A stretch of 44,773 nt of DNA from a virus: positions 1 through 44,773 of IMG/VR virus record IMGVR_UViG_3300046747_000272; one strand, 5' to 3'. The notes beneath the pieces were generated by a model. The model made no database searches and was not told where the DNA came from. It saw only the letters and a program-made list of their open reading frames with translations. Below are positions 1 to 44,773 of the stretch, one piece after another. The translations under genes and the position numbers were made by a program. Positions within the stretch are counted from its first letter, which is position 1. Each line of letters begins with the position of its first letter.

Positions 1-54
1 TTCTTGCCCTACTGTAAACCATTTGATACAAAACCTCGGCACTTAGCCACAATG

Positions 55-258
55 TTATACGTTTCGTATCAAAGTAAAGCCCGCTTTACTCTTTGTGATC
101 GAAAAGCAACCAGCCTTTACTACCTCGCCTTCCCGGATCCCGGTCAGCTCCACGAACCGGAGCATGTCCCGGTGGCCAGCCGTGACCGCTTTAGCGGACA
201 GTCGCCCATAGACCAAATCCAGTACATCCCGACTGCGGAACTTGCCAGCTTGGGGCAT
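55..258 (-). CDS. Small hypothetical protein, possible C-terminal half of an excisionase-like HTH protein
   Basis: A 67-residue basic protein of unknown function and the last gene of the leftward unit in this window. Its ATG shares one base with the TGA of the 22-codon frame just upstream (TGATG), so it may be translated by re-initiation. No Shine-Dalgarno sequence is visible. Read together with that upstream frame through a -1 shift, the start would look like an excisionase/MerR-type (HTH_17) wing: a short glycine-lysine turn followed by FRSRDVLDL. Either it is a stand-alone small protein or the distal half of a broken or frameshifted HTH gene. The rightward frame over the same DNA (4-270) looks like a shadow. 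Confidence 0.45.
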   Translation of the reverse strand: MPQAGKFRSRDVLDLVYGRLSAKAVTAGHRDMLRFVELTGIREGEVVKAGCFSITKSKAGFTLIRNV

Positions 259-326
259 CAGCTTGCGTGATGATGTAACGAAGAGACCGAGACCTTCAGG
301 TAGACCGCAGTCTCCTGCACGGTCAT
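258..326 (-). CDS. 22-codon HTH-like leader ORF
   Basis: A very short frame starting at ATG 326, just after the end of the HEFLH gene. The peptide begins MTVQETAVYLKVSVSSL, which closely resembles the first two helices of excisionase-type HTH_17 domains. It stops after 22 residues at a TGA that overlaps the ATG of the next frame by one base. The resemblance is read from sequence; an intact gene would need a -1 frameshift. It could be a sequencing error, a decayed gene or a real recoding site. Confidence 0.35.
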   Translation of the reverse strand: MTVQETAVYLKVSVSSLHHHAS

Positions 327-334
327 GAGGGGGC

Positions 335-694
335 TCACTTCTTCTCCTCCGGGAGCTTCTCCGGGGGGCCGGTCAGAGACCTCAGTCGCGCCTCGAACTC
401 ATGCTCATTGATGAGCCCCGAGGAGGTGGCCATCTGGGTCAGGCCGGAGGTGATGGTGTAGATAGTCTTGTGAGAGAGGTCGAGTCCGTAGCCCACGGAT
501 ATCAAATGGAGGAACTCATGAATGACTGTGTTGAGGGCCGCCCGTCCCGCGACCTCACCATGAATTCCGATGGTGGCCTCATGCTTCAAACTATTGAAGG
601 CGCAGATCCCGTTGGCGGACCCATCGTCGGCCTCGAGTTCTTCCACGAGGCCAAGTGTGAAAACCCAGTCCCCACATGTCCCCATTACAGTCAT
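335..694 (-). CDS. HExxH metallopeptidase-like phage protein (no signal peptide)
   Basis: A 119-residue protein with a zinc-peptidase motif HEFLH at residues 59-63, preceded by hydrophobic residues (NTVI) and followed by a helical GLDLSHKTIYTITSGL stretch. This is the layout of small cytoplasmic phage proteins with an SprT/ImmA-like HExxH core. No signal peptide or membrane segment is visible. The start ATG shares ATGA with the stop of the exported metallopeptidase gene upstream, so the two are translationally coupled. The C-terminus is charged and proline-rich. The zinc-binding fold is well supported by the motif; substrate and role are unknown. It could act on a host regulator or assist lysis with its neighbour. 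Confidence 0.7.
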   Translation of the reverse strand: MTVMGTCGDWVFTLGLVEELEADDGSANGICAFNSLKHEATIGIHGEVAGRAALNTVIHEFLHLISVGYGLDLSHKTIYTITSGLTQMATSSGLINEHEFEARLRSLTGPPEKLPEEKK

Positions 695-1173
695 CCGCCA
701 CAGACCTTGAACTCAACAATCGTGGCCCATCTGTTATCCCTGTAGCAGGGGGCATAGCTGTGGTCGTGGCCCATCACGTGGCACACCTCGTGAGCAAAGA
801 TGCCCGCCGAAGTGTGTCCCTCCCAGCAGGGCCGCGCAGCGATAATCATGATTTGCTGCTCCACCGCTGTGCACCCGAACAAGGTGAAACCCTCGGGGGG
901 CGGGCCGCACGGCGTGCCATCAGGCGGAAGTGCCCCATCCGGATAGATGATGAGAATGGCGCTCTGGAATCTGATGAGTAGCTCTAGCTGCTCTAGAGGC
1001 CCAAGGAGGGCCATAGTGGCGGTGGTCCAGCTATCAACCTCTTCCGGGGTAGACCTGTGGCCGGGGTCGAAGACCTTGAGACCATTGGCAGTGACATAGT
1101 CTGGGTCGGGCGGAGCCTCGGAGACTGGGGCGGATTGGGCGAGGGCGAGGCCTAGAGCTAGGGCGTACAACAT
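691..1173 (-). CDS. Exported metzincin-like zinc metallopeptidase
   Basis: A 160-residue protein with an N-terminal hydrophobic leader (about residues 1-18, ending near AQSAPVSEA) that looks like a cleavable signal peptide. Residues 128-138 read HEVCHVMGHDH, an exact match to the metzincin consensus HExxHxxGxxH: H128, H132 and H138 would bind zinc and E129 would be catalytic. Several cysteines (C89, C101, C116, C131, C143, C158) suggest disulfides in an exported protein. It lies downstream of a 49-residue membrane protein and upstream of another HExxH gene. Its ribosome binding site and start codon lie inside a perfect inverted repeat (1172-1193). A role in lysis, surface degradation or defence against host proteins is inferred, not shown. 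Exported metzincins are unusual in phages. Confidence 0.75.
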   Translation of the reverse strand: MLYALALGLALAQSAPVSEAPPDPDYVTANGLKVFDPGHRSTPEEVDSWTTATMALLGPLEQLELLIRFQSAILIIYPDGALPPDGTPCGPPPEGFTLFGCTAVEQQIMIIAARPCWEGHTSAGIFAHEVCHVMGHDHSYAPCYRDNRWATIVEFKVCGG

Positions 1174-1193
1174 AACTACTCCTGAGTAGTTAT
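1172..1193 (-). promoter_or_regulatory. Perfect inverted repeat covering RBS and start of the metallopeptidase gene
   Basis: Ten-base arms (ATAACTACTC / GAGTAGTTAT) are separated by only two bases. On the leftward mRNA the repeat begins five bases after the stop codon of the small membrane-protein gene. It contains the AGGAG Shine-Dalgarno sequence, and its end includes the first two bases of the AUG. As RNA it would fold with a loop of about four bases and hide both signals. As DNA it could be a dimer-binding operator. Either way it points to dedicated control of this gene. Confidence 0.65.
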
Positions 1194-1197
1194 TACT

Positions 1198-1347
1198 CTA
1201 GCCAAGACGCTCCGGTTTGACAAGGGCGAACAGGACCATGTTCAGGATGGCTATGAACGCAAACATGGCCCCTATAATCGGGCGGTTAGAGGCGAAGGCC
1301 GCCGAGGAAACGAGGGTGCAGATGGATGCGGCTAGGAAGCGGGTCAT
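1198..1347 (-). CDS. 49-residue membrane protein, holin-like candidate
   Basis: The ATG shares ATGA with the stop of the DUF3310 gene; the frame ends at TAG 1200-1198. The protein has a hydrophobic N-terminus resembling a signal sequence (FLAASICTLVSSAAFA) and a second hydrophobic helix (GAMFAFIAILNMVLFALV), with basic residues at both ends. It directly precedes an exported metallopeptidase gene. The size, two hydrophobic segments and position fit a small holin or pinholin, but this is inference from layout. No holin family is recognised. Confidence 0.55.
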   Translation of the reverse strand: MTRFLAASICTLVSSAAFASNRPIIGAMFAFIAILNMVLFALVKPERLG

Positions 1348-1766
1348 TTGGCACCCCCGAGGAGTTCGAGTTTCTTATTCAGGAACTGGATGGCTTTTTT
1401 GATGTCAGTTGCGGCGTCGCCTTTGCGGCCGGCGCGAGCGAGATACTTCACTGCCGACCCGAGGAAGTAATCAAGCTGCCAGTCTGCGATCGCCGACCAG
1501 GGCTCGATCTTTCGCCCCTCCAGATAATGCGGCGGGCGATACACGGTGTCCGGGTAGACATCATCCACCACCGGCATCTCGACCTCGGGCAGGAAACTCT
1601 CTCGCTTCTTCTTTCCCATCTCTGCCGCCTTCCGATGTTGTGCTTCATCAACTTTGGGGTTGCCGATACGTGGGGTCCAGGTCACCCCATCGGATGACCA
1701 ACGGTTGTTTTCCTCGTCGATGAACGCCCGGCTGGACTCGTCATAGCGATAGAAGGTTGCGTTCAT
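1344..1766 (-). CDS. DUF3310 family protein
   Basis: A 140-residue protein whose C-terminal half carries the DUF3310 signature common in phage replication regions: RPPHYLEGRKIEPW, then LDYFLGSAVKYLARAGRKGD, then a DIKKAIQFLNKKL helix. The family is often annotated as a nucleotide kinase-like protein, but its function is not established. The first 75 residues are an unrelated, mostly polar extension. A strong AGGAGG precedes the ATG, which also overlaps the stop of the methylase gene by four bases (ATGA). Family assignment is firm; role uncertain. Confidence 0.85.
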   Translation of the reverse strand: MNATFYRYDESSRAFIDEENNRWSSDGVTWTPRIGNPKVDEAQHRKAAEMGKKKRESFLPEVEMPVVDDVYPDTVYRPPHYLEGRKIEPWSAIADWQLDYFLGSAVKYLARAGRKGDAATDIKKAIQFLNKKLELLGGAK

Positions 1767-2239
1767 GCGGCCCTCCTGTGGATGCGAAGGTCCAACTGGC
1801 GGATCCGAGGGCTCACGCCCCAGCCAAAGTGGACAACCATGCAGTCAAAGGGTGCGGAGGTGACTTCGCCCTCATAGCCAGGCGGGGGCTCAAACTGGAG
1901 CCGCCCCCGGAGGAAGTCGACGCGCGCCCCAAGGCAGCGCTCGAACCACGCCATCCCGGTACGCACAGGGAGCAAGAGGGAGAAGACCTGAGCCTCCTCT
2001 AAAGCCGCCATCTCAACCCAGGGCGCGATGTCCCCGAAGGGTGGGTTGCACCAAACCCGCCTCCCCACGATGTCCTGCTTGAGCCCATCCTGCTCCGCGG
2101 TGAAGTAGGCGGGGCACTTGGTGTTGTGCTCCGCCGCCGCCAGGTCGATTTCGTAGTGATGAGCGCGGTCGAAGTAGTCGAAGACGTACTGGGGGCTTCC
2201 CCAGCAATCCAAGCGGCTGCCCTCGTAGCGCTTCGACAT
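1763..2239 (-). CDS. Phage N6-adenine DNA methyltransferase (Dam family)
   Basis: A 158-residue protein matching the compact phage N6-adenine methyltransferase family. It has W-G-S-P-Q-Y-V-F near the N-terminus, EIDLAAAEHN-like residues at about 30-40 (SAM side), and catalytic WCNPPFG at residues 63-69 (NPPF, the motif IV form of amino-methyltransferases). The start at 2239 is preferred over the upstream ATG at 2272 because its ATG shares one base with the ligase stop (TGATG), a coupling seen elsewhere in this unit. It would methylate phage and perhaps host DNA, possibly for restriction avoidance. No cognate nuclease is nearby, so it appears to be an orphan enzyme. Confidence 0.85.
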   Translation of the reverse strand: MSKRYEGSRLDCWGSPQYVFDYFDRAHHYEIDLAAAEHNTKCPAYFTAEQDGLKQDIVGRRVWCNPPFGDIAPWVEMAALEEAQVFSLLLPVRTGMAWFERCLGARVDFLRGRLQFEPPPGYEGEVTSAPFDCMVVHFGWGVSPRIRQLDLRIHRRAA

Positions 2240-3135
2240 CACAACACCAGCCCCAACTCTTTTTTGTACCACTCAGGCACACCCCGGCTGATGCCCCGGG
2301 CGATGTCCTTCCAGAAGTGTTCAAAGAGTTCGTTCGCGATTTGATCTTTGCATTCCTCTTGGATGTCTTGAGCAACGGACTTAAGTAGGAGGCCGATGTC
2401 TTTGGGGGTCTCAGTGAGTTGCCCAGCCTCGCGAAGTCTCTGAATGGCCTTTCGTCGGCGGGGCTCGGTGCCGTACCTGGCCACCAGCATCTCCACCACG
2501 TCGGCCTTGTTTGGGTTGTTCTTCCGCCACTCGACCCCGTGGACCTCTTTGAACTCCTCACTCACGACTTTAGCTACGGCTAGTTTCCCATCTGGGGTGA
2601 ACTTGTCGTAGTTCTTGATGACCACGCCTTCGATCTTTTGGGCCCCCAGCACCGAGATGTTGTCCAGGTAGCCCTTCAGGGTGTCGATTGAGAGGTCGGG
2701 GCCAAGTCCGCTATAGTAGACAGGCACCACCTCGAGACCCAGCCGAGCTGCCTCGACCTCTTTCTCAGCCCGCTTAAGAAAGCACCCAGGTCCCGTCTCC
2801 ACGTCGAAGAGGATGAAGTTCTTCTGGGGGGTGCGGGCGTATGCCAGCGTGTTGTGTTTGGGCTTCTGAAGGTACTCACCCCGGTAGATCCATCCAGGGA
2901 CTAAGAGGGCTTGGAGGTCTTTGGCCGTCCCGACCCCGAGCGCGAACATCCCGTCTGGCTCAACCACATCGACCTGGACACCCTTGGAGCGGCAATGAAG
3001 CTCACCGTCGATGACCCCGAAGGAGAACTGCGACCCGTCGACCTTCTCTTCAACCAGAACCGGGCCCTCGAGAATGCCAGAAATCACCTTGCTCCCGAGC
3101 GCGAGGACCTTGCTGTAGGAACCCAGCTTCGACAT
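2239..3135 (-). CDS. Nucleotidyltransferase-fold RNA/DNA ligase
   Basis: A 298-residue ATP-dependent ligase resembling phage Rnl2-like RNA ligases. Motif I is EEKVDGSQ with the predicted adenylated lysine K31. Motif III is RGEYL (85-89), IIIa is FILFDV (about 107-112), motif IV is EGVVIK (about 170-175) and motif V contains AVAKVV. The C-terminal 100 residues are helical and lack an obvious OB fold, which favours an RNA ligase over a DNA ligase. GGAGGT lies five to six bases before the ATG. It may repair nicked tRNA after host anticodon nuclease attack or seal nicks in replication; sequence alone does not decide. Confidence 0.85.
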   Translation of the reverse strand: MSKLGSYSKVLALGSKVISGILEGPVLVEEKVDGSQFSFGVIDGELHCRSKGVQVDVVEPDGMFALGVGTAKDLQALLVPGWIYRGEYLQKPKHNTLAYARTPQKNFILFDVETGPGCFLKRAEKEVEAARLGLEVVPVYYSGLGPDLSIDTLKGYLDNISVLGAQKIEGVVIKNYDKFTPDGKLAVAKVVSEEFKEVHGVEWRKNNPNKADVVEMLVARYGTEPRRRKAIQRLREAGQLTETPKDIGLLLKSVAQDIQEECKDQIANELFEHFWKDIARGISRGVPEWYKKELGLVL

Positions 3136-3160
3136 GCTCTACCTCCGACTCTAGGAAACT

Positions 3161-3397
3161 CTAGCCTAGCTCACCACCAATGTCATTCAAATTGATCTCC
3201 ACAGCGTCTAATTTCAGCTCTAGCCATTCTTGAGCCTCTTGGGCCCCAAGGTTCCGGGCTGCCTGGTGCATGGTGCAGAGGGCGAGCCAGAAAGCTCCCT
3301 CGGTTTCTACATCGACGGCTTCCCGGAACCCCTGCAGGCACCGCTCTGCCTCATCTGCAAAAGCTTTGGGGACCCCCATAAACTCACTTAACTTCAT
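3161..3397 (-). CDS. Hypothetical protein, 78 residues
   Basis: A small acidic, mostly helical protein of unknown family (MKLSEFMGVPKAF...). It starts inside the end of the polymerase gene, with AAGGAGG five bases before its ATG, so it is clearly translated from the same message. No motif, signal or membrane segment is visible. Its place between polymerase and ligase suggests an accessory replication role, which is only positional inference. Confidence 0.65.
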   Translation of the reverse strand: MKLSEFMGVPKAFADEAERCLQGFREAVDVETEGAFWLALCTMHQAARNLGAQEAQEWLELKLDAVEINLNDIGGELG

Positions 3398-4643
3398 CTA
3401 GCCCTCCTTCGAGTGAAGAAATCTTACTTTCCACAGGCAACTCCACGGTGTGGCCCCGGTGATCAATCGCTCCTTCCATGTAGTAGTGGAGCAGCTGCTG
3501 AATCCGGTCAGGGTCCGGACTCTCGATGGTGATGGCGTCATGGACTACTGTGAGGACCGTGTCGCAGGGCTCGAGCCGGGCCCACACCGCCAGCAGCGCC
3601 TTGTTCATCCACCACGCCACCGCGGCTTGGTTAGGGAAGTTCCGCGCCAGATTGGGGTTCGGAGGTCCAAAGAATCGGACCCTGCGCCCGCTAAAGGGCT
3701 CGAAGTAGTAGCCACGCCCTCGGCAGTCCTCTTCCTCCTCGAGGCCCCAAGCCTTCACCCGGGGGCAGGTGGAGAAGTATTTGTTCTGCATCGCGGACAC
3801 ATCGCGCACGGTGAGCCCGGGGAAGTCTTTCCGGATGGTCTCGTTGGCCCAGATCTGAGAGTAGGCCGTGTCCGCCCCCGCCCCATAGTTCGACGCCAGG
3901 ATGACTTCCTTGGCCAGCGCCCTGAGCTTGTGCCCCTTCTTGATGTCGGGGTTCTTGAACATCTCGCGCCCGACCATGCTGTAGATGTCGCCCCCCGCCG
4001 CGAACGTGGAGAGCATCGTGGTCTCGCCCGCGAAGAGGGCCACGGTCCGGAGTTCGGCCGCCGCTAGGTCCGCCTCGACAATCCGCTTTCCTGGGGTGGC
4101 TTTGATGAGCTTGCGCATCTCGCCGCTGAGGGTTTGGAGGGGGACCCCGGTGCACGACCACCTGCCAGACAAAGCTGTGTGCGCGCGCCACTCCCCATAG
4201 ACCCGGCTCTCACCCTTCGCTGGCGCCATCCCCCTGACGTACGTGCCCAGAATCTTCGCGTACCCCCGCCACTCCAGGAGCTTCCCGGAGAACTCCTGAC
4301 AGGCTTGGTTGTCGCACTGGAGGTAGATCGTCAGGGCGTCCTCGTCGTAAGAGGGGCTCGCCTTGCCCTGCTCGTTCGGGGGGTTCCACTTCACCGGCTC
4401 CACCTTGAAGTGGTTCTGGTACAGGGTGGCGGTCTGCTTCGGGGAGCCCGGATTGAAGTCTGGCATGCCGAAGAGCTTGGCCCCGCGCTTGATCTGCTCG
4501 GTAGCCTTCTCGAGCTTGGCGGAGTATTCGGTCTCCAGGGCCTGCGCGGCTTCGTGATTCCAGGCGCACCCCGACCGCCTCATGGATTGGGCGATGGCGT
4601 CCAAGGCCTTGAGTTCGGCGTAGAGGCGCTGGCCGGTTGTCAC
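3384..4643 (-). CDS. DNA polymerase family A, polymerase domain only
   Basis: A 419-residue polymerase lacking its own exonuclease. Palm motif A is EADLAAAELR (about residue 186, catalytic Asp). Motif B is the fingers helix with KEVILASNYGAG. Motif C is VVHDAITIE (about residue 365, catalytic Asp). Motif C has Ala where most PolA enzymes have Glu after HD. The GTG start at 4643 is chosen because GTGA overlaps the exonuclease gene stop and AAGGAG lies five bases upstream; the longer frame from 4757 would read through the neighbour. Together with the upstream UDG-like/exonuclease gene it forms one replicative polymerase encoded as two chains, as opposed to the usual single polypeptide. Confidence 0.9.
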   Translation of the reverse strand: MTTGQRLYAELKALDAIAQSMRRSGCAWNHEAAQALETEYSAKLEKATEQIKRGAKLFGMPDFNPGSPKQTATLYQNHFKVEPVKWNPPNEQGKASPSYDEDALTIYLQCDNQACQEFSGKLLEWRGYAKILGTYVRGMAPAKGESRVYGEWRAHTALSGRWSCTGVPLQTLSGEMRKLIKATPGKRIVEADLAAAELRTVALFAGETTMLSTFAAGGDIYSMVGREMFKNPDIKKGHKLRALAKEVILASNYGAGADTAYSQIWANETIRKDFPGLTVRDVSAMQNKYFSTCPRVKAWGLEEEEDCRGRGYYFEPFSGRRVRFFGPPNPNLARNFPNQAAVAWWMNKALLAVWARLEPCDTVLTVVHDAITIESPDPDRIQQLLHYYMEGAIDHRGHTVELPVESKISSLEGGLDEVK

Positions 4644-5833
4644 ACGTACTCCTTCAACCGTTGTTTCATCCGATTCCAAACCATCAAAGTCATGTATGCG
4701 TCGCGCTGACAGTAAATTCGACGCTCCCGCTCCACACCTGGATCCGTAGAGTCCCACATACCTTGCAGGACCCCGGTCTCTTTGTCAGCCTTGAAAGCAG
4801 CCTTGTGGGCTTCAGCGTGGTACTCGGAGGAAACTAGAGCGCCGAGATTCTTTGGGAGCTGGGGGTCAAGGATGCTGGCCGCCAGTAGGGTGTCCTCATA
4901 GTGGGGGGTCAGTGCATAGCCATGGTGGGATAGGACTCCGCGGTCGAAAGCAGAGATGTTCTGTCCGACCATCGTACCGTTACTAAGGATGGCACGAACG
5001 AGAGCATCATCTTCGGCTGAGCATGGGAGCTGTATGCAGCAAGAATCCCGATCAGTTGCAAACCCAATGCACGAGATCTCTGATGTAAGACCAAGACCCC
5101 GGGTCTCAATGTCGACGGATACAACTCCACCAGAAAGGACGGCATCCCTGATTCGTACAAGAACCTGTCCCAGTTCAGGCCCATCGACTACAACCTCCGG
5201 CCACTCGAAGTCACCAAGACGTCCGGTGGCAAGGTACGCCGCGCGCCAAACGTGCGCGCCGAAGACCCCACCGAAGCGCGACCCGTCCGCCTTGAGGATG
5301 AATCCGGGGCCCCATGTCGGGATAACCCTGACTCCGCCCCACTGCCCGTCGAGGGGCGCACCGATCCAATCGTCGAAGTTGCCCAATTTCCCAGACGTCG
5401 CTCTGAAGGCTTCTGCTCCAAGCGATAGGATCCACTTGCGCTGACTTGGCCCGCCTTCGCCATCAGCTTGCTCAGGCGCAACATCTCGGCGAAGCCTCGG
5501 GGCACAACACTCAATGGCGGTCTGGATATCTTTTTTTGGTGTTCCAGGTGGGGGGCGACAACTAATGCTGAAGACATAGGAATACTCCTCTACGCCAGCG
5601 GCGCTTAGGTTCTTTCTGAGTAACTCTGATGCTGGGTGCCGAGTGGGGACCCCGCGTTCATCTTCTGATCGGGACGGCCATCCCTCGACCGCAGTAAGCG
5701 CGGCGCCAGGGACAACCTTTGATGCGACAGGCTTACACGACTTTGACAGGGGGCAGAGTCTGCACAGGGCGTGATTTGCCTCTGCGTCATAGCTTGGCCT
5801 ATCTGCGACCTTAGGCGGCGGACGACGAGCCAC
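4640..5833 (-). CDS. UDG family 4-like domain fused to DnaQ-type 3'-5' exonuclease
   Basis: A 397-residue protein. Residues 1-200 resemble Fe-S uracil-DNA glycosylases: cysteines C24, C27, C92 and C109 follow the Cx2C...Cx16C pattern, and SCRPPPGTPKKDI matches the family 4 loop. The catalytic motifs look degraded: the usual GEAPG is replaced by VEGWPS and the HPS motif by GPG, so glycosylase activity is doubtful. Residues 235-397 form a DEDDy exonuclease: D241 and E243 in DIETRG, D297 in NISAFD, Y374 and D378 in YCQRD. GTG start at 5833 with GGAGG upstream. A UDG-like domain on a phage polymerase is known (SPO1 type); here it is joined to the proofreading half of a split polymerase. Confidence 0.85.
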   Translation of the reverse strand: MARRPPPKVADRPSYDAEANHALCRLCPLSKSCKPVASKVVPGAALTAVEGWPSRSEDERGVPTRHPASELLRKNLSAAGVEEYSYVFSISCRPPPGTPKKDIQTAIECCAPRLRRDVAPEQADGEGGPSQRKWILSLGAEAFRATSGKLGNFDDWIGAPLDGQWGGVRVIPTWGPGFILKADGSRFGGVFGAHVWRAAYLATGRLGDFEWPEVVVDGPELGQVLVRIRDAVLSGGVVSVDIETRGLGLTSEISCIGFATDRDSCCIQLPCSAEDDALVRAILSNGTMVGQNISAFDRGVLSHHGYALTPHYEDTLLAASILDPQLPKNLGALVSSEYHAEAHKAAFKADKETGVLQGMWDSTDPGVERERRIYCQRDAYMTLMVWNRMKQRLKEYV

Positions 5834-6311
5834 AGGCCGCCTCCGGGAAGTTCAGGCACGCAAACTCTCCGTGGTATTCCCGCGCCAATCTGTCGTAAGC
5901 GCGTGCGGCTTCTTCTTCGGTAGCGAAAGCGGCAACTCTGTAGTGCAAGCCATCGACACAGAGTCTAGCTACGTAGGGCCTAGACCTGTTACCACTAACC
6001 TTGTGCACGCCCTTGTACTGCCTAGAGGAGTCCAGACGCTGTACCCGGTTCCTGACATTCTCTGAGAACTTGCATGGCCGGAGATTACAACTTCGGTTGT
6101 CAAGTTTGTTATGGTTGATGTGATCAATATTTGGGGGTACACCACCCAGGATTTCCCGGTGGAGAAGCATGTACTTCCGCCCCATTTGCCTTCGCGCATA
6201 CCCGGTAGATGTGAAGGTCCAGTGGTGCTGGGCCAACGTGTCGTAGTCGTCCCAGTCCACGATGGCGACTTTGCCCTTAGTCAGGAATATATATCGGGGG
6301 ACTTTCTTCAC
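5811..6311 (-). CDS. HNH homing endonuclease with AP2 DNA-binding domain
   Basis: A 166-residue free-standing homing endonuclease. The HNH core is IDHINHNKLDNRSCNLR (about residues 82-98). It is followed by an AP2-type DNA-binding domain from YKGVHK to FATEEEAARAYDRLAREYHG and the family ending NFPEAA. GTG start with GAGGT upstream. The end overlaps the start of the UDG-exonuclease gene by 23 bases, so the element sits immediately before the polymerase genes, a typical target. Two paralogues of the same architecture lie at 32849 and 33956. Confidence 0.9.
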   Translation of the reverse strand: MKKVPRYIFLTKGKVAIVDWDDYDTLAQHHWTFTSTGYARRQMGRKYMLLHREILGGVPPNIDHINHNKLDNRSCNLRPCKFSENVRNRVQRLDSSRQYKGVHKVSGNRSRPYVARLCVDGLHYRVAAFATEEEAARAYDRLAREYHGEFACLNFPEAACGSSSAA

Positions 6312-6319
6312 GTGCTACC

Positions 6320-6463
6320 TCAATCGAAAGTGCGGGGCCTAGGTCTCCATTTATTCCCTGGCAGGGGAGACTCCGCGAATGCCAGGCCAGCTGTTCTCAG
6401 TATTCGCCCCGCTGGAGAACCAACGATCAGTGAGCCTTTTACAGACATGCTCAGGTCCAACAT
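6320..6463 (-). CDS. Small hypothetical ORF, 47 residues
   Basis: The ATG directly follows the TAG of the 50-residue basic protein, and the frame ends nine bases before the HNH gene. The peptide (MLDLSMSVKGSLIVGSPAGR...) has no recognised motif. It could be a real coupled microprotein or the remnant of a polymerase N-terminus displaced by the HNH insertion. Support is only the gap filled and the junction style. Confidence 0.3.
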   Translation of the reverse strand: MLDLSMSVKGSLIVGSPAGRILRTAGLAFAESPLPGNKWRPRPRTFD

Positions 6464-6616
6464 CTAGCGCTTCTTCTTCGGTGGCTTCTTGCCGCCGCTG
6501 CGGCGGGCCTCCGAGAGTGCAATCGCTACAGCTTGCTTCTGCGGGCGGCCCGACGACACCAATTCCTTGATGTTGGTCGAGACCGTCGCCTTGCTTGTGC
6601 CTTTCTTGATTGGCAT
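6464..6616 (-). CDS. Small basic phage protein of the MPIKKG type
   Basis: A 50-residue, lysine- and arginine-rich protein ([19 protein letters not shown], then [17 protein letters not shown] and a KKPPKKKKR-like tail). This pattern is common among small phage-encoded proteins of unknown function next to replication genes. The ATG is three bases after the stop of the SSB candidate gene. The basic tail suggests nucleic-acid binding. It was missed by longer-ORF calls because of its size. Confidence 0.75.
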
Positions 6617-6619
6617 TGG

Positions 6620-7210
6620 CTACGCCTTCAGAAACTGGATGGGATCAGTCATGACCATCGACGGAAGCTTCTCGTTGGTCACCGAGTTAAACCACACGCC
6701 CTTCCCAGTGGTCTTCGGCGCCGTCTTTGCATAGAAATACTTGCCTACGAGCTGAGTCGCATCCGCGCGAAGCTCAGTCGCCAGCACCATGCTCTCAATC
6801 AGCTGGCTCTCCTCCTCGGCGGCGACCTCACGGTCGGGGCGCCAGGCTCCATTGGCGTCCTTCTTGGCCACGTAGGGAACGCGGTCAGGAAAGAGTGCGT
6901 GGAGCGTGCGAGCCGTCTCGCGCTGGGTCTTCAGGTCCACCCGGTGGCCATCGATGTCTGGGTTACGGAGTGGAAGTGTGATCCACAGCGTCTCCTCGAA
7001 TCGGTGGTCACCTGAGTTACTGTCGTTCTCATCCTTGAGCGGGATGACGTCCGCCACGATGGTGAAGTTCCCCGTCTTGGCATTGGGCTTCTCCAGGGCC
7101 CGCGCACCGGTCACTTTGAAGCGCGCCGTGACTGCGGCGAGCTGGTCTCCCTGCATGGTCCGGCGAACCTCGGCCTCGATAGCACTACGGTCAAATTGCA
7201 CGTCTGTCAT
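6620..7210 (-). CDS. Candidate single-stranded DNA-binding protein (DUF669-like)
   Basis: A 196-residue acidic protein with a beta-rich central part (ARFKVTGARALEKPNAKTGN, then FTIVADVIPL and EETLWITLPL) consistent with an OB-like fold. It sits two genes downstream of a Sak4-like ATPase, where phages often encode a DUF669-type SSB partner. No catalytic motif is visible. AGGAGG lies eight bases before the ATG. The SSB role is inferred from context, size and composition. A structural comparison with DUF669/DUF2815 proteins would settle it. Confidence 0.5.
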   Translation of the reverse strand: MTDVQFDRSAIEAEVRRTMQGDQLAAVTARFKVTGARALEKPNAKTGNFTIVADVIPLKDENDSNSGDHRFEETLWITLPLRNPDIDGHRVDLKTQRETARTLHALFPDRVPYVAKKDANGAWRPDREVAAEEESQLIESMVLATELRADATQLVGKYFYAKTAPKTTGKGVWFNSVTNEKLPSMVMTDPIQFLKA

Positions 7211-7252
7211 GTACTAGCCTCCTATAGAGCTGCCCTGGTTTGGGTCAGCAGA

Positions 7253-7465
7253 TTAAGATTCGAGAGCAATGGATGCATTAGCGGTCATGATGCATTCCCG
7301 CAGCTTGCGAATTGCGGCCGACTGGTCAGCGCCCTGGGGCGTCACCTGGACAATTACGCCCGCCAGCTCTTTGGCCTTGTTCCTGAGAACTTGGTAGCGC
7401 TCAGGTTGCCCAGCCTTGGGGGCATGGTAGGTAAACAACTTCTCAATCTCTTCTTCGGTGAACAC
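7253..7465 (-). CDS. Acb2/Tad1-hairpin-like anti-CBASS protein
   Basis: A 70-residue protein. GTG 7465 is chosen because AAAGGAGAG lies six bases upstream and this start falls just after the stop of the ATPase gene; the longer ATG frame would overlap it by 71 bases. The sequence matches the Acb2 family pattern: F-T-Y-H-x-P near the N-terminus, Q-P-E-R-Y, L-R-x-x-A-K-E-L-A, then A-I-R-K-L-R-E and a terminal A-N-A-S-I-A. In known members this small helical protein forms hexamers that sequester cyclic nucleotides made by CBASS immunity. Family assignment is from pattern; ligand-binding activity is inferred. Its place inside the recombination operon implies early expression. Confidence 0.75.
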   Translation of the reverse strand: MFTEEEIEKLFTYHAPKAGQPERYQVLRNKAKELAGVIVQVTPQGADQSAAIRKLRECIMTANASIALES

Positions 7466-7481
7466 GGGTCTCTCCTTTGGG

Positions 7482-8351
7482 TCAGCAACCTCGAATGGTG
7501 TTGATGGCGGCGCGAAGGTTGGCCGGAATCTTGGCCGGGAGCTTGGTCTCAAAGCGCGACTTGACTAACATATCGGCCCCCGCGTCGAACTTCGTGAGCA
7601 CCTCGCGCTGCATGCCCTTCCCGGGCACGTCCACCTGGCGCACGCCCAGGATGAGGCTGGCGTCTCGGGTCCAGAGGTCTCGGGCGCGCCCTGTCACGTC
7701 GAGGACTAGGCTGGCCATCCCGCCCACGCCTTGGGCCTTGTCTTGGCGCTCGACGCGCTCCTTCTGGGCTGGGTTCGCCGCGATGATGTCGTCAATCATT
7801 GCCTTGGCGTGGAACAGCGCAATCCGGAGCCCGGTGAACTGGCGGAACTTCGACATGAGAACTTGGTGAGTCGCCAAGACGTAGCGGAACATGGCGAACT
7901 TGTCCTCGCCCCCGCCCTGCCCCGTCCAGAGCCCTTTGTTCTCTGGTTGGTTGAGCCAGCTAGCCAGGAGCATGTCGAACTTCGAGACCGTGTCCCAGAC
8001 GCAGATCGAGGCGCCAGAGCCCCGCGCCAGGTCGAGCGCTATGTCCATGCTCTGGGTGGGGTTCTTCACGTCCCGGTCGATCGCGTTGAAGTCAACGACC
8101 TTAACGGACAACCCTAGCGCCTCGAGCCCATCGGTGGCGCCCTCGTCGCAGGAGACGAACACCACGTCATCCAGCGCGGTGGGCTTCTCGGCCGGGAGAT
8201 TGTCCGGCATGAACTGAGAGGCAGTCGCCGCCAGGGTGGTCTTGCCCGCCCCGGGGGAGCCCAGGATTAGGATAAGCGAGTCTTGCAACGCCAGCCCTGT
8301 GCTGGGCTTGAGCATCGCCTTGTACTTGTCTAAGACTGCGTTGGTAGCCAC
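7482..8351 (-). CDS. RecA-like AAA ATPase (Sak4/AAA_24 type)
   Basis: A 289-residue P-loop ATPase. Walker A is GSPGAGKTT (31-39) and a Walker B-like strand is SICVWDTVSKF (about 115). RecA-core elements continue to about residue 240. The size and gene order (nuclease, ATPase, Acb2-like, SSB candidate) fit Sak4-type single-strand annealing or recombination ATPases. GTG start at 8351 with AGGAGG six to seven bases upstream. It would act with the SSB candidate and the RecB-like nuclease in recombination-dependent replication. Confidence 0.75.
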   Translation of the reverse strand: MATNAVLDKYKAMLKPSTGLALQDSLILILGSPGAGKTTLAATASQFMPDNLPAEKPTALDDVVFVSCDEGATDGLEALGLSVKVVDFNAIDRDVKNPTQSMDIALDLARGSGASICVWDTVSKFDMLLASWLNQPENKGLWTGQGGGEDKFAMFRYVLATHQVLMSKFRQFTGLRIALFHAKAMIDDIIAANPAQKERVERQDKAQGVGGMASLVLDVTGRARDLWTRDASLILGVRQVDVPGKGMQREVLTKFDAGADMLVKSRFETKLPAKIPANLRAAINTIRGC

Positions 8352-8418
8352 GAGTTTCCTCCTGCGTGGTGGTATAGAGTCTTACTCTAGTCCGGGCTAG
8401 TGTGGCTAGATAAATCGC

Positions 8419-9213
8419 TCAGATGAACGAGCAGCACCCCGAAATAAAATAGGGGCACGGGCGGTAAAAACTTAGACACGTATCCTCGGACGGGTTGGGC
8501 ACCGGGCCCGCAGCCTTAGCCGCCTTCACTTTCTCGAAGATGCCCTTGAGCCACCTCATCCTTTGATCAGTTACGCCCTCAAACGGGAACCGATGAAAGG
8601 TCGGCGACTTGGTCTTGACGGTCACCTCGTAGATGACCCCGGCAGGCTCCACTCCTGTGGCCAAGGCATAGCCAACGGCATACAGGTGCTGCTGGGGCAG
8701 GAGCGAGTAACGCTCCCGCATGAGCTTGTCGTTTTGGCCCTCGGTCTTGAAGTCCACGAGGAAAACCTCGCCGCCCTTCCGGACTACCATGTCGATGGCG
8801 CCAGTGAGACGCACCCCGAATAACTCCTCGGGGATCTCGACCTGAACCTCGCACCCCAGCACCTCGCCGAGCCCGTCCGGGTCGTGGGCTTGTGTGTAGG
8901 CCCGATACAGCCGCCTCACCTCGGCGCAAGTCAGCGGGTGGCTCTTCTCCATGTCCACGCCGTCCCAGGTGAACTGTGCGCTATCGCGGACTGGCTCCCC
9001 CCGGTAGTAGCGCTGCTGGAGTTCGCCCAGCAGGCTGCCCACGGTGTTCGCCACGGGCTTGCCTTCCTCGGGGAACAGGGGCCACGGCGACCCATCCCGC
9101 TGCGCTTCGGCTGCCTCGTCGGCGGCTGCTCGAGCGCCGCAGCCAAGCCATTTCTTTGCCTTTGAGTAGCCGTGGGTAGTCCCCGTACTAGAGAAATTTA
9201 TGCTTTCGGTCAT
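8419..9213 (-). CDS. PD-(D/E)XK nuclease, RecB/Cas4-like
   Basis: A 264-residue nuclease. Catalytic residues are D141 in GAIDMV, D154 and K156 in VDFKTEG, and the trailing QQHLYAVGY (Q174/Q175), the order found in RecB-family PDDEXK_1 enzymes. Cysteines C25, C246, C253 and C260 are placed to bind an iron-sulfur cluster as in Cas4/AddB proteins. GGAGG is six bases before the ATG, which shares ATGA with the preceding HNH gene. The likely role is a 5'-3' exonuclease feeding the Sak4-like ATPase, or host DNA degradation. Confidence 0.85.
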   Translation of the reverse strand: MTESINFSSTGTTHGYSKAKKWLGCGARAAADEAAEAQRDGSPWPLFPEEGKPVANTVGSLLGELQQRYYRGEPVRDSAQFTWDGVDMEKSHPLTCAEVRRLYRAYTQAHDPDGLGEVLGCEVQVEIPEELFGVRLTGAIDMVVRKGGEVFLVDFKTEGQNDKLMRERYSLLPQQHLYAVGYALATGVEPAGVIYEVTVKTKSPTFHRFPFEGVTDQRMRWLKGIFEKVKAAKAAGPVPNPSEDTCLSFYRPCPYFISGCCSFI

Positions 9214-9611
9214 AGCTTACCTCCCACCGGAACATACAAGGCTTGTGGCCACGGCCAACCTGCTCCCAGGCGGTAATGCACCGTCTTGTAGGGCATGCCG
9301 GCCTTCCTGCACCACTCCTTGAGTGGCATTGACATGCCTGCCCACTCTAGCCTCCGCACATTCCTTCGATTCTCGGCCTGAGCTTGCCTACTATCCCACC
9401 TACAGTTGCCCGGCTCGTAGTGGCTATTATTATCTACCCTCTCTAGGGTCATGCTTGGTGGAGCCGGCCCAATGTCCTGATAGTACAAGTCAAAGTCATG
9501 CCACCGATCGCACACCCGAATCCCACGAGCGCCGTAGTCTGGGTAGGACTTGTTCTTGGGGTTGTAGCAACGGGCCTTCATGGCCCTCCATCTGGCTCGG
9601 GCTAGATTCAT
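9210..9611 (-). CDS. HNH homing endonuclease with NUMOD-type HTH
   Basis: A 133-residue endonuclease of the YGxRGI type: RARWRAMKARCYNPKN, YGARGIRVCDRW, LERVDNNSHYEPGNCRW, then QAENRRNVR. A C-terminal helix-turn-helix (LKEWCRKAGMPYKTVHYR) provides target recognition. It shares ATGA with the helicase gene before it and with the nuclease gene after it, so it is inserted exactly at a gene junction without breaking either reading frame. Confidence 0.85.
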   Translation of the reverse strand: MNLARARWRAMKARCYNPKNKSYPDYGARGIRVCDRWHDFDLYYQDIGPAPPSMTLERVDNNSHYEPGNCRWDSRQAQAENRRNVRRLEWAGMSMPLKEWCRKAGMPYKTVHYRLGAGWPWPQALYVPVGGKL

Positions 9612-10921
9612 GCCATCAACCTCCGTAAAACCTCGTCATCAGACTCGGAACTATCCAGAACCCCTATGGCGACGGACTCATCCCGACCACTCTGGATGAT
9701 AGCGTTGAGGCTGGTCTGCTTTCGGCAGAAGGCTTCGGCCTGCTTCTGCTCGCGACTGTTCTCAACTACGATGAAGAACACATTGCACGAGTGTTTGCTG
9801 CTGAGGCGACTCAACCGTCCAATAGCCTGTGAGACTTTCCCCGGGACATAGTGAAGCTCAGCAAAAACACAGCTTTGGGCAAAAGTCAGATCGAGGCTCA
9901 CTCCGACTGCGTCTATGTTGCAAACCAGAACACTAGGAGATTCGGCCACTCTAACCCTCTCGATGGGAGCATGCCGCCCATCAGCTGGAGTAGCGCCAGT
10001 GACAACCTCGACCCGAAGCCCAATCGCGCGGAAACGGTTACCCAATTCTTCCGCAGTCTGTCGTAGGTAAGTGAAAGCAACGAATTTGGATTCTCCGCTG
10101 GCCAGTGCTTGTTCGATAACATCCACACTAGCGTCGAGCTTAGCTGAGGAGTTAAGTTCAAGAAGGGCGTTGAATCCATCCTCTGACTCCCAATCCAGTT
10201 TTGAACGTTTAGGTTTGATATAGCGGAGTGACATGACTAGGGGCGGCAGGGATTGTGCTATGTCGGATTTGCGGACTCGATACGCCACGGACGCCACACG
10301 GGAGGAGAGTTCTCCTGCTCGAAGGGGATCGAGGCCGGTGTAAACCACGCCTCCGGGAGCCCAGGGGTTTGGGACAGCTTTGCAAAATCGACGCCGAAAG
10401 CCCCAGATAGAGCTGCTCCACTGACCAGGCTGGAGCATATCGAGTACGCTCCAAAGCTGGTCTGGCCGGTCCATTGCAGGTGTGCCAGATAGTGCAACCA
10501 GAAAGGTTCTCGAGTCCTCAATGACACGCCGTAACTCCTTGGTCATCCCCGCGTCGGGATTACTCACGAGGTGGATTTCATCACCGATCACGATGTCGAA
10601 CGGCCCCTCGACATGCTTCAAGAGGTGGTAGCTTGTTAGCAAAAATCCTGACTCGAACGCCACCACCTTCTTGCCTGTGTCGGCGGCCACGAGGGGCAGC
10701 CCCATGTCGTGGAGGGAGTTCTGGCGGACCCACTCTCCACGCGCGATGGCCGGCACGACAATCAGCACCCGCTTCTCACGATGGGCCGCCAGAAACTCCA
10801 GACACATCAACGTCTTCCCGACACCAGTCTCTGCCGCGATGAGACAGCCGGCTTTCTCGGCGTCCCAAAAGCGGCGGATGAAGTTCGCGCCTTCGACTTG
10901 GTGGGGATAGAGGGACGTCAT
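9608..10921 (-). CDS. SNF2/DEAD-like superfamily 2 helicase
   Basis: A 437-residue SF2 helicase. Walker A is AETGVGKT (30-37), motif II is DEIH (114-117), motif III is SGTP (145-148), and the C-terminal RecA domain ends with the motif VI-like IGRLSRL (about 365). The Q-motif-like YPHQVEGANF opens the protein. It lacks extra nuclease domains. Such enzymes remodel replication or recombination forks in phages. ATGA overlaps the stop of a 53-residue gene upstream. Confidence 0.85.
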   Translation of the reverse strand: MTSLYPHQVEGANFIRRFWDAEKAGCLIAAETGVGKTLMCLEFLAAHREKRVLIVVPAIARGEWVRQNSLHDMGLPLVAADTGKKVVAFESGFLLTSYHLLKHVEGPFDIVIGDEIHLVSNPDAGMTKELRRVIEDSRTFLVALSGTPAMDRPDQLWSVLDMLQPGQWSSSIWGFRRRFCKAVPNPWAPGGVVYTGLDPLRAGELSSRVASVAYRVRKSDIAQSLPPLVMSLRYIKPKRSKLDWESEDGFNALLELNSSAKLDASVDVIEQALASGESKFVAFTYLRQTAEELGNRFRAIGLRVEVVTGATPADGRHAPIERVRVAESPSVLVCNIDAVGVSLDLTFAQSCVFAELHYVPGKVSQAIGRLSRLSSKHSCNVFFIVVENSREQKQAEAFCRKQTSLNAIIQSGRDESVAIGVLDSSESDDEVLRRLMA

Positions 10922-11079
10922 CGATCAAGAACCTCCAAAAGGCAGCGCAGCAGCACATCCTCTAAGTGAGTTCGATTGTGGCTGATACAGATCCAAGTCT
11001 CCACTCCAGCCTCCGAAACCCTCCGAAACAACTCGCCATCCATCAACTTCAATTCGCCCGACCGAAAGATATGCGTCAC
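10918..11079 (-). CDS. Hypothetical protein, 53 residues
   Basis: The frame starts at GTG, sharing GTGA with the stop of the zinc-ribbon gene, and ends sharing ATGA with the helicase start. The peptide (MTHIFRSGELKLMDGELFRR...) has no known motif. Double four-base coupling and perfect filling of the gap make it very likely real. Function unknown. Confidence 0.65.
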   Translation of the reverse strand: MTHIFRSGELKLMDGELFRRVSEAGVETWICISHNRTHLEDVLLRCLLEVLDR

Positions 11080-11477
11080 TTCGAACAGTCCTCGCAGAGG
11101 AAATAGCCGATCAAGACATCACCCAACTTGGGGTCGAAACCATAGTCATAGTCCAGGCCCACGTTCCGATTGGTGCAAGGGCAGGCGGGCCAATCCTTGA
11201 AGTTCCGACAGACGTAGCTCCGAATCTTCTGCTGCGCCTTCTCCAGCATATCGGGGTGGTCATTGGCCGTCCGTGCACTCAGGGGGATTTGTGGCGCCCA
11301 CCGGATGGTCTTCCGTGTGGAATAGGTGCAGCGAGAGGGGATGTGTTTAGGGATTGGTGCTGGCACCGGAGCTGGCGCCGGGGGCAGGCTCGCGCCCACC
11401 TCCCTGACGAGGTCCTCTAGTGAGGGTGACTCAGGCATCATGTTGTAGAAGAACCCTTGTGAGAACGTGGTTGACAT
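11076..11477 (-). CDS. Hypothetical protein with C-terminal zinc ribbon
   Basis: A 133-residue protein. The ATG at 11477 overlaps the stop of the membrane-protein gene (TGATG) and is preferred to the upstream start at 11522. The middle is a proline/alanine linker (PPAPAPVPAPIPK). The C-terminus has cysteines in CRNFKDWPACPC and CEDC that would bind zinc. Probably a nucleic-acid- or protein-binding adaptor. Family unknown. Confidence 0.65.
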   Translation of the reverse strand: MSTTFSQGFFYNMMPESPSLEDLVREVGASLPPAPAPVPAPIPKHIPSRCTYSTRKTIRWAPQIPLSARTANDHPDMLEKAQQKIRSYVCRNFKDWPACPCTNRNVGLDYDYGFDPKLGDVLIGYFLCEDCSK

Positions 11478-11674
11478 CAGTTCCGCTCCACCCAGATGAG
11501 GCCCTTGCGTTTGGCGTCCCATCGCCCCTGCTTCTTCCCTGAGGCGAATCCCACCTGGTAGCTCGACCAGGCCTCGTATTCAGCGTAGTTGGCGAACCAG
11601 CGGCGGAGCAGGAAGAAGCAACCCGTGGCACCAATCCCCGCCCCGATCCCAAGCTTGATTAGGTCTAACAGCAT
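11477..11674 (-). CDS. Small single-pass membrane protein
   Basis: A 65-residue protein with one N-terminal transmembrane helix (LIKLGIGAGIGATGCFFLL) followed by a positively charged cytosolic tail (KKQGRWDAKRKG). GGAGG lies four to five bases before the ATG. A short AT-rich hairpin (11699-11716) lies just upstream. Function unknown; a membrane anchor or host-takeover factor is possible. Confidence 0.65.
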   Translation of the reverse strand: MLLDLIKLGIGAGIGATGCFFLLRRWFANYAEYEAWSSYQVGFASGKKQGRWDAKRKGLIWVERN

Positions 11675-11698
11675 GCGGCCTCCATGGTACTCTAGCCT

Positions 11699-11716
11699 AC
11701 TCTACTTTTCTAGAGT
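11699..11716 (-). other. Intergenic hairpin with CTAG-type motif
   Basis: Six-base arms ACTCTA / TAGAGT flank a six-base spacer between the genes ending at 11728 and starting at 11674. It adjoins a copy of ACTCTAGCC (11689-11697). It could be a processing or regulatory site within the operon; nothing fixes its role. Confidence 0.35.
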
Positions 11717-11727
11717 TGGGGGGAAAA

Positions 11728-12132
11728 TTATGCAGCGACGTCCGCCCAATAGTCGTTCTCGGCCATCTCCATGGTCTCCACCGTGTGCTTGAGCCACCAG
11801 GAGCGGTAGTTGGTCCACTCAATCCCCTCGGGGAGGCCAACCTTATGGGCGATTTCAATCCAAAAGAGCCCCCGCGAGGCCAGGGTGTTCAGGCGGTCTC
11901 GATTCGCGAGGTACCACTTGCTCACCAAGTAGCGACGCTTGTTGCCCGACTTCCGCCACCGAAAGATGGTGCGGAGGGTGACCTTGCCGTCGCACATCCG
12001 ATAGACCTCCATTGGTGTCGAGCCCTGCTGGAGTGCCTCGACTGCCCGCACCAGCATCGTGGGGGCTAGCCAGCGTCCGCCCGCCTCATTCGACCGATCG
12101 AGGTATTCTCCTTGGCTGCTGTAGTTCCCCAT
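11728..12132 (-). CDS. Hypothetical protein with HTH-like segment
   Basis: A 134-residue protein of unknown family. Residues about 38-62 (GSTPMEVYRMCDGKVTLRTI followed by FRWRK) look like a helix-turn-helix. The C-terminal half is aromatic-rich (several W and Y). Its ATG directly follows the stop codon of the gene before it. A DNA-binding role is inferred only from the HTH-like segment. Confidence 0.6.
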   Translation of the reverse strand: MGNYSSQGEYLDRSNEAGGRWLAPTMLVRAVEALQQGSTPMEVYRMCDGKVTLRTIFRWRKSGNKRRYLVSKWYLANRDRLNTLASRGLFWIEIAHKVGLPEGIEWTNYRSWWLKHTVETMEMAENDYWADVAA

Positions 12133-12339
12133 CTAGGCGCCCTCCTCCATGCTCTGCAACAAGGACACAATCTTCTCTGTGACTTCAGTCTCGAGGTCTA
12201 GCTGGGTGCTAGGGTTGAAAAAGACGCAATCCATCTGGGTGAATGCCTGGGTGATATCTTTGAGGGCCCTAGCCAGGACTCTAGCCTGGTTGAACTTAGT
12301 GGCGTCTGCGCCGGAGAGGGTTAGTTTTGGGGGTTTCAT
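12133..12339 (-). CDS. Hypothetical protein, 68 residues
   Basis: A small helical protein (MKPPKLTLSGADATKFNQAR...) with no recognised domain. Its ATG shares ATGA with the upstream gene and its stop abuts the next start, so it belongs to the operon. The tail TEVTEKIVSLLQSMEEG resembles the TAKIVSLL segment of the preceding protein, which may reflect a short shared helix. Confidence 0.6.
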   Translation of the reverse strand: MKPPKLTLSGADATKFNQARVLARALKDITQAFTQMDCVFFNPSTQLDLETEVTEKIVSLLQSMEEGA

Positions 12340-12695
12340 TTGTTTTCATCCCCGCCCTGAGCGGCGGTGTGTTCGATGTGGTCGCCTCGCTCGATGTCGC
12401 GAGCGATTCGCGCAATGGTTTGCCAGATCACGCCGCCCGCAATTGGCCCCTCGACGCGCAGCAAAGACACAATCTTCGCAGTCACGCGCCGCTCGCCGAT
12501 GCGAATGCCTTCCTGATGAGCTGCCTCCAGCATTCGGTTGCGGTCTCGCAGCATCTCGAGGTGTCGCGCCTCGTACTGGCGCAAGATGGCGAGCAGGTCC
12601 TGATATGCCGAGCCCTTACCGAATGACTTGCCCAGCTCTTCAGCCTCGGCGATGCGCTTGGCCAGAAAGTCTTCGTGGACGGCGTAGGTCATCAC
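12336..12695 (-). CDS. Hypothetical coiled-coil protein
   Basis: A 119-residue, charged, largely helical protein (FLAKRIAEAEELGKSFGKGS, LLAILRQYEARHLEMLRDR) likely to form a coiled coil. No known domain. It is coupled by ATGA overlaps at both ends. Confidence 0.6.
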   Translation of the reverse strand: MMTYAVHEDFLAKRIAEAEELGKSFGKGSAYQDLLAILRQYEARHLEMLRDRNRMLEAAHQEGIRIGERRVTAKIVSLLRVEGPIAGGVIWQTIARIARDIERGDHIEHTAAQGGDENK

Positions 12696-13312
12696 ACACC
12701 ACCCTTTGCCACTTCACTGAAGACGGCACCGCAGTTGCACGGGCCTGGAATGCCGCGCCAGTACCATTGGGCACCGCAGTTGTCGGCGTGCTTGTCCCAT
12801 TCGTGCACGCTCGCCTCTGGCTTGGGGTCGACAGTGTGACACCGCTCGCATTGCGTCTGCGTCGGGTTGTCGGTGTCGCCGGTCGCGTAGTAGCCGCGGC
12901 CGTTGCAATCGGGGCACGGCGCTGGCTTGGGGTCGGCGGGTGCGACACCACTCTGCTCCAGCAACTTGATTGTTGCGGCATGCCATTCAGAAATCGCGTT
13001 AACGTCATCATCTGAAACAACGCCTAGTCCCTTCTCCAAATGTGCGCGATAGAGGTCTCGCTCTGCGCGAAGCTCTCTCACTTGGTCGGGCATCACGAAG
13101 TGATGGCTCTCTTCAAGGCCCAGCGCATCCACGATGTTCTCTAGGGACTCTGCCAGACCACTCTCCCCACGCCTGCTAGCTTTCAACTCTTCATTGAGAG
13201 CTTCGAACGCATCCAGGATGTCACATTGCCATCCGATCACGGCTATGGGGGCATTTGGATAGTCGTGCACCGCAATTTTCCCCAGAAGCTTCTCCAATTC
13301 TTCCCGCTTCAC
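12692..13312 (-). CDS. Hypothetical protein with zinc-ribbon C-terminus
   Basis: A 206-residue protein with a helical N-terminal two-thirds and a cysteine-rich C-terminus. CPDCNGRGYY with a following CERC is a DnaJ-like zinc ribbon, then come C and H residues ending in CNCG. Proteins with this layout are common unknowns in phage early regions. Zinc binding is well supported; role unknown. Coupled by ATGA to both neighbours. Confidence 0.65.
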   Translation of the reverse strand: MKREELEKLLGKIAVHDYPNAPIAVIGWQCDILDAFEALNEELKASRRGESGLAESLENIVDALGLEESHHFVMPDQVRELRAERDLYRAHLEKGLGVVSDDDVNAISEWHAATIKLLEQSGVAPADPKPAPCPDCNGRGYYATGDTDNPTQTQCERCHTVDPKPEASVHEWDKHADNCGAQWYWRGIPGPCNCGAVFSEVAKGGV

Positions 13313-13563
13313 TTCACCACCTCGTCGTATGCGCGCAGCGACTTATGCAGCCGGTCCCAGTGCTCGAAGTCACCCTTGAACTTGCCCATGCCCCCGGTCT
13401 CCTGGGCCATCGAGTAGAGCGCTTTGATAACGTCTCGCGCCGCTTGCAATTCCGCTATAGCGGACAGGGCCCTCACTGACCAGATGTGCCTGGAAGAAGT
13501 CTCCGCCCAGGTGTCCCGCTTGGACTCGAAGTAGGCCTTCAAAGCTTCCAAATCAGTCTTCAT
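13309..13563 (-). CDS. Hypothetical protein, 84 residues
   Basis: A helical, charged small protein (MKTDLEALKAYFESKRDTWA...) with no recognised motif, coupled by four-base overlaps on both sides. Confidence 0.6.
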   Translation of the reverse strand: MKTDLEALKAYFESKRDTWAETSSRHIWSVRALSAIAELQAARDVIKALYSMAQETGGMGKFKGDFEHWDRLHKSLRAYDEVVK

Positions 13564-13757
13564 GGCTCCTCCTCTATGACCAGAGTGGCTTCAACAAGCT
13601 TTAACGTACTTGTATCGGTCAGGGGGCCACTCCCATCCCCTAGGGAATAGAATCCCTGGTAGGTCTTTAACCAAAAAAGCCCATTTCCCCCCGACCATAC
13701 AGTGCCACTCCCCGTGTGTTCGGATGGGGGCTTTTTCTTTTTCCTCTTGATCCGCAC
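13560..13757 (-). CDS. Hypothetical basic-then-beta protein, 65 residues
   Basis: The GTG at 13757 lies two bases after the stop of the gene before it, with GAGGGG upstream, and is preferred to the ATG at 13811 that would overlap that gene by 52 bases. The protein starts with a lysine-rich patch (RIKRKKKKP) and continues with glycine- and aromatic-rich strands. No family recognised. Confidence 0.5.
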   Translation of the reverse strand: MRIKRKKKKPPSEHTGSGTVWSGGNGLFWLKTYQGFYSLGDGSGPLTDTSTLKLVEATLVIEEEP

Positions 13758-13759
13758 GG

Positions 13760-14008
13760 CTACGCCCCCTCTGGCCACGAAAGAGCCACAGTCCCCACCA
13801 GCTCCGAACACTTGCGCACAATCTCCTGGGCCAGCGCCTTCTGGGGAGACTCCACCATCATGCCCAGCGTGGCAATCTGCATGTCCAACTCGTCCAGCAC
13901 AGCATGGCGGTCCCGCACCTGCGCCTCGTAATCCTCGCGCTGCTCCGCGTGGAGTTGTTGTCCCACCATGTCGTAGCTTTCACAAACCAGTGATTCTAGG
14001 TCTTTCAT
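13760..14008 (-). CDS. Hypothetical helical protein, 82 residues
   Basis: A charged helical protein (MKDLESLVCESYDMVGQQLH...) with no known domain. AGGAGG is seven bases before the ATG, in an AT-rich intergenic spot (TAGATATATA) that could also hold an internal promoter. Confidence 0.6.
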   Translation of the reverse strand: MKDLESLVCESYDMVGQQLHAEQREDYEAQVRDRHAVLDELDMQIATLGMMVESPQKALAQEIVRKCSELVGTVALSWPEGA

Positions 14009-14055
14009 GATGCTCTCCTCCTATATATCTACCCCGCCCCTCTAGGCGTGGCTAG

Positions 14056-14250
14056 TTAATTGAGTCTAGCTCCAGTCATAGCCGGGGATTGGTCTCGGCT
14101 CTCTAGCTCCCCTTGGATGATGTCCGCCATCTTGCGATAAGCCTTGGAGTCGAGGGCGAGCATGATTTCCGCGCCCTCTTCCTCCGTGCCCTTCTCCAGC
14201 TCGTCAGCAATCTTCACGAAAAGGTCTGCGATGTCTTGAATGGTGCTCAT
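14056..14250 (-). CDS. Hypothetical acidic helical protein, 64 residues
   Basis: The ATG at 14250 shares ATGA with the upstream gene and is preferred over the start at 14322. The protein is acidic and helical (MSTIQDIADLFVKIADELEK...). No family recognised. Confidence 0.6.
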   Translation of the reverse strand: MSTIQDIADLFVKIADELEKGTEEEGAEIMLALDSKAYRKMADIIQGELESRDQSPAMTGARLN

Positions 14251-14495
14251 CGTGGCTCCAGCTTCTTCAGTCGTCTGATCTCTTTGAGAATGAGGTGTCG
14301 AATCTCCGCTTTGGGGCGCCACGTCCTCACGTGCCGACGCTTGTCCTCCCGGCTCTCTGGCCTCACGTGATCGATGCCTAACAACTCCTGGATTTCCCAG
14401 AGGGTGTTGCCGCTCTCCAGGATGATGTGCTCCAGAACGCGGACGGTCTGCTGCAGGTCCCGGATCTGCTTCTGGGGGCTTGTCTTCTTTTTCAT
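14247..14495 (-). CDS. Hypothetical basic protein, 82 residues
   Basis: The ATG at 14495 has AGGAGG four bases upstream; the longer GTG frame at 14510 would include that site. The protein is basic with a central helical pair (VRVLEHIILESGNTLWEIQE) and an arginine-rich tail, suggesting nucleic-acid binding. Family unknown. Confidence 0.6.
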   Translation of the reverse strand: MKKKTSPQKQIRDLQQTVRVLEHIILESGNTLWEIQELLGIDHVRPESREDKRRHVRTWRPKAEIRHLILKEIRRLKKLEPR

Positions 14496-14564
14496 GTGGC
14501 CTCCTAGCACGTGGGGTTCTTCAACATAACCCCGAGTTGCTGGGTTGGCTAGAGAAAAGTAGAG

Positions 14565-14738
14565 TCACCGCCGCTTCTTCTTGCGCGCTTCGGCTACGGT
14601 CCACACGGCCAGCAGCTTCATGCCCGCCTCTTGCACTTCGGGCGGCTGTTTTGGGTCACGTAGCCAGTCAATAATCTCCAGGAAGGTATCCCGGCAGCCC
14701 ATGTCGTACTCAAAATCCAGTTCTTCGTTGTGGGTCAC
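14565..14738 (-). CDS. Hypothetical protein, 57 residues
   Basis: The GTG start shares GTGA with the stop of the D5 helicase gene and GAGGAGG is upstream. The peptide starts MTHNEELDFEYDMGC and ends in ARKKKRR. It fills the gap exactly. Function unknown. Confidence 0.65.
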   Translation of the reverse strand: MTHNEELDFEYDMGCRDTFLEIIDWLRDPKQPPEVQEAGMKLLAVWTVAEARKKKRR

Positions 14739-16144
14739 GATGCTTCCTCCTCAAGTTGAACATTCCCGCCACCCTCTTCCCCCAGATAGATGTCCCGCCA
14801 CTCATTCACAGGCTTGACCACGAAGTTGTAGACCATACCATGGGATTGACGCTTTGCGTTAAACCCCTCGAGGTGCCGCAGTGCGGATCCAAACTGGCCG
14901 GCGTCCAGCTTGTCTGGGAAGGAGAAGCCCTTCTTGACGTGCCACTCTTGATAGGCCTTGTGTGCGGCGCCGGCCCGGCTCCAGCCCGACCCGAAGCCCT
15001 TGGTGCAGTCTGTCACGAACTGCAGGCTTTTGTCGTTGCTGCCCCGCCACTGGGCCTCCTCCTCGAAGTGCGACTGGGGGTAGGTATAGTCGCCCTGAGC
15101 CATCAGGCGCCGGGCCCCCTCGAGCGCCCAGAGCAAGATCTGGGGCGCCTCTTTGCGGAAGGCTTCCACCAGGTCCGCCCGGAGCCCATCGTTCTTGCCA
15201 AACGAGGCGTCGCAGCGCAGCACCAGCAGGCGGCGCCACATGCCCTTGGAGTTGTCGCTCAGGCGTGGGAAGTTGTTACAGGCAAAGATGTGGCCCGCCG
15301 AAGGGCGGAAGGTGACTGGCATCTCGCGGATGGGCCGCCCCGTGACGTCCTCCCCGCTGATGATTTGCTTGAAGCGCTCGGTGCAGTTGATCTGCTCCTT
15401 GGGCAGCTCGGTCACGAAGTTGATTGCCGCCCCGCGGATCTCCATCAGGTAGTACTCCTGGTTGAGAAAGTTCGGGGTGATGCTCCGGACCTCTTGACCA
15501 TCGAAGAGCGACTCCACCGCGCCCATGATGATGGTGGACTTGCCGTTCGAGCCCCCACCAGGCATGACGATGGCCCTCTCGTAGTTGGTTGCAATCCCGG
15601 TGCGGCAGGCGCCCAAGAACTCCTGGAACGCGGCTATCTTCTTGGCTGAGTCTGGGCCGGCCCCAAAGACGCGCCCCAGGGCCTCGAGATAGCGGCGGGG
15701 TGGCTCGGGGGTGTTCAAGTCCTCGGGAAGCTCCATCTGGAGTGCGAACCTAGAGCGGTGCTCCGCCGTCCGGGGCACGAGACCCAAGCCTCCTGGGGTC
15801 ACCACAAGAAAGCTGTTGCCCACAGCCACGCCTGGGGGGCTCTCAGTGAAGAAGTTGGGCTCATGGAGCGGGGCGTGACTCCAGAGCGAGCCCACCAGCT
15901 CGCGCCGGACCGAGGCGTTGTTCTGCACCAGGGCCGTGCCCGTGGCCGTGGGCCGGCTGATGTCGTTCTCATCCAAGAAGGTCGAGGCCAAGCATTCGGC
16001 GTCCGCCTTGCTGAAGGCGTTCCAGAGACTCTTCTGTGGGTCGTACGCCCACATCCGCCCCTGAACCAGCCGAAACAACCCCGTAGCCAAGAAGTGGTTG
16101 CGGATGTCGGCGTACCAGGTCGGGCCCAAGACAATGCTAGCCAT
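14735..16144 (-). CDS. SF3 helicase of the D5/P4 family
   Basis: A 469-residue replicative helicase. Walker A is GGGSNGKST (about 196-204). The following SF3 features include INFVTELPKEQ (Walker B region), FKQIISGEDVTGRP and the arginine-finger region GMWRRLLVLR, as in D5/P4 primase C-terminal helicases. The N-terminal D5_N-like part is present but no AEP or TOPRIM primase motifs are seen, so priming must come from elsewhere. First gene of the leftward unit; GAGGAG lies about 11 bases before the ATG. Confidence 0.85.
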   Translation of the reverse strand: MASIVLGPTWYADIRNHFLATGLFRLVQGRMWAYDPQKSLWNAFSKADAECLASTFLDENDISRPTATGTALVQNNASVRRELVGSLWSHAPLHEPNFFTESPPGVAVGNSFLVVTPGGLGLVPRTAEHRSRFALQMELPEDLNTPEPPRRYLEALGRVFGAGPDSAKKIAAFQEFLGACRTGIATNYERAIVMPGGGSNGKSTIIMGAVESLFDGQEVRSITPNFLNQEYYLMEIRGAAINFVTELPKEQINCTERFKQIISGEDVTGRPIREMPVTFRPSAGHIFACNNFPRLSDNSKGMWRRLLVLRCDASFGKNDGLRADLVEAFRKEAPQILLWALEGARRLMAQGDYTYPQSHFEEEAQWRGSNDKSLQFVTDCTKGFGSGWSRAGAAHKAYQEWHVKKGFSFPDKLDAGQFGSALRHLEGFNAKRQSHGMVYNFVVKPVNEWRDIYLGEEGGGNVQLEEEAS

Positions 16145-16269
16145 GCGATGGAAGTCTCCTCAAACGCCAGCCCCTCCGGCGATTGGCTAGTACTAGCCTT
16201 AGGAAACTTGAGCCGTCAACATGAATCTCAGGCCATCATCCTTGTAGGCCCCAGCCTACAGCCAAAAGC

Positions 16270-16345
16270 TCTTTCTTATTGTATACTTAGAGCATAAGTG
16301 TAGTTTAATAATAAACTCTCTATATAGTATACTCTAGCCTAGTAG
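16270..16345. promoter_or_regulatory. AT-rich divergent promoter region
   Basis: This is the only strongly AT-rich stretch between the leftward replication unit and the rightward cassette. It holds two GTATAC boxes (16281-16286 and 16327-16332) and an inverted repeat AGTTTA-ATAA-TAAACT (16302-16317). A rightward candidate promoter is TTAATA (16305) - 17 bases - TATACT (16328). A leftward -10 candidate is TATACA (16285-16280). The rest of 16145-16405 shows no gene. Confidence 0.5.
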
Positions 16346-16501
16346 GATGGGCGGGGGGCTACCCCGCTGCACCCCCTCCCTCAGCATACCTACTTCCTGG
16401 CTGGCGTGGCGCCCCGAAAAATCAACAGCTTGCTAAAGATTTCTCTTGAAACCTCCAGCGGGCTAAGGCAACCTCTAGTCATGGGAGCAGCCGTTATCAA
16501 G

Positions 16502-16741
16502 ATGAGTGACCGAGCCAACCGTGTGCGCCGCCGCCGCTTCAACGACCCGCTAGAGAGCCCCCTCGTGGTGGCGACTCGACGCTTGGTCGCTAAGGCCACG
16601 TCGAAAGCCATAGAACAGCACCAGAACACCCACTCCACAGAGCAATCTCTGGTGGCGGGGGCTTATGCGGCAGGTCTTGCCGACGCCCTAAAGATGCTAG
16701 AGTTTGCGGCAGTGGAGCTAGCCAAGCGGGCGGCGCCCTAG
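16502..16741 (+). CDS. Hypothetical basic protein
   Basis: A 79-residue protein if ATG 16502 is used (MSDRANRVRRRRFNDPLE...); ATG 16481 and GTG 16406 are in-frame alternatives and none has a strong Shine-Dalgarno sequence. The C-terminal half is an alanine-rich helix. First gene of the rightward cassette, ending three bases before the dioxygenase gene. Function unknown. Confidence 0.5.
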   Translation: MSDRANRVRRRRFNDPLESPLVVATRRLVAKATSKAIEQHQNTHSTEQSLVAGAYAAGLADALKMLEFAAVELAKRAAP

Positions 16742-16743
16742 CC

Positions 16744-17535
16744 ATGGGCTTCGAAGACGAGGGCTTCCAACTAGAGCCACAACTCTTTAGCCCCGAGGAC
16801 GTTGAGGCGCTAAACGAAGGCCTCAATCGTATGTGGGCCCGGCCGCCACGTGGCCTCACAATCGACAGCATCGAGACTGGCCAGAGGCTGCTATTGAGCG
16901 AGGCCACACCTGAGACCCGCTCGGGGCGCTATAAGATCAACGACGCCTATCTGGAGAGCGCCACCTTGCGCCGCCTTCTGGCCAAGCTGGGCGCCAAGGT
17001 CGAGGCATTCTTGGGCGCCAAGGGTTGCATCATCAACTCGCTCCACTTCGAGCGGGGCAGCGAGCAAGGCCTCCACACCGACTTGAGCTACATGCCGGGC
17101 CACGCGCCGGGCCAGATGTGCGCCGCGTGGGTTGCCCTCGAGGACGTCCACGAGCTGGCGGGGCCACTGGTCTACTTCCCGGGGAGCCACACCCTAAAGC
17201 CGCACCTTGACTACTGGGCGACAGCCCCCGACGAGCGCATCAGGCGGGCTGAAGAATGCATGGCCGCGTACTGGCCCCAGCTTGGCGACGCGGAGCTAAA
17301 TGTGGGCCAGCGCGCCGGCGACGTGTTCTTCTGGCACGAAGGCCTCATTCATGGCGGGGCGCCAATTGCAGACAAAGCCAAGACAAGGCGCTCGATCGTG
17401 GTGCACTTCTGGGCCGAATCCGTAGTGGGCTCCGACGTGGCCATCCCCATTACCAAGCGAATGAGCTACTTTGGCCGGGCCCATCAGCCGGTGAGCCCCA
17501 CCACTCCAGCTTACACGAGGCCACAACATGGTTAA
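16744..17535 (+). CDS. Fe(II)/2-oxoglutarate dioxygenase, PhyH type
   Basis: A 263-residue protein of the phytanoyl-CoA dioxygenase family. The iron ligands are H111 and D113 in GLHTDLSYM and the distal H203 in HEGLIHGG; R215/R216 in RRSIVVHFW would hold 2-oxoglutarate. VYFPGSHTL is the characteristic PhyH strand between them. The family hydroxylates small molecules, lipids, sugars or modified amino acids. Followed by a methyltransferase and a glycosyltransferase, it probably takes part in making or altering a sugar or surface structure, but DNA or virion modification cannot be excluded. Confidence 0.85.
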   Translation: MGFEDEGFQLEPQLFSPEDVEALNEGLNRMWARPPRGLTIDSIETGQRLLLSEATPETRSGRYKINDAYLESATLRRLLAKLGAKVEAFLGAKGCIINSLHFERGSEQGLHTDLSYMPGHAPGQMCAAWVALEDVHELAGPLVYFPGSHTLKPHLDYWATAPDERIRRAEECMAAYWPQLGDAELNVGQRAGDVFFWHEGLIHGGAPIADKAKTRRSIVVHFWAESVVGSDVAIPITKRMSYFGRAHQPVSPTTPAYTRPQHG

Positions 17536-17788
17536 GGTTTGGTTTGACTCCGGCATCCCCAAAGACTCTCGGATCGTTTGGGCCGAGAACCGCTTTGAGG
17601 GGCGCTGCCACCCGGTGTGGGCCGAGCAGCTCTACAACGCTTATGCGTTGATTGCTGATATGGCCACCCCAAGCCAGATAATGCCCGCGGGGGAATTTAG
17701 GTCGTTCCCCATCCTTATTGAGGGGACTGCAGACCACATTGACGACTACTTGAGCAAGCAATCCTATGCCGAGAGCCGGAGCGTGTGA
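17528..17788 (+). CDS. Hypothetical protein, 86 residues
   Basis: Starts inside the dioxygenase stop region (8-base overlap). The protein (MVKVWFDSGIPKDSRIVWAE...) has no known family. A predicted mixed alpha/beta fold and operon position suggest a partner of the neighbouring modification enzymes. Confidence 0.55.
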   Translation: MVKVWFDSGIPKDSRIVWAENRFEGRCHPVWAEQLYNAYALIADMATPSQIMPAGEFRSFPILIEGTADHIDDYLSKQSYAESRSV

Positions 17789-17789
17789 C

Positions 17790-18395
17790 GTGGCCTACGG
17801 CGTGGAAGAGATTGGCAACCCCCGATCTAAGTTCGTGGACAAGTATCTAGAGGGGCTGGTCGGCGTAGAGATTGGCTATGCCGCCCATAATGATTTTGGC
17901 CTCAACACCGAAATCCGCACGTGTGGCCAACACGACTATCCGTCGCCGGGCGTGACCCACTACATCGAGGACCTCTATGACCACTCACTCCCGTTCGTGC
18001 CAACCAAGCACTATGACTTTGTCTTTGGTAGTCACATTCTTGAGCATCTTTTCAATCCTATTGGCGCATTGCGTGAGCATGCTCGCGGAGCGCGTCGGTA
18101 CGTTGTCCACGTGTTGCCACACCCCGACCGCATGTTTGACAAGGGCCGACCCCTCACGACGCTAGAGGAGTTGCTGGCGCGACCCTCAAGGCCCACTCCT
18201 GAGATGCTCCGCTTTGAGCCCTATGGGGGCCATTGGAACGTGTGGACCCCCGCCACGTTTCCCGCGGTGGCCGCCCACGTAGGCCTAGAGGTGGTCGAGA
18301 TGCTCAATCCGGACGACAAAGTGGCGAACGGCTTCATTGTCGTGATGAAAGAGATGCACCAACACTGCTATGGCCTCACGGGGGTGAACAAGTGA
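17790..18395 (+). CDS. SAM-dependent methyltransferase (Methyltransf_11-like)
   Basis: A 201-residue protein with a SAM-binding strand GLVGVEIGYAAHNDFG, an acidic strand end IEDLYD, and the class I signature YDFVFGSHILEHLFNP followed by RYVVHVLPHPDRMFDKGRPLT. That last segment is typical of small-molecule and sugar methyltransferases. GTG 17790 is chosen for its GGAG eight bases upstream and two-base distance from the previous stop; ATG 17766 is the alternative. Substrate unknown, presumably shared with the PhyH enzyme or glycosyltransferase. Confidence 0.75.
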   Translation: MAYGVEEIGNPRSKFVDKYLEGLVGVEIGYAAHNDFGLNTEIRTCGQHDYPSPGVTHYIEDLYDHSLPFVPTKHYDFVFGSHILEHLFNPIGALREHARGARRYVVHVLPHPDRMFDKGRPLTTLEELLARPSRPTPEMLRFEPYGGHWNVWTPATFPAVAAHVGLEVVEMLNPDDKVANGFIVVMKEMHQHCYGLTGVNK

Positions 18396-18628
18396 AAGGC
18401 TGGGGGGCCAAGTGCCCAGAATGTGGCGAGGAGTTTCTTCCAGCCGATGGTGCCGACTGCCGCTCCTTCTTGAAGGACTATTGGTCTGTGGCCAATTGGA
18501 CAGGAAATCACATAGCTGACACGGGACACAAAACGCTCGAAGGCGCCCCCTTCGTTTACATCGAACCAAAGTCACGAACCCCCAAGAAGAAGCTGGTCAA
18601 CTGTGGCACCCATTGGGAGATGAGATGA
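18392..18628 (+). CDS. Small zinc-finger-like protein
   Basis: The GTG start shares GTGA with the methyltransferase stop. The 78-residue protein begins with a CPECGEEF knuckle; further C and H residues (C33-like ADCRSF, NCGTHW) could complete a zinc site. Function unknown. Confidence 0.6.
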   Translation: MKGWGAKCPECGEEFLPADGADCRSFLKDYWSVANWTGNHIADTGHKTLEGAPFVYIEPKSRTPKKKLVNCGTHWEMR

Positions 18629-19104
18629 AGCAAATCAAGAAGCTCTACGAAATCGACGGACAGAAGTACGTGATGGAGTTCAGCTGGAAAGACCAGCCCG
18701 AGGACTACATCCGCGACGACTTGGCCCCGGACCACCCAATGCGCATCGCTAGTGAGCGAGAGGCCCTCGCGGACCGAGCTAAGATGGCGTTGGGTGAGCC
18801 CTACGACCACGAAAACCCCACGTGGATCGATGTCAAGTGCGTTGAGGTGCAGCACTATGGTGACGATGAGGTGTGGTTTCACCGCGAGGGGGAATCTTGT
18901 ACTGGGGCCAAGCAATACTCCACTCAAGACTTCGCCAAGGCGGAATCTCTCTTCGACGTATCGGTCAAGTGGGACCAATGTGCGCACTGGAGAATGGGCT
19001 ACATCCACACCTGTGGCGATCATCTCACCCTGTTGGATGCAATGAACACGGCTTACAACGAGGCAAAGAAGATTATGCAAGAGGCTGGGAGCTGGGATGA
19101 GTAA
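18625..19104 (+). CDS. Hypothetical protein, 159 residues
   Basis: The ATG shares ATGA with the gene before; a TTG 12 bases earlier is an in-frame alternative. An acidic alpha/beta protein with aromatic residues (KYVMEFSWKDQPEDYIRDD, EVWFHREGE). No family recognised. It overlaps the glycosyltransferase start by eight bases. Confidence 0.6.
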   Translation: MKQIKKLYEIDGQKYVMEFSWKDQPEDYIRDDLAPDHPMRIASEREALADRAKMALGEPYDHENPTWIDVKCVEVQHYGDDEVWFHREGESCTGAKQYSTQDFAKAESLFDVSVKWDQCAHWRMGYIHTCGDHLTLLDAMNTAYNEAKKIMQEAGSWDE

Positions 19105-20074
19105 GCGCTTCAGACTTGGCCTCGTTTTAGCGGAAGAAGCAGATGCTTGCTCTTGGTACCGCGCCCTTGGCCCCTTGCGCCACCTCTCTAGGATGATGCC
19201 TCTCGAGTTCATCCCCATGATGGATGGGCCGCCCACGTGGGCCACATTCTTTAACGTCGATGCAATCTTCCTCCAGCGGGCGCACACCCCGATGGCTCTA
19301 GACTGGGCCAGAGCTGCTCACGACTCAGGCGTGCCTGTCGTCTTAGACTACGATGACGACCTTGACCACATGCCCCCGGAGCACGTGAGCTTCCACGCCC
19401 TTCGCCACACTAAGGCTGCGCTAGATGAGTTGCTGGGGTTGGCTTCGGCCGTGAGCGTATCCACGCCAGCCCTGCTCGAGGTCATCCGTGAGCGCGTGAA
19501 GGGCAGTCTCATGTTGATTCCAAACGCGGTGGATGAGACCCTGAGAGAGCCCGCCCCCGCGCGCCCCTTGGACCCCAAGTTCTATGCTTGGCGGGGCGGC
19601 ATGACCCACCGCGAAGACATCGAGCTAGCGCGCAAACTCTTCACCTGGCCAGATGTGACCGTCCACTATTATGGCCACCTTCCACCGTGGGTCCGATCTG
19701 GTCACGACATGGTCTCGCCTTGGATGCCCATTCCGACCTATCTGGAGCAACTCAGGCGCACTCCGGCTGGCGCGATGGTGGTGCCCCTCATAGACAACGC
19801 CTTCAACCGGGCCAAGAGCAACTGCATCTGGCTCGAGGCCACGTGGGCTGGCTTGGCAACCTGCCATTGCGTGGGCCTCCCCAACCACAGAGGAGCGGGC
19901 GAAGGCAGCCTACCCGAGTTTAACAAGCCGGGGGTGATGTCTTTGCACCAACTGCAGACAGGCACCTCAGAGTCGTGGAACGCCTTTCGCGAGGAGAGCC
20001 TAGCATTCATCCAGGATAATCTGACCCTGGCTAGAGTGAACCCATCAAGGCGAGACCTGCTAGAGTCCCTCTAA
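19097..20074 (+). CDS. Glycosyltransferase, GT-B fold (GT4-like)
   Basis: A 325-residue protein with GT-B features. The N-terminal domain has WYRALGPLRHL and VVLDYDDDLDHMP. The middle segment SVSTPALLEVIRERVKGS leads to LIPNAVDE, the junction found in GT4/GT1 enzymes. The C-terminal nucleotide-sugar domain has NRAKSNCIWLEATWAGLATC, equivalent to the E-x7-E region. It would transfer a sugar to the product of the preceding genes, to phage DNA or to a surface polymer; the acceptor is not shown by sequence. Confidence 0.75.
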   Translation: MSKRFRLGLVLAEEADACSWYRALGPLRHLSRMMPLEFIPMMDGPPTWATFFNVDAIFLQRAHTPMALDWARAAHDSGVPVVLDYDDDLDHMPPEHVSFHALRHTKAALDELLGLASAVSVSTPALLEVIRERVKGSLMLIPNAVDETLREPAPARPLDPKFYAWRGGMTHREDIELARKLFTWPDVTVHYYGHLPPWVRSGHDMVSPWMPIPTYLEQLRRTPAGAMVVPLIDNAFNRAKSNCIWLEATWAGLATCHCVGLPNHRGAGEGSLPEFNKPGVMSLHQLQTGTSESWNAFREESLAFIQDNLTLARVNPSRRDLLESL

Positions 20075-20107
20075 CAGGCCTGCGTCACAAGTCTAAGGCC
20101 TTTGCAT

Positions 20108-20184
20108 CTGAAACGATTCAAAATCGCCCATGTGGGCGAAACTGCAGCACATTCGACGCAACCAGGGGCGGAACTGAAACGATT
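20108..20184. repeat. Direct repeat CTGAAACGATT
   Basis: Two identical 11-base copies at 20108-20118 and 20174-20184 lie in the convergent gap between the glycosyltransferase and the lipoprotein gene. The stretch 20075-20210 has no gene. It also contains two compact hairpins and one copy of the CAGGCCTGCGTCAC motif (20075-20088). Confidence 0.45.
20125..20138 (-). terminator. Candidate terminator of the leftward small-gene unit
   Basis: A tight hairpin CGCCCA-TG-TGGGCG is followed on the leftward strand by ATTTTG. It lies about 70 bases beyond the lipoprotein stop codon. The U-run is short, so strength is uncertain. Confidence 0.4.
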
Positions 20185-20194
20185 GTTGCAAAGA

Positions 20195-20208
20195 TGCTAC
20201 AAGTAGCA
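20195..20208 (-). terminator. Second candidate terminator hairpin
   Basis: A palindrome TGCTAC-AA-GTAGCA lies two bases past the lipoprotein stop codon and is followed leftward by TCTTTG. Weak stem and weak U-run; it may act with the hairpin at 20125. Confidence 0.3.
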
Positions 20209-20210
20209 CA

Positions 20211-20735
20211 TCAGGGCGGATTGAACTCGTAGTGCCTCGCCTCAAACATGTTCTCAATGGCGCCACACATCGAAAGCTGGTTGTGGTAATCGAACCATTC
20301 GGTGTGGGTGTGGGTTCCGTCGGCGTCTCCATCATGTTCGAAGTAGTACACGTGGCCTAGCTCGTGGGCTAAGAGGCGCGCAACGAGCCCGGTAGCTCTC
20401 TCCGGGGTCAGCATCTCAGACGCGGGATCAATGAACGGCACGTGGATATAGTGCGCCGTTGTGGCGCTGCACCCATCCGAGCCGGCGCACGCCGCTCTAC
20501 TCTCAGCTAAGGTTCCGTGTAGATAGATGCTATAGCCATCCAAATCAGGCAGGCCAGCGGCGGCTTGGCGCACTGCGTCAACCACATCCAACGCCAGCTC
20601 AGTCGGCCACCCCGATGTGTTGTACACCTTCAGGTCACTAGATATGTCTAGGTTGAGCCCACATCCGCTTACACACCATGACATCACCACTAAGAGGGCC
20701 AAGATGGCTAAGCCTTGAAGTAGTCTATTCAGCAT
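20211..20735 (-). CDS. Lipoprotein with metzincin-like HExxH motif
   Basis: A 174-residue protein starting at ATG 20735. The N-terminal helix ends in a lipobox VSGC (C25), so it should be lipidated and membrane-anchored outside the cytoplasm. HELGH at 124-128 followed by H134 gives the metzincin zinc spacing HExxH-x5-H, but the usual glycine is Tyr. A histidine/aspartate-rich stretch follows (HDGDADGTHTH). Six cysteines suggest disulfides. It is a second exported metallopeptidase, distinct from that at 691-1173. Possible roles are superinfection exclusion, envelope proteolysis or lysis. Confidence 0.7.
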   Translation of the reverse strand: MLNRLLQGLAILALLVVMSWCVSGCGLNLDISSDLKVYNTSGWPTELALDVVDAVRQAAAGLPDLDGYSIYLHGTLAESRAACAGSDGCSATTAHYIHVPFIDPASEMLTPERATGLVARLLAHELGHVYYFEHDGDADGTHTHTEWFDYHNQLSMCGAIENMFEARHYEFNPP

Positions 20736-20997
20736 GGTCGCGCTCGGCCGGATAGTCATCATCGATCTGCGTCTCTGGGTTGTTGTCCTCGTGCAAATCC
20801 ACATAGGCGTTGTCATAGTCCGGGAAGGTGGCGCCCGTTCCATAAGTGTCTTCGCCTCGTTTCCAAGCGCGGACGGCCTCAGACACAAGGTCGTCAGTGT
20901 CCATGTCGGGTGGGCCTTCCACGCGCAGGGTGACACACGTGACCATCGGCACCGTCACCAGGTAGACATTCGGGGTGTAGTCTTTCTCGTCGTGCAT
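20725..20997 (-). CDS. Hypothetical acidic protein, 90 residues
   Basis: An acidic protein (MHDEKDYTPNVYLVTVPMV...) with a beta-rich N-terminal half and a very acidic tail. AGGGAG is nine bases before the ATG. No family recognised. It ends inside the lipoprotein gene start. Confidence 0.6.
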   Translation of the reverse strand: MHDEKDYTPNVYLVTVPMVTCVTLRVEGPPDMDTDDLVSEAVRAWKRGEDTYGTGATFPDYDNAYVDLHEDNNPETQIDDDYPAERDHAE

Positions 20998-21018
20998 GGG
21001 TTGATTCTCCCTAAAGGT

Positions 21019-21031
21019 CCCACATTGTGGG
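21019..21031. promoter_or_regulatory. Palindrome CCCACA-T-TGTGGG
   Basis: A perfect 6+1+6 palindrome lies in the leader of the 90-residue gene, about 22 bases upstream of its ATG. It could be an operator or an mRNA hairpin. Confidence 0.35.
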
Positions 21032-21049
21032 GCATTGGTTGAGTTTTAG

Positions 21050-21121
21050 CTAGAGGTCAATGGGTCGAATGTCATAGTGCTGCGAGTCCTGGTTCCATGT
21101 GGCGCTATATTGCACGTTCAT
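21050..21121 (-). CDS. Possible 23-residue microprotein
   Basis: The ATG shares ATGA with the stop of the preceding gene and the frame ends at TAG 21052-21050. The peptide reads MNVQYSATWNQDSQHYDIRP. Only the coupling style supports it. Confidence 0.3.
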   Translation of the reverse strand: MNVQYSATWNQDSQHYDIRPIDL

Positions 21122-21309
21122 GTGAGCCCCACGTTGCGAAAGTACTCCGGCCAATCAATGGCCGCTTGGCCGCGTCTCTTTGCATCGGAAAGCAGCAAGG
21201 CACACAGTTCCTGATCAGACTGGGCCCGTTCTCGTGCTCTGGCAATCTCAGCTTTGCGTGCATCGCTAAGACGTAGCATGTACTGGTAGTCTCGCTGTGC
21301 GCTCATCAC
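21118..21309 (-). CDS. Hypothetical protein, 63 residues
   Basis: A charged helical protein (QRDYQYMLRLSDARKAEIAR...). The start is GTG 21309 or ATG 21306, both overlapping the stop of the gene before. Function unknown. Confidence 0.55.
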   Translation of the reverse strand: MMSAQRDYQYMLRLSDARKAEIARARERAQSDQELCALLLSDAKRRGQAAIDWPEYFRNVGLT

Positions 21310-21569
21310 CCATGCTCCTGGCTAGAGTCCCAACCCAAAAGTCTTACAAGCTCAACCCGCAAATCGGCTGCTTTTTGATCATCAAAAACATACAGCGCTG
21401 AGACGGCAACGGCGCGCTCGGTCTCCGACCCTTGGGTTAGGGCTAAAGTCGCGCACTGCATGACGCCGCTTAGGTCGCGCTCTAGGGCTAGGAGCATGAG
21501 AGCCTCTCGAAGCGTCATGGTCAGCGTGCGCGTTTCTGGCTCTATCTCGAGGGCTAGTGCGGCGCTCAA
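21306..21569 (-). CDS. Hypothetical protein, 87 residues
   Basis: A helical protein rich in leucine and alanine (LALEIEPETRTLTMTLREAL...). The start appears to be TTG sharing TTGA with the previous stop. No known domain. Confidence 0.5.
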   Translation of the reverse strand: MSAALALEIEPETRTLTMTLREALMLLALERDLSGVMQCATLALTQGSETERAVAVSALYVFDDQKAADLRVELVRLLGWDSSQEHG

Positions 21570-21748
21570 GACGTTGGCCCTGACCCGTCATTCGTGGCCA
21601 CGCATTCACAAGCCACCCACGCGGCTAGGGCGCTCTCATAGTCAACAAAGTGTCCAACCACAAAAGGCGCCTCACGGAGTACCCAACCACCGTCAACCAT
21701 GACGATCGTGCGGCGGTAACCGTCAAAGCCAATGCCAGTTGTAATCAT
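21566..21748 (-). CDS. Hypothetical protein, 60 residues
   Basis: ATG 21748, just after the stop of the zinc-finger gene. The sequence begins MITTGIGFDGYRRTIVMVDG, a probable beta-hairpin, and then a helix with two cysteines. Family unknown. Confidence 0.5.
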   Translation of the reverse strand: MITTGIGFDGYRRTIVMVDGGWVLREAPFVVGHFVDYESALAAWVACECVATNDGSGPTS

Positions 21749-21750
21749 GA

Positions 21751-21951
21751 CTACCAAGCCCCCCGGCAACCCACGCACGTTTGGACACTCTTGCCGCGAA
21801 GGTTAGTGACGAGCGCACCACGGCTCGGGAAGTACCGCCCGCAATCGCCACAGCATCCACGGCTATCGGCGTGCACCACATAGCCGCGCATTTGGTTGCG
21901 CGCGTACTCGGCTCGAAACTCGTCGGCTCGTTTTGGTGTGATCAGTTGCAT
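21751..21951 (-). CDS. Small zinc-finger protein
   Basis: A 66-residue protein with CCGDCGRYF and CVGCRGAW, a CxxC...CxxC zinc ribbon, behind a basic N-terminus. AAAGGAG is seven bases before the ATG. Likely nucleic-acid binding; role unknown. Confidence 0.65.
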   Translation of the reverse strand: MQLITPKRADEFRAEYARNQMRGYVVHADSRGCCGDCGRYFPSRGALVTNLRGKSVQTCVGCRGAW

Positions 21952-21978
21952 GCTACGCTCCTTTGATTGTGGGTAGAG

Positions 21979-22209
21979 TCAGACCGAGTAGTAATTGTAC
22001 GTGTACAAGGCGACCTCGGTTAGCAGCCCGTTGAAAACCCTAAAGTCTGTGCTTTCGGAGCAATCCACGATCTGGCCGCCTTTCAGGCTGTGTAGCCAAT
22101 CATCTGCGGCTATGTGCTCTTCGTCAGTGAGGCCCGATGCATCACCGTTGATTAGGTAGCTGGCCCAACACGCGGGCGCATAGTCGGAGTCAGTGTCAAT
22201 CAGTTTCAT
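21979..22209 (-). CDS. Hypothetical phage protein, 76 residues
   Basis: An acidic protein with the pattern DSDYAPACWASYLINGDASG followed by LTDEEHIAADDWL, seen in many small phage and plasmid proteins of unknown function (a DUF6926-like pattern, assigned from memory). GAGG about twelve bases before the ATG. Confidence 0.6.
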   Translation of the reverse strand: MKLIDTDSDYAPACWASYLINGDASGLTDEEHIAADDWLHSLKGGQIVDCSESTDFRVFNGLLTEVALYTYNYYSV

Positions 22210-22278
22210 GTCTTTGTCATCCTCTCTACAAGCCCCGCAAGCATCACAGCTGCTTAGGGGGCCGGATAGAACGGATGT

Positions 22279-22515
22279 CTAGAATACGGGATCCAAGCGT
22301 CCAAAGACTTCGCCTGTAGCAAGATCGGTCGCGATTGCGAGCGTCACCTGCTTATCCCACGTGCCCAAGCGACACTCGAGGGCGCGGATCTGACGCGTAA
22401 GGCGCATCGCATCGTGCACAGTCAGCACGAACCTGGTATTGTTGACCAAGATGCACTCGCGAAACTTAGGGTGCTTGGCGCGGGTTTCGTTGGTTGCTTG
22501 TTGCATGGTTACCAT
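22279..22515 (-). CDS. Hypothetical protein, 78 residues
   Basis: Starts at ATG 22515 with AGGAG eight bases upstream. The protein (MVTMQQATNETRAKHPKFRE...) has no recognised family. First gene of the leftward small-gene block, opposite the promoter region of 22668. Confidence 0.55.
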   Translation of the reverse strand: MVTMQQATNETRAKHPKFRECILVNNTRFVLTVHDAMRLTRQIRALECRLGTWDKQVTLAIATDLATGEVFGRLDPVF

Positions 22516-22596
22516 GGTTCGATCTCCTATGCTCAATCTTAACCCTAGACTAGAGTCTCGGCTAGGTTATTTACAAGTTGCACAATTCGTCAGCAA

Positions 22597-22616
22597 TTCA
22601 GCAGGCTTGCGTCACC
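22597..22616 (+). repeat. Leader repeat A, copy 1
   Basis: TTCAGCAGGC-T-TGCGTCACC, matching 22851-22870 in 19 of 20 bases. It is followed 28 bases later by block B (GGCGCTCGTGCT, 22645-22656). Both precede the start of a small rightward gene. A 14-base core also occurs at 20075-20088. Confidence 0.6.
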
Positions 22617-22631
22617 AGGTAGGCAGCTGGC

Positions 22632-22661
22632 TAGGCAGCATGGTGGCGCTCGTGCTAAGGT
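22632..22661 (+). promoter_or_regulatory. Extended -10 promoter giving a leaderless 22668 gene
   Basis: TGC-TAAGGT (22653-22661) is an extended -10. A weak -35 TAGGCA lies 18 bases upstream. The hexamer ends six bases before ATG 22668, so transcription is predicted to start at the A of the start codon. No Shine-Dalgarno sequence is present. Confidence 0.55.
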
Positions 22662-22667
22662 CACATC

Positions 22668-22850
22668 ATGAAATTCATCACCGTAGGCGTCACGAACACC
22701 GAAACCCGTCTAGTCAACCTGGCCAATGTGGTCGAGGTCTATCTGGCCCCTGAGGGCACCTCGAGTCGCATCCGCTTCATCGACGGCACCATCCTCGAGG
22801 CCTCGCACGACTACAGCGCGCTCGTGCAGCTGATTCTCGAGACAGCCTAG
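22668..22850 (+). CDS. Hypothetical protein, 60 residues
   Basis: A small beta-rich protein (MKFITVGVTNTETRLVNLAN, then EVYLAPEGTSSRIRFIDG) that may form a small barrel. No family recognised. Predicted to be translated from a leaderless mRNA. Confidence 0.6.
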   Translation: MKFITVGVTNTETRLVNLANVVEVYLAPEGTSSRIRFIDGTILEASHDYSALVQLILETA

Positions 22851-22870
22851 TTCAGCAGGCCTGCGTCACC
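22851..22870 (+). repeat. Leader repeat A, copy 2
   Basis: TTCAGCAGGC-C-TGCGTCACC begins directly after the stop of the 60-residue gene. Block B (GGCGCTCGTGCT) recurs at 22876-22887, five bases later instead of 28. The duplication of both blocks suggests a shared regulator. Confidence 0.6.
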
Positions 22871-22893
22871 GATGGGGCGCTCGTGCTGGCATC

Positions 22894-22910
22894 ATAATGG
22901 CCGCCATTAT
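22894..22910. promoter_or_regulatory. Palindrome overlapping a TATAAT box
   Basis: ATAATGGC-C-GCCATTAT is a perfect inverted repeat. Its right end overlaps a consensus -10 TATAAT (22908-22913). It may be an operator for the following small genes. Confidence 0.45.
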
Positions 22911-23187
22911 AATGAGCCAGGGGCTTATGATGCACTCGAGCGCCGGGGGCGCGCCCACATTCACCCACACCACTAGGGCGACAATTCGTCGCCTAAAGCG
23001 ACAATGTGGCGTCGATATCGAGCCACACCTCGAGCCTGGCCTGTATGGTCTATCAGGAGGCTCGAACTATGGTCACGCTACTGCTCTTCATCATCGCTCT
23101 TGCAGTCCTTCCCCTCGCCCTCTGCGTCGCTTGGATCGCATTGCGCATCTTCGCCTTCATCGCGGGTATCGTACTCTTGTTTGGTAG
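22897..23187 (+). CDS. Doubtful small ORF
   Basis: An open frame of 96 codons beginning just after the duplicated leader. Its last 39 codons overlap the well-supported membrane-protein gene in another frame. Leader duplication favours a gene starting near here; amino-acid composition of the second half looks like a shadow. The real product may be shorter. Confidence 0.25.
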   Translation: MAAIIMSQGLMMHSSAGGAPTFTHTTRATIRRLKRQCGVDIEPHLEPGLYGLSGGSNYGHATALHHRSCSPSPRPLRRLDRIAHLRLHRGYRTLVW

Positions 23188-23236
23188 CGCGGCCGCCCTC
23201 ATCGGGACACTCGTTTACCTTGTTTGCATGTCATGA
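23069..23236 (+). CDS. Two-helix membrane protein, holin-like
   Basis: A 55-residue, almost entirely hydrophobic protein: TM1 about LLLFIIALAVLPLALCVAWI, TM2 about FIAGIVLLFGSAAALIGTLV, with a short basic-polar turn between. AGGAGG lies about eight bases before ATG 23069, which rules out the longer start at 23006. Size and two helices fit a class II holin, but no endolysin is adjacent, so this is only a candidate. Confidence 0.6.
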   Translation: MVTLLLFIIALAVLPLALCVAWIALRIFAFIAGIVLLFGSAAALIGTLVYLVCMS

Positions 23237-23246
23237 TGGAGCGGGC

Positions 23247-23314
23247 TCGCAGTCATAAGGCTAGCAACACGATGCTGGGCGGCCGGTTGCGGTCGCAGTC
23301 ACAACCTAGTCAAC
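23247..23314 (+). repeat. Imperfect 22-base direct repeat
   Basis: TCGCAGTCATAAGGCTAGCAAC (23247-23268, first copy) and a variant at 23293-23314 sharing TCGCAGTCAYAA and a CTAG core lie between the membrane protein and the next gene. This suggests binding sites for a regulator. Confidence 0.4.
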
Positions 23315-23327
23315 AAAGGAGAGGATC

Positions 23328-23456
23328 ATGAACGCAATCGACCTGTACCACTACACGCGTGGCCTTGCCATGAGCCACACCACACGCCGGTGGCGCCTTC
23401 GAATTGAATGGCCTGGCGAGCTTGGGGCCTGGCTGGCGCTTGGGGGTTGGTCATGA
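23328..23456 (+). CDS. Small hypothetical protein, 42 residues
   Basis: A strong AAAGGAGAGG precedes ATG 23328. The peptide (MNAIDLYHYTRGLAMSHTTR, then RWRLRIEWPG) is basic and aromatic. Its stop shares ATGA with the next gene. Very likely translated; function unknown. Confidence 0.65.
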   Translation: MNAIDLYHYTRGLAMSHTTRRWRLRIEWPGELGAWLALGGWS

Positions 23457-23767
23457 GCTACCTCGACGAGCCAGATTGGGCGAGCAGCGATCCGCCCGAT
23501 GACGGGGGCGAGCCGGAAGAGCACGCCTATCGCGAAGGGATTGCTGAGGGTGTTCGCCTGGAAAGAGCGCGGGTCGTGGCATTCCTCAAGAACAGCCGTG
23601 CGGGGGAAGACTACTACAGCGGTTACTATGAATGGCACGCTGGCGCCGCAATCGATCGGGGTGAACACGTCCCAGAGAAGACGACAGCCACGACCCGCGA
23701 TCGCACCCTAAAGCGTGGTGACGTTATTGATTCTGGCGACGTGCTAGCAACGTATGAGAAATTCTAA
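23453..23767 (+). CDS. Hypothetical protein, 104 residues
   Basis: ATG 23453 overlaps the previous stop. The protein is acidic (MSYLDEPDWASSDPPDDGGE) with a central helix GIAEGVRLERARVVAFL. A pattern like this is seen in other phage small proteins, but no family is named. Last gene before the non-coding region. Confidence 0.6.
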   Translation: MSYLDEPDWASSDPPDDGGEPEEHAYREGIAEGVRLERARVVAFLKNSRAGEDYYSGYYEWHAGAAIDRGEHVPEKTTATTRDRTLKRGDVIDSGDVLATYEKF

Positions 23768-24163
23768 GCGTCACTCACTGTCAACGTTTGGATACACAAT
23801 CGGACAGGTGTCCGCCCAATGTAAAAGTTGTGTAATACCTGAGAAGTGGTCTCAGCATTCGTGCATCCCTCATGCCAAGCGCTAGTTGCACATGCGAATC
23901 GTTCTTAACTGGGGTTCCGACCCCCACCCTCGCCTGGCGGGGCGCGACACAAATGTCATAGCGGGCTGACTTTGTGGTCATAGTACGCGGCTCTAGCACG
24001 GGGCGTGCCACCCGAGGGTACGTGTTCAGCCCCCCTAGTGGGGAATGCAAGAACGATGACGCGAGGTCTTCGGAGCGGCAGGGCATCTGGATGCCAATAT
24101 AACATAAAGGGGGGCATGTTGTTGATTTTTTTAAACTTTTAGGGTAAAAAGTGCCCTAGGGGG

Positions 24164-24183
24164 TGTGGGTGTAACACCTACAC
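24164..24183. repeat. Hairpin repeat P, copy 1
   Basis: TGTGGGTGTAACACCTACAC forms a 9-base stem with one G-T wobble if the preceding G is included, and a three-base loop. The same 20 bases recur with one change at 24648-24667 inside terS. Confidence 0.65.
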
Positions 24184-24184
24184 A

Positions 24185-24208
24185 ACATCGGCAGAAACAT
24201 CGGCAGAA
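24185..24208. repeat. Tandem 12-base repeat
   Basis: Two exact head-to-tail copies of ACATCGGCAGAA directly follow hairpin P. Iterons next to terS are what small terminase binding sites look like in several phages. Confidence 0.6.
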
Positions 24209-24230
24209 GGCAAGTTTAGTGCCAAAGGCG

Positions 24231-24259
24231 TTGACGGGGAGACCACTCCATGGCATAGT
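24231..24259 (+). promoter_or_regulatory. terS promoter (sigma70 type, extended -10)
   Basis: TTGACG (24231-24236), 17-base spacer, TGG-CATAGT with the hexamer at 24254-24259. Predicted start near 24266, giving a 26-base leader to terS. Confidence 0.65.
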
Positions 24260-24281
24260 CAAGGGAGTGTTATGGAGTGGT
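24242..24281. promoter_or_regulatory. Inverted repeat around the terS -10 box
   Basis: Ten-base arms (ACCACTCCAT at 24242-24251, ATGGAGTGGT at 24272-24281) enclose the -10 and start point. Could be an operator, or an RNA stem-loop followed by TTTT that attenuates rightward transcription from upstream. Confidence 0.5.
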
Positions 24282-24291
24282 TTTGCTGTAA

Positions 24292-24744
24292 ATGGCCGAG
24301 AAAGCTGCCAAATTTGACTATTTGAGCCTCCCGAGCCCGTCTGAGACGGGGGCCGAATTTCCGCACTTCGGGAACCTCACCGAGGGCGATGAGGCGATTC
24401 TTCTCTCCAAGGGCTGGAAACCCCGCGACGTGAGGGGAATCACCGATTCTAGCGCGATTAGGCTGATGTACTTCGCCGCCAGATTGGGCCTGATCGAGCT
24501 TTCCGCGGCCCAAATGACCGCCCTCAAAGAGGAGCGGATGTATTGGGAGCAGATGGCCGAGGTCGAGGCGCGGAAAAAAGCCGCCGAGAAGGAAAAGTCG
24601 GTCGACATTTTGGGGCTGCTCGAGGCTTTTGCAGCCAGTGGGGCTCATGTGGGTGCAACACCTACACCCCCCAAGAAGATGGGCCGCCCCCCAGGGTCGA
24701 AAAACAAGGTGAAGGAGCCTGATGGGGGCGAAAACCCAGAATGA
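24292..24744 (+). CDS. terS: Terminase small subunit candidate with AT-hook
   Basis: A 150-residue protein directly upstream of terL, with ATGA overlap. The middle is helical (AIRLMYFAARLGLIELSAAQ...MTALKEERMYWEQM). The C-terminus carries a classical AT-hook, GRPPGSK at 131-137, flanked by lysines. Known TerS proteins use an HTH or basic region to recognise the packaging site; here an AT-hook may help. A copy of hairpin repeat P lies inside the gene at 24648. No strong Shine-Dalgarno (GGAG is 14 bases away). Assignment rests on position, size and DNA-binding tail. Confidence 0.7.
   Translation: MAEKAAKFDYLSLPSPSETGAEFPHFGNLTEGDEAILLSKGWKPRDVRGITDSSAIRLMYFAARLGLIELSAAQMTALKEERMYWEQMAEVEARKKAAEKEKSVDILGLLEAFAASGAHVGATPTPPKKMGRPPGSKNKVKEPDGGENPE
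24648..24667. repeat. Hairpin repeat P, copy 2 (inside terS)
   Basis: TGTGGGTGCAACACCTACAC, 19 of 20 bases identical to 24164-24183, encoding HVGATPT just before the AT-hook. Confidence 0.65.
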
Positions 24745-26636
24745 CGCCCCAGGAAACTCTAGGCAAAGCTAGATGGCTCATCCAAAGAGGCGGTTTGGAG
24801 TTCAAAGAGCAGCTCTCGCTCAAGAATTTCAACAGATTTTGCTCCCTGGCTGCTGACGCAGTGCGTCATGGCCTCTCCGCAGGCCAAAGAGCAGCCCTCC
24901 CCTGGCTTTTCGAGTGGGGCGAGGCCCTAGGTGTCATCCACGGCAACATCTCAGCCCTGGTCAAGGCCGATCCGCTCATCCTCTACGCTCCAATCACGCC
25001 CAAGCACCAAGCTTTTCACGACTCGAAGGCGTTTGTGCGCTACGCGATGGCCGGAAACGGCACCGGCAAGTCCACTCTAGCCTACGCGGAGAACGTTTGG
25101 TGCTCCACCGGCCAAAAGCACTGGACCAACCGGCGTGGCAACGTCGTGGTGCTCTCGACGGGCCACCAAACCTACTCCACCAAGGTCTTTCGCTCCAAGC
25201 TCATCGATGGGGAGGACGGCGACCCCCTCACCCCGATGATTCCCGAGGGCGGGAAGTGGTTCCACTCCTTTGATCAGCGCGGTTTCATCATCCGGGTGGC
25301 GTGTCCGCCCTGTGCGGGCCTGGGCCGCCCACGAGAGTGCACCCACACCCGAAACATCACCTGCTTGAGTGCCGAATCCGGGGTCGAGCGCCTCATGGGC
25401 TATACCGCCCGACTTGGCCACATCGACGAGCACATCGACTTTGACCAGTACAAAGAGCTGAAGCAGCGACTCCGGCGCGGTGGGGCCGATGGGCGGATGA
25501 TGATTACGGCCACCCCCCTGGCGGGCCAGAGCTGGGAAATCACCGATCTGCTCGAGCTTTGGAAGCACGCCCCCGAGAATAACTGGCTCGACGTGACGGA
25601 CCACGCCAAAGGTCCATATGTGGACGTGTTCCAGTTCAGCCAGTACGAGGTTGGGTTCCGTTCCAAGGGCGAAATCGAGGGCGACCGCGCCCGAATGAGT
25701 GAGGCGGAGTTCCTGGTTCGCGTCATGGGCGAGCCCATGGTTATAGCGGACAACCCCGTCTTCAACCTGAAGCTCCTCGACCAGCAGCAGAAAGAGAACG
25801 TGACGGCCCCGGCTTGCTTCTCCATCGACATCCGGGAGGGCTCCAAGGTCGGAATCGACACCCTCGAGCGGGTGGACGAAATCATGCTCCTTCCCGAGGC
25901 CCCAGAGAAGCCCGAGCGCTTTGAGGGGCTCAAGGTCTGGGCTCACCCCGAGCGAGATGCGCAGTACGTCATCGGGGTAGACTCCGCCGCGGGAGTCAGT
26001 TCCACCCGACGCGACGCTTCAGCCGCCTACGTGTTCCGCGTTCTGGCCAACGTCGACGGGGCCATCGACCTAGATATGGTTGCAGCCTGGCACTCCTACG
26101 ACGATGTCTACTCCTATGCAGAGAAGATGAAGCTGGTGGGGATCTACTACAACACCGCGCTCATCATCCCCGAGGTCACGGGCATTGGCATCCCCTTCAT
26201 GCAGGCCTTGGTGCGGCGGCTTTGGTACCCCAACGTGTGGCAGGGCGAGAATACCGCGGACCAAGCCCGGGCAGACTACGACTCCCGCTTCGGCATGGTC
26301 ACGAATGCACAGTCGAAGCCAAACATGGTCACGGCCCTGAAGCGCTACATCGACATGAAGCGCATCAAGATTAGGGATCAAGCCGCAATCAGAGAATGTC
26401 AGGCATTCCATCAGACCCCCTCCCAGTCCGGACTATCCTATCGCTATGAAGGCGCGGGCGGGGAGCACGACGACCGAGTCATGGCGATGTGCTTCGTGGC
26501 CTACGCCTGTGTGAACTTCAGCCCCCAGGTCCTCTCGATGAATTTGCCACCCCTGCCACCGGCTGAGGAGCCCCCGCCCGAGGGCGTCGTCAACACCAAG
26601 TCGCCCAAGAGGGGCGGAGGATGGTCCCCATGGTAG
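24741..26636 (+). CDS. terL: Terminase large subunit
   Basis: A 631-residue packaging motor. Walker A is AGNGTGKST (about 104-112), Walker B LGHIDEHID (about 226), and the coupling motif region MMITATPL follows. The RNase H-like nuclease domain shows VIGVDSAAG (about 409), an acidic EVTGIG segment, and EHDDRVMAM (about 574). A cysteine-rich insert (CPPCAGLGRPREC, THTRNITC) between the ATPase motifs may bind zinc. It ends in a proline-rich tail. It cuts concatemers and drives DNA into the prohead with TerS and portal. Confidence 0.95.
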   Translation: MTPQETLGKARWLIQRGGLEFKEQLSLKNFNRFCSLAADAVRHGLSAGQRAALPWLFEWGEALGVIHGNISALVKADPLILYAPITPKHQAFHDSKAFVRYAMAGNGTGKSTLAYAENVWCSTGQKHWTNRRGNVVVLSTGHQTYSTKVFRSKLIDGEDGDPLTPMIPEGGKWFHSFDQRGFIIRVACPPCAGLGRPRECTHTRNITCLSAESGVERLMGYTARLGHIDEHIDFDQYKELKQRLRRGGADGRMMITATPLAGQSWEITDLLELWKHAPENNWLDVTDHAKGPYVDVFQFSQYEVGFRSKGEIEGDRARMSEAEFLVRVMGEPMVIADNPVFNLKLLDQQQKENVTAPACFSIDIREGSKVGIDTLERVDEIMLLPEAPEKPERFEGLKVWAHPERDAQYVIGVDSAAGVSSTRRDASAAYVFRVLANVDGAIDLDMVAAWHSYDDVYSYAEKMKLVGIYYNTALIIPEVTGIGIPFMQALVRRLWYPNVWQGENTADQARADYDSRFGMVTNAQSKPNMVTALKRYIDMKRIKIRDQAAIRECQAFHQTPSQSGLSYRYEGAGGEHDDRVMAMCFVAYACVNFSPQVLSMNLPPLPPAEEPPPEGVVNTKSPKRGGGWSPW

Positions 26637-26932
26637 CACAACTAGTCGTAATCTTAGGCCTGGGCATGCTAGTCGCCCTCATAGGGATGCTCTATCTGCT
26701 CCACCGCTCCCTGAAGGACATGCGCTCCCTAGCGGAGCAGGCCCTCCTGACCAGCAAAGCGGTCAGCGCAAGAGACCTCGCCGAAGCGAAGGAGTACTCC
26801 GAAGATGCGCGCTTCAGCCGGGAAATCTCCAAGGCCGAGACGGGCCCCTCAATCGCTACCATCTCCCAACCCGAGGAGACGTACACCACCCCGGAGGGCG
26901 TGACCCTCAAGGTGCTAAAGCCGTTCCTCTAG
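26621..26932 (+). CDS. Membrane-anchored hypothetical protein
   Basis: A 103-residue protein with an N-terminal transmembrane helix (LVVILGLGMLVALIGMLYLL) and a long helical cytoplasmic part. GGAGG precedes ATG 26621; ATG 26630 is also possible. It overlaps terL by 16 bases. Position between terL and portal is seen for small holin- or spanin-like proteins in some phages, but function is unknown. Confidence 0.6.
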   Translation: MVPMVAQLVVILGLGMLVALIGMLYLLHRSLKDMRSLAEQALLTSKAVSARDLAEAKEYSEDARFSREISKAETGPSIATISQPEETYTTPEGVTLKVLKPFL

Positions 26933-26937
26933 CGGGC

Positions 26938-26966
26938 TAGACACAACGCAAGATTCGTGCCACAAT
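26938..26966 (+). promoter_or_regulatory. Extended -10 promoter before 26975
   Basis: TAGACA (26938-26943), 17-base spacer, TGC-CACAAT (hexamer 26961-26966). The hexamer ends eight bases before ATG 26975, predicting a leader of about two bases or none. Confidence 0.6.
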
Positions 26967-26974
26967 ACCCCAGG

Positions 26975-27268
26975 ATGGCCGACCATAACGACATTCTCGC
27001 CCTTCTCGATTCGATTCCCTACGAGAAGCGGAAAGACCCGACCACGGCGCGCAAGATTGCGGAGCTAATCGCGACTAAGGCCGCGATGAAGCAAGAGGCC
27101 TCAATCCGGTTCCAAGAGAAGTCCGTCGAGCTGAACGAGAAGATGTTCAAGCCCCAGATGGATGAGCAGAAGGACGAGCAGGCAGAACAGCAGCAGGGCG
27201 CCCCCCAGGGGATGGCGCCTAGCGCTCAGGATGTCGCGGCCAATCCCAACATCGGCGAGTTGATGTAA
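26975..27268 (+). CDS. Hypothetical charged helical protein
   Basis: A 97-residue protein starting MADHNDILALLDSIPYEKRK; AGG touches its ATG, and a GTG 18 bases earlier falls within the promoter. Long helix with KMFKPQMDEQKDEQAEQQQG and a proline/glutamine-rich tail. It ends at TAA sharing one base with the following HNH gene. Possibly a portal or packaging accessory. Family unknown. Confidence 0.6.
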   Translation: MADHNDILALLDSIPYEKRKDPTTARKIAELIATKAAMKQEASIRFQEKSVELNEKMFKPQMDEQKDEQAEQQQGAPQGMAPSAQDVAANPNIGELM

Positions 27269-27753
27269 TGTCCGAAACCTGGAAACCCGTTGCGGGATAT
27301 GAGGCTTACCGGGTCAGCACTCTAGGCAGAGTCAGAGGTCAGGACGGCAAGCTGTTCAGTGCCAAGCAGGGGAAAAACGGTTATTGCGCGGTCAGCTTCC
27401 GCAAAAACGGAAAGAACAAGACATCTCTAGTTCATCGAGTAGTTGCCCAGACTTTCCTGCCTAACCCTGAGTCTAAGCCCTACGTCAATCATTTGAATGG
27501 CAAGAAGTCGGACAACCGCCTGGAGAATCTTGCGTGGGCCACGTCAAGTGAGAACGCGTTGCATGCACACAGCGAGGGGCTCATCAAAGTCCACAAGGGC
27601 GCTGCACATCCTAACGCACGTTGGGGTCGGGGCGAAGTCGCTCTCATGCGATTCCTCCATATGGAAGGTCTCACCAGTCAGCATATCTCAGAACTTTTCC
27701 GGTTTACCCCCCACGGAGTTCGCAGAATCGTCAACGGGCATCGGTACAAATAA
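27268..27753 (+). CDS. NUMOD4-HNH homing endonuclease
   Basis: A 161-residue endonuclease. NUMOD4 start is ETWKPVAGYEAYRVSTLGRV. The HNH core is LVHRVVAQTFLPNPESKPYV followed by NHLNGKKSDNRLENLAWATS. A C-terminal HTH has ISELFRFTPHGVRRIVNG. It is inserted exactly between the 97-residue gene (TAATG overlap) and the portal gene (TAA then ATG with no gap). Confidence 0.9.
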   Translation: MSETWKPVAGYEAYRVSTLGRVRGQDGKLFSAKQGKNGYCAVSFRKNGKNKTSLVHRVVAQTFLPNPESKPYVNHLNGKKSDNRLENLAWATSSENALHAHSEGLIKVHKGAAHPNARWGRGEVALMRFLHMEGLTSQHISELFRFTPHGVRRIVNGHRYK

Positions 27754-30036
27754 ATGACTGCTTTTGCGGAAAATCCCAATTCTCCGGATCCTTATGGTGT
27801 GGCCGATGGCTTCGCGGCCACCCCGCCCAACCCCGATCCGCCCGACCCCGAGAACCAAGCCCTAGCGGACCGGATCAAGTCGATGTTCCTGGCGTCCTAC
27901 AACGCCAGGATGACGAAGACCCTCACCGACAACCTCTATCTAGCTGCAATCATGGGCGACGCCTTCCTCGCGGTCGACCCCAACACGAACCAGCTCTACC
28001 GCATCCTCGACAGCACCCAGTCGCAGTACGCGAGCCAAAACAACCAGCTCATCACGACCTACCTCGCGCTGTGGGGCAAGCTCACCGCCCAGCAGCCAGA
28101 CTTCCAGGTCCAGCCAGGCGTGAGTGGGGGCATCAGCGACCAGTACGGCGCCCGCGCCGCAGAGCGCTTCATCGAATATTACCGCACCAGCCGCAACACT
28201 AAAGCCATCATCAACCAGGCCAAGTCCTGCGCGATTTGGTCCAACTACGGTGGCCTCATCGAACTGCTCTGGGACCCCCAGGGTGGCACCGACTTCGCCC
28301 ACTGCGAGAGCTGCGGCTATAGCTCAGAAGATTGCGACCTCGACGGCGCCCCCTGCCCCTACTGCGAGCAGTCGCACCAGATGTTTCAGCAGGCGCAGCA
28401 GGGCTATCAGCAGGCCGTTTCACAGGGCGCCCAGCCCCCGGTTCCTCCGCCCCAGCAGCCTCCGCCCCCGGGCGTGATGCAGTGCGTCAACCGCGGTGGC
28501 CCCGCCCTCCGTGAGGTGGACCCCCGCAACACCTTCTTCCAACCTGGCATCAACAAGTTCGACTGGATGCAGTGGTACATCACCCGCGAGCCGGTTCCGG
28601 TGGCGCTCGCCCGCTCGTGGTTCCCCGAGACCGGACTAGAGCTACACGCAGAGCCAGAGGTCTATCCGTCCCATGGCGCCCAGTGGACCCTCAACGCCGA
28701 CACCGACGACTTCATCAACGAGCAACTCCAGGACCACCTCTACCTCTATCGCTACGTCGAGCGCAGCTCGGGGCTTCACCCCAATGGCCGCGTCATCGTC
28801 ATGGCGAACAACCGCATCATCAGCCAGTCGCCGGGCTACTTCAAAGACTTCGGACGGCTCCCCCTGTTCCGGTTTGGTTGGATCCCGCGCGAGGGCACGC
28901 CCTACTTCCGCCCCCCGACCGCAGACGCGTGGCACCGCCAGCGAGAGCTGAACCGCCTCGAGACCCAGAAGGCCGAGCACACCGCGCTGCTGGCGCGCAC
29001 CAAGGTCATCATCCCGTACGGAAGCCGCATTGCCGCGGACGAGGTCAGCGCCCAGAGCGCTCAGGTGCTGATGCCGCCCGGCCATATGGCGGAGCACATC
29101 CGTTACCTCGCCCCGCCCCAGATGGGCAGCGACATCTACGCCCGATCTGACCAGCTCGTGGGCGACATCCGCTCCATGTTCGCGGTCACGGTCCAGGAAA
29201 CGGCCCAACAGACCGATGCCTCGGGGCGCCTCGCCGCATTCCAGGAGTCCGAGTCGCAGCAGACCATCGGGCCCATCCTCGTGGCGCACTCCAATGAAGA
29301 GGCGGACATGATGCGCTGTCTCCTCATCCTGGTCCAGAAGTATGGCGACCCCGATGAGAAGTTCATGGCCCTGGGCGACGACAACCAGGAGATTTACAGC
29401 TTCCAGGACCTCAAGTTCTCCCTGAAGGGCTCGAATGTCGGCATCGTCCCCTCCGACGGCCTCTCCTCAAACCCAGCCCTCCGCCGCAACGACGCGGCCT
29501 CCCTGCTCGGCCAGGGCTTCTTCGGCGCCCCGGGCACCCCGGACTTCAAGTTTGGCCTCTACGCGAAAATGGCCGGAGTCAAAGTCTCTGGTCTTGTCCC
29601 CGACATGGGCGACGCCCAAATCCAGGCCGCCGTGGCCGCCGTCAAGATGATGGAGGACGGTATCCCGTTCCAGCCCCAGTCATGGGACGACGCGGGCAAG
29701 TTCACCCAGGTCTTCCAGGACTGGCTCGTCGTCAATGGGCGCCACCAGTCGGAGAAGAACCCCCAGGCGGTCCAGGCCATCGATCAGGCCATGCAGTACT
29801 ACATGCAGCAACTGTTCGAGGCGCAGCAAAAGGCTGCGGCGCAGCAGGCTCAAGCTGGGGCGCCAGGTCAGCCCGCCCCCAACACCGGCGCATCCCCCAC
29901 GGGCCCAGGCCAGTCCGCCCCAGGCGGCACCCCGAACAACCCCGCGGGCGAGACTTCTCAGAACGCTGCGGCTGCAATCAAGAACGCCGACCAGCAGGGA
30001 GAGTCTCTCGCGCGCAGTCAGCTAAAGCATGAGTAG
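27754..30036 (+). CDS. Portal protein
   Basis: A 760-residue protein placed between terminase and scaffold, the size and position of podovirus portals (P22-like class). It has an N-terminal stretch rich in P and N, a core with long conserved-looking helices (DAWHRQRELNRLETQKAEHT, followed by LLARTKVIIPYG), and a P/Q/A-rich C-terminal tail. Around residues 183-245 is an insert with CESCGYSSEDC and CPYCEQ, a probable zinc knuckle, followed by a Q- and P-rich loop (PPVPPPQQPPPPG). The portal forms the dodecameric DNA channel at the head vertex. Assignment is from order, size and composition, not a specific active-site motif. Confidence 0.85.
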   Translation: MTAFAENPNSPDPYGVADGFAATPPNPDPPDPENQALADRIKSMFLASYNARMTKTLTDNLYLAAIMGDAFLAVDPNTNQLYRILDSTQSQYASQNNQLITTYLALWGKLTAQQPDFQVQPGVSGGISDQYGARAAERFIEYYRTSRNTKAIINQAKSCAIWSNYGGLIELLWDPQGGTDFAHCESCGYSSEDCDLDGAPCPYCEQSHQMFQQAQQGYQQAVSQGAQPPVPPPQQPPPPGVMQCVNRGGPALREVDPRNTFFQPGINKFDWMQWYITREPVPVALARSWFPETGLELHAEPEVYPSHGAQWTLNADTDDFINEQLQDHLYLYRYVERSSGLHPNGRVIVMANNRIISQSPGYFKDFGRLPLFRFGWIPREGTPYFRPPTADAWHRQRELNRLETQKAEHTALLARTKVIIPYGSRIAADEVSAQSAQVLMPPGHMAEHIRYLAPPQMGSDIYARSDQLVGDIRSMFAVTVQETAQQTDASGRLAAFQESESQQTIGPILVAHSNEEADMMRCLLILVQKYGDPDEKFMALGDDNQEIYSFQDLKFSLKGSNVGIVPSDGLSSNPALRRNDAASLLGQGFFGAPGTPDFKFGLYAKMAGVKVSGLVPDMGDAQIQAAVAAVKMMEDGIPFQPQSWDDAGKFTQVFQDWLVVNGRHQSEKNPQAVQAIDQAMQYYMQQLFEAQQKAAAQQAQAGAPGQPAPNTGASPTGPGQSAPGGTPNNPAGETSQNAAAAIKNADQQGESLARSQLKHE

Positions 30037-30046
30037 AGTCAGGGAC

Positions 30047-30075
30047 TTTACTTCCTAGAGTCTTTGTGCAATAAT
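30047..30075 (+). promoter_or_regulatory. Extended -10 promoter before scaffold and capsid genes
   Basis: TTTACT (30047-30052), 17-base spacer, TGC-AATAAT (hexamer 30070-30075). The 15 bases from TGCAATAAT to TGCC match the promoter at 38730 in 14 positions. Here a 25-base leader with AGGAG and AAGG follows, so this mRNA is not leaderless. Confidence 0.6.
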
Positions 30076-30100
30076 CATGCCAGGAGTGTAAGGTATAACC

Positions 30101-31075
30101 ATGTCAAGTTTTGCAGCAGACAGCCCCACGGCTATGGCTCCCGACCCGAGCGTTTCAATTGACCCGGGGAGCATCCCCACGCTTGGCGACCTGACCGCCG
30201 CCGACACGCCCGTAGATCAATCCTACGATTCTATGGTCACCGAGTTTTCCGATCCGTCTGGCCAGAACAGCATCGAAGCTGCAGCTGACCGGGCACTAGC
30301 CGCTGAGGGGCAGGACGCTGGCGCCTCCCCAGTAGCCGAGCCAGGGGTATCAGCTTCGTCTCCCCCCTCTGCTCCCGCTGCCCCTCAGCTTGACTCGAAT
30401 CAGCAGTTCATGGCCGCGATGTTTGCGCAGATGCAGGCGCAGTCGCAGGCGCAGCAGGCTAGCTTCGAGAAGGCTCTAGCCTCTCTGGCCCCCAAGGCCC
30501 CCGAGGCTCCTCCGGTTGACCCCTTCGCGGACCTCCCCGAGAAGTTCAACACCCCCGAGATCAAAGAGTTCCTCAAGGTCGCCCAGGACAAAATCCTGAG
30601 CCCCTACCAGAAGCAACTCGAGAATCGCATTCAGGCCGCCCAGCATGAGCGCCTGACGAACCAATACGCCTCCGAGGCAGAGCAGGCCGCTCAAGCGGTC
30701 ATCTCCTCTGGGTATGAACTCTCCGGAAACGACGCGGCCATTGTCAAAGATGGCCTCCGAGACTTCGCCCTCACTCTCTCGCACGTACATGGCGGCACCC
30801 CCGCCCAGTACAAAGACGCGCTCGCTCGCGTCGCAGAATCGCTCGTTCGTGGCAGGCAGGCGCACATGAACAAAGCCTCGAAGGCAAAGGTGGCCACATT
30901 GGCCCCACGCCCCGCGGCTAGACAAAACACTGCTCCCGGGATGGTCTCGGGACAGCAATCGGCTGAGTACTCCGCGGCAGAAGCGCGGGCGGCCGGATAC
31001 CAGGACATGACCGACGCTGTCTTCGATGGCGGACGGAAGGTCCTCGCTATGCGCGCCCGTCAGGGCCGAGGTTAG
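30101..31075 (+). CDS. Capsid scaffolding protein
   Basis: A 324-residue acidic protein between portal and major capsid genes. The N-terminal 100 residues are disordered and rich in A, S, P and D. A glutamine-rich helix (MAAMFAQMQAQSQAQQASFE) leads into a long helical centre, and the C-terminus is basic (NKASKAKVATLAPRPAARQN), as expected for the capsid-binding end of scaffold proteins. It would direct prohead assembly and then leave. Confidence 0.8.
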   Translation: MSSFAADSPTAMAPDPSVSIDPGSIPTLGDLTAADTPVDQSYDSMVTEFSDPSGQNSIEAAADRALAAEGQDAGASPVAEPGVSASSPPSAPAAPQLDSNQQFMAAMFAQMQAQSQAQQASFEKALASLAPKAPEAPPVDPFADLPEKFNTPEIKEFLKVAQDKILSPYQKQLENRIQAAQHERLTNQYASEAEQAAQAVISSGYELSGNDAAIVKDGLRDFALTLSHVHGGTPAQYKDALARVAESLVRGRQAHMNKASKAKVATLAPRPAARQNTAPGMVSGQQSAEYSAAEARAAGYQDMTDAVFDGGRKVLAMRARQGRG

Positions 31076-31078
31076 TAA

Positions 31079-32428
31079 ATGTCTGTAAGTTTGACAGCTT
31101 CTGGCTCTCAGCTTCTGATGACCAAGTATCGCAAGGCCATCGTAGAAGCGGTCCGCAAGGACGAGGGTCAGTTCAATAAAATCCCCAAAATTGAAGGAAA
31201 CACCGACGTCTACAAGTGGATGATGCAGGTCACCGACGTTACCTCGCTTGGTAACGCAGTCGAAGGCCAAATCTTCCCCACGCCGGTTGCTCCGATCGCC
31301 CTCCAACCCTTCGTCGGCTATAAGGTCTTCAACGCGGCCATCCAACTCACGGATGTTGTCCTGGCTTTGGCCAAGGGCGACGCCACGAGCTTTATGGCGG
31401 CTGGCGAGTACCTGATCAAGAGCGCGACTCGCGCCTCGCTCCGCTATCGCGAAGGCACCCACTACCTCGACGGCACGAACATCGTGGGCGTCCTGGGTGG
31501 AACTGTCACCGTGGCCACAACCACGATGACGGTCAATGGCTACGACGCAGTAGTTACGGCCCGTTCGACGGACCGCACCTCGGTCAACGCCATGCTCTGG
31601 CCGAATGCCACGTATGACATCATCGACCAGACGACCTTGCTCTCCAAGGGCTCGGTCACTGTCGTCAAGCAGCTTGCGCCCGTTACTTCGGACACCCTCG
31701 GTGCCTTCACCATTGCCAGCCCCGGCTTCCCGGCCAGCTGCAACACTGGTGACCTCATCGCGTGGACCGGAAGCTACGGCCTCGGTTACGAGGGCTTGTC
31801 CTCACTCATCGACAACGACATCAGCGGCACCTACCAGGGTGTTGACTTCACCGCGACCCCCCAGGCCGCAGTGTGGGTCTCGACGGTGTTGGGCAACGGC
31901 GGAACCCTCCGGGCTCTGACTCCGAGCATTTTCTTCCAGGCCCAACAGGGTGCGGCGGACAAGATGCTTGGCGCGGCCAAGGGCGGCTCTCCCACCGAGC
32001 TTGAGTACCTGGCTAATACCGCCATGGCTCAGCAGTTCTACAACATGTACAACGTCGGCGGAATCGCGGCGAACGTCACGAGCGCGGGTACCAACGTGTA
32101 CTCGAGCCCGATGCGTATCACGCCCGAGACCTCCAAGGTTGGCCAGCCCAGCCTCACCTTCACCAGCCCGTTTGGCGACGTGAAGTTGAACCTCCGTTAC
32201 CACTGCCCGCAGCAGACGGTGTTCGGTGTGGACTACAGCCAGCTCGGCTTCATCGTGAGCAAAGAGCTTGGTTGGAGACCCGGTGTTGAGAACATGTTCA
32301 CCCCCTCGCAGAGCGCCGCGGTCCGTACCGCCCAGCTCTATGAGGTCGGTCAGGTGGCCGTGTTTGAGCGAAGACATATGATTAAAATTAACGATCTGAG
32401 CTACACGACCACCAACTCGGGCGCCTAA
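31079..32428 (+). CDS. Major capsid protein
   Basis: A 449-residue protein following the scaffold gene. The N-terminal region (SQLLMTKYRKAIVEAVRKDE), the long spine-like helices and the beta-rich insertion (VTVATTTMTVNGYDAVVTAR) fit an HK97-fold capsid protein with an extra surface domain. A terminator-like hairpin follows. Identification is by gene order and size; no single diagnostic motif is claimed. Confidence 0.85.
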   Translation: MSVSLTASGSQLLMTKYRKAIVEAVRKDEGQFNKIPKIEGNTDVYKWMMQVTDVTSLGNAVEGQIFPTPVAPIALQPFVGYKVFNAAIQLTDVVLALAKGDATSFMAAGEYLIKSATRASLRYREGTHYLDGTNIVGVLGGTVTVATTTMTVNGYDAVVTARSTDRTSVNAMLWPNATYDIIDQTTLLSKGSVTVVKQLAPVTSDTLGAFTIASPGFPASCNTGDLIAWTGSYGLGYEGLSSLIDNDISGTYQGVDFTATPQAAVWVSTVLGNGGTLRALTPSIFFQAQQGAADKMLGAAKGGSPTELEYLANTAMAQQFYNMYNVGGIAANVTSAGTNVYSSPMRITPETSKVGQPSLTFTSPFGDVKLNLRYHCPQQTVFGVDYSQLGFIVSKELGWRPGVENMFTPSQSAAVRTAQLYEVGQVAVFERRHMIKINDLSYTTTNSGA

Positions 32429-32442
32429 TAGAATATCTAGCT

Positions 32443-32466
32443 GGGGCTCAGGACTGCTTGAGCCCC
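32443..32466 (+). terminator. Rho-independent-like terminator after the capsid gene
   Basis: Eight-base stem GGGGCTCA / TGAGCCCC with an eight-base loop, followed by TTCT. It lies 15 bases past the capsid stop. The short U-run suggests partial termination, which would lower expression of later genes relative to capsid. Confidence 0.6.
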
Positions 32467-32494
32467 TTCTAGATTCAAGGAAAATCGAAATCTC

Positions 32495-32791
32495 ATGGCA
32501 ATTACTCTTCAAAATCAAGGCAACGTCACCGGTGGTGCGTTTCCTAATCGAATCTATAAGCTGGTCCTGACACTGGACGGCAGCGCAACGACTGGGTCTC
32601 TCGCCCATCTTTGCCCCGCGGCTCCTGTGTACTACCAGAATGCCCTCGGCGGGACCGGCACCGCCTATGTCAGCAAGGCTGTGGCGAACTCCGGTTCTGC
32701 CACGACTGTTGCGGACATCACCGTAAGCTCTGCAGGCAGCAACGCCCAGACGTTGTTCCTCCTGGCCTATATTTTTAATCAAGGGACTTGA
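32495..32791 (+). CDS. Hypothetical structural protein, possible head decoration
   Basis: A 98-residue, neutral, beta-rich protein (NQGNVTGGAFPNRIYKLVLT, ATTVADITVSSAGSNAQTLF) after the capsid gene. Its composition resembles capsid decoration proteins. Function inferred from position. Confidence 0.55.
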   Translation: MAITLQNQGNVTGGAFPNRIYKLVLTLDGSATTGSLAHLCPAAPVYYQNALGGTGTAYVSKAVANSGSATTVADITVSSAGSNAQTLFLLAYIFNQGT

Positions 32792-32812
32792 GTTTTCTCT
32801 AGTCCTGGCCTG

Positions 32813-32821
32813 TGCTATAGT
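32813..32821 (+). promoter_or_regulatory. Extended -10 element before the HNH gene at 32849
   Basis: TGC-TATAGT. No good -35 at 16-18 bases. A GGGCCC...GGGCCC hairpin and AGGGAGGGG follow before the ATG. Confidence 0.4.
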
Positions 32822-32848
32822 CTGAGGGCCCTAGGGAGGGGCCCAAGG

Positions 32849-33316
32849 ATGACCTGGATTTGCAGAGAGATTAAGGGTCGAAAGGTTTTTGTGGATCTAC
32901 AAGATGTGCCCCTCTTAAGTGCGCACACTTGGAAAATCGACAAGGGTGGATACGTGCGTCGACATCACGAGAGGGGGGCCCTACACCGGATAATCTTGGG
33001 TCTTCTGGGCTCCCCAGAAACCCACGTCGACCACATCAACGGAGACAAGCTAGACAATCGTCGCTGCAACTTGCGGGCCTGCACGCGGGAACAGAACATG
33101 CGCAACATGCGGCGGCATTCCGACAACACATCCGGGTACAAGGGTGTCCATTGGAACAAGCAGAGGGGGAAATGGGCGGCCGCGTTGCACAAGATGGGTA
33201 AACGGCGCTTGTACAAGTTATTTACCCTTAAAGAAGATGCCGCTAAAGCATATGATGAGGCAGCAAAACAGCACTTCGGCGAGTTCGCACGCCTTAACTT
33301 CCCTGAGGCTGCATGA
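32849..33316 (+). CDS. HNH-AP2 homing endonuclease
   Basis: A 155-residue endonuclease with HNH core VDHINGDKLDNRRCNLR, then an AP2 domain from YKGVHWNKQRGKWAA to LKEDAAKAYDEAAKQHFGEF and the ending NFPEAA, the same ending as the copy at 5811. AGGGAGGGG lies upstream of the ATG. Its stop overlaps the next gene start (ATGA). Confidence 0.9.
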   Translation: MTWICREIKGRKVFVDLQDVPLLSAHTWKIDKGGYVRRHHERGALHRIILGLLGSPETHVDHINGDKLDNRRCNLRACTREQNMRNMRRHSDNTSGYKGVHWNKQRGKWAAALHKMGKRRLYKLFTLKEDAAKAYDEAAKQHFGEFARLNFPEAA

Positions 33317-33936
33317 GCCTCTTCGCCCCCAGAGCAGAGTGCGCCAGGCTATACAGGGCCGATAAGTTCCTCCGGTATGGTGCGGCGGTCCTACCCAATC
33401 GGGGGCCCACCTTCTTCCTTGTTCGCCTCATGGAACCAGTCGAAGTCGGTAACGCCCACGACCGCTCCATGCGAAATAAAATGTATTTCACCCCCTACGA
33501 CTGTCCTGGCTTGCTGCATATCCAGGATCGTAAGGGGAACGTTGCAAGCACTTCGGATTTTGAGGGCCTAGTCCCCAGCCTCATCGGATGGCCGGGGCAA
33601 GCCTTTGGTAACGATTCGGTGATGACTGGGTCGTATCTGAGCTATCTCATTTATCAGGGTCGCCCGAAGTATGTGGTCGAAGACGAGCGTCGTCAGGCTA
33701 CCGCAGAGGCGGGCCGCGACAAGGACCGCGCCATCAAGGAAGAGGCCTACGAGGCCTATCACTACCACAAGCATCTCCAAGGCAAGTACGCCTACGGGGC
33801 CGACAAGCTCACCACCCGGGATGAAACCCTCTCGGGGATCAAGTCTAGTCAGAACGCTGACTTCCTACGCACCCTAGAGAACGACCCAGGAGACTCATTC
33901 GAGGCTGAGTCCCTAAAGAACGCAGGCTTTGGCTAA
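33313..33936 (+). CDS. Hypothetical virion-associated protein
   Basis: A 207-residue protein bracketed by two HNH-AP2 genes. Contains an alpha/beta N-terminal part (FFLVRLMEPVEVGNAHDRSM) and a highly charged C-terminal helix (RRQATAEAGRDKDRAIKEEA). No family is recognised; its place between capsid and adaptor genes suggests a head or neck role. Confidence 0.6.
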   Translation: MSLFAPRAECARLYRADKFLRYGAAVLPNRGPTFFLVRLMEPVEVGNAHDRSMRNKMYFTPYDCPGLLHIQDRKGNVASTSDFEGLVPSLIGWPGQAFGNDSVMTGSYLSYLIYQGRPKYVVEDERRQATAEAGRDKDRAIKEEAYEAYHYHKHLQGKYAYGADKLTTRDETLSGIKSSQNADFLRTLENDPGDSFEAESLKNAGFG

Positions 33937-33940
33937 AGTA

Positions 33941-33949
33941 TGCTAGAGT
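33941..33949 (+). promoter_or_regulatory. Extended -10 of a leaderless HNH gene
   Basis: TGC-TAGAGT ends six bases before ATG 33956. No -35 match is obvious, as allowed for extended -10 promoters. Confidence 0.45.
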
Positions 33950-33955
33950 AGCACA

Positions 33956-34447
33956 ATGAAGACTCTACCCCTGACTCAAGGCCATGAAGCTATCGTAGAT
34001 GACGAGGACTACGAGGCTTTGTCCGCTTTCAAGTGGTGCTTCTCGCAGGGCCGCGCGACCCGCCGGCAGCGGAAGTTCGGCATCATCAAGAAGGACGTCT
34101 TCACCTTGATGCATCGGGTGATCCTGGGGGTTTGTGGGCAGCCGGGGGTACACGTGGACCACATCAATGGCAATCCACTCGACAACCGTAGGACCAATCT
34201 TCGCACCTGCACCATACAGCAGAATCTGCTGAATCAAGGACCGAAGAAAACCAAACGCAGCCGTTTCAAAGGGGTTGGGTGGCATAAGGACGCAGCAAAG
34301 TGGTGTGCCCGTGCGGGGTTTGCCAAAACCAAGAGACACTTAGGGCTGTTTGACCGGGAAGAGGACGCAGCGCGCGCCTACGATAAGGCAGCGAAAGCCA
34401 TCTTCGGTGACTTTGCAAGGACCAATGAAGCCTTGGGGCTCCTATGA
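33956..34447 (+). CDS. HNH-AP2 homing endonuclease
   Basis: A 163-residue endonuclease: HRVILGVCG, HNH core VDHINGNPLDNRRTNLR, AP2 domain with FKGVGWHKDAAKW and REEDAARAYDKAAKAIFGDF. The final residues differ from its two paralogues. It shares ATGA with the adaptor gene that follows. Has no Shine-Dalgarno and is predicted to be leaderless. Confidence 0.9.
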   Translation: MKTLPLTQGHEAIVDDEDYEALSAFKWCFSQGRATRRQRKFGIIKKDVFTLMHRVILGVCGQPGVHVDHINGNPLDNRRTNLRTCTIQQNLLNQGPKKTKRSRFKGVGWHKDAAKWCARAGFAKTKRHLGLFDREEDAARAYDKAAKAIFGDFARTNEALGLL

Positions 34448-35073
34448 CGCGGGAAGAGTTAATTGCTTTTTGCAAATTTGGAATGAATATTAACGCATCG
34501 CAGCAAAATGACGACATCTCCGATTCCCAGTGGATCACCCTGGTTCAGAACGCCTACAAGACGATGTGGAACCGCATCGCCCTCGAGCTGGCCCCCAAGG
34601 GCGCCGTAGTTCAGCAGTTCGACACCACGTGGCCCTCCGGAGACTTCACCTTCACTCTCCCCACCAGCCTCGAGAACGCCATCATCTATGAGTGCTGGTA
34701 CCTAGACTCGAACAGCCAGCCATACTCACGTATGGACGCGGCCTTCGACATTCGCAACGTGATGCGGCTGAACTACTACCCCTCCTTCAGCCCCGGGGGG
34801 TTCCCCTTCCGCATCTACTACATCCCTGACGCAGAGAAGCTTGCGGTCGATAACCAAGTCCCCGCCCTGCTCCCAGCTCGCCACCACGAAGTCATCGCCT
34901 GGGAGGCCCTCCGCACCGTGAAGATGCTCACGGACAAGGAAATCCCCCAGTCCTGGCAAGCCAAGTTCGAAGATTTAGAGCTGTCGCTTATGAAGGAGTT
35001 TCAATCGCGACCTCTTGCGAATCGGCCGAATGTTCGGTCGCTGTGGTCGCCGATCGCGCGGCCACTCATTTAG
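34444..35073 (+). CDS. Head-tail adaptor protein
   Basis: A 209-residue protein with the helical bundle and acidic-aromatic pattern of podovirus adaptors (WITLVQNAYKTMWNRIALEL, then DFTFTLPTSLENAIIYECWY, and HEVIAWEALRTVKMLTDKEI). Position after head genes and before the tail hub fits a P22 gp4 or T7 gp11-like connector. Family inferred from pattern and order. Confidence 0.65.
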   Translation: MTREELIAFCKFGMNINASQQNDDISDSQWITLVQNAYKTMWNRIALELAPKGAVVQQFDTTWPSGDFTFTLPTSLENAIIYECWYLDSNSQPYSRMDAAFDIRNVMRLNYYPSFSPGGFPFRIYYIPDAEKLAVDNQVPALLPARHHEVIAWEALRTVKMLTDKEIPQSWQAKFEDLELSLMKEFQSRPLANRPNVRSLWSPIARPLI

Positions 35074-35085
35074 GAGTGGTGTCTT

Positions 35086-35994
35086 ATGTCTAGGAAAACT
35101 GTCAGAGTAGTGAATAGGTCGGAAAGCCGACTCCCAATCCCTTGGGGAAAGAACACCATCGTGTTCGCCCCCCGTGGCCAGCCTGGCTCGGTCCAAGACC
35201 TCCCAGAGGACGCTGCAGAGTATTGCCGCGGCCACTACGGAGAGATGCTGGGCGTCATCGAGCCCACATCTGTGGTGGAGAGCTTCGTCGAGGAGCAGAA
35301 GCACGAGGAATTCTACGTCGCGAATATGACGGGCGACCCCGACGCGGCAGAGTTTGTGGGCGAGTACCGGAACCTCCGCACCGACAAGATGGAGAAGGAG
35401 CGCAACGATAACAAGCAGCCCCAAGAGCTGAAGTATCGGCTTGGCCGCTTTAACGGACTCAAGCCCCCGGGCTCGTGGCGCTTCCAAACTGTCGACGGGC
35501 GCTGGACCACGAACGACAAGCCCGTCCAGGTCACAACCCCTGGCAAGCTCCTTCGGATTGAGCCTTACACGCGCAAGAAGGTCACAAGGGGCCAATTCGA
35601 GACCATCATGGCGCTCGATATCTCAGCCCCGATGAATCTCCAGGGGCGGGTCTGTCAGAGTCGGGCCCCGAGTGACTTCGAGCCCAACTTTGACGATCCC
35701 TGGTGGACCATCGACCGGATGCGCACGTGGCTGAGCTGCATTCCCGGCACGGGCACCAAGCCCATGGGGCGAGACATTGCAGGCCCCTCTGAGGCTGAAA
35801 TCCGCGCTGGCTTCGCCGATGAAGACGAGGCCGACGTGGCAGTCTCCACGGCCCGCTTTGACATGTGGGTCCGCTGCTTCATGCGCGCGGCTAATACCCA
35901 GTTCAAGCTGCCATCACGTAAGGAGTTTGATGCGTCTTTGGCACGTGATGCTAAGGCCGCCAAGAAGAAAGAGTCGGCAGCCGCTTCCCCTTAA
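35086..35994 (+). CDS. Hypothetical neck or virion protein
   Basis: A 302-residue protein with a beta-rich N-terminus (VRVVNRSESRLPIPWGKNTI) and a highly basic C-terminal tail (ARDAKAAKKKESAAASP). AGGAG precedes the ATG at a suitable distance. No family recognised; position suggests a neck or tail component. Confidence 0.6.
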   Translation: MSRKTVRVVNRSESRLPIPWGKNTIVFAPRGQPGSVQDLPEDAAEYCRGHYGEMLGVIEPTSVVESFVEEQKHEEFYVANMTGDPDAAEFVGEYRNLRTDKMEKERNDNKQPQELKYRLGRFNGLKPPGSWRFQTVDGRWTTNDKPVQVTTPGKLLRIEPYTRKKVTRGQFETIMALDISAPMNLQGRVCQSRAPSDFEPNFDDPWWTIDRMRTWLSCIPGTGTKPMGRDIAGPSEAEIRAGFADEDEADVAVSTARFDMWVRCFMRAANTQFKLPSRKEFDASLARDAKAAKKKESAAASP

Positions 35995-36059
35995 CCAAGT
36001 TGGGCCCCCGGGAGGCTATTGCTCCCTTATAGTTTCCTGGGGTGTCCCCTGAGTAACCA

Positions 36060-38120
36060 ATGACCTCACAGAACCTGAAATACTACGCACAGCAGGACTT
36101 CAGGGGAGGCATTGTCGACAACCAGGAGAACCTGGACCCCAAGCGCCAGGTCTTGGATGCGCGCAATTGCTGGGCGCCTTTGGGGACTTGTGTTCGTCGG
36201 CCGGGGTATCAAGCCATCGCGCAATACGAAGGTACGCTGGATTGGGTGGCTGCGTCCGGAGATACCCAATACTTCGACGCTACCCACGTGGATAGCACCT
36301 ACCCCATCTTCTACATGGGTGCCGATACTCCATTCTTCGCCGTTCAGAACTTCAACCCCAATGATACCAATACTGACGCTGGCGCCCAATACCGGCTCGA
36401 GTACTGGAACGGCACCGTATGGATGGGGATCGCCTGCGCCCAGGTGGACCTGGACGCCTCAAACTATGCGAGCCCCACCTCGCTGTACTGTGGCACAACT
36501 TCCGGCGGAAATCTTTCCTTCTCACCTCCCGGGGACTGGGCCACTACGACCGTTAACGCCCAGGAGAAATACTGGGTCAGATATGTATGGGCGGGCTTCA
36601 ACGCCCCCAGCGCCACCCCAACCGCATTCACGGGCTCAATTGCTCCCCTCCGCTTCCTCACCTCGGCCGACTACGGCTCAGCCTACTTCCCCTGGGGCGC
36701 CTCCACAGTAGGAGCATTCCAGTTCAAATACAACCAGGGGTCGAACTTTTTGGTGGGGTACCGATTTGCCCTGAAGTCACCCCCAGCCACGACCTTCTCC
36801 GCCTTTAGCCGGCTGGCCGGAGGTGTACTCGACCAGACGGGGGGGCAGACCTACGACTACAAGGTTGCCAGCTATCAGCCCCGCCCCGTTATGCAGGGAA
36901 CCTGCCTCCCTGAGTTCAACCTGGCGTATGTCACGTATGACAACGTCGTCTACCAAGTCACCAAAGACAACGTCATCACGGTGGCAACTGTCAGCACCGA
37001 CCCACTAGTCATCGGACCCCTGGGGGCGAATCAGGGAACCTACCCCTCCGACGCCATCGCCCTGTCGCCCACCTTCCCCGCGGCGAACTACATCCTCAAC
37101 TTCAAGGGCCACATCTGGGCGGCAGGGATTCTCAATGAGCCTACCACCGTCCGCTGGAGCGGCTTCAACTACAACGGTGGATACAACGTCTGGCCCGAGA
37201 CCTCCTTCGAGTTCCTCTCCACGGCGAAGGACAACTCGCCCATCACGGCCATCGCGGGGCTGGGGGACAATCTAGTCGTATTCAAGCAAGACTCTATCTG
37301 GCAGCTCATCTTCGGGGGCAGCGATGAAAACGGGCTGGACCTGTTCATACCCCAGCTTGTGGTGGCCGGCGTGGGTTGCGTCTCCCAGAGCAGCATCCAA
37401 GAGATTCGGGGCCGCCTCGTCTTCCTGGCGGAGGACGGGTTCTACGCCTTCGACGGCACCCCAAACATCAAGAAGATCAGTGAGAACGTCAACACCACCG
37501 TCCAGCGCATCAATCCGGCCCACCGCCCCTTCGCTAGTGCGGTCAACTGGCGCAGCAAGTATTGCTACCTCTGCTCGGTCGCCCTGGACGAGTCCACCTC
37601 GAACAACATCATCTTCGTCTATGACTACAAGCATGATGCCTGGTGGCTCTGGGACGACATCCCCGCGGAGTTCCTCCTGGTGACGAGCGATACTGCCCTC
37701 CAGGAGCAGGTCATCTTCGGCAACACCACAGCTGGGTTTTTCCAGCTCAGTGGCGAGCTAGACAACTTCGGCACCATCGACAACTACGTCCTGACTGGCC
37801 GCATGGGAGAGGATGATGTCATGTGGAAGTCCGCCCGCGAGGTCCGTCTTCGCGAACAGAACATCGACGGCGCGACGACCTACACCCTATACGCGGATGA
37901 CCTCCAGCTGGGCGTGGCCTCGAAGTCTTGCCGGATGGATAGCCCCGACGAGACTCAAGCGGACGACTCGCCCCCGGATGGCTGCGACAACGTGCCCATT
38001 CGCCGTCGAGAGCGGAAGATGCCCCAGAGGTTGCTGGGCGAATGGTTCCAGGTCAAAGCGGAGGGCTTCGGGTTGCTTGAAGGAATAAACCTGGGGTATC
38101 TGCCGGAATCAAGGCGCTGA
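36060..38120 (+). CDS. Tail hub / DNA stabilisation protein (P22 gp10-like)
   Basis: A 686-residue beta-propeller-like protein. The start QDFRGGIVDNQENLDPKRQV followed by RPGYQAIAQYEG is characteristic of podovirus packaged-DNA stabilisation or nozzle proteins. Repeated strands follow, such as LGDNLVVFKQDSIWQLIFGG and GFYAFDGTPNIKKISENVNT. It would close the portal channel and form the tail tip. A hairpin with TATAGT (36010-36033) lies in the leader. Assignment from pattern. Confidence 0.7.
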   Translation: MTSQNLKYYAQQDFRGGIVDNQENLDPKRQVLDARNCWAPLGTCVRRPGYQAIAQYEGTLDWVAASGDTQYFDATHVDSTYPIFYMGADTPFFAVQNFNPNDTNTDAGAQYRLEYWNGTVWMGIACAQVDLDASNYASPTSLYCGTTSGGNLSFSPPGDWATTTVNAQEKYWVRYVWAGFNAPSATPTAFTGSIAPLRFLTSADYGSAYFPWGASTVGAFQFKYNQGSNFLVGYRFALKSPPATTFSAFSRLAGGVLDQTGGQTYDYKVASYQPRPVMQGTCLPEFNLAYVTYDNVVYQVTKDNVITVATVSTDPLVIGPLGANQGTYPSDAIALSPTFPAANYILNFKGHIWAAGILNEPTTVRWSGFNYNGGYNVWPETSFEFLSTAKDNSPITAIAGLGDNLVVFKQDSIWQLIFGGSDENGLDLFIPQLVVAGVGCVSQSSIQEIRGRLVFLAEDGFYAFDGTPNIKKISENVNTTVQRINPAHRPFASAVNWRSKYCYLCSVALDESTSNNIIFVYDYKHDAWWLWDDIPAEFLLVTSDTALQEQVIFGNTTAGFFQLSGELDNFGTIDNYVLTGRMGEDDVMWKSAREVRLREQNIDGATTYTLYADDLQLGVASKSCRMDSPDETQADDSPPDGCDNVPIRRRERKMPQRLLGEWFQVKAEGFGLLEGINLGYLPESRR

Positions 38121-38122
38121 AA

Positions 38123-38719
38123 ATGGTCTTCGTCCGGCGCGGCTCAGTTGGTCTTCCCGGTGGGCGTGCTTACTACCGCGGTAAGGACGCCTATGCGGCG
38201 CAGAGCCGGGAGAACGAGTCCCGTATCGTTCAGCCCCCGGGCTACGTCAAGGCGCTCATCCAGCACGGCACGGTATACCCGACAGGCGTTAATACCATCA
38301 TCTGGCTCACCGGCACGGGGTCGGTCTTTATCCCCACCATGGAAGCCATTGGATGGTTCTACAACGCCACCACAGGTGTCTTCACCTGTCAGCGCGATGG
38401 CCGCTATCAGATCGCCTGTGGCATCAGCGTCACCGACAGCTCCTCTTCGGACTACTTCGTCCTCCAGGTCCGGACCGTCCGCAACATCTCCAATGTCCCC
38501 TACACCTTCGTGGTGGACACGGACACCTCGGCCACGGCGGGGTCGAGCACCGACATGGTCCTAGCCGCCGACTTCAACTTCAACCAGGGGGACCTGGTCA
38601 GCGTGGAGTTCAACAACCAGGGGAGCGGTTCCAGGACCGTGGGCGGCCTCGCTGGTGTGGGTACCACCACAGAGACTCAAAACCTGGGTTACTTCAACCT
38701 TTGGCAGATTGACGACTAG
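38123..38719 (+). CDS. C1q/TNF-like virion protein, receptor-binding candidate
   Basis: A 198-residue protein. Residues about 60-198 look like a C1q/TNF jelly roll: NATTGVFTCQRDGRYQIACG, then a long DYFVLQVRT strand, LAADFNFNQGDLVSVEF, and a terminal YFNLWQID. This fold is used by trimeric phage receptor-binding and spike proteins. A glycine-rich N-terminal tail would attach it to the tail. Confidence 0.65.
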   Translation: MVFVRRGSVGLPGGRAYYRGKDAYAAQSRENESRIVQPPGYVKALIQHGTVYPTGVNTIIWLTGTGSVFIPTMEAIGWFYNATTGVFTCQRDGRYQIACGISVTDSSSSDYFVLQVRTVRNISNVPYTFVVDTDTSATAGSSTDMVLAADFNFNQGDLVSVEFNNQGSGSRTVGGLAGVGTTTETQNLGYFNLWQIDD

Positions 38720-38738
38720 ACTCTAGCCATGCAATAAT
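38709..38738 (+). promoter_or_regulatory. Extended -10 promoter giving a leaderless 38745 gene
   Basis: TTGACG (38709-38714), 18-base spacer containing ACTCTAGCC, TGC-AATAAT (hexamer 38733-38738). The hexamer ends six bases before GTG 38745, so the predicted first base of the mRNA is the start codon. Confidence 0.65.
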
Positions 38739-38744
38739 CGTGCC

Positions 38745-39329
38745 GTGTCGTACCTTCCGAACCAGTTGCAGAACGATACGGTCGTTTCCCTCACCCGGGT
38801 GCAGCAGAACGACGCGGCTCTAGATACGGCCATATCCGGGAATCTGACCCAGGCCAATCTCAGCTCGGCTACGTCTATCCCCAACTCGATGTTGGCGAAC
38901 TCGACAGTTGAGTTCGCGGTCAACCTGCACTACTTCTTCACCACGGCGGCGACTACTGGCCTCAAGTATATGGTCCCCCTCCCCGGTTCGGGGACCTACA
39001 CCATCCAGAACGTTACCTATGCCATCTACAACCCCGCGGCGGCGACCCCCACGACCAGCCTTGCTTTGACGGGCGGCACCCCTGCCTCTGGAAACACCTT
39101 CGTCGTCCAGGCCGGCACCATCACAGCCGGCGCTTGGGTGGTCACGAACACCATCCTCAACACGACCCAGTTCTACACCTCAGCCACGGCACAGCTAACC
39201 AGTGGCTCCATCGTGACCTCCACTGAGACGGCTCCTATCGCCATTGCGATAAACGTTACCGCAGTGAACACGCCTCCCACTAACGGCGGCATCACCATTG
39301 GCCTCCGACTCACAAGGGCTCTCCAGTAA
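38745..39329 (+). CDS. Hypothetical virion protein, beta-rich
   Basis: A 194-residue protein with helical N-terminus (LPNQLQNDTVVSLTRVQQND) and a long series of T/A-rich strands (TYTIQNVTYAIYNPAAATPT). Starts at GTG with no Shine-Dalgarno sequence. Likely a tail-spike or tail-tip component. Its C-terminal half resembles the product at 44129 in composition. Confidence 0.6.
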   Translation: MSYLPNQLQNDTVVSLTRVQQNDAALDTAISGNLTQANLSSATSIPNSMLANSTVEFAVNLHYFFTTAATTGLKYMVPLPGSGTYTIQNVTYAIYNPAAATPTTSLALTGGTPASGNTFVVQAGTITAGAWVVTNTILNTTQFYTSATAQLTSGSIVTSTETAPIAIAINVTAVNTPPTNGGITIGLRLTRALQ

Positions 39330-39706
39330 TGCCTCCGTCCTACCTCGACACATACTGGGGCAATGTCTCTGATTCCCCGGCCCAGAGACCGGCCGTACGA
39401 CGGCGACCCCCGCCTGCCCCGCCGCCGATCGACATTGACCAGCAGATGCGCGACTCCATCCGCCAGAAGATTCTCTATGCAAACGTGCTGGGTGTGCCGG
39501 ACCCCAGCCTCGTCAATATGCGCAATCTCACCCGGCTGGGCATCACTTCTCAGCCGAAACCCCGCCGGGGCCTGCCCTATGGCGTCTCCCCGGATGACCT
39601 CTCCGAAGAAGAGAAGCAGTGGATGATAGATACCGCCACGCAGGCTGGAGCGCGGGCGCGACAGGCTAGCCCAGCGATTGACGCAATGCGTCAGGGGCCA
39701 CAGTAA
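39329..39706 (+). CDS. Hypothetical protein, 125 residues
   Basis: Proline-rich N-terminus (RRRPPPAPPPIDIDQQMR), helical centre, coupled by TAATG overlaps at both ends. No family recognised; probably an internal virion or assembly protein. Confidence 0.55.
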   Translation: MPPSYLDTYWGNVSDSPAQRPAVRRRPPPAPPPIDIDQQMRDSIRQKILYANVLGVPDPSLVNMRNLTRLGITSQPKPRRGLPYGVSPDDLSEEEKQWMIDTATQAGARARQASPAIDAMRQGPQ

Positions 39707-40212
39707 TGGGTTACATCGACGATACCCTCCACCACCTGCTCAACAGCCTTGGTATCAAGTCCAACTCGCAGCTTGATGAGCAAGACCAGCAGGACCGCTC
39801 GGCTTACCTCAAGAAGCTCCCCACCCGGATGACGAGCAAGGACGTCTACCTCCCGGCAATTCAGATGCAGCCCGAGGCAGATGACCCCCGGGTCAAAGAT
39901 TGGTACAAGGCCACCCAGCCCATCCCCATGGCTGGTGACACGCCCCAGGCCGAGCCCTCCCCTCTGGACCTGGGCGACCCCTACGGCCGCGAACCCCTCA
40001 TGCAGAAGCTCATCGATGCCGAGGGCGCGGCGGGCGTTGAGTATCCCTCAGCCCATGGCGAGAAGTTTGGCATGATGTCCACGGGCCACCACACCCAGCC
40101 CATGTCCCCCCAAGACGCTCAGGACTACATCGACTTCATCAGTCCCCACGAGTCCGATGACATGGCGGACATGCCCCCGGCCGCTATTGCGGCTATGCGG
40201 AGACGACAGTGA
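39706..40212 (+). CDS. Hypothetical protein, 168 residues
   Basis: Acidic, proline-rich protein (RMTSKDVYLPAIQMQPEADD) with a C-terminal DDMADMPPAAIAAMRRRQ. TAATG start, GTGA overlap with the next gene. Function unknown. Confidence 0.55.
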   Translation: MGYIDDTLHHLLNSLGIKSNSQLDEQDQQDRSAYLKKLPTRMTSKDVYLPAIQMQPEADDPRVKDWYKATQPIPMAGDTPQAEPSPLDLGDPYGREPLMQKLIDAEGAAGVEYPSAHGEKFGMMSTGHHTQPMSPQDAQDYIDFISPHESDDMADMPPAAIAAMRRRQ

Positions 40213-41213
40213 TTACCAACTACGGCGCTAACGCCAACATCGGCAAGAACCCTTTCGTGGGCGTGGCCACCGGGGCGAACGGAACGATCGAGGACATTAG
40301 GAAGCAGAACTTCCCTACGTCCACCACTTCGACCCAGCAGGCTGCGGCCCCCACGGCGAGCCCCGCACTAGCGGCGATGCAACAGACTGGCTCTACAGGT
40401 GGGGCCCCGACCCAGTTGGGGACTCGAGCTGTCCCTGCAGGCATGGCTACAGGTGCCACGCCTGGGTCCACGCCTGGGTCCACTCCCGCTAACGATATGC
40501 CCACAGTCGACCCAGCCAAAGTCGACACCTCGGCCGCAGACAAGCTCTACGGTCAGCAGATGGAGAACTACCAAAAGGGCTGGGACACGCAACAAAAACA
40601 AAACGAGATGAACTGGTCCAGGATGCAGATGGGGAACGCCTCGAATGCAGCCCGGTCTGGGATGAGCATCGGGGGCGGGAGTTATCTCGCTGGTCAACGC
40701 CAGGCGGGCATCGCAGCCACGAACGCCAACAACCAGGCGACTCTAGACTGGCTCAAGGGCCAGGCGGGCATCACGGGTGACGCGGCTACTCGTGCAGCCA
40801 ATGCGGCCACCACGAACACCAACAATGTCCAGCAATCCAACGTTCTCAATACGGGCCATACCTGGGATGTTCAGGACCGCACGTCGACGGCGGAAGCAAC
40901 GAATCTGGGCAATAAGGTCTCGGATACAGTCACCAATCTCCAAAATGACCTCAAGTCTTATGGCATCGATGTCGCGGCTCGGCATGGCGCCACGAATGCT
41001 CTTGCATCCAGCCTTGTGAGTGCAGTCAATCAGGCCCCTGCAGGTTCTCCGGAACAGGCAGCAGCGGTGGCCAAAGTCCAGGCCTACAAGAGCAAACTCG
41101 AGAGTGCCAAACAGAAGTGGAACCAGACCAAGGGCAAGGACCTCTTCCCGGTCACGGTCAGCTTCGACGACTATCTCAAAGCCCTAGAGAAGCAGGGGGT
41201 CTTCAATGTATAA
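40209..41213 (+). CDS. Internal virion (ejection) protein candidate
   Basis: A 334-residue, low-complexity protein rich in A, N, Q, T and G, with a GTG start. It contains a 12-base tandem repeat encoding TPGSTPGSTP (40456-40483) and long helical stretches (AKLYGQQMENYQKGWD-like). The composition and position among tail genes fit podovirus ejection proteins. No specific family. Confidence 0.55.
   Translation: MITNYGANANIGKNPFVGVATGANGTIEDIRKQNFPTSTTSTQQAAAPTASPALAAMQQTGSTGGAPTQLGTRAVPAGMATGATPGSTPGSTPANDMPTVDPAKVDTSAADKLYGQQMENYQKGWDTQQKQNEMNWSRMQMGNASNAARSGMSIGGGSYLAGQRQAGIAATNANNQATLDWLKGQAGITGDAATRAANAATTNTNNVQQSNVLNTGHTWDVQDRTSTAEATNLGNKVSDTVTNLQNDLKSYGIDVAARHGATNALASSLVSAVNQAPAGSPEQAAAVAKVQAYKSKLESAKQKWNQTKGKDLFPVTVSFDDYLKALEKQGVFNV
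40456..40483 (+). repeat. In-frame tandem 12-base repeat
   Basis: Two copies of CCACGCCTGGGT plus a partial third encode repeated TPGS in the ejection-protein candidate. Confidence 0.6.
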
Positions 41214-41685
41214 GTCACCAGCCTACCTTCAGAACGCAGTCGGTCTCGAGGGCTCGAACCAAGCCACGGACTATCTCCGCTACCAAGACGAGATTGCCAA
41301 GCAGCGGGCCCAGCTCGAGGCGCGGCGCAAGCACAACTCTAGCTTCGGTCAGAGGGCGGTTCGCGGCCTAGGTGGGGCGCTCAAGGGTGGCCTCATGGGT
41401 GCGATGACCATGAATCCCTGGGCGGCAGCCGGTGGCGCTGCAGCAGGCTTCGCCGGTGGGGCTCTCGACGATGGCAACGGGGGCGCGGGTGCCACGATTG
41501 GCCAGAACATCGGCGCCTTGGGGGCGATGGGTTCAATGGCCGCGGGGCGGTATCTGGGTGGTGGGGCAGCCTCTCCAGGCGCAGAATCAATGAATGGCGC
41601 CTCCTATGGCCAGTCGGCGGGAATGGGAAGCCTGAGCGAAGATGATTACCAGCGCTATCTGGATTCTGTCTCGCGAGGCGGCTAA
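41206..41685 (+). CDS. Glycine/alanine-rich membrane-active virion protein
   Basis: A 159-residue protein. Residues about 48-125 are G/A-rich and hydrophobic (GALKGGLMGAMTMNPWAAAG, followed by GAAAGFAGG) and look able to insert into membranes, as ejection proteins do on entry. A basic helix precedes this region. Overlaps the previous gene by eight bases. Role inferred. Confidence 0.6.
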   Translation: MYKSPAYLQNAVGLEGSNQATDYLRYQDEIAKQRAQLEARRKHNSSFGQRAVRGLGGALKGGLMGAMTMNPWAAAGGAAAGFAGGALDDGNGGAGATIGQNIGALGAMGSMAAGRYLGGGAASPGAESMNGASYGQSAGMGSLSEDDYQRYLDSVSRGG

Positions 41686-42950
41686 TGCCCCCCAACTTCC
41701 AAAATAGCCTAGGCTACTTGGGTCTCCAGCTCCGAGCGGGTCAACTCCAGCAGGACCAGCAGCGCCAGGCCCAAGTGGAGCAGTACGGGCGCGAGGCTCA
41801 GCAGCAGGATGTGGCCAACACTCTTGCGTTCATGAAGCACGACGAGGCGGCCCGAACGGCGAGCGAGGATCGGAAGCTCCAGCTCGCGGCCATGTTGCAG
41901 AAGGCCCAAGAGGACCGGGCTCTGAAGGAAGAGCTTGCGGGCAAATCCGACACTACCAAGCGGCGCGGACAAGACCTCACCAACGAGGACCGCGACATGA
42001 TGCGCTCCCTGAAGGAGGAGCAAGACAAGATAAAGGCCGCAATGGCGGAGCGGAAGCAAAACGAAGTCGAGCGGCACAACCCCGTAGCGGAGGGAAACTC
42101 TGCCGCTGGCAACATGGTCCAATACGCTGGACAGCAGAACGCTCAAACTGGAGCCCCACGCAATCAAGTCGTGGAGACCAGCCCAGAGACCGGGCTGCCC
42201 ACTAAGGTCGCCCCTGCGGCTGGTCCGCCCCCTGGGTCCACCCCGATCAGTAAGAACACCCGGGCCAAAGAGGAGCAAGAAGTCGCGGGCATGGCAGACT
42301 TGGCCCCCTACTTCACCCGTCTCATCGACCGCTTGCACCAGCCTGAATCCGCCAAATACTTCGGGATTGAGCAGGGCGGCGTGGCCATCCCCAAAGAGAT
42401 GCCTCTCGTCGGAGGTATCCATCTTCCGGGCCTCAATCTCAAACACAACCTCGCAAGCCTCGGAATCGGCTCCGAGGAAGAGCTTAAAAACGCCAAGGGC
42501 TACAACGAAATCAAACAGATGATGACAGATCTTGAGAACGCCAGGGTGCTCGAGCAAAGTGGCAAGGTCGTCAATCAGGAAGAATTGGGCCGCGTCCAAG
42601 AAGCGATGGGGCGCATCCGCAACGCTCCATTCTCGAACAAGATTGAAATCATGCTCCCCGCCTTGGAGCAGGCATATCAGGCATTGCGCGCCGGCTATGC
42701 ACGGAAGAATCAGCAGCTCCAACAGGGATATCTTCCTGGTGAGTTGCCGGACGTGGCGTTTTCGACGACGCGGCGTGAGCCACCCGCCCAAGTGGCTAAA
42801 ATCGATCTCAATGACCCCAAGGCCTTCTATCAAAAAGACCTGGAGGCGGCTAAGGCCCGTATCCAGAGCGGGAAATTGAAGCGCACGGATGCAGAAGCCT
42901 TGTTCCAACAGCACTATGGGTCTTCCTTCAACCCCTCGGATTTGGACTAA
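41685..42950 (+). CDS. Coiled-coil internal virion protein
   Basis: A 421-residue protein whose first 130 residues form a charged coiled coil (QLQQDQQRQAQVEQYGREAQ, RTASEDRKLQLAAMLQKAQE). The remainder is helical with a conserved-looking EELGRVQEAMGRIRNAP. TAATG coupled to both neighbours. Likely ejection or tail-assembly protein; no family recognised. Confidence 0.6.
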   Translation: MPPNFQNSLGYLGLQLRAGQLQQDQQRQAQVEQYGREAQQQDVANTLAFMKHDEAARTASEDRKLQLAAMLQKAQEDRALKEELAGKSDTTKRRGQDLTNEDRDMMRSLKEEQDKIKAAMAERKQNEVERHNPVAEGNSAAGNMVQYAGQQNAQTGAPRNQVVETSPETGLPTKVAPAAGPPPGSTPISKNTRAKEEQEVAGMADLAPYFTRLIDRLHQPESAKYFGIEQGGVAIPKEMPLVGGIHLPGLNLKHNLASLGIGSEEELKNAKGYNEIKQMMTDLENARVLEQSGKVVNQEELGRVQEAMGRIRNAPFSNKIEIMLPALEQAYQALRAGYARKNQQLQQGYLPGELPDVAFSTTRREPPAQVAKIDLNDPKAFYQKDLEAAKARIQSGKLKRTDAEALFQQHYGSSFNPSDLD

Positions 42951-44110
42951 TGCCTATCGATTGGGATGCAGTTGACTCTGCGGCGGATCCCGAATCCGCC
43001 ACAAAGCGAACCTACTCGAAGGGCCACTACGAGCCCCAACTCGGCCAAGCCCCCAAGGGCAACCTGCCCCAGAAGTCCACCCTAGAGTCCCTCCTCCGGG
43101 GCGGGGCGCAAGGCGCCAGTCTTGGGTTCGCCGACGAGATGGCTGGGGCACTCAAGGCGGCCACTCGGTTTGGTTCCATGCCCCGAGCAGAGGACTACCG
43201 CGCGGGCCGAGACGCCTACCGGGCTGAAGACAAACTTGCCGAGCAATCAAACCCCACCACCTTTGGAGCGGCGGACATTGCAGGCACCCTCGCCACCGCT
43301 CCCTTGAGTGGGGCCGCAAACACCGTAAAGAGCGCAGCTGCAACTGGGGCCAAGCTTGGCGGACTCCTAGGACTCGGCAAATCTGAATCCGACCTGACCC
43401 AGGGGGACTGGACTGGAAATGCTGTTGACACCGCCAAGGGCGCCGTCACAGGCGCTGTCTTGGGGCCACTAGGGTTAGGCCTAGCAAAGGGCGCTGGAGC
43501 CTTCGGCACCAAGGTTGGGGACACTGTCCGCAATCTAGGCTGGATCCTGGGCGGTAAGGGCGCCCCGAGTGCTGGACGTGCCCTAGACACTCTTGGGGTT
43601 GAGGCGGGCTCAGCCCCCAATCCCCGGATGCAGTCCTTGGTCGAGCAGAAGGTTGTCCACCCAGAGGATTTCCCCCCGAGTGCGTTCAATCGCTCCTCGG
43701 AATCCGCCCCCGACGCCATCGCCCGAGTGGGAAAGCAGCCCACGATTCAGGTCGCCGAGAAGGAGGGAGTCCAAGCCTCCAAGGCAGGTCTGGGCGCGGT
43801 CGAAGAGATGCCGTGGGCGAACAACCCCGACACTGTCCACGCACTGGTCGAGCTTCGTCGAGGCATCATCCCCAAGGGAGCCGCAACCCGGAGTGACCCC
43901 CTGGGTGGTGGTCTCCAAACCGTCTTGGCGGGGATCGAGAAGATTGCAGGCACGGACAAGAACTTGGCCAAGGCGCTCTCCCAGCCACGCATCAAAGCCG
44001 AGATGGCCCAAATCATCGCCGCAGGTCGCGCCCCAGACCTCTCATCTGAGGCAGCTCAGGCCTTATCTAGCCGCGCTCTTAGCCTTCTAGGCATCGACAA
44101 TCTACCCTAA
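42950..44110 (+). CDS. Internal virion protein with hydrophobic centre
   Basis: A 386-residue protein: polar N-terminus, glycine/alanine-rich hydrophobic middle (GAVTGAVLGPLGLGLAKGAG) and helical C-terminus. The pattern SLLRGGAQGASLGFADEMAG in the first third is frequent in phage virion proteins annotated as ejection or injection proteins. Likely the third of three ejection proteins. Confidence 0.6.
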   Translation: MPIDWDAVDSAADPESATKRTYSKGHYEPQLGQAPKGNLPQKSTLESLLRGGAQGASLGFADEMAGALKAATRFGSMPRAEDYRAGRDAYRAEDKLAEQSNPTTFGAADIAGTLATAPLSGAANTVKSAAATGAKLGGLLGLGKSESDLTQGDWTGNAVDTAKGAVTGAVLGPLGLGLAKGAGAFGTKVGDTVRNLGWILGGKGAPSAGRALDTLGVEAGSAPNPRMQSLVEQKVVHPEDFPPSAFNRSSESAPDAIARVGKQPTIQVAEKEGVQASKAGLGAVEEMPWANNPDTVHALVELRRGIIPKGAATRSDPLGGGLQTVLAGIEKIAGTDKNLAKALSQPRIKAEMAQIIAAGRAPDLSSEAAQALSSRALSLLGIDNLP

Positions 44111-44122
44111 ACCTGGCACAAT
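44094..44122 (+). promoter_or_regulatory. Extended -10 promoter giving a leaderless 44129 gene
   Basis: TCGACA (44094-44099, five of six consensus bases), 17-base spacer, TGG-CACAAT (hexamer 44117-44122). The hexamer ends six bases before ATG 44129. Confidence 0.65.
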
Positions 44123-44128
44123 ACTTGC

Positions 44129-44536
44129 ATGTCGAATAAGAACTACACATACGTCCAAACCCGCCAGCCGTTCACGCTAACAAGCGTGTCCACGGCCCAG
44201 TACACGACGATCAACATGCAGGGTTTCGACACGCTAATCCTGGACATTGACTTCACCCGGGCCGCGGGGACGGCCACCGTCTTCACCTTCGATGGGAGCC
44301 AGCCCAACACCTCGAACAACTACGGCTTCACCATCACGAACTACGCGGGTGGGACCATCGCAGATGGCACCTTCACCTACACCGCCAGCGCTAACTACAG
44401 CAAAAGGTTTATCTTCAGTCTTACCGGACTAGGTATCTCGGTGGGCTCGACGGGCAACATCCGGGTCGGGATTGCGGTCACGAGTGGCACCACAGACGCC
44501 ATTACATGCACGCCTAGCGTTGCGGTGACCGGCTAA
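44129..44536 (+). CDS. Hypothetical virion protein, 135 residues
   Basis: A threonine-rich beta-strand protein (TYVQTRQPFTLTSVSTAQYT..., GLGISVGSTGNIRVGIAVTS). No Shine-Dalgarno sequence. Likely a tail or decoration component; ends in TAATG with the next gene. Confidence 0.6.
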   Translation: MSNKNYTYVQTRQPFTLTSVSTAQYTTINMQGFDTLILDIDFTRAAGTATVFTFDGSQPNTSNNYGFTITNYAGGTIADGTFTYTASANYSKRFIFSLTGLGISVGSTGNIRVGIAVTSGTTDAITCTPSVAVTG

Positions 44537-44773
44537 TGAATGTCAGCATCGTAGGCCAAATGGCCGCCTTGGCAGGCGGCACCTTCTCGGGCGCCACGAC
44601 CTTTACCGGGGCCGTGACCTTCAGCTCGACTGTGGCCTTAAACGGAGCGGTTACCGCCGCCGCAGGCCTTCAGACCAACCTTCTGGGTGTTGGTACGGCC
44701 CCGAATACCACCCGCATTCTCATGCTATCGAATGCATCGGGCACCACGCCCTCAACGTTCACGGCCGATGATA
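44536..44773 (+). CDS. Tail fibre / receptor-binding protein, N-terminal part (cut by window end)
   Basis: 79 complete codons are visible with no stop. GGTFSGATTFTGAVTFSSTV is the repeating strand pattern of trimeric phage fibres and spikes, followed by GVGTAPNTTRILMLSNASGT. The gene continues beyond the window. Confidence 0.65.
   Translation, partial: MNVSIVGQMAALAGGTFSGATTFTGAVTFSSTVALNGAVTAAAGLQTNLLGVGTAPNTTRILMLSNASGTTPSTFTADD

Follow-up and report, generated by a model that had tools for sequence, protein, structure and literature searches.

The window analysed comprises the whole 44.8-kb viral record (44,773 nt), in which the replication genes are read leftward (a split family-A DNA polymerase, RNA ligase, Dam, DUF3310, an SNF2-like helicase and DUF5906) and the structural genes rightward (terminase, portal, major capsid and internal virion protein). 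The gene over the start of which the inverted repeat lies is read from the minus strand, encodes a putative zinc peptidase, P0001, and only one clear gene comes after it in the leftward operon. It follows a 49-aa ORF whose TAG (1200-1198) is in frame with the peptidase AUG, with 24 nt between them, and ATGA overlaps flank this pair of genes on either side (Table 1). The product of the downstream gene, which carries the HEFLH motif, yielded no family match and no relative.

Table 1. Features at the peptidase start and its immediate surroundings.
Feature	Position	Strand	Basis or remark
Perfect inverted repeat ATAACTACTC-AG-GAGTAGTTAT	1172..1193	-	Repeat search and RNA folding
Shine-Dalgarno (SD) AGGAG	1179..1183	-	5 nt before AUG; loop and 3' arm
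Putative exported zinc peptidase P0001, 160 aa, HEVCHVMGHDH	691..1173	-	Motif; no Met-turn
Upstream ORF, 49 aa, two hydrophobic segments	1198..1347	-	ATGA overlap with DUF3310 gene
Downstream gene, 119 aa, second HExxH motif (HEFLH)	335..694	-	ATGA overlap with peptidase gene
Sigma-70-like promoter candidate TTGTCA-17-TAGAGT	1195..1223	-	Consensus match only, 9/12

Read on the minus strand, the junction is ...GGC TAG AGTA ATAACTACTC AG GAGTAGTTAT G TTG..., and the same 22 positions on the plus strand read ATAACTACTC-CT-GAGTAGTTAT. The repeat search returns arms at 1172-1181 and 1184-1193, each of 10 nt, 100% complementary and 2 nt apart, in agreement with the preliminary description of this DNA. 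The overlap reported there with the ribosome-binding site (RBS) and the beginning of the start codon is likewise evident from the minus-strand sequence: AGGAG comprises both centre bases of the repeat and the first three bases of its 3' arm, while the last two bases of that arm (1173-1172) are the AU of the peptidase AUG. The gap to the preceding stop codon is indeed short, but it amounts to four bases (AGTA) after the TAG and not to the five originally given.

The product had been described as an exported metzincin that might act as a lysis effector. The HExxHxxGxxH motif is present, but no Met occurs in the 22 residues after it that could provide a Met-turn, and no family match was found in Pfam, PHROGs or PDB; the metzincin assignment is therefore only partly supported. 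The single-sequence structure model of P0001 (pLDDT 40.5) is unusable. Export is likely, judging from the hydrophobic N-terminus, although the positive charge is missing there, with neither K nor R in that segment. The proposed role in lysis, on the other hand, finds no support: the gene is placed towards the end of the leftward operon, which also includes the genes for DNA polymerase, RNA ligase and Dam, and outside the structural operon. Neither beside it nor among the genes scanned was a lysis gene recognised. A phage-borne Listeria metzincin, Mtz, aids lysis (PMC8235301), and P0001 resembles it in being a small, putatively exported HExxHxxGxxH protein of phage origin. Mtz, however, possesses a Met-turn and a TIMP-like partner, and its relatives occur next to lysis genes of phages (PMC8235301); none of these features was found for P0001. 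A degenerate HExxHxxGHDH scan returned a few phage-encoded exported peptidases that have only the motif in common with P0001, and no comparable perfect hairpin was found at their starts.

No relatives of the peptidase were found in viral contigs, phage records, plasmids or genome contigs. A locus homologous or syntenic to the peptidase region was likewise not found in the four collections by way of the polymerase, the capsid, the portal or the HExxH neighbour; these searches returned distant polymerases and one 4-kb fragment only. The fragment is 99% identical in the portal, does not reach the peptidase locus and probably belongs to the same virus. The phage is one without close known relatives.

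Several other properties of the genome were recorded. The split family-A DNA polymerase (3384-5833, minus strand) consists of an exonuclease gene at 4640-5833, which is also weakly UDG-like, and a polymerase gene at 3384-4643; the two are joined by a 4-nt GTGA overlap, and in MW202622 they form a single gene. GATC occurs in the window at about half the expected frequency (216 vs 418), and the same phage carries a Dam-family gene at 1763-2242. At the left end of the contig (55-327, minus strand), a helix-turn-helix-like segment lies in one of two adjacent frames and its continuation in the other; neither frame has a Pfam match.

In its RNA form, the palindrome is predicted to give a 9-bp, A/U-rich stem with a CAGG loop and a folding energy of -7.3 kcal/mol, the stem being one pair shorter than the arms because a loop of 2 nt is too small to be closed by the innermost C-G. 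De Smit and van Duin reportedly found that inhibition only sets in at about this strength. The 22-mer folds better than all of 200 shuffles (z -4.55); when the context is widened to 91 or 131 nt, the structure is at the level of shuffled sequence (z -0.58 and +0.35, respectively). An opening cost was computed for the stretch from SD to AUG at 71 starts, for genes called by a simple codon-and-SD scheme, in contexts of 46 and 100 nt. In the shorter context the peptidase start ranks fourth of the 71 (12.1 vs a mean of 6.7 kcal/mol), the starts at 32849, 26621 and 33313 being locally more closed; in the longer one it falls to 29th (9.1 vs a mean of 8.4 kcal/mol). The perfect palindrome is eye-catching, yet the peptidase gene is no outlier in start closure.

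The preliminary description had proposed a hairpin that blocks initiation unless it is opened by ribosomes finishing the upstream gene. The second half of this proposal is geometrically plausible: when a ribosome is modelled at termination, with a footprint reaching 12 nt beyond the first stop-codon base, the opening cost drops from 7.4 to about 5.2 kcal/mol, which agrees with, and does not prove, the RNA-unfolding form of coupling (PMC12548453). The block itself has to be toned down, since a start that is averagely closed in 100 nt does not lead to the prediction of a tight one.

Taking this into account, the best explanation, adopted tentatively, is an ordinary intercistronic hairpin on the polycistronic mRNA of the leftward (replication) region, with modest coupling to the upstream ORF. 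The loop and the 3' strand would hold the peptidase SD and the start of its AUG, so that independent initiation would be moderately lowered. A ribosome terminating at the UAG four bases upstream would overlie the beginning of the 5' strand and open the stem, whereupon the same or another ribosome could initiate 24 nt downstream. The peptidase would then be translated in step with the 49-aa ORF, at a lower level. The palindrome, the way it overlaps SD and AUG, and the order and spacing of the genes are observed; hairpin formation in vivo, repression and its relief by termination are inferred.

This reading is favoured by the perfect arms over SD and AUG, by the high local opening cost and by the neighbouring operon junctions, whose ATGA overlaps are typical of coupled genes; there are also documented cases of sequestering hairpins that translation of the upstream gene opens (PMC12548453). 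The rank in 100 nt, the shuffle-level structure of the wider region and the A/U-rich stem speak against it, as does the perfect centre, which is superfluous for an RNA hairpin. In one screen, moreover, coupling tended to be poorer where structure followed the upstream stop immediately (PMC12548453). The MS2 coat/lysis and f1 VII/IX junctions (reviewed in PMC12548453) are similar in having the downstream RBS within a stem that an upstream ribosome can open, and they differ from the present case, where the start follows the stop by 24 nt and a weak hairpin begins after the stop.

The alternative that survives best, unlikely but to be taken seriously, is that a short palindrome without function happens to fall on the start site. 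A scan of the window for perfect repeats with arms of at least 10 nt and a loop of up to 10 finds one, compared with 0.45 expected from dinucleotide shuffles, and in 100 nt the start is closed to an ordinary degree. A single copy of the repeat is present, with no second one in the window even when up to three mismatches are allowed and no exact copy of the dyad elsewhere in 2.9 million viral contigs. Against chance stands the position: over the start regions of the 71 genes (42 nt each), one repeat of this class is seen and only 0.013 is expected, and shuffles of the peptidase's own start region reach such a repeat in 2 of 20000 cases. The restriction to start regions was chosen after the site had been seen, and the figure of 0.013 therefore backs a function only moderately.

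The candidate promoter, which ends just before the palindrome with a single base in between, also makes the dyad plausible as an operator, where a dimeric repressor of phage or host would bind just downstream of the promoter and act on transcription. The symmetry is perfect to the centre, a property usable by DNA binding and not by RNA. Such an operator is nevertheless improbable, given that the repeat occurs only once in the window, that the promoter match is weak and situated within a tight operon, and that no repressor gene was recognised among the genes scanned. Elsewhere in the window, a 12-bp inverted repeat (11/12) with a 1-nt centre covers a promoter-like TATAAT at 22890-22914 and is itself an operator candidate. 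Promoter-like sites on the plus strand at 26938-26966, 38709-38738 and 44094-44122 have a -10 element (CACAAT or AATAAT) that ends 7-9 nt before the start codon, a spacing that suggests leaderless or nearly leaderless transcripts. The GGCTAGAGTA motif beside the palindrome looked enriched relative to dinucleotide shuffles; the enrichment was rejected, as the sub-words of CTAGAGT account for its frequency (23 vs 18 expected), and its bias to intergenic DNA is only moderate.

Slightly less probable than an operator is a switch of transcript start of the type documented for T4 gene e and I-TevI (PMC3014915), with a silent long readthrough mRNA and a translated RNA devoid of the 5' arm. The candidate promoter is predicted to start RNA near 1187-1190, inside the 5' arm, and folding indicates that the hairpin is gone in an RNA from 1187, whereas one from 1190 keeps part of the stem (6 bp only). 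Three promoter matches of such quality were found in the 3.2 kb scanned, where about one is expected by chance. The likeness to T4 gene e, soc and I-TevI (PMC3014915, PMC2988022) lies in the SD and AUG of a phage gene held in a helix and in a promoter-like site just upstream that could remove the 5' arm; unlike in those genes, the promoter consensus here is weak, no late-promoter motif is shown, and the stem is short, A/U-rich and of only -7.3 kcal/mol.

The most closed start in the window belongs to another gene, the HNH endonuclease gene at 32849-33316 (plus strand, phrog_99). The region concerned is 32813-32865 (plus strand), where the start is closed by GGGCCCT-AGGGA-GGGGCCC, with -18.8 kcal/mol in 46 nt. 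The only extended -10 match in the window, TGCTATAGT, precedes this gene, and the transcript is predicted to start at the 5' arm, an arrangement like those of T4 I-TevI and Aeh1 mobE. The phage has four free-standing HNH genes, at 5811-6311 (minus), 9210-9611 (minus), 32849-33316 (plus) and 33956-34447 (plus), three of them members of phrog_99.

A combined reading, in which one 22-bp dyad serves both as RBS hairpin and as promoter/operator site, would mean that long mRNAs do not yield the peptidase while a short transcript of its own does, in a phage with no relation to T4, and that the HNH gene at 32849 is controlled likewise; this appears highly improbable. A UAG readthrough signal, with the hairpin after the in-frame stop and the 49-aa ORF fused to the peptidase as a result, is very improbable: UAG and AUG do share a frame with eight codons between them, but chance alone puts one junction in three in frame, the peptidase gene has a good SD and AUG, the weak stem follows the stop by only 4 nt, and the window contains no suppressor tRNA gene. 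An intrinsic terminator was also rejected, none having been found in the region, and there is no Rfam match.

Returning to the coupling hairpin, the element probably belongs to a known kind, the RBS-sequestering intercistronic hairpin. If it works, it would be one more case of the well-known setting of ratios between neighbouring proteins encoded on one polycistronic mRNA of a phage. A stronger example than the peptidase hairpin is the one at the start of the HNH gene at 32849, whose clearer T4-like arrangement could serve to test whether mobile endonucleases came under this type of control independently. More is gained from the comparison itself, by which several genes of the phage have equally closed starts.
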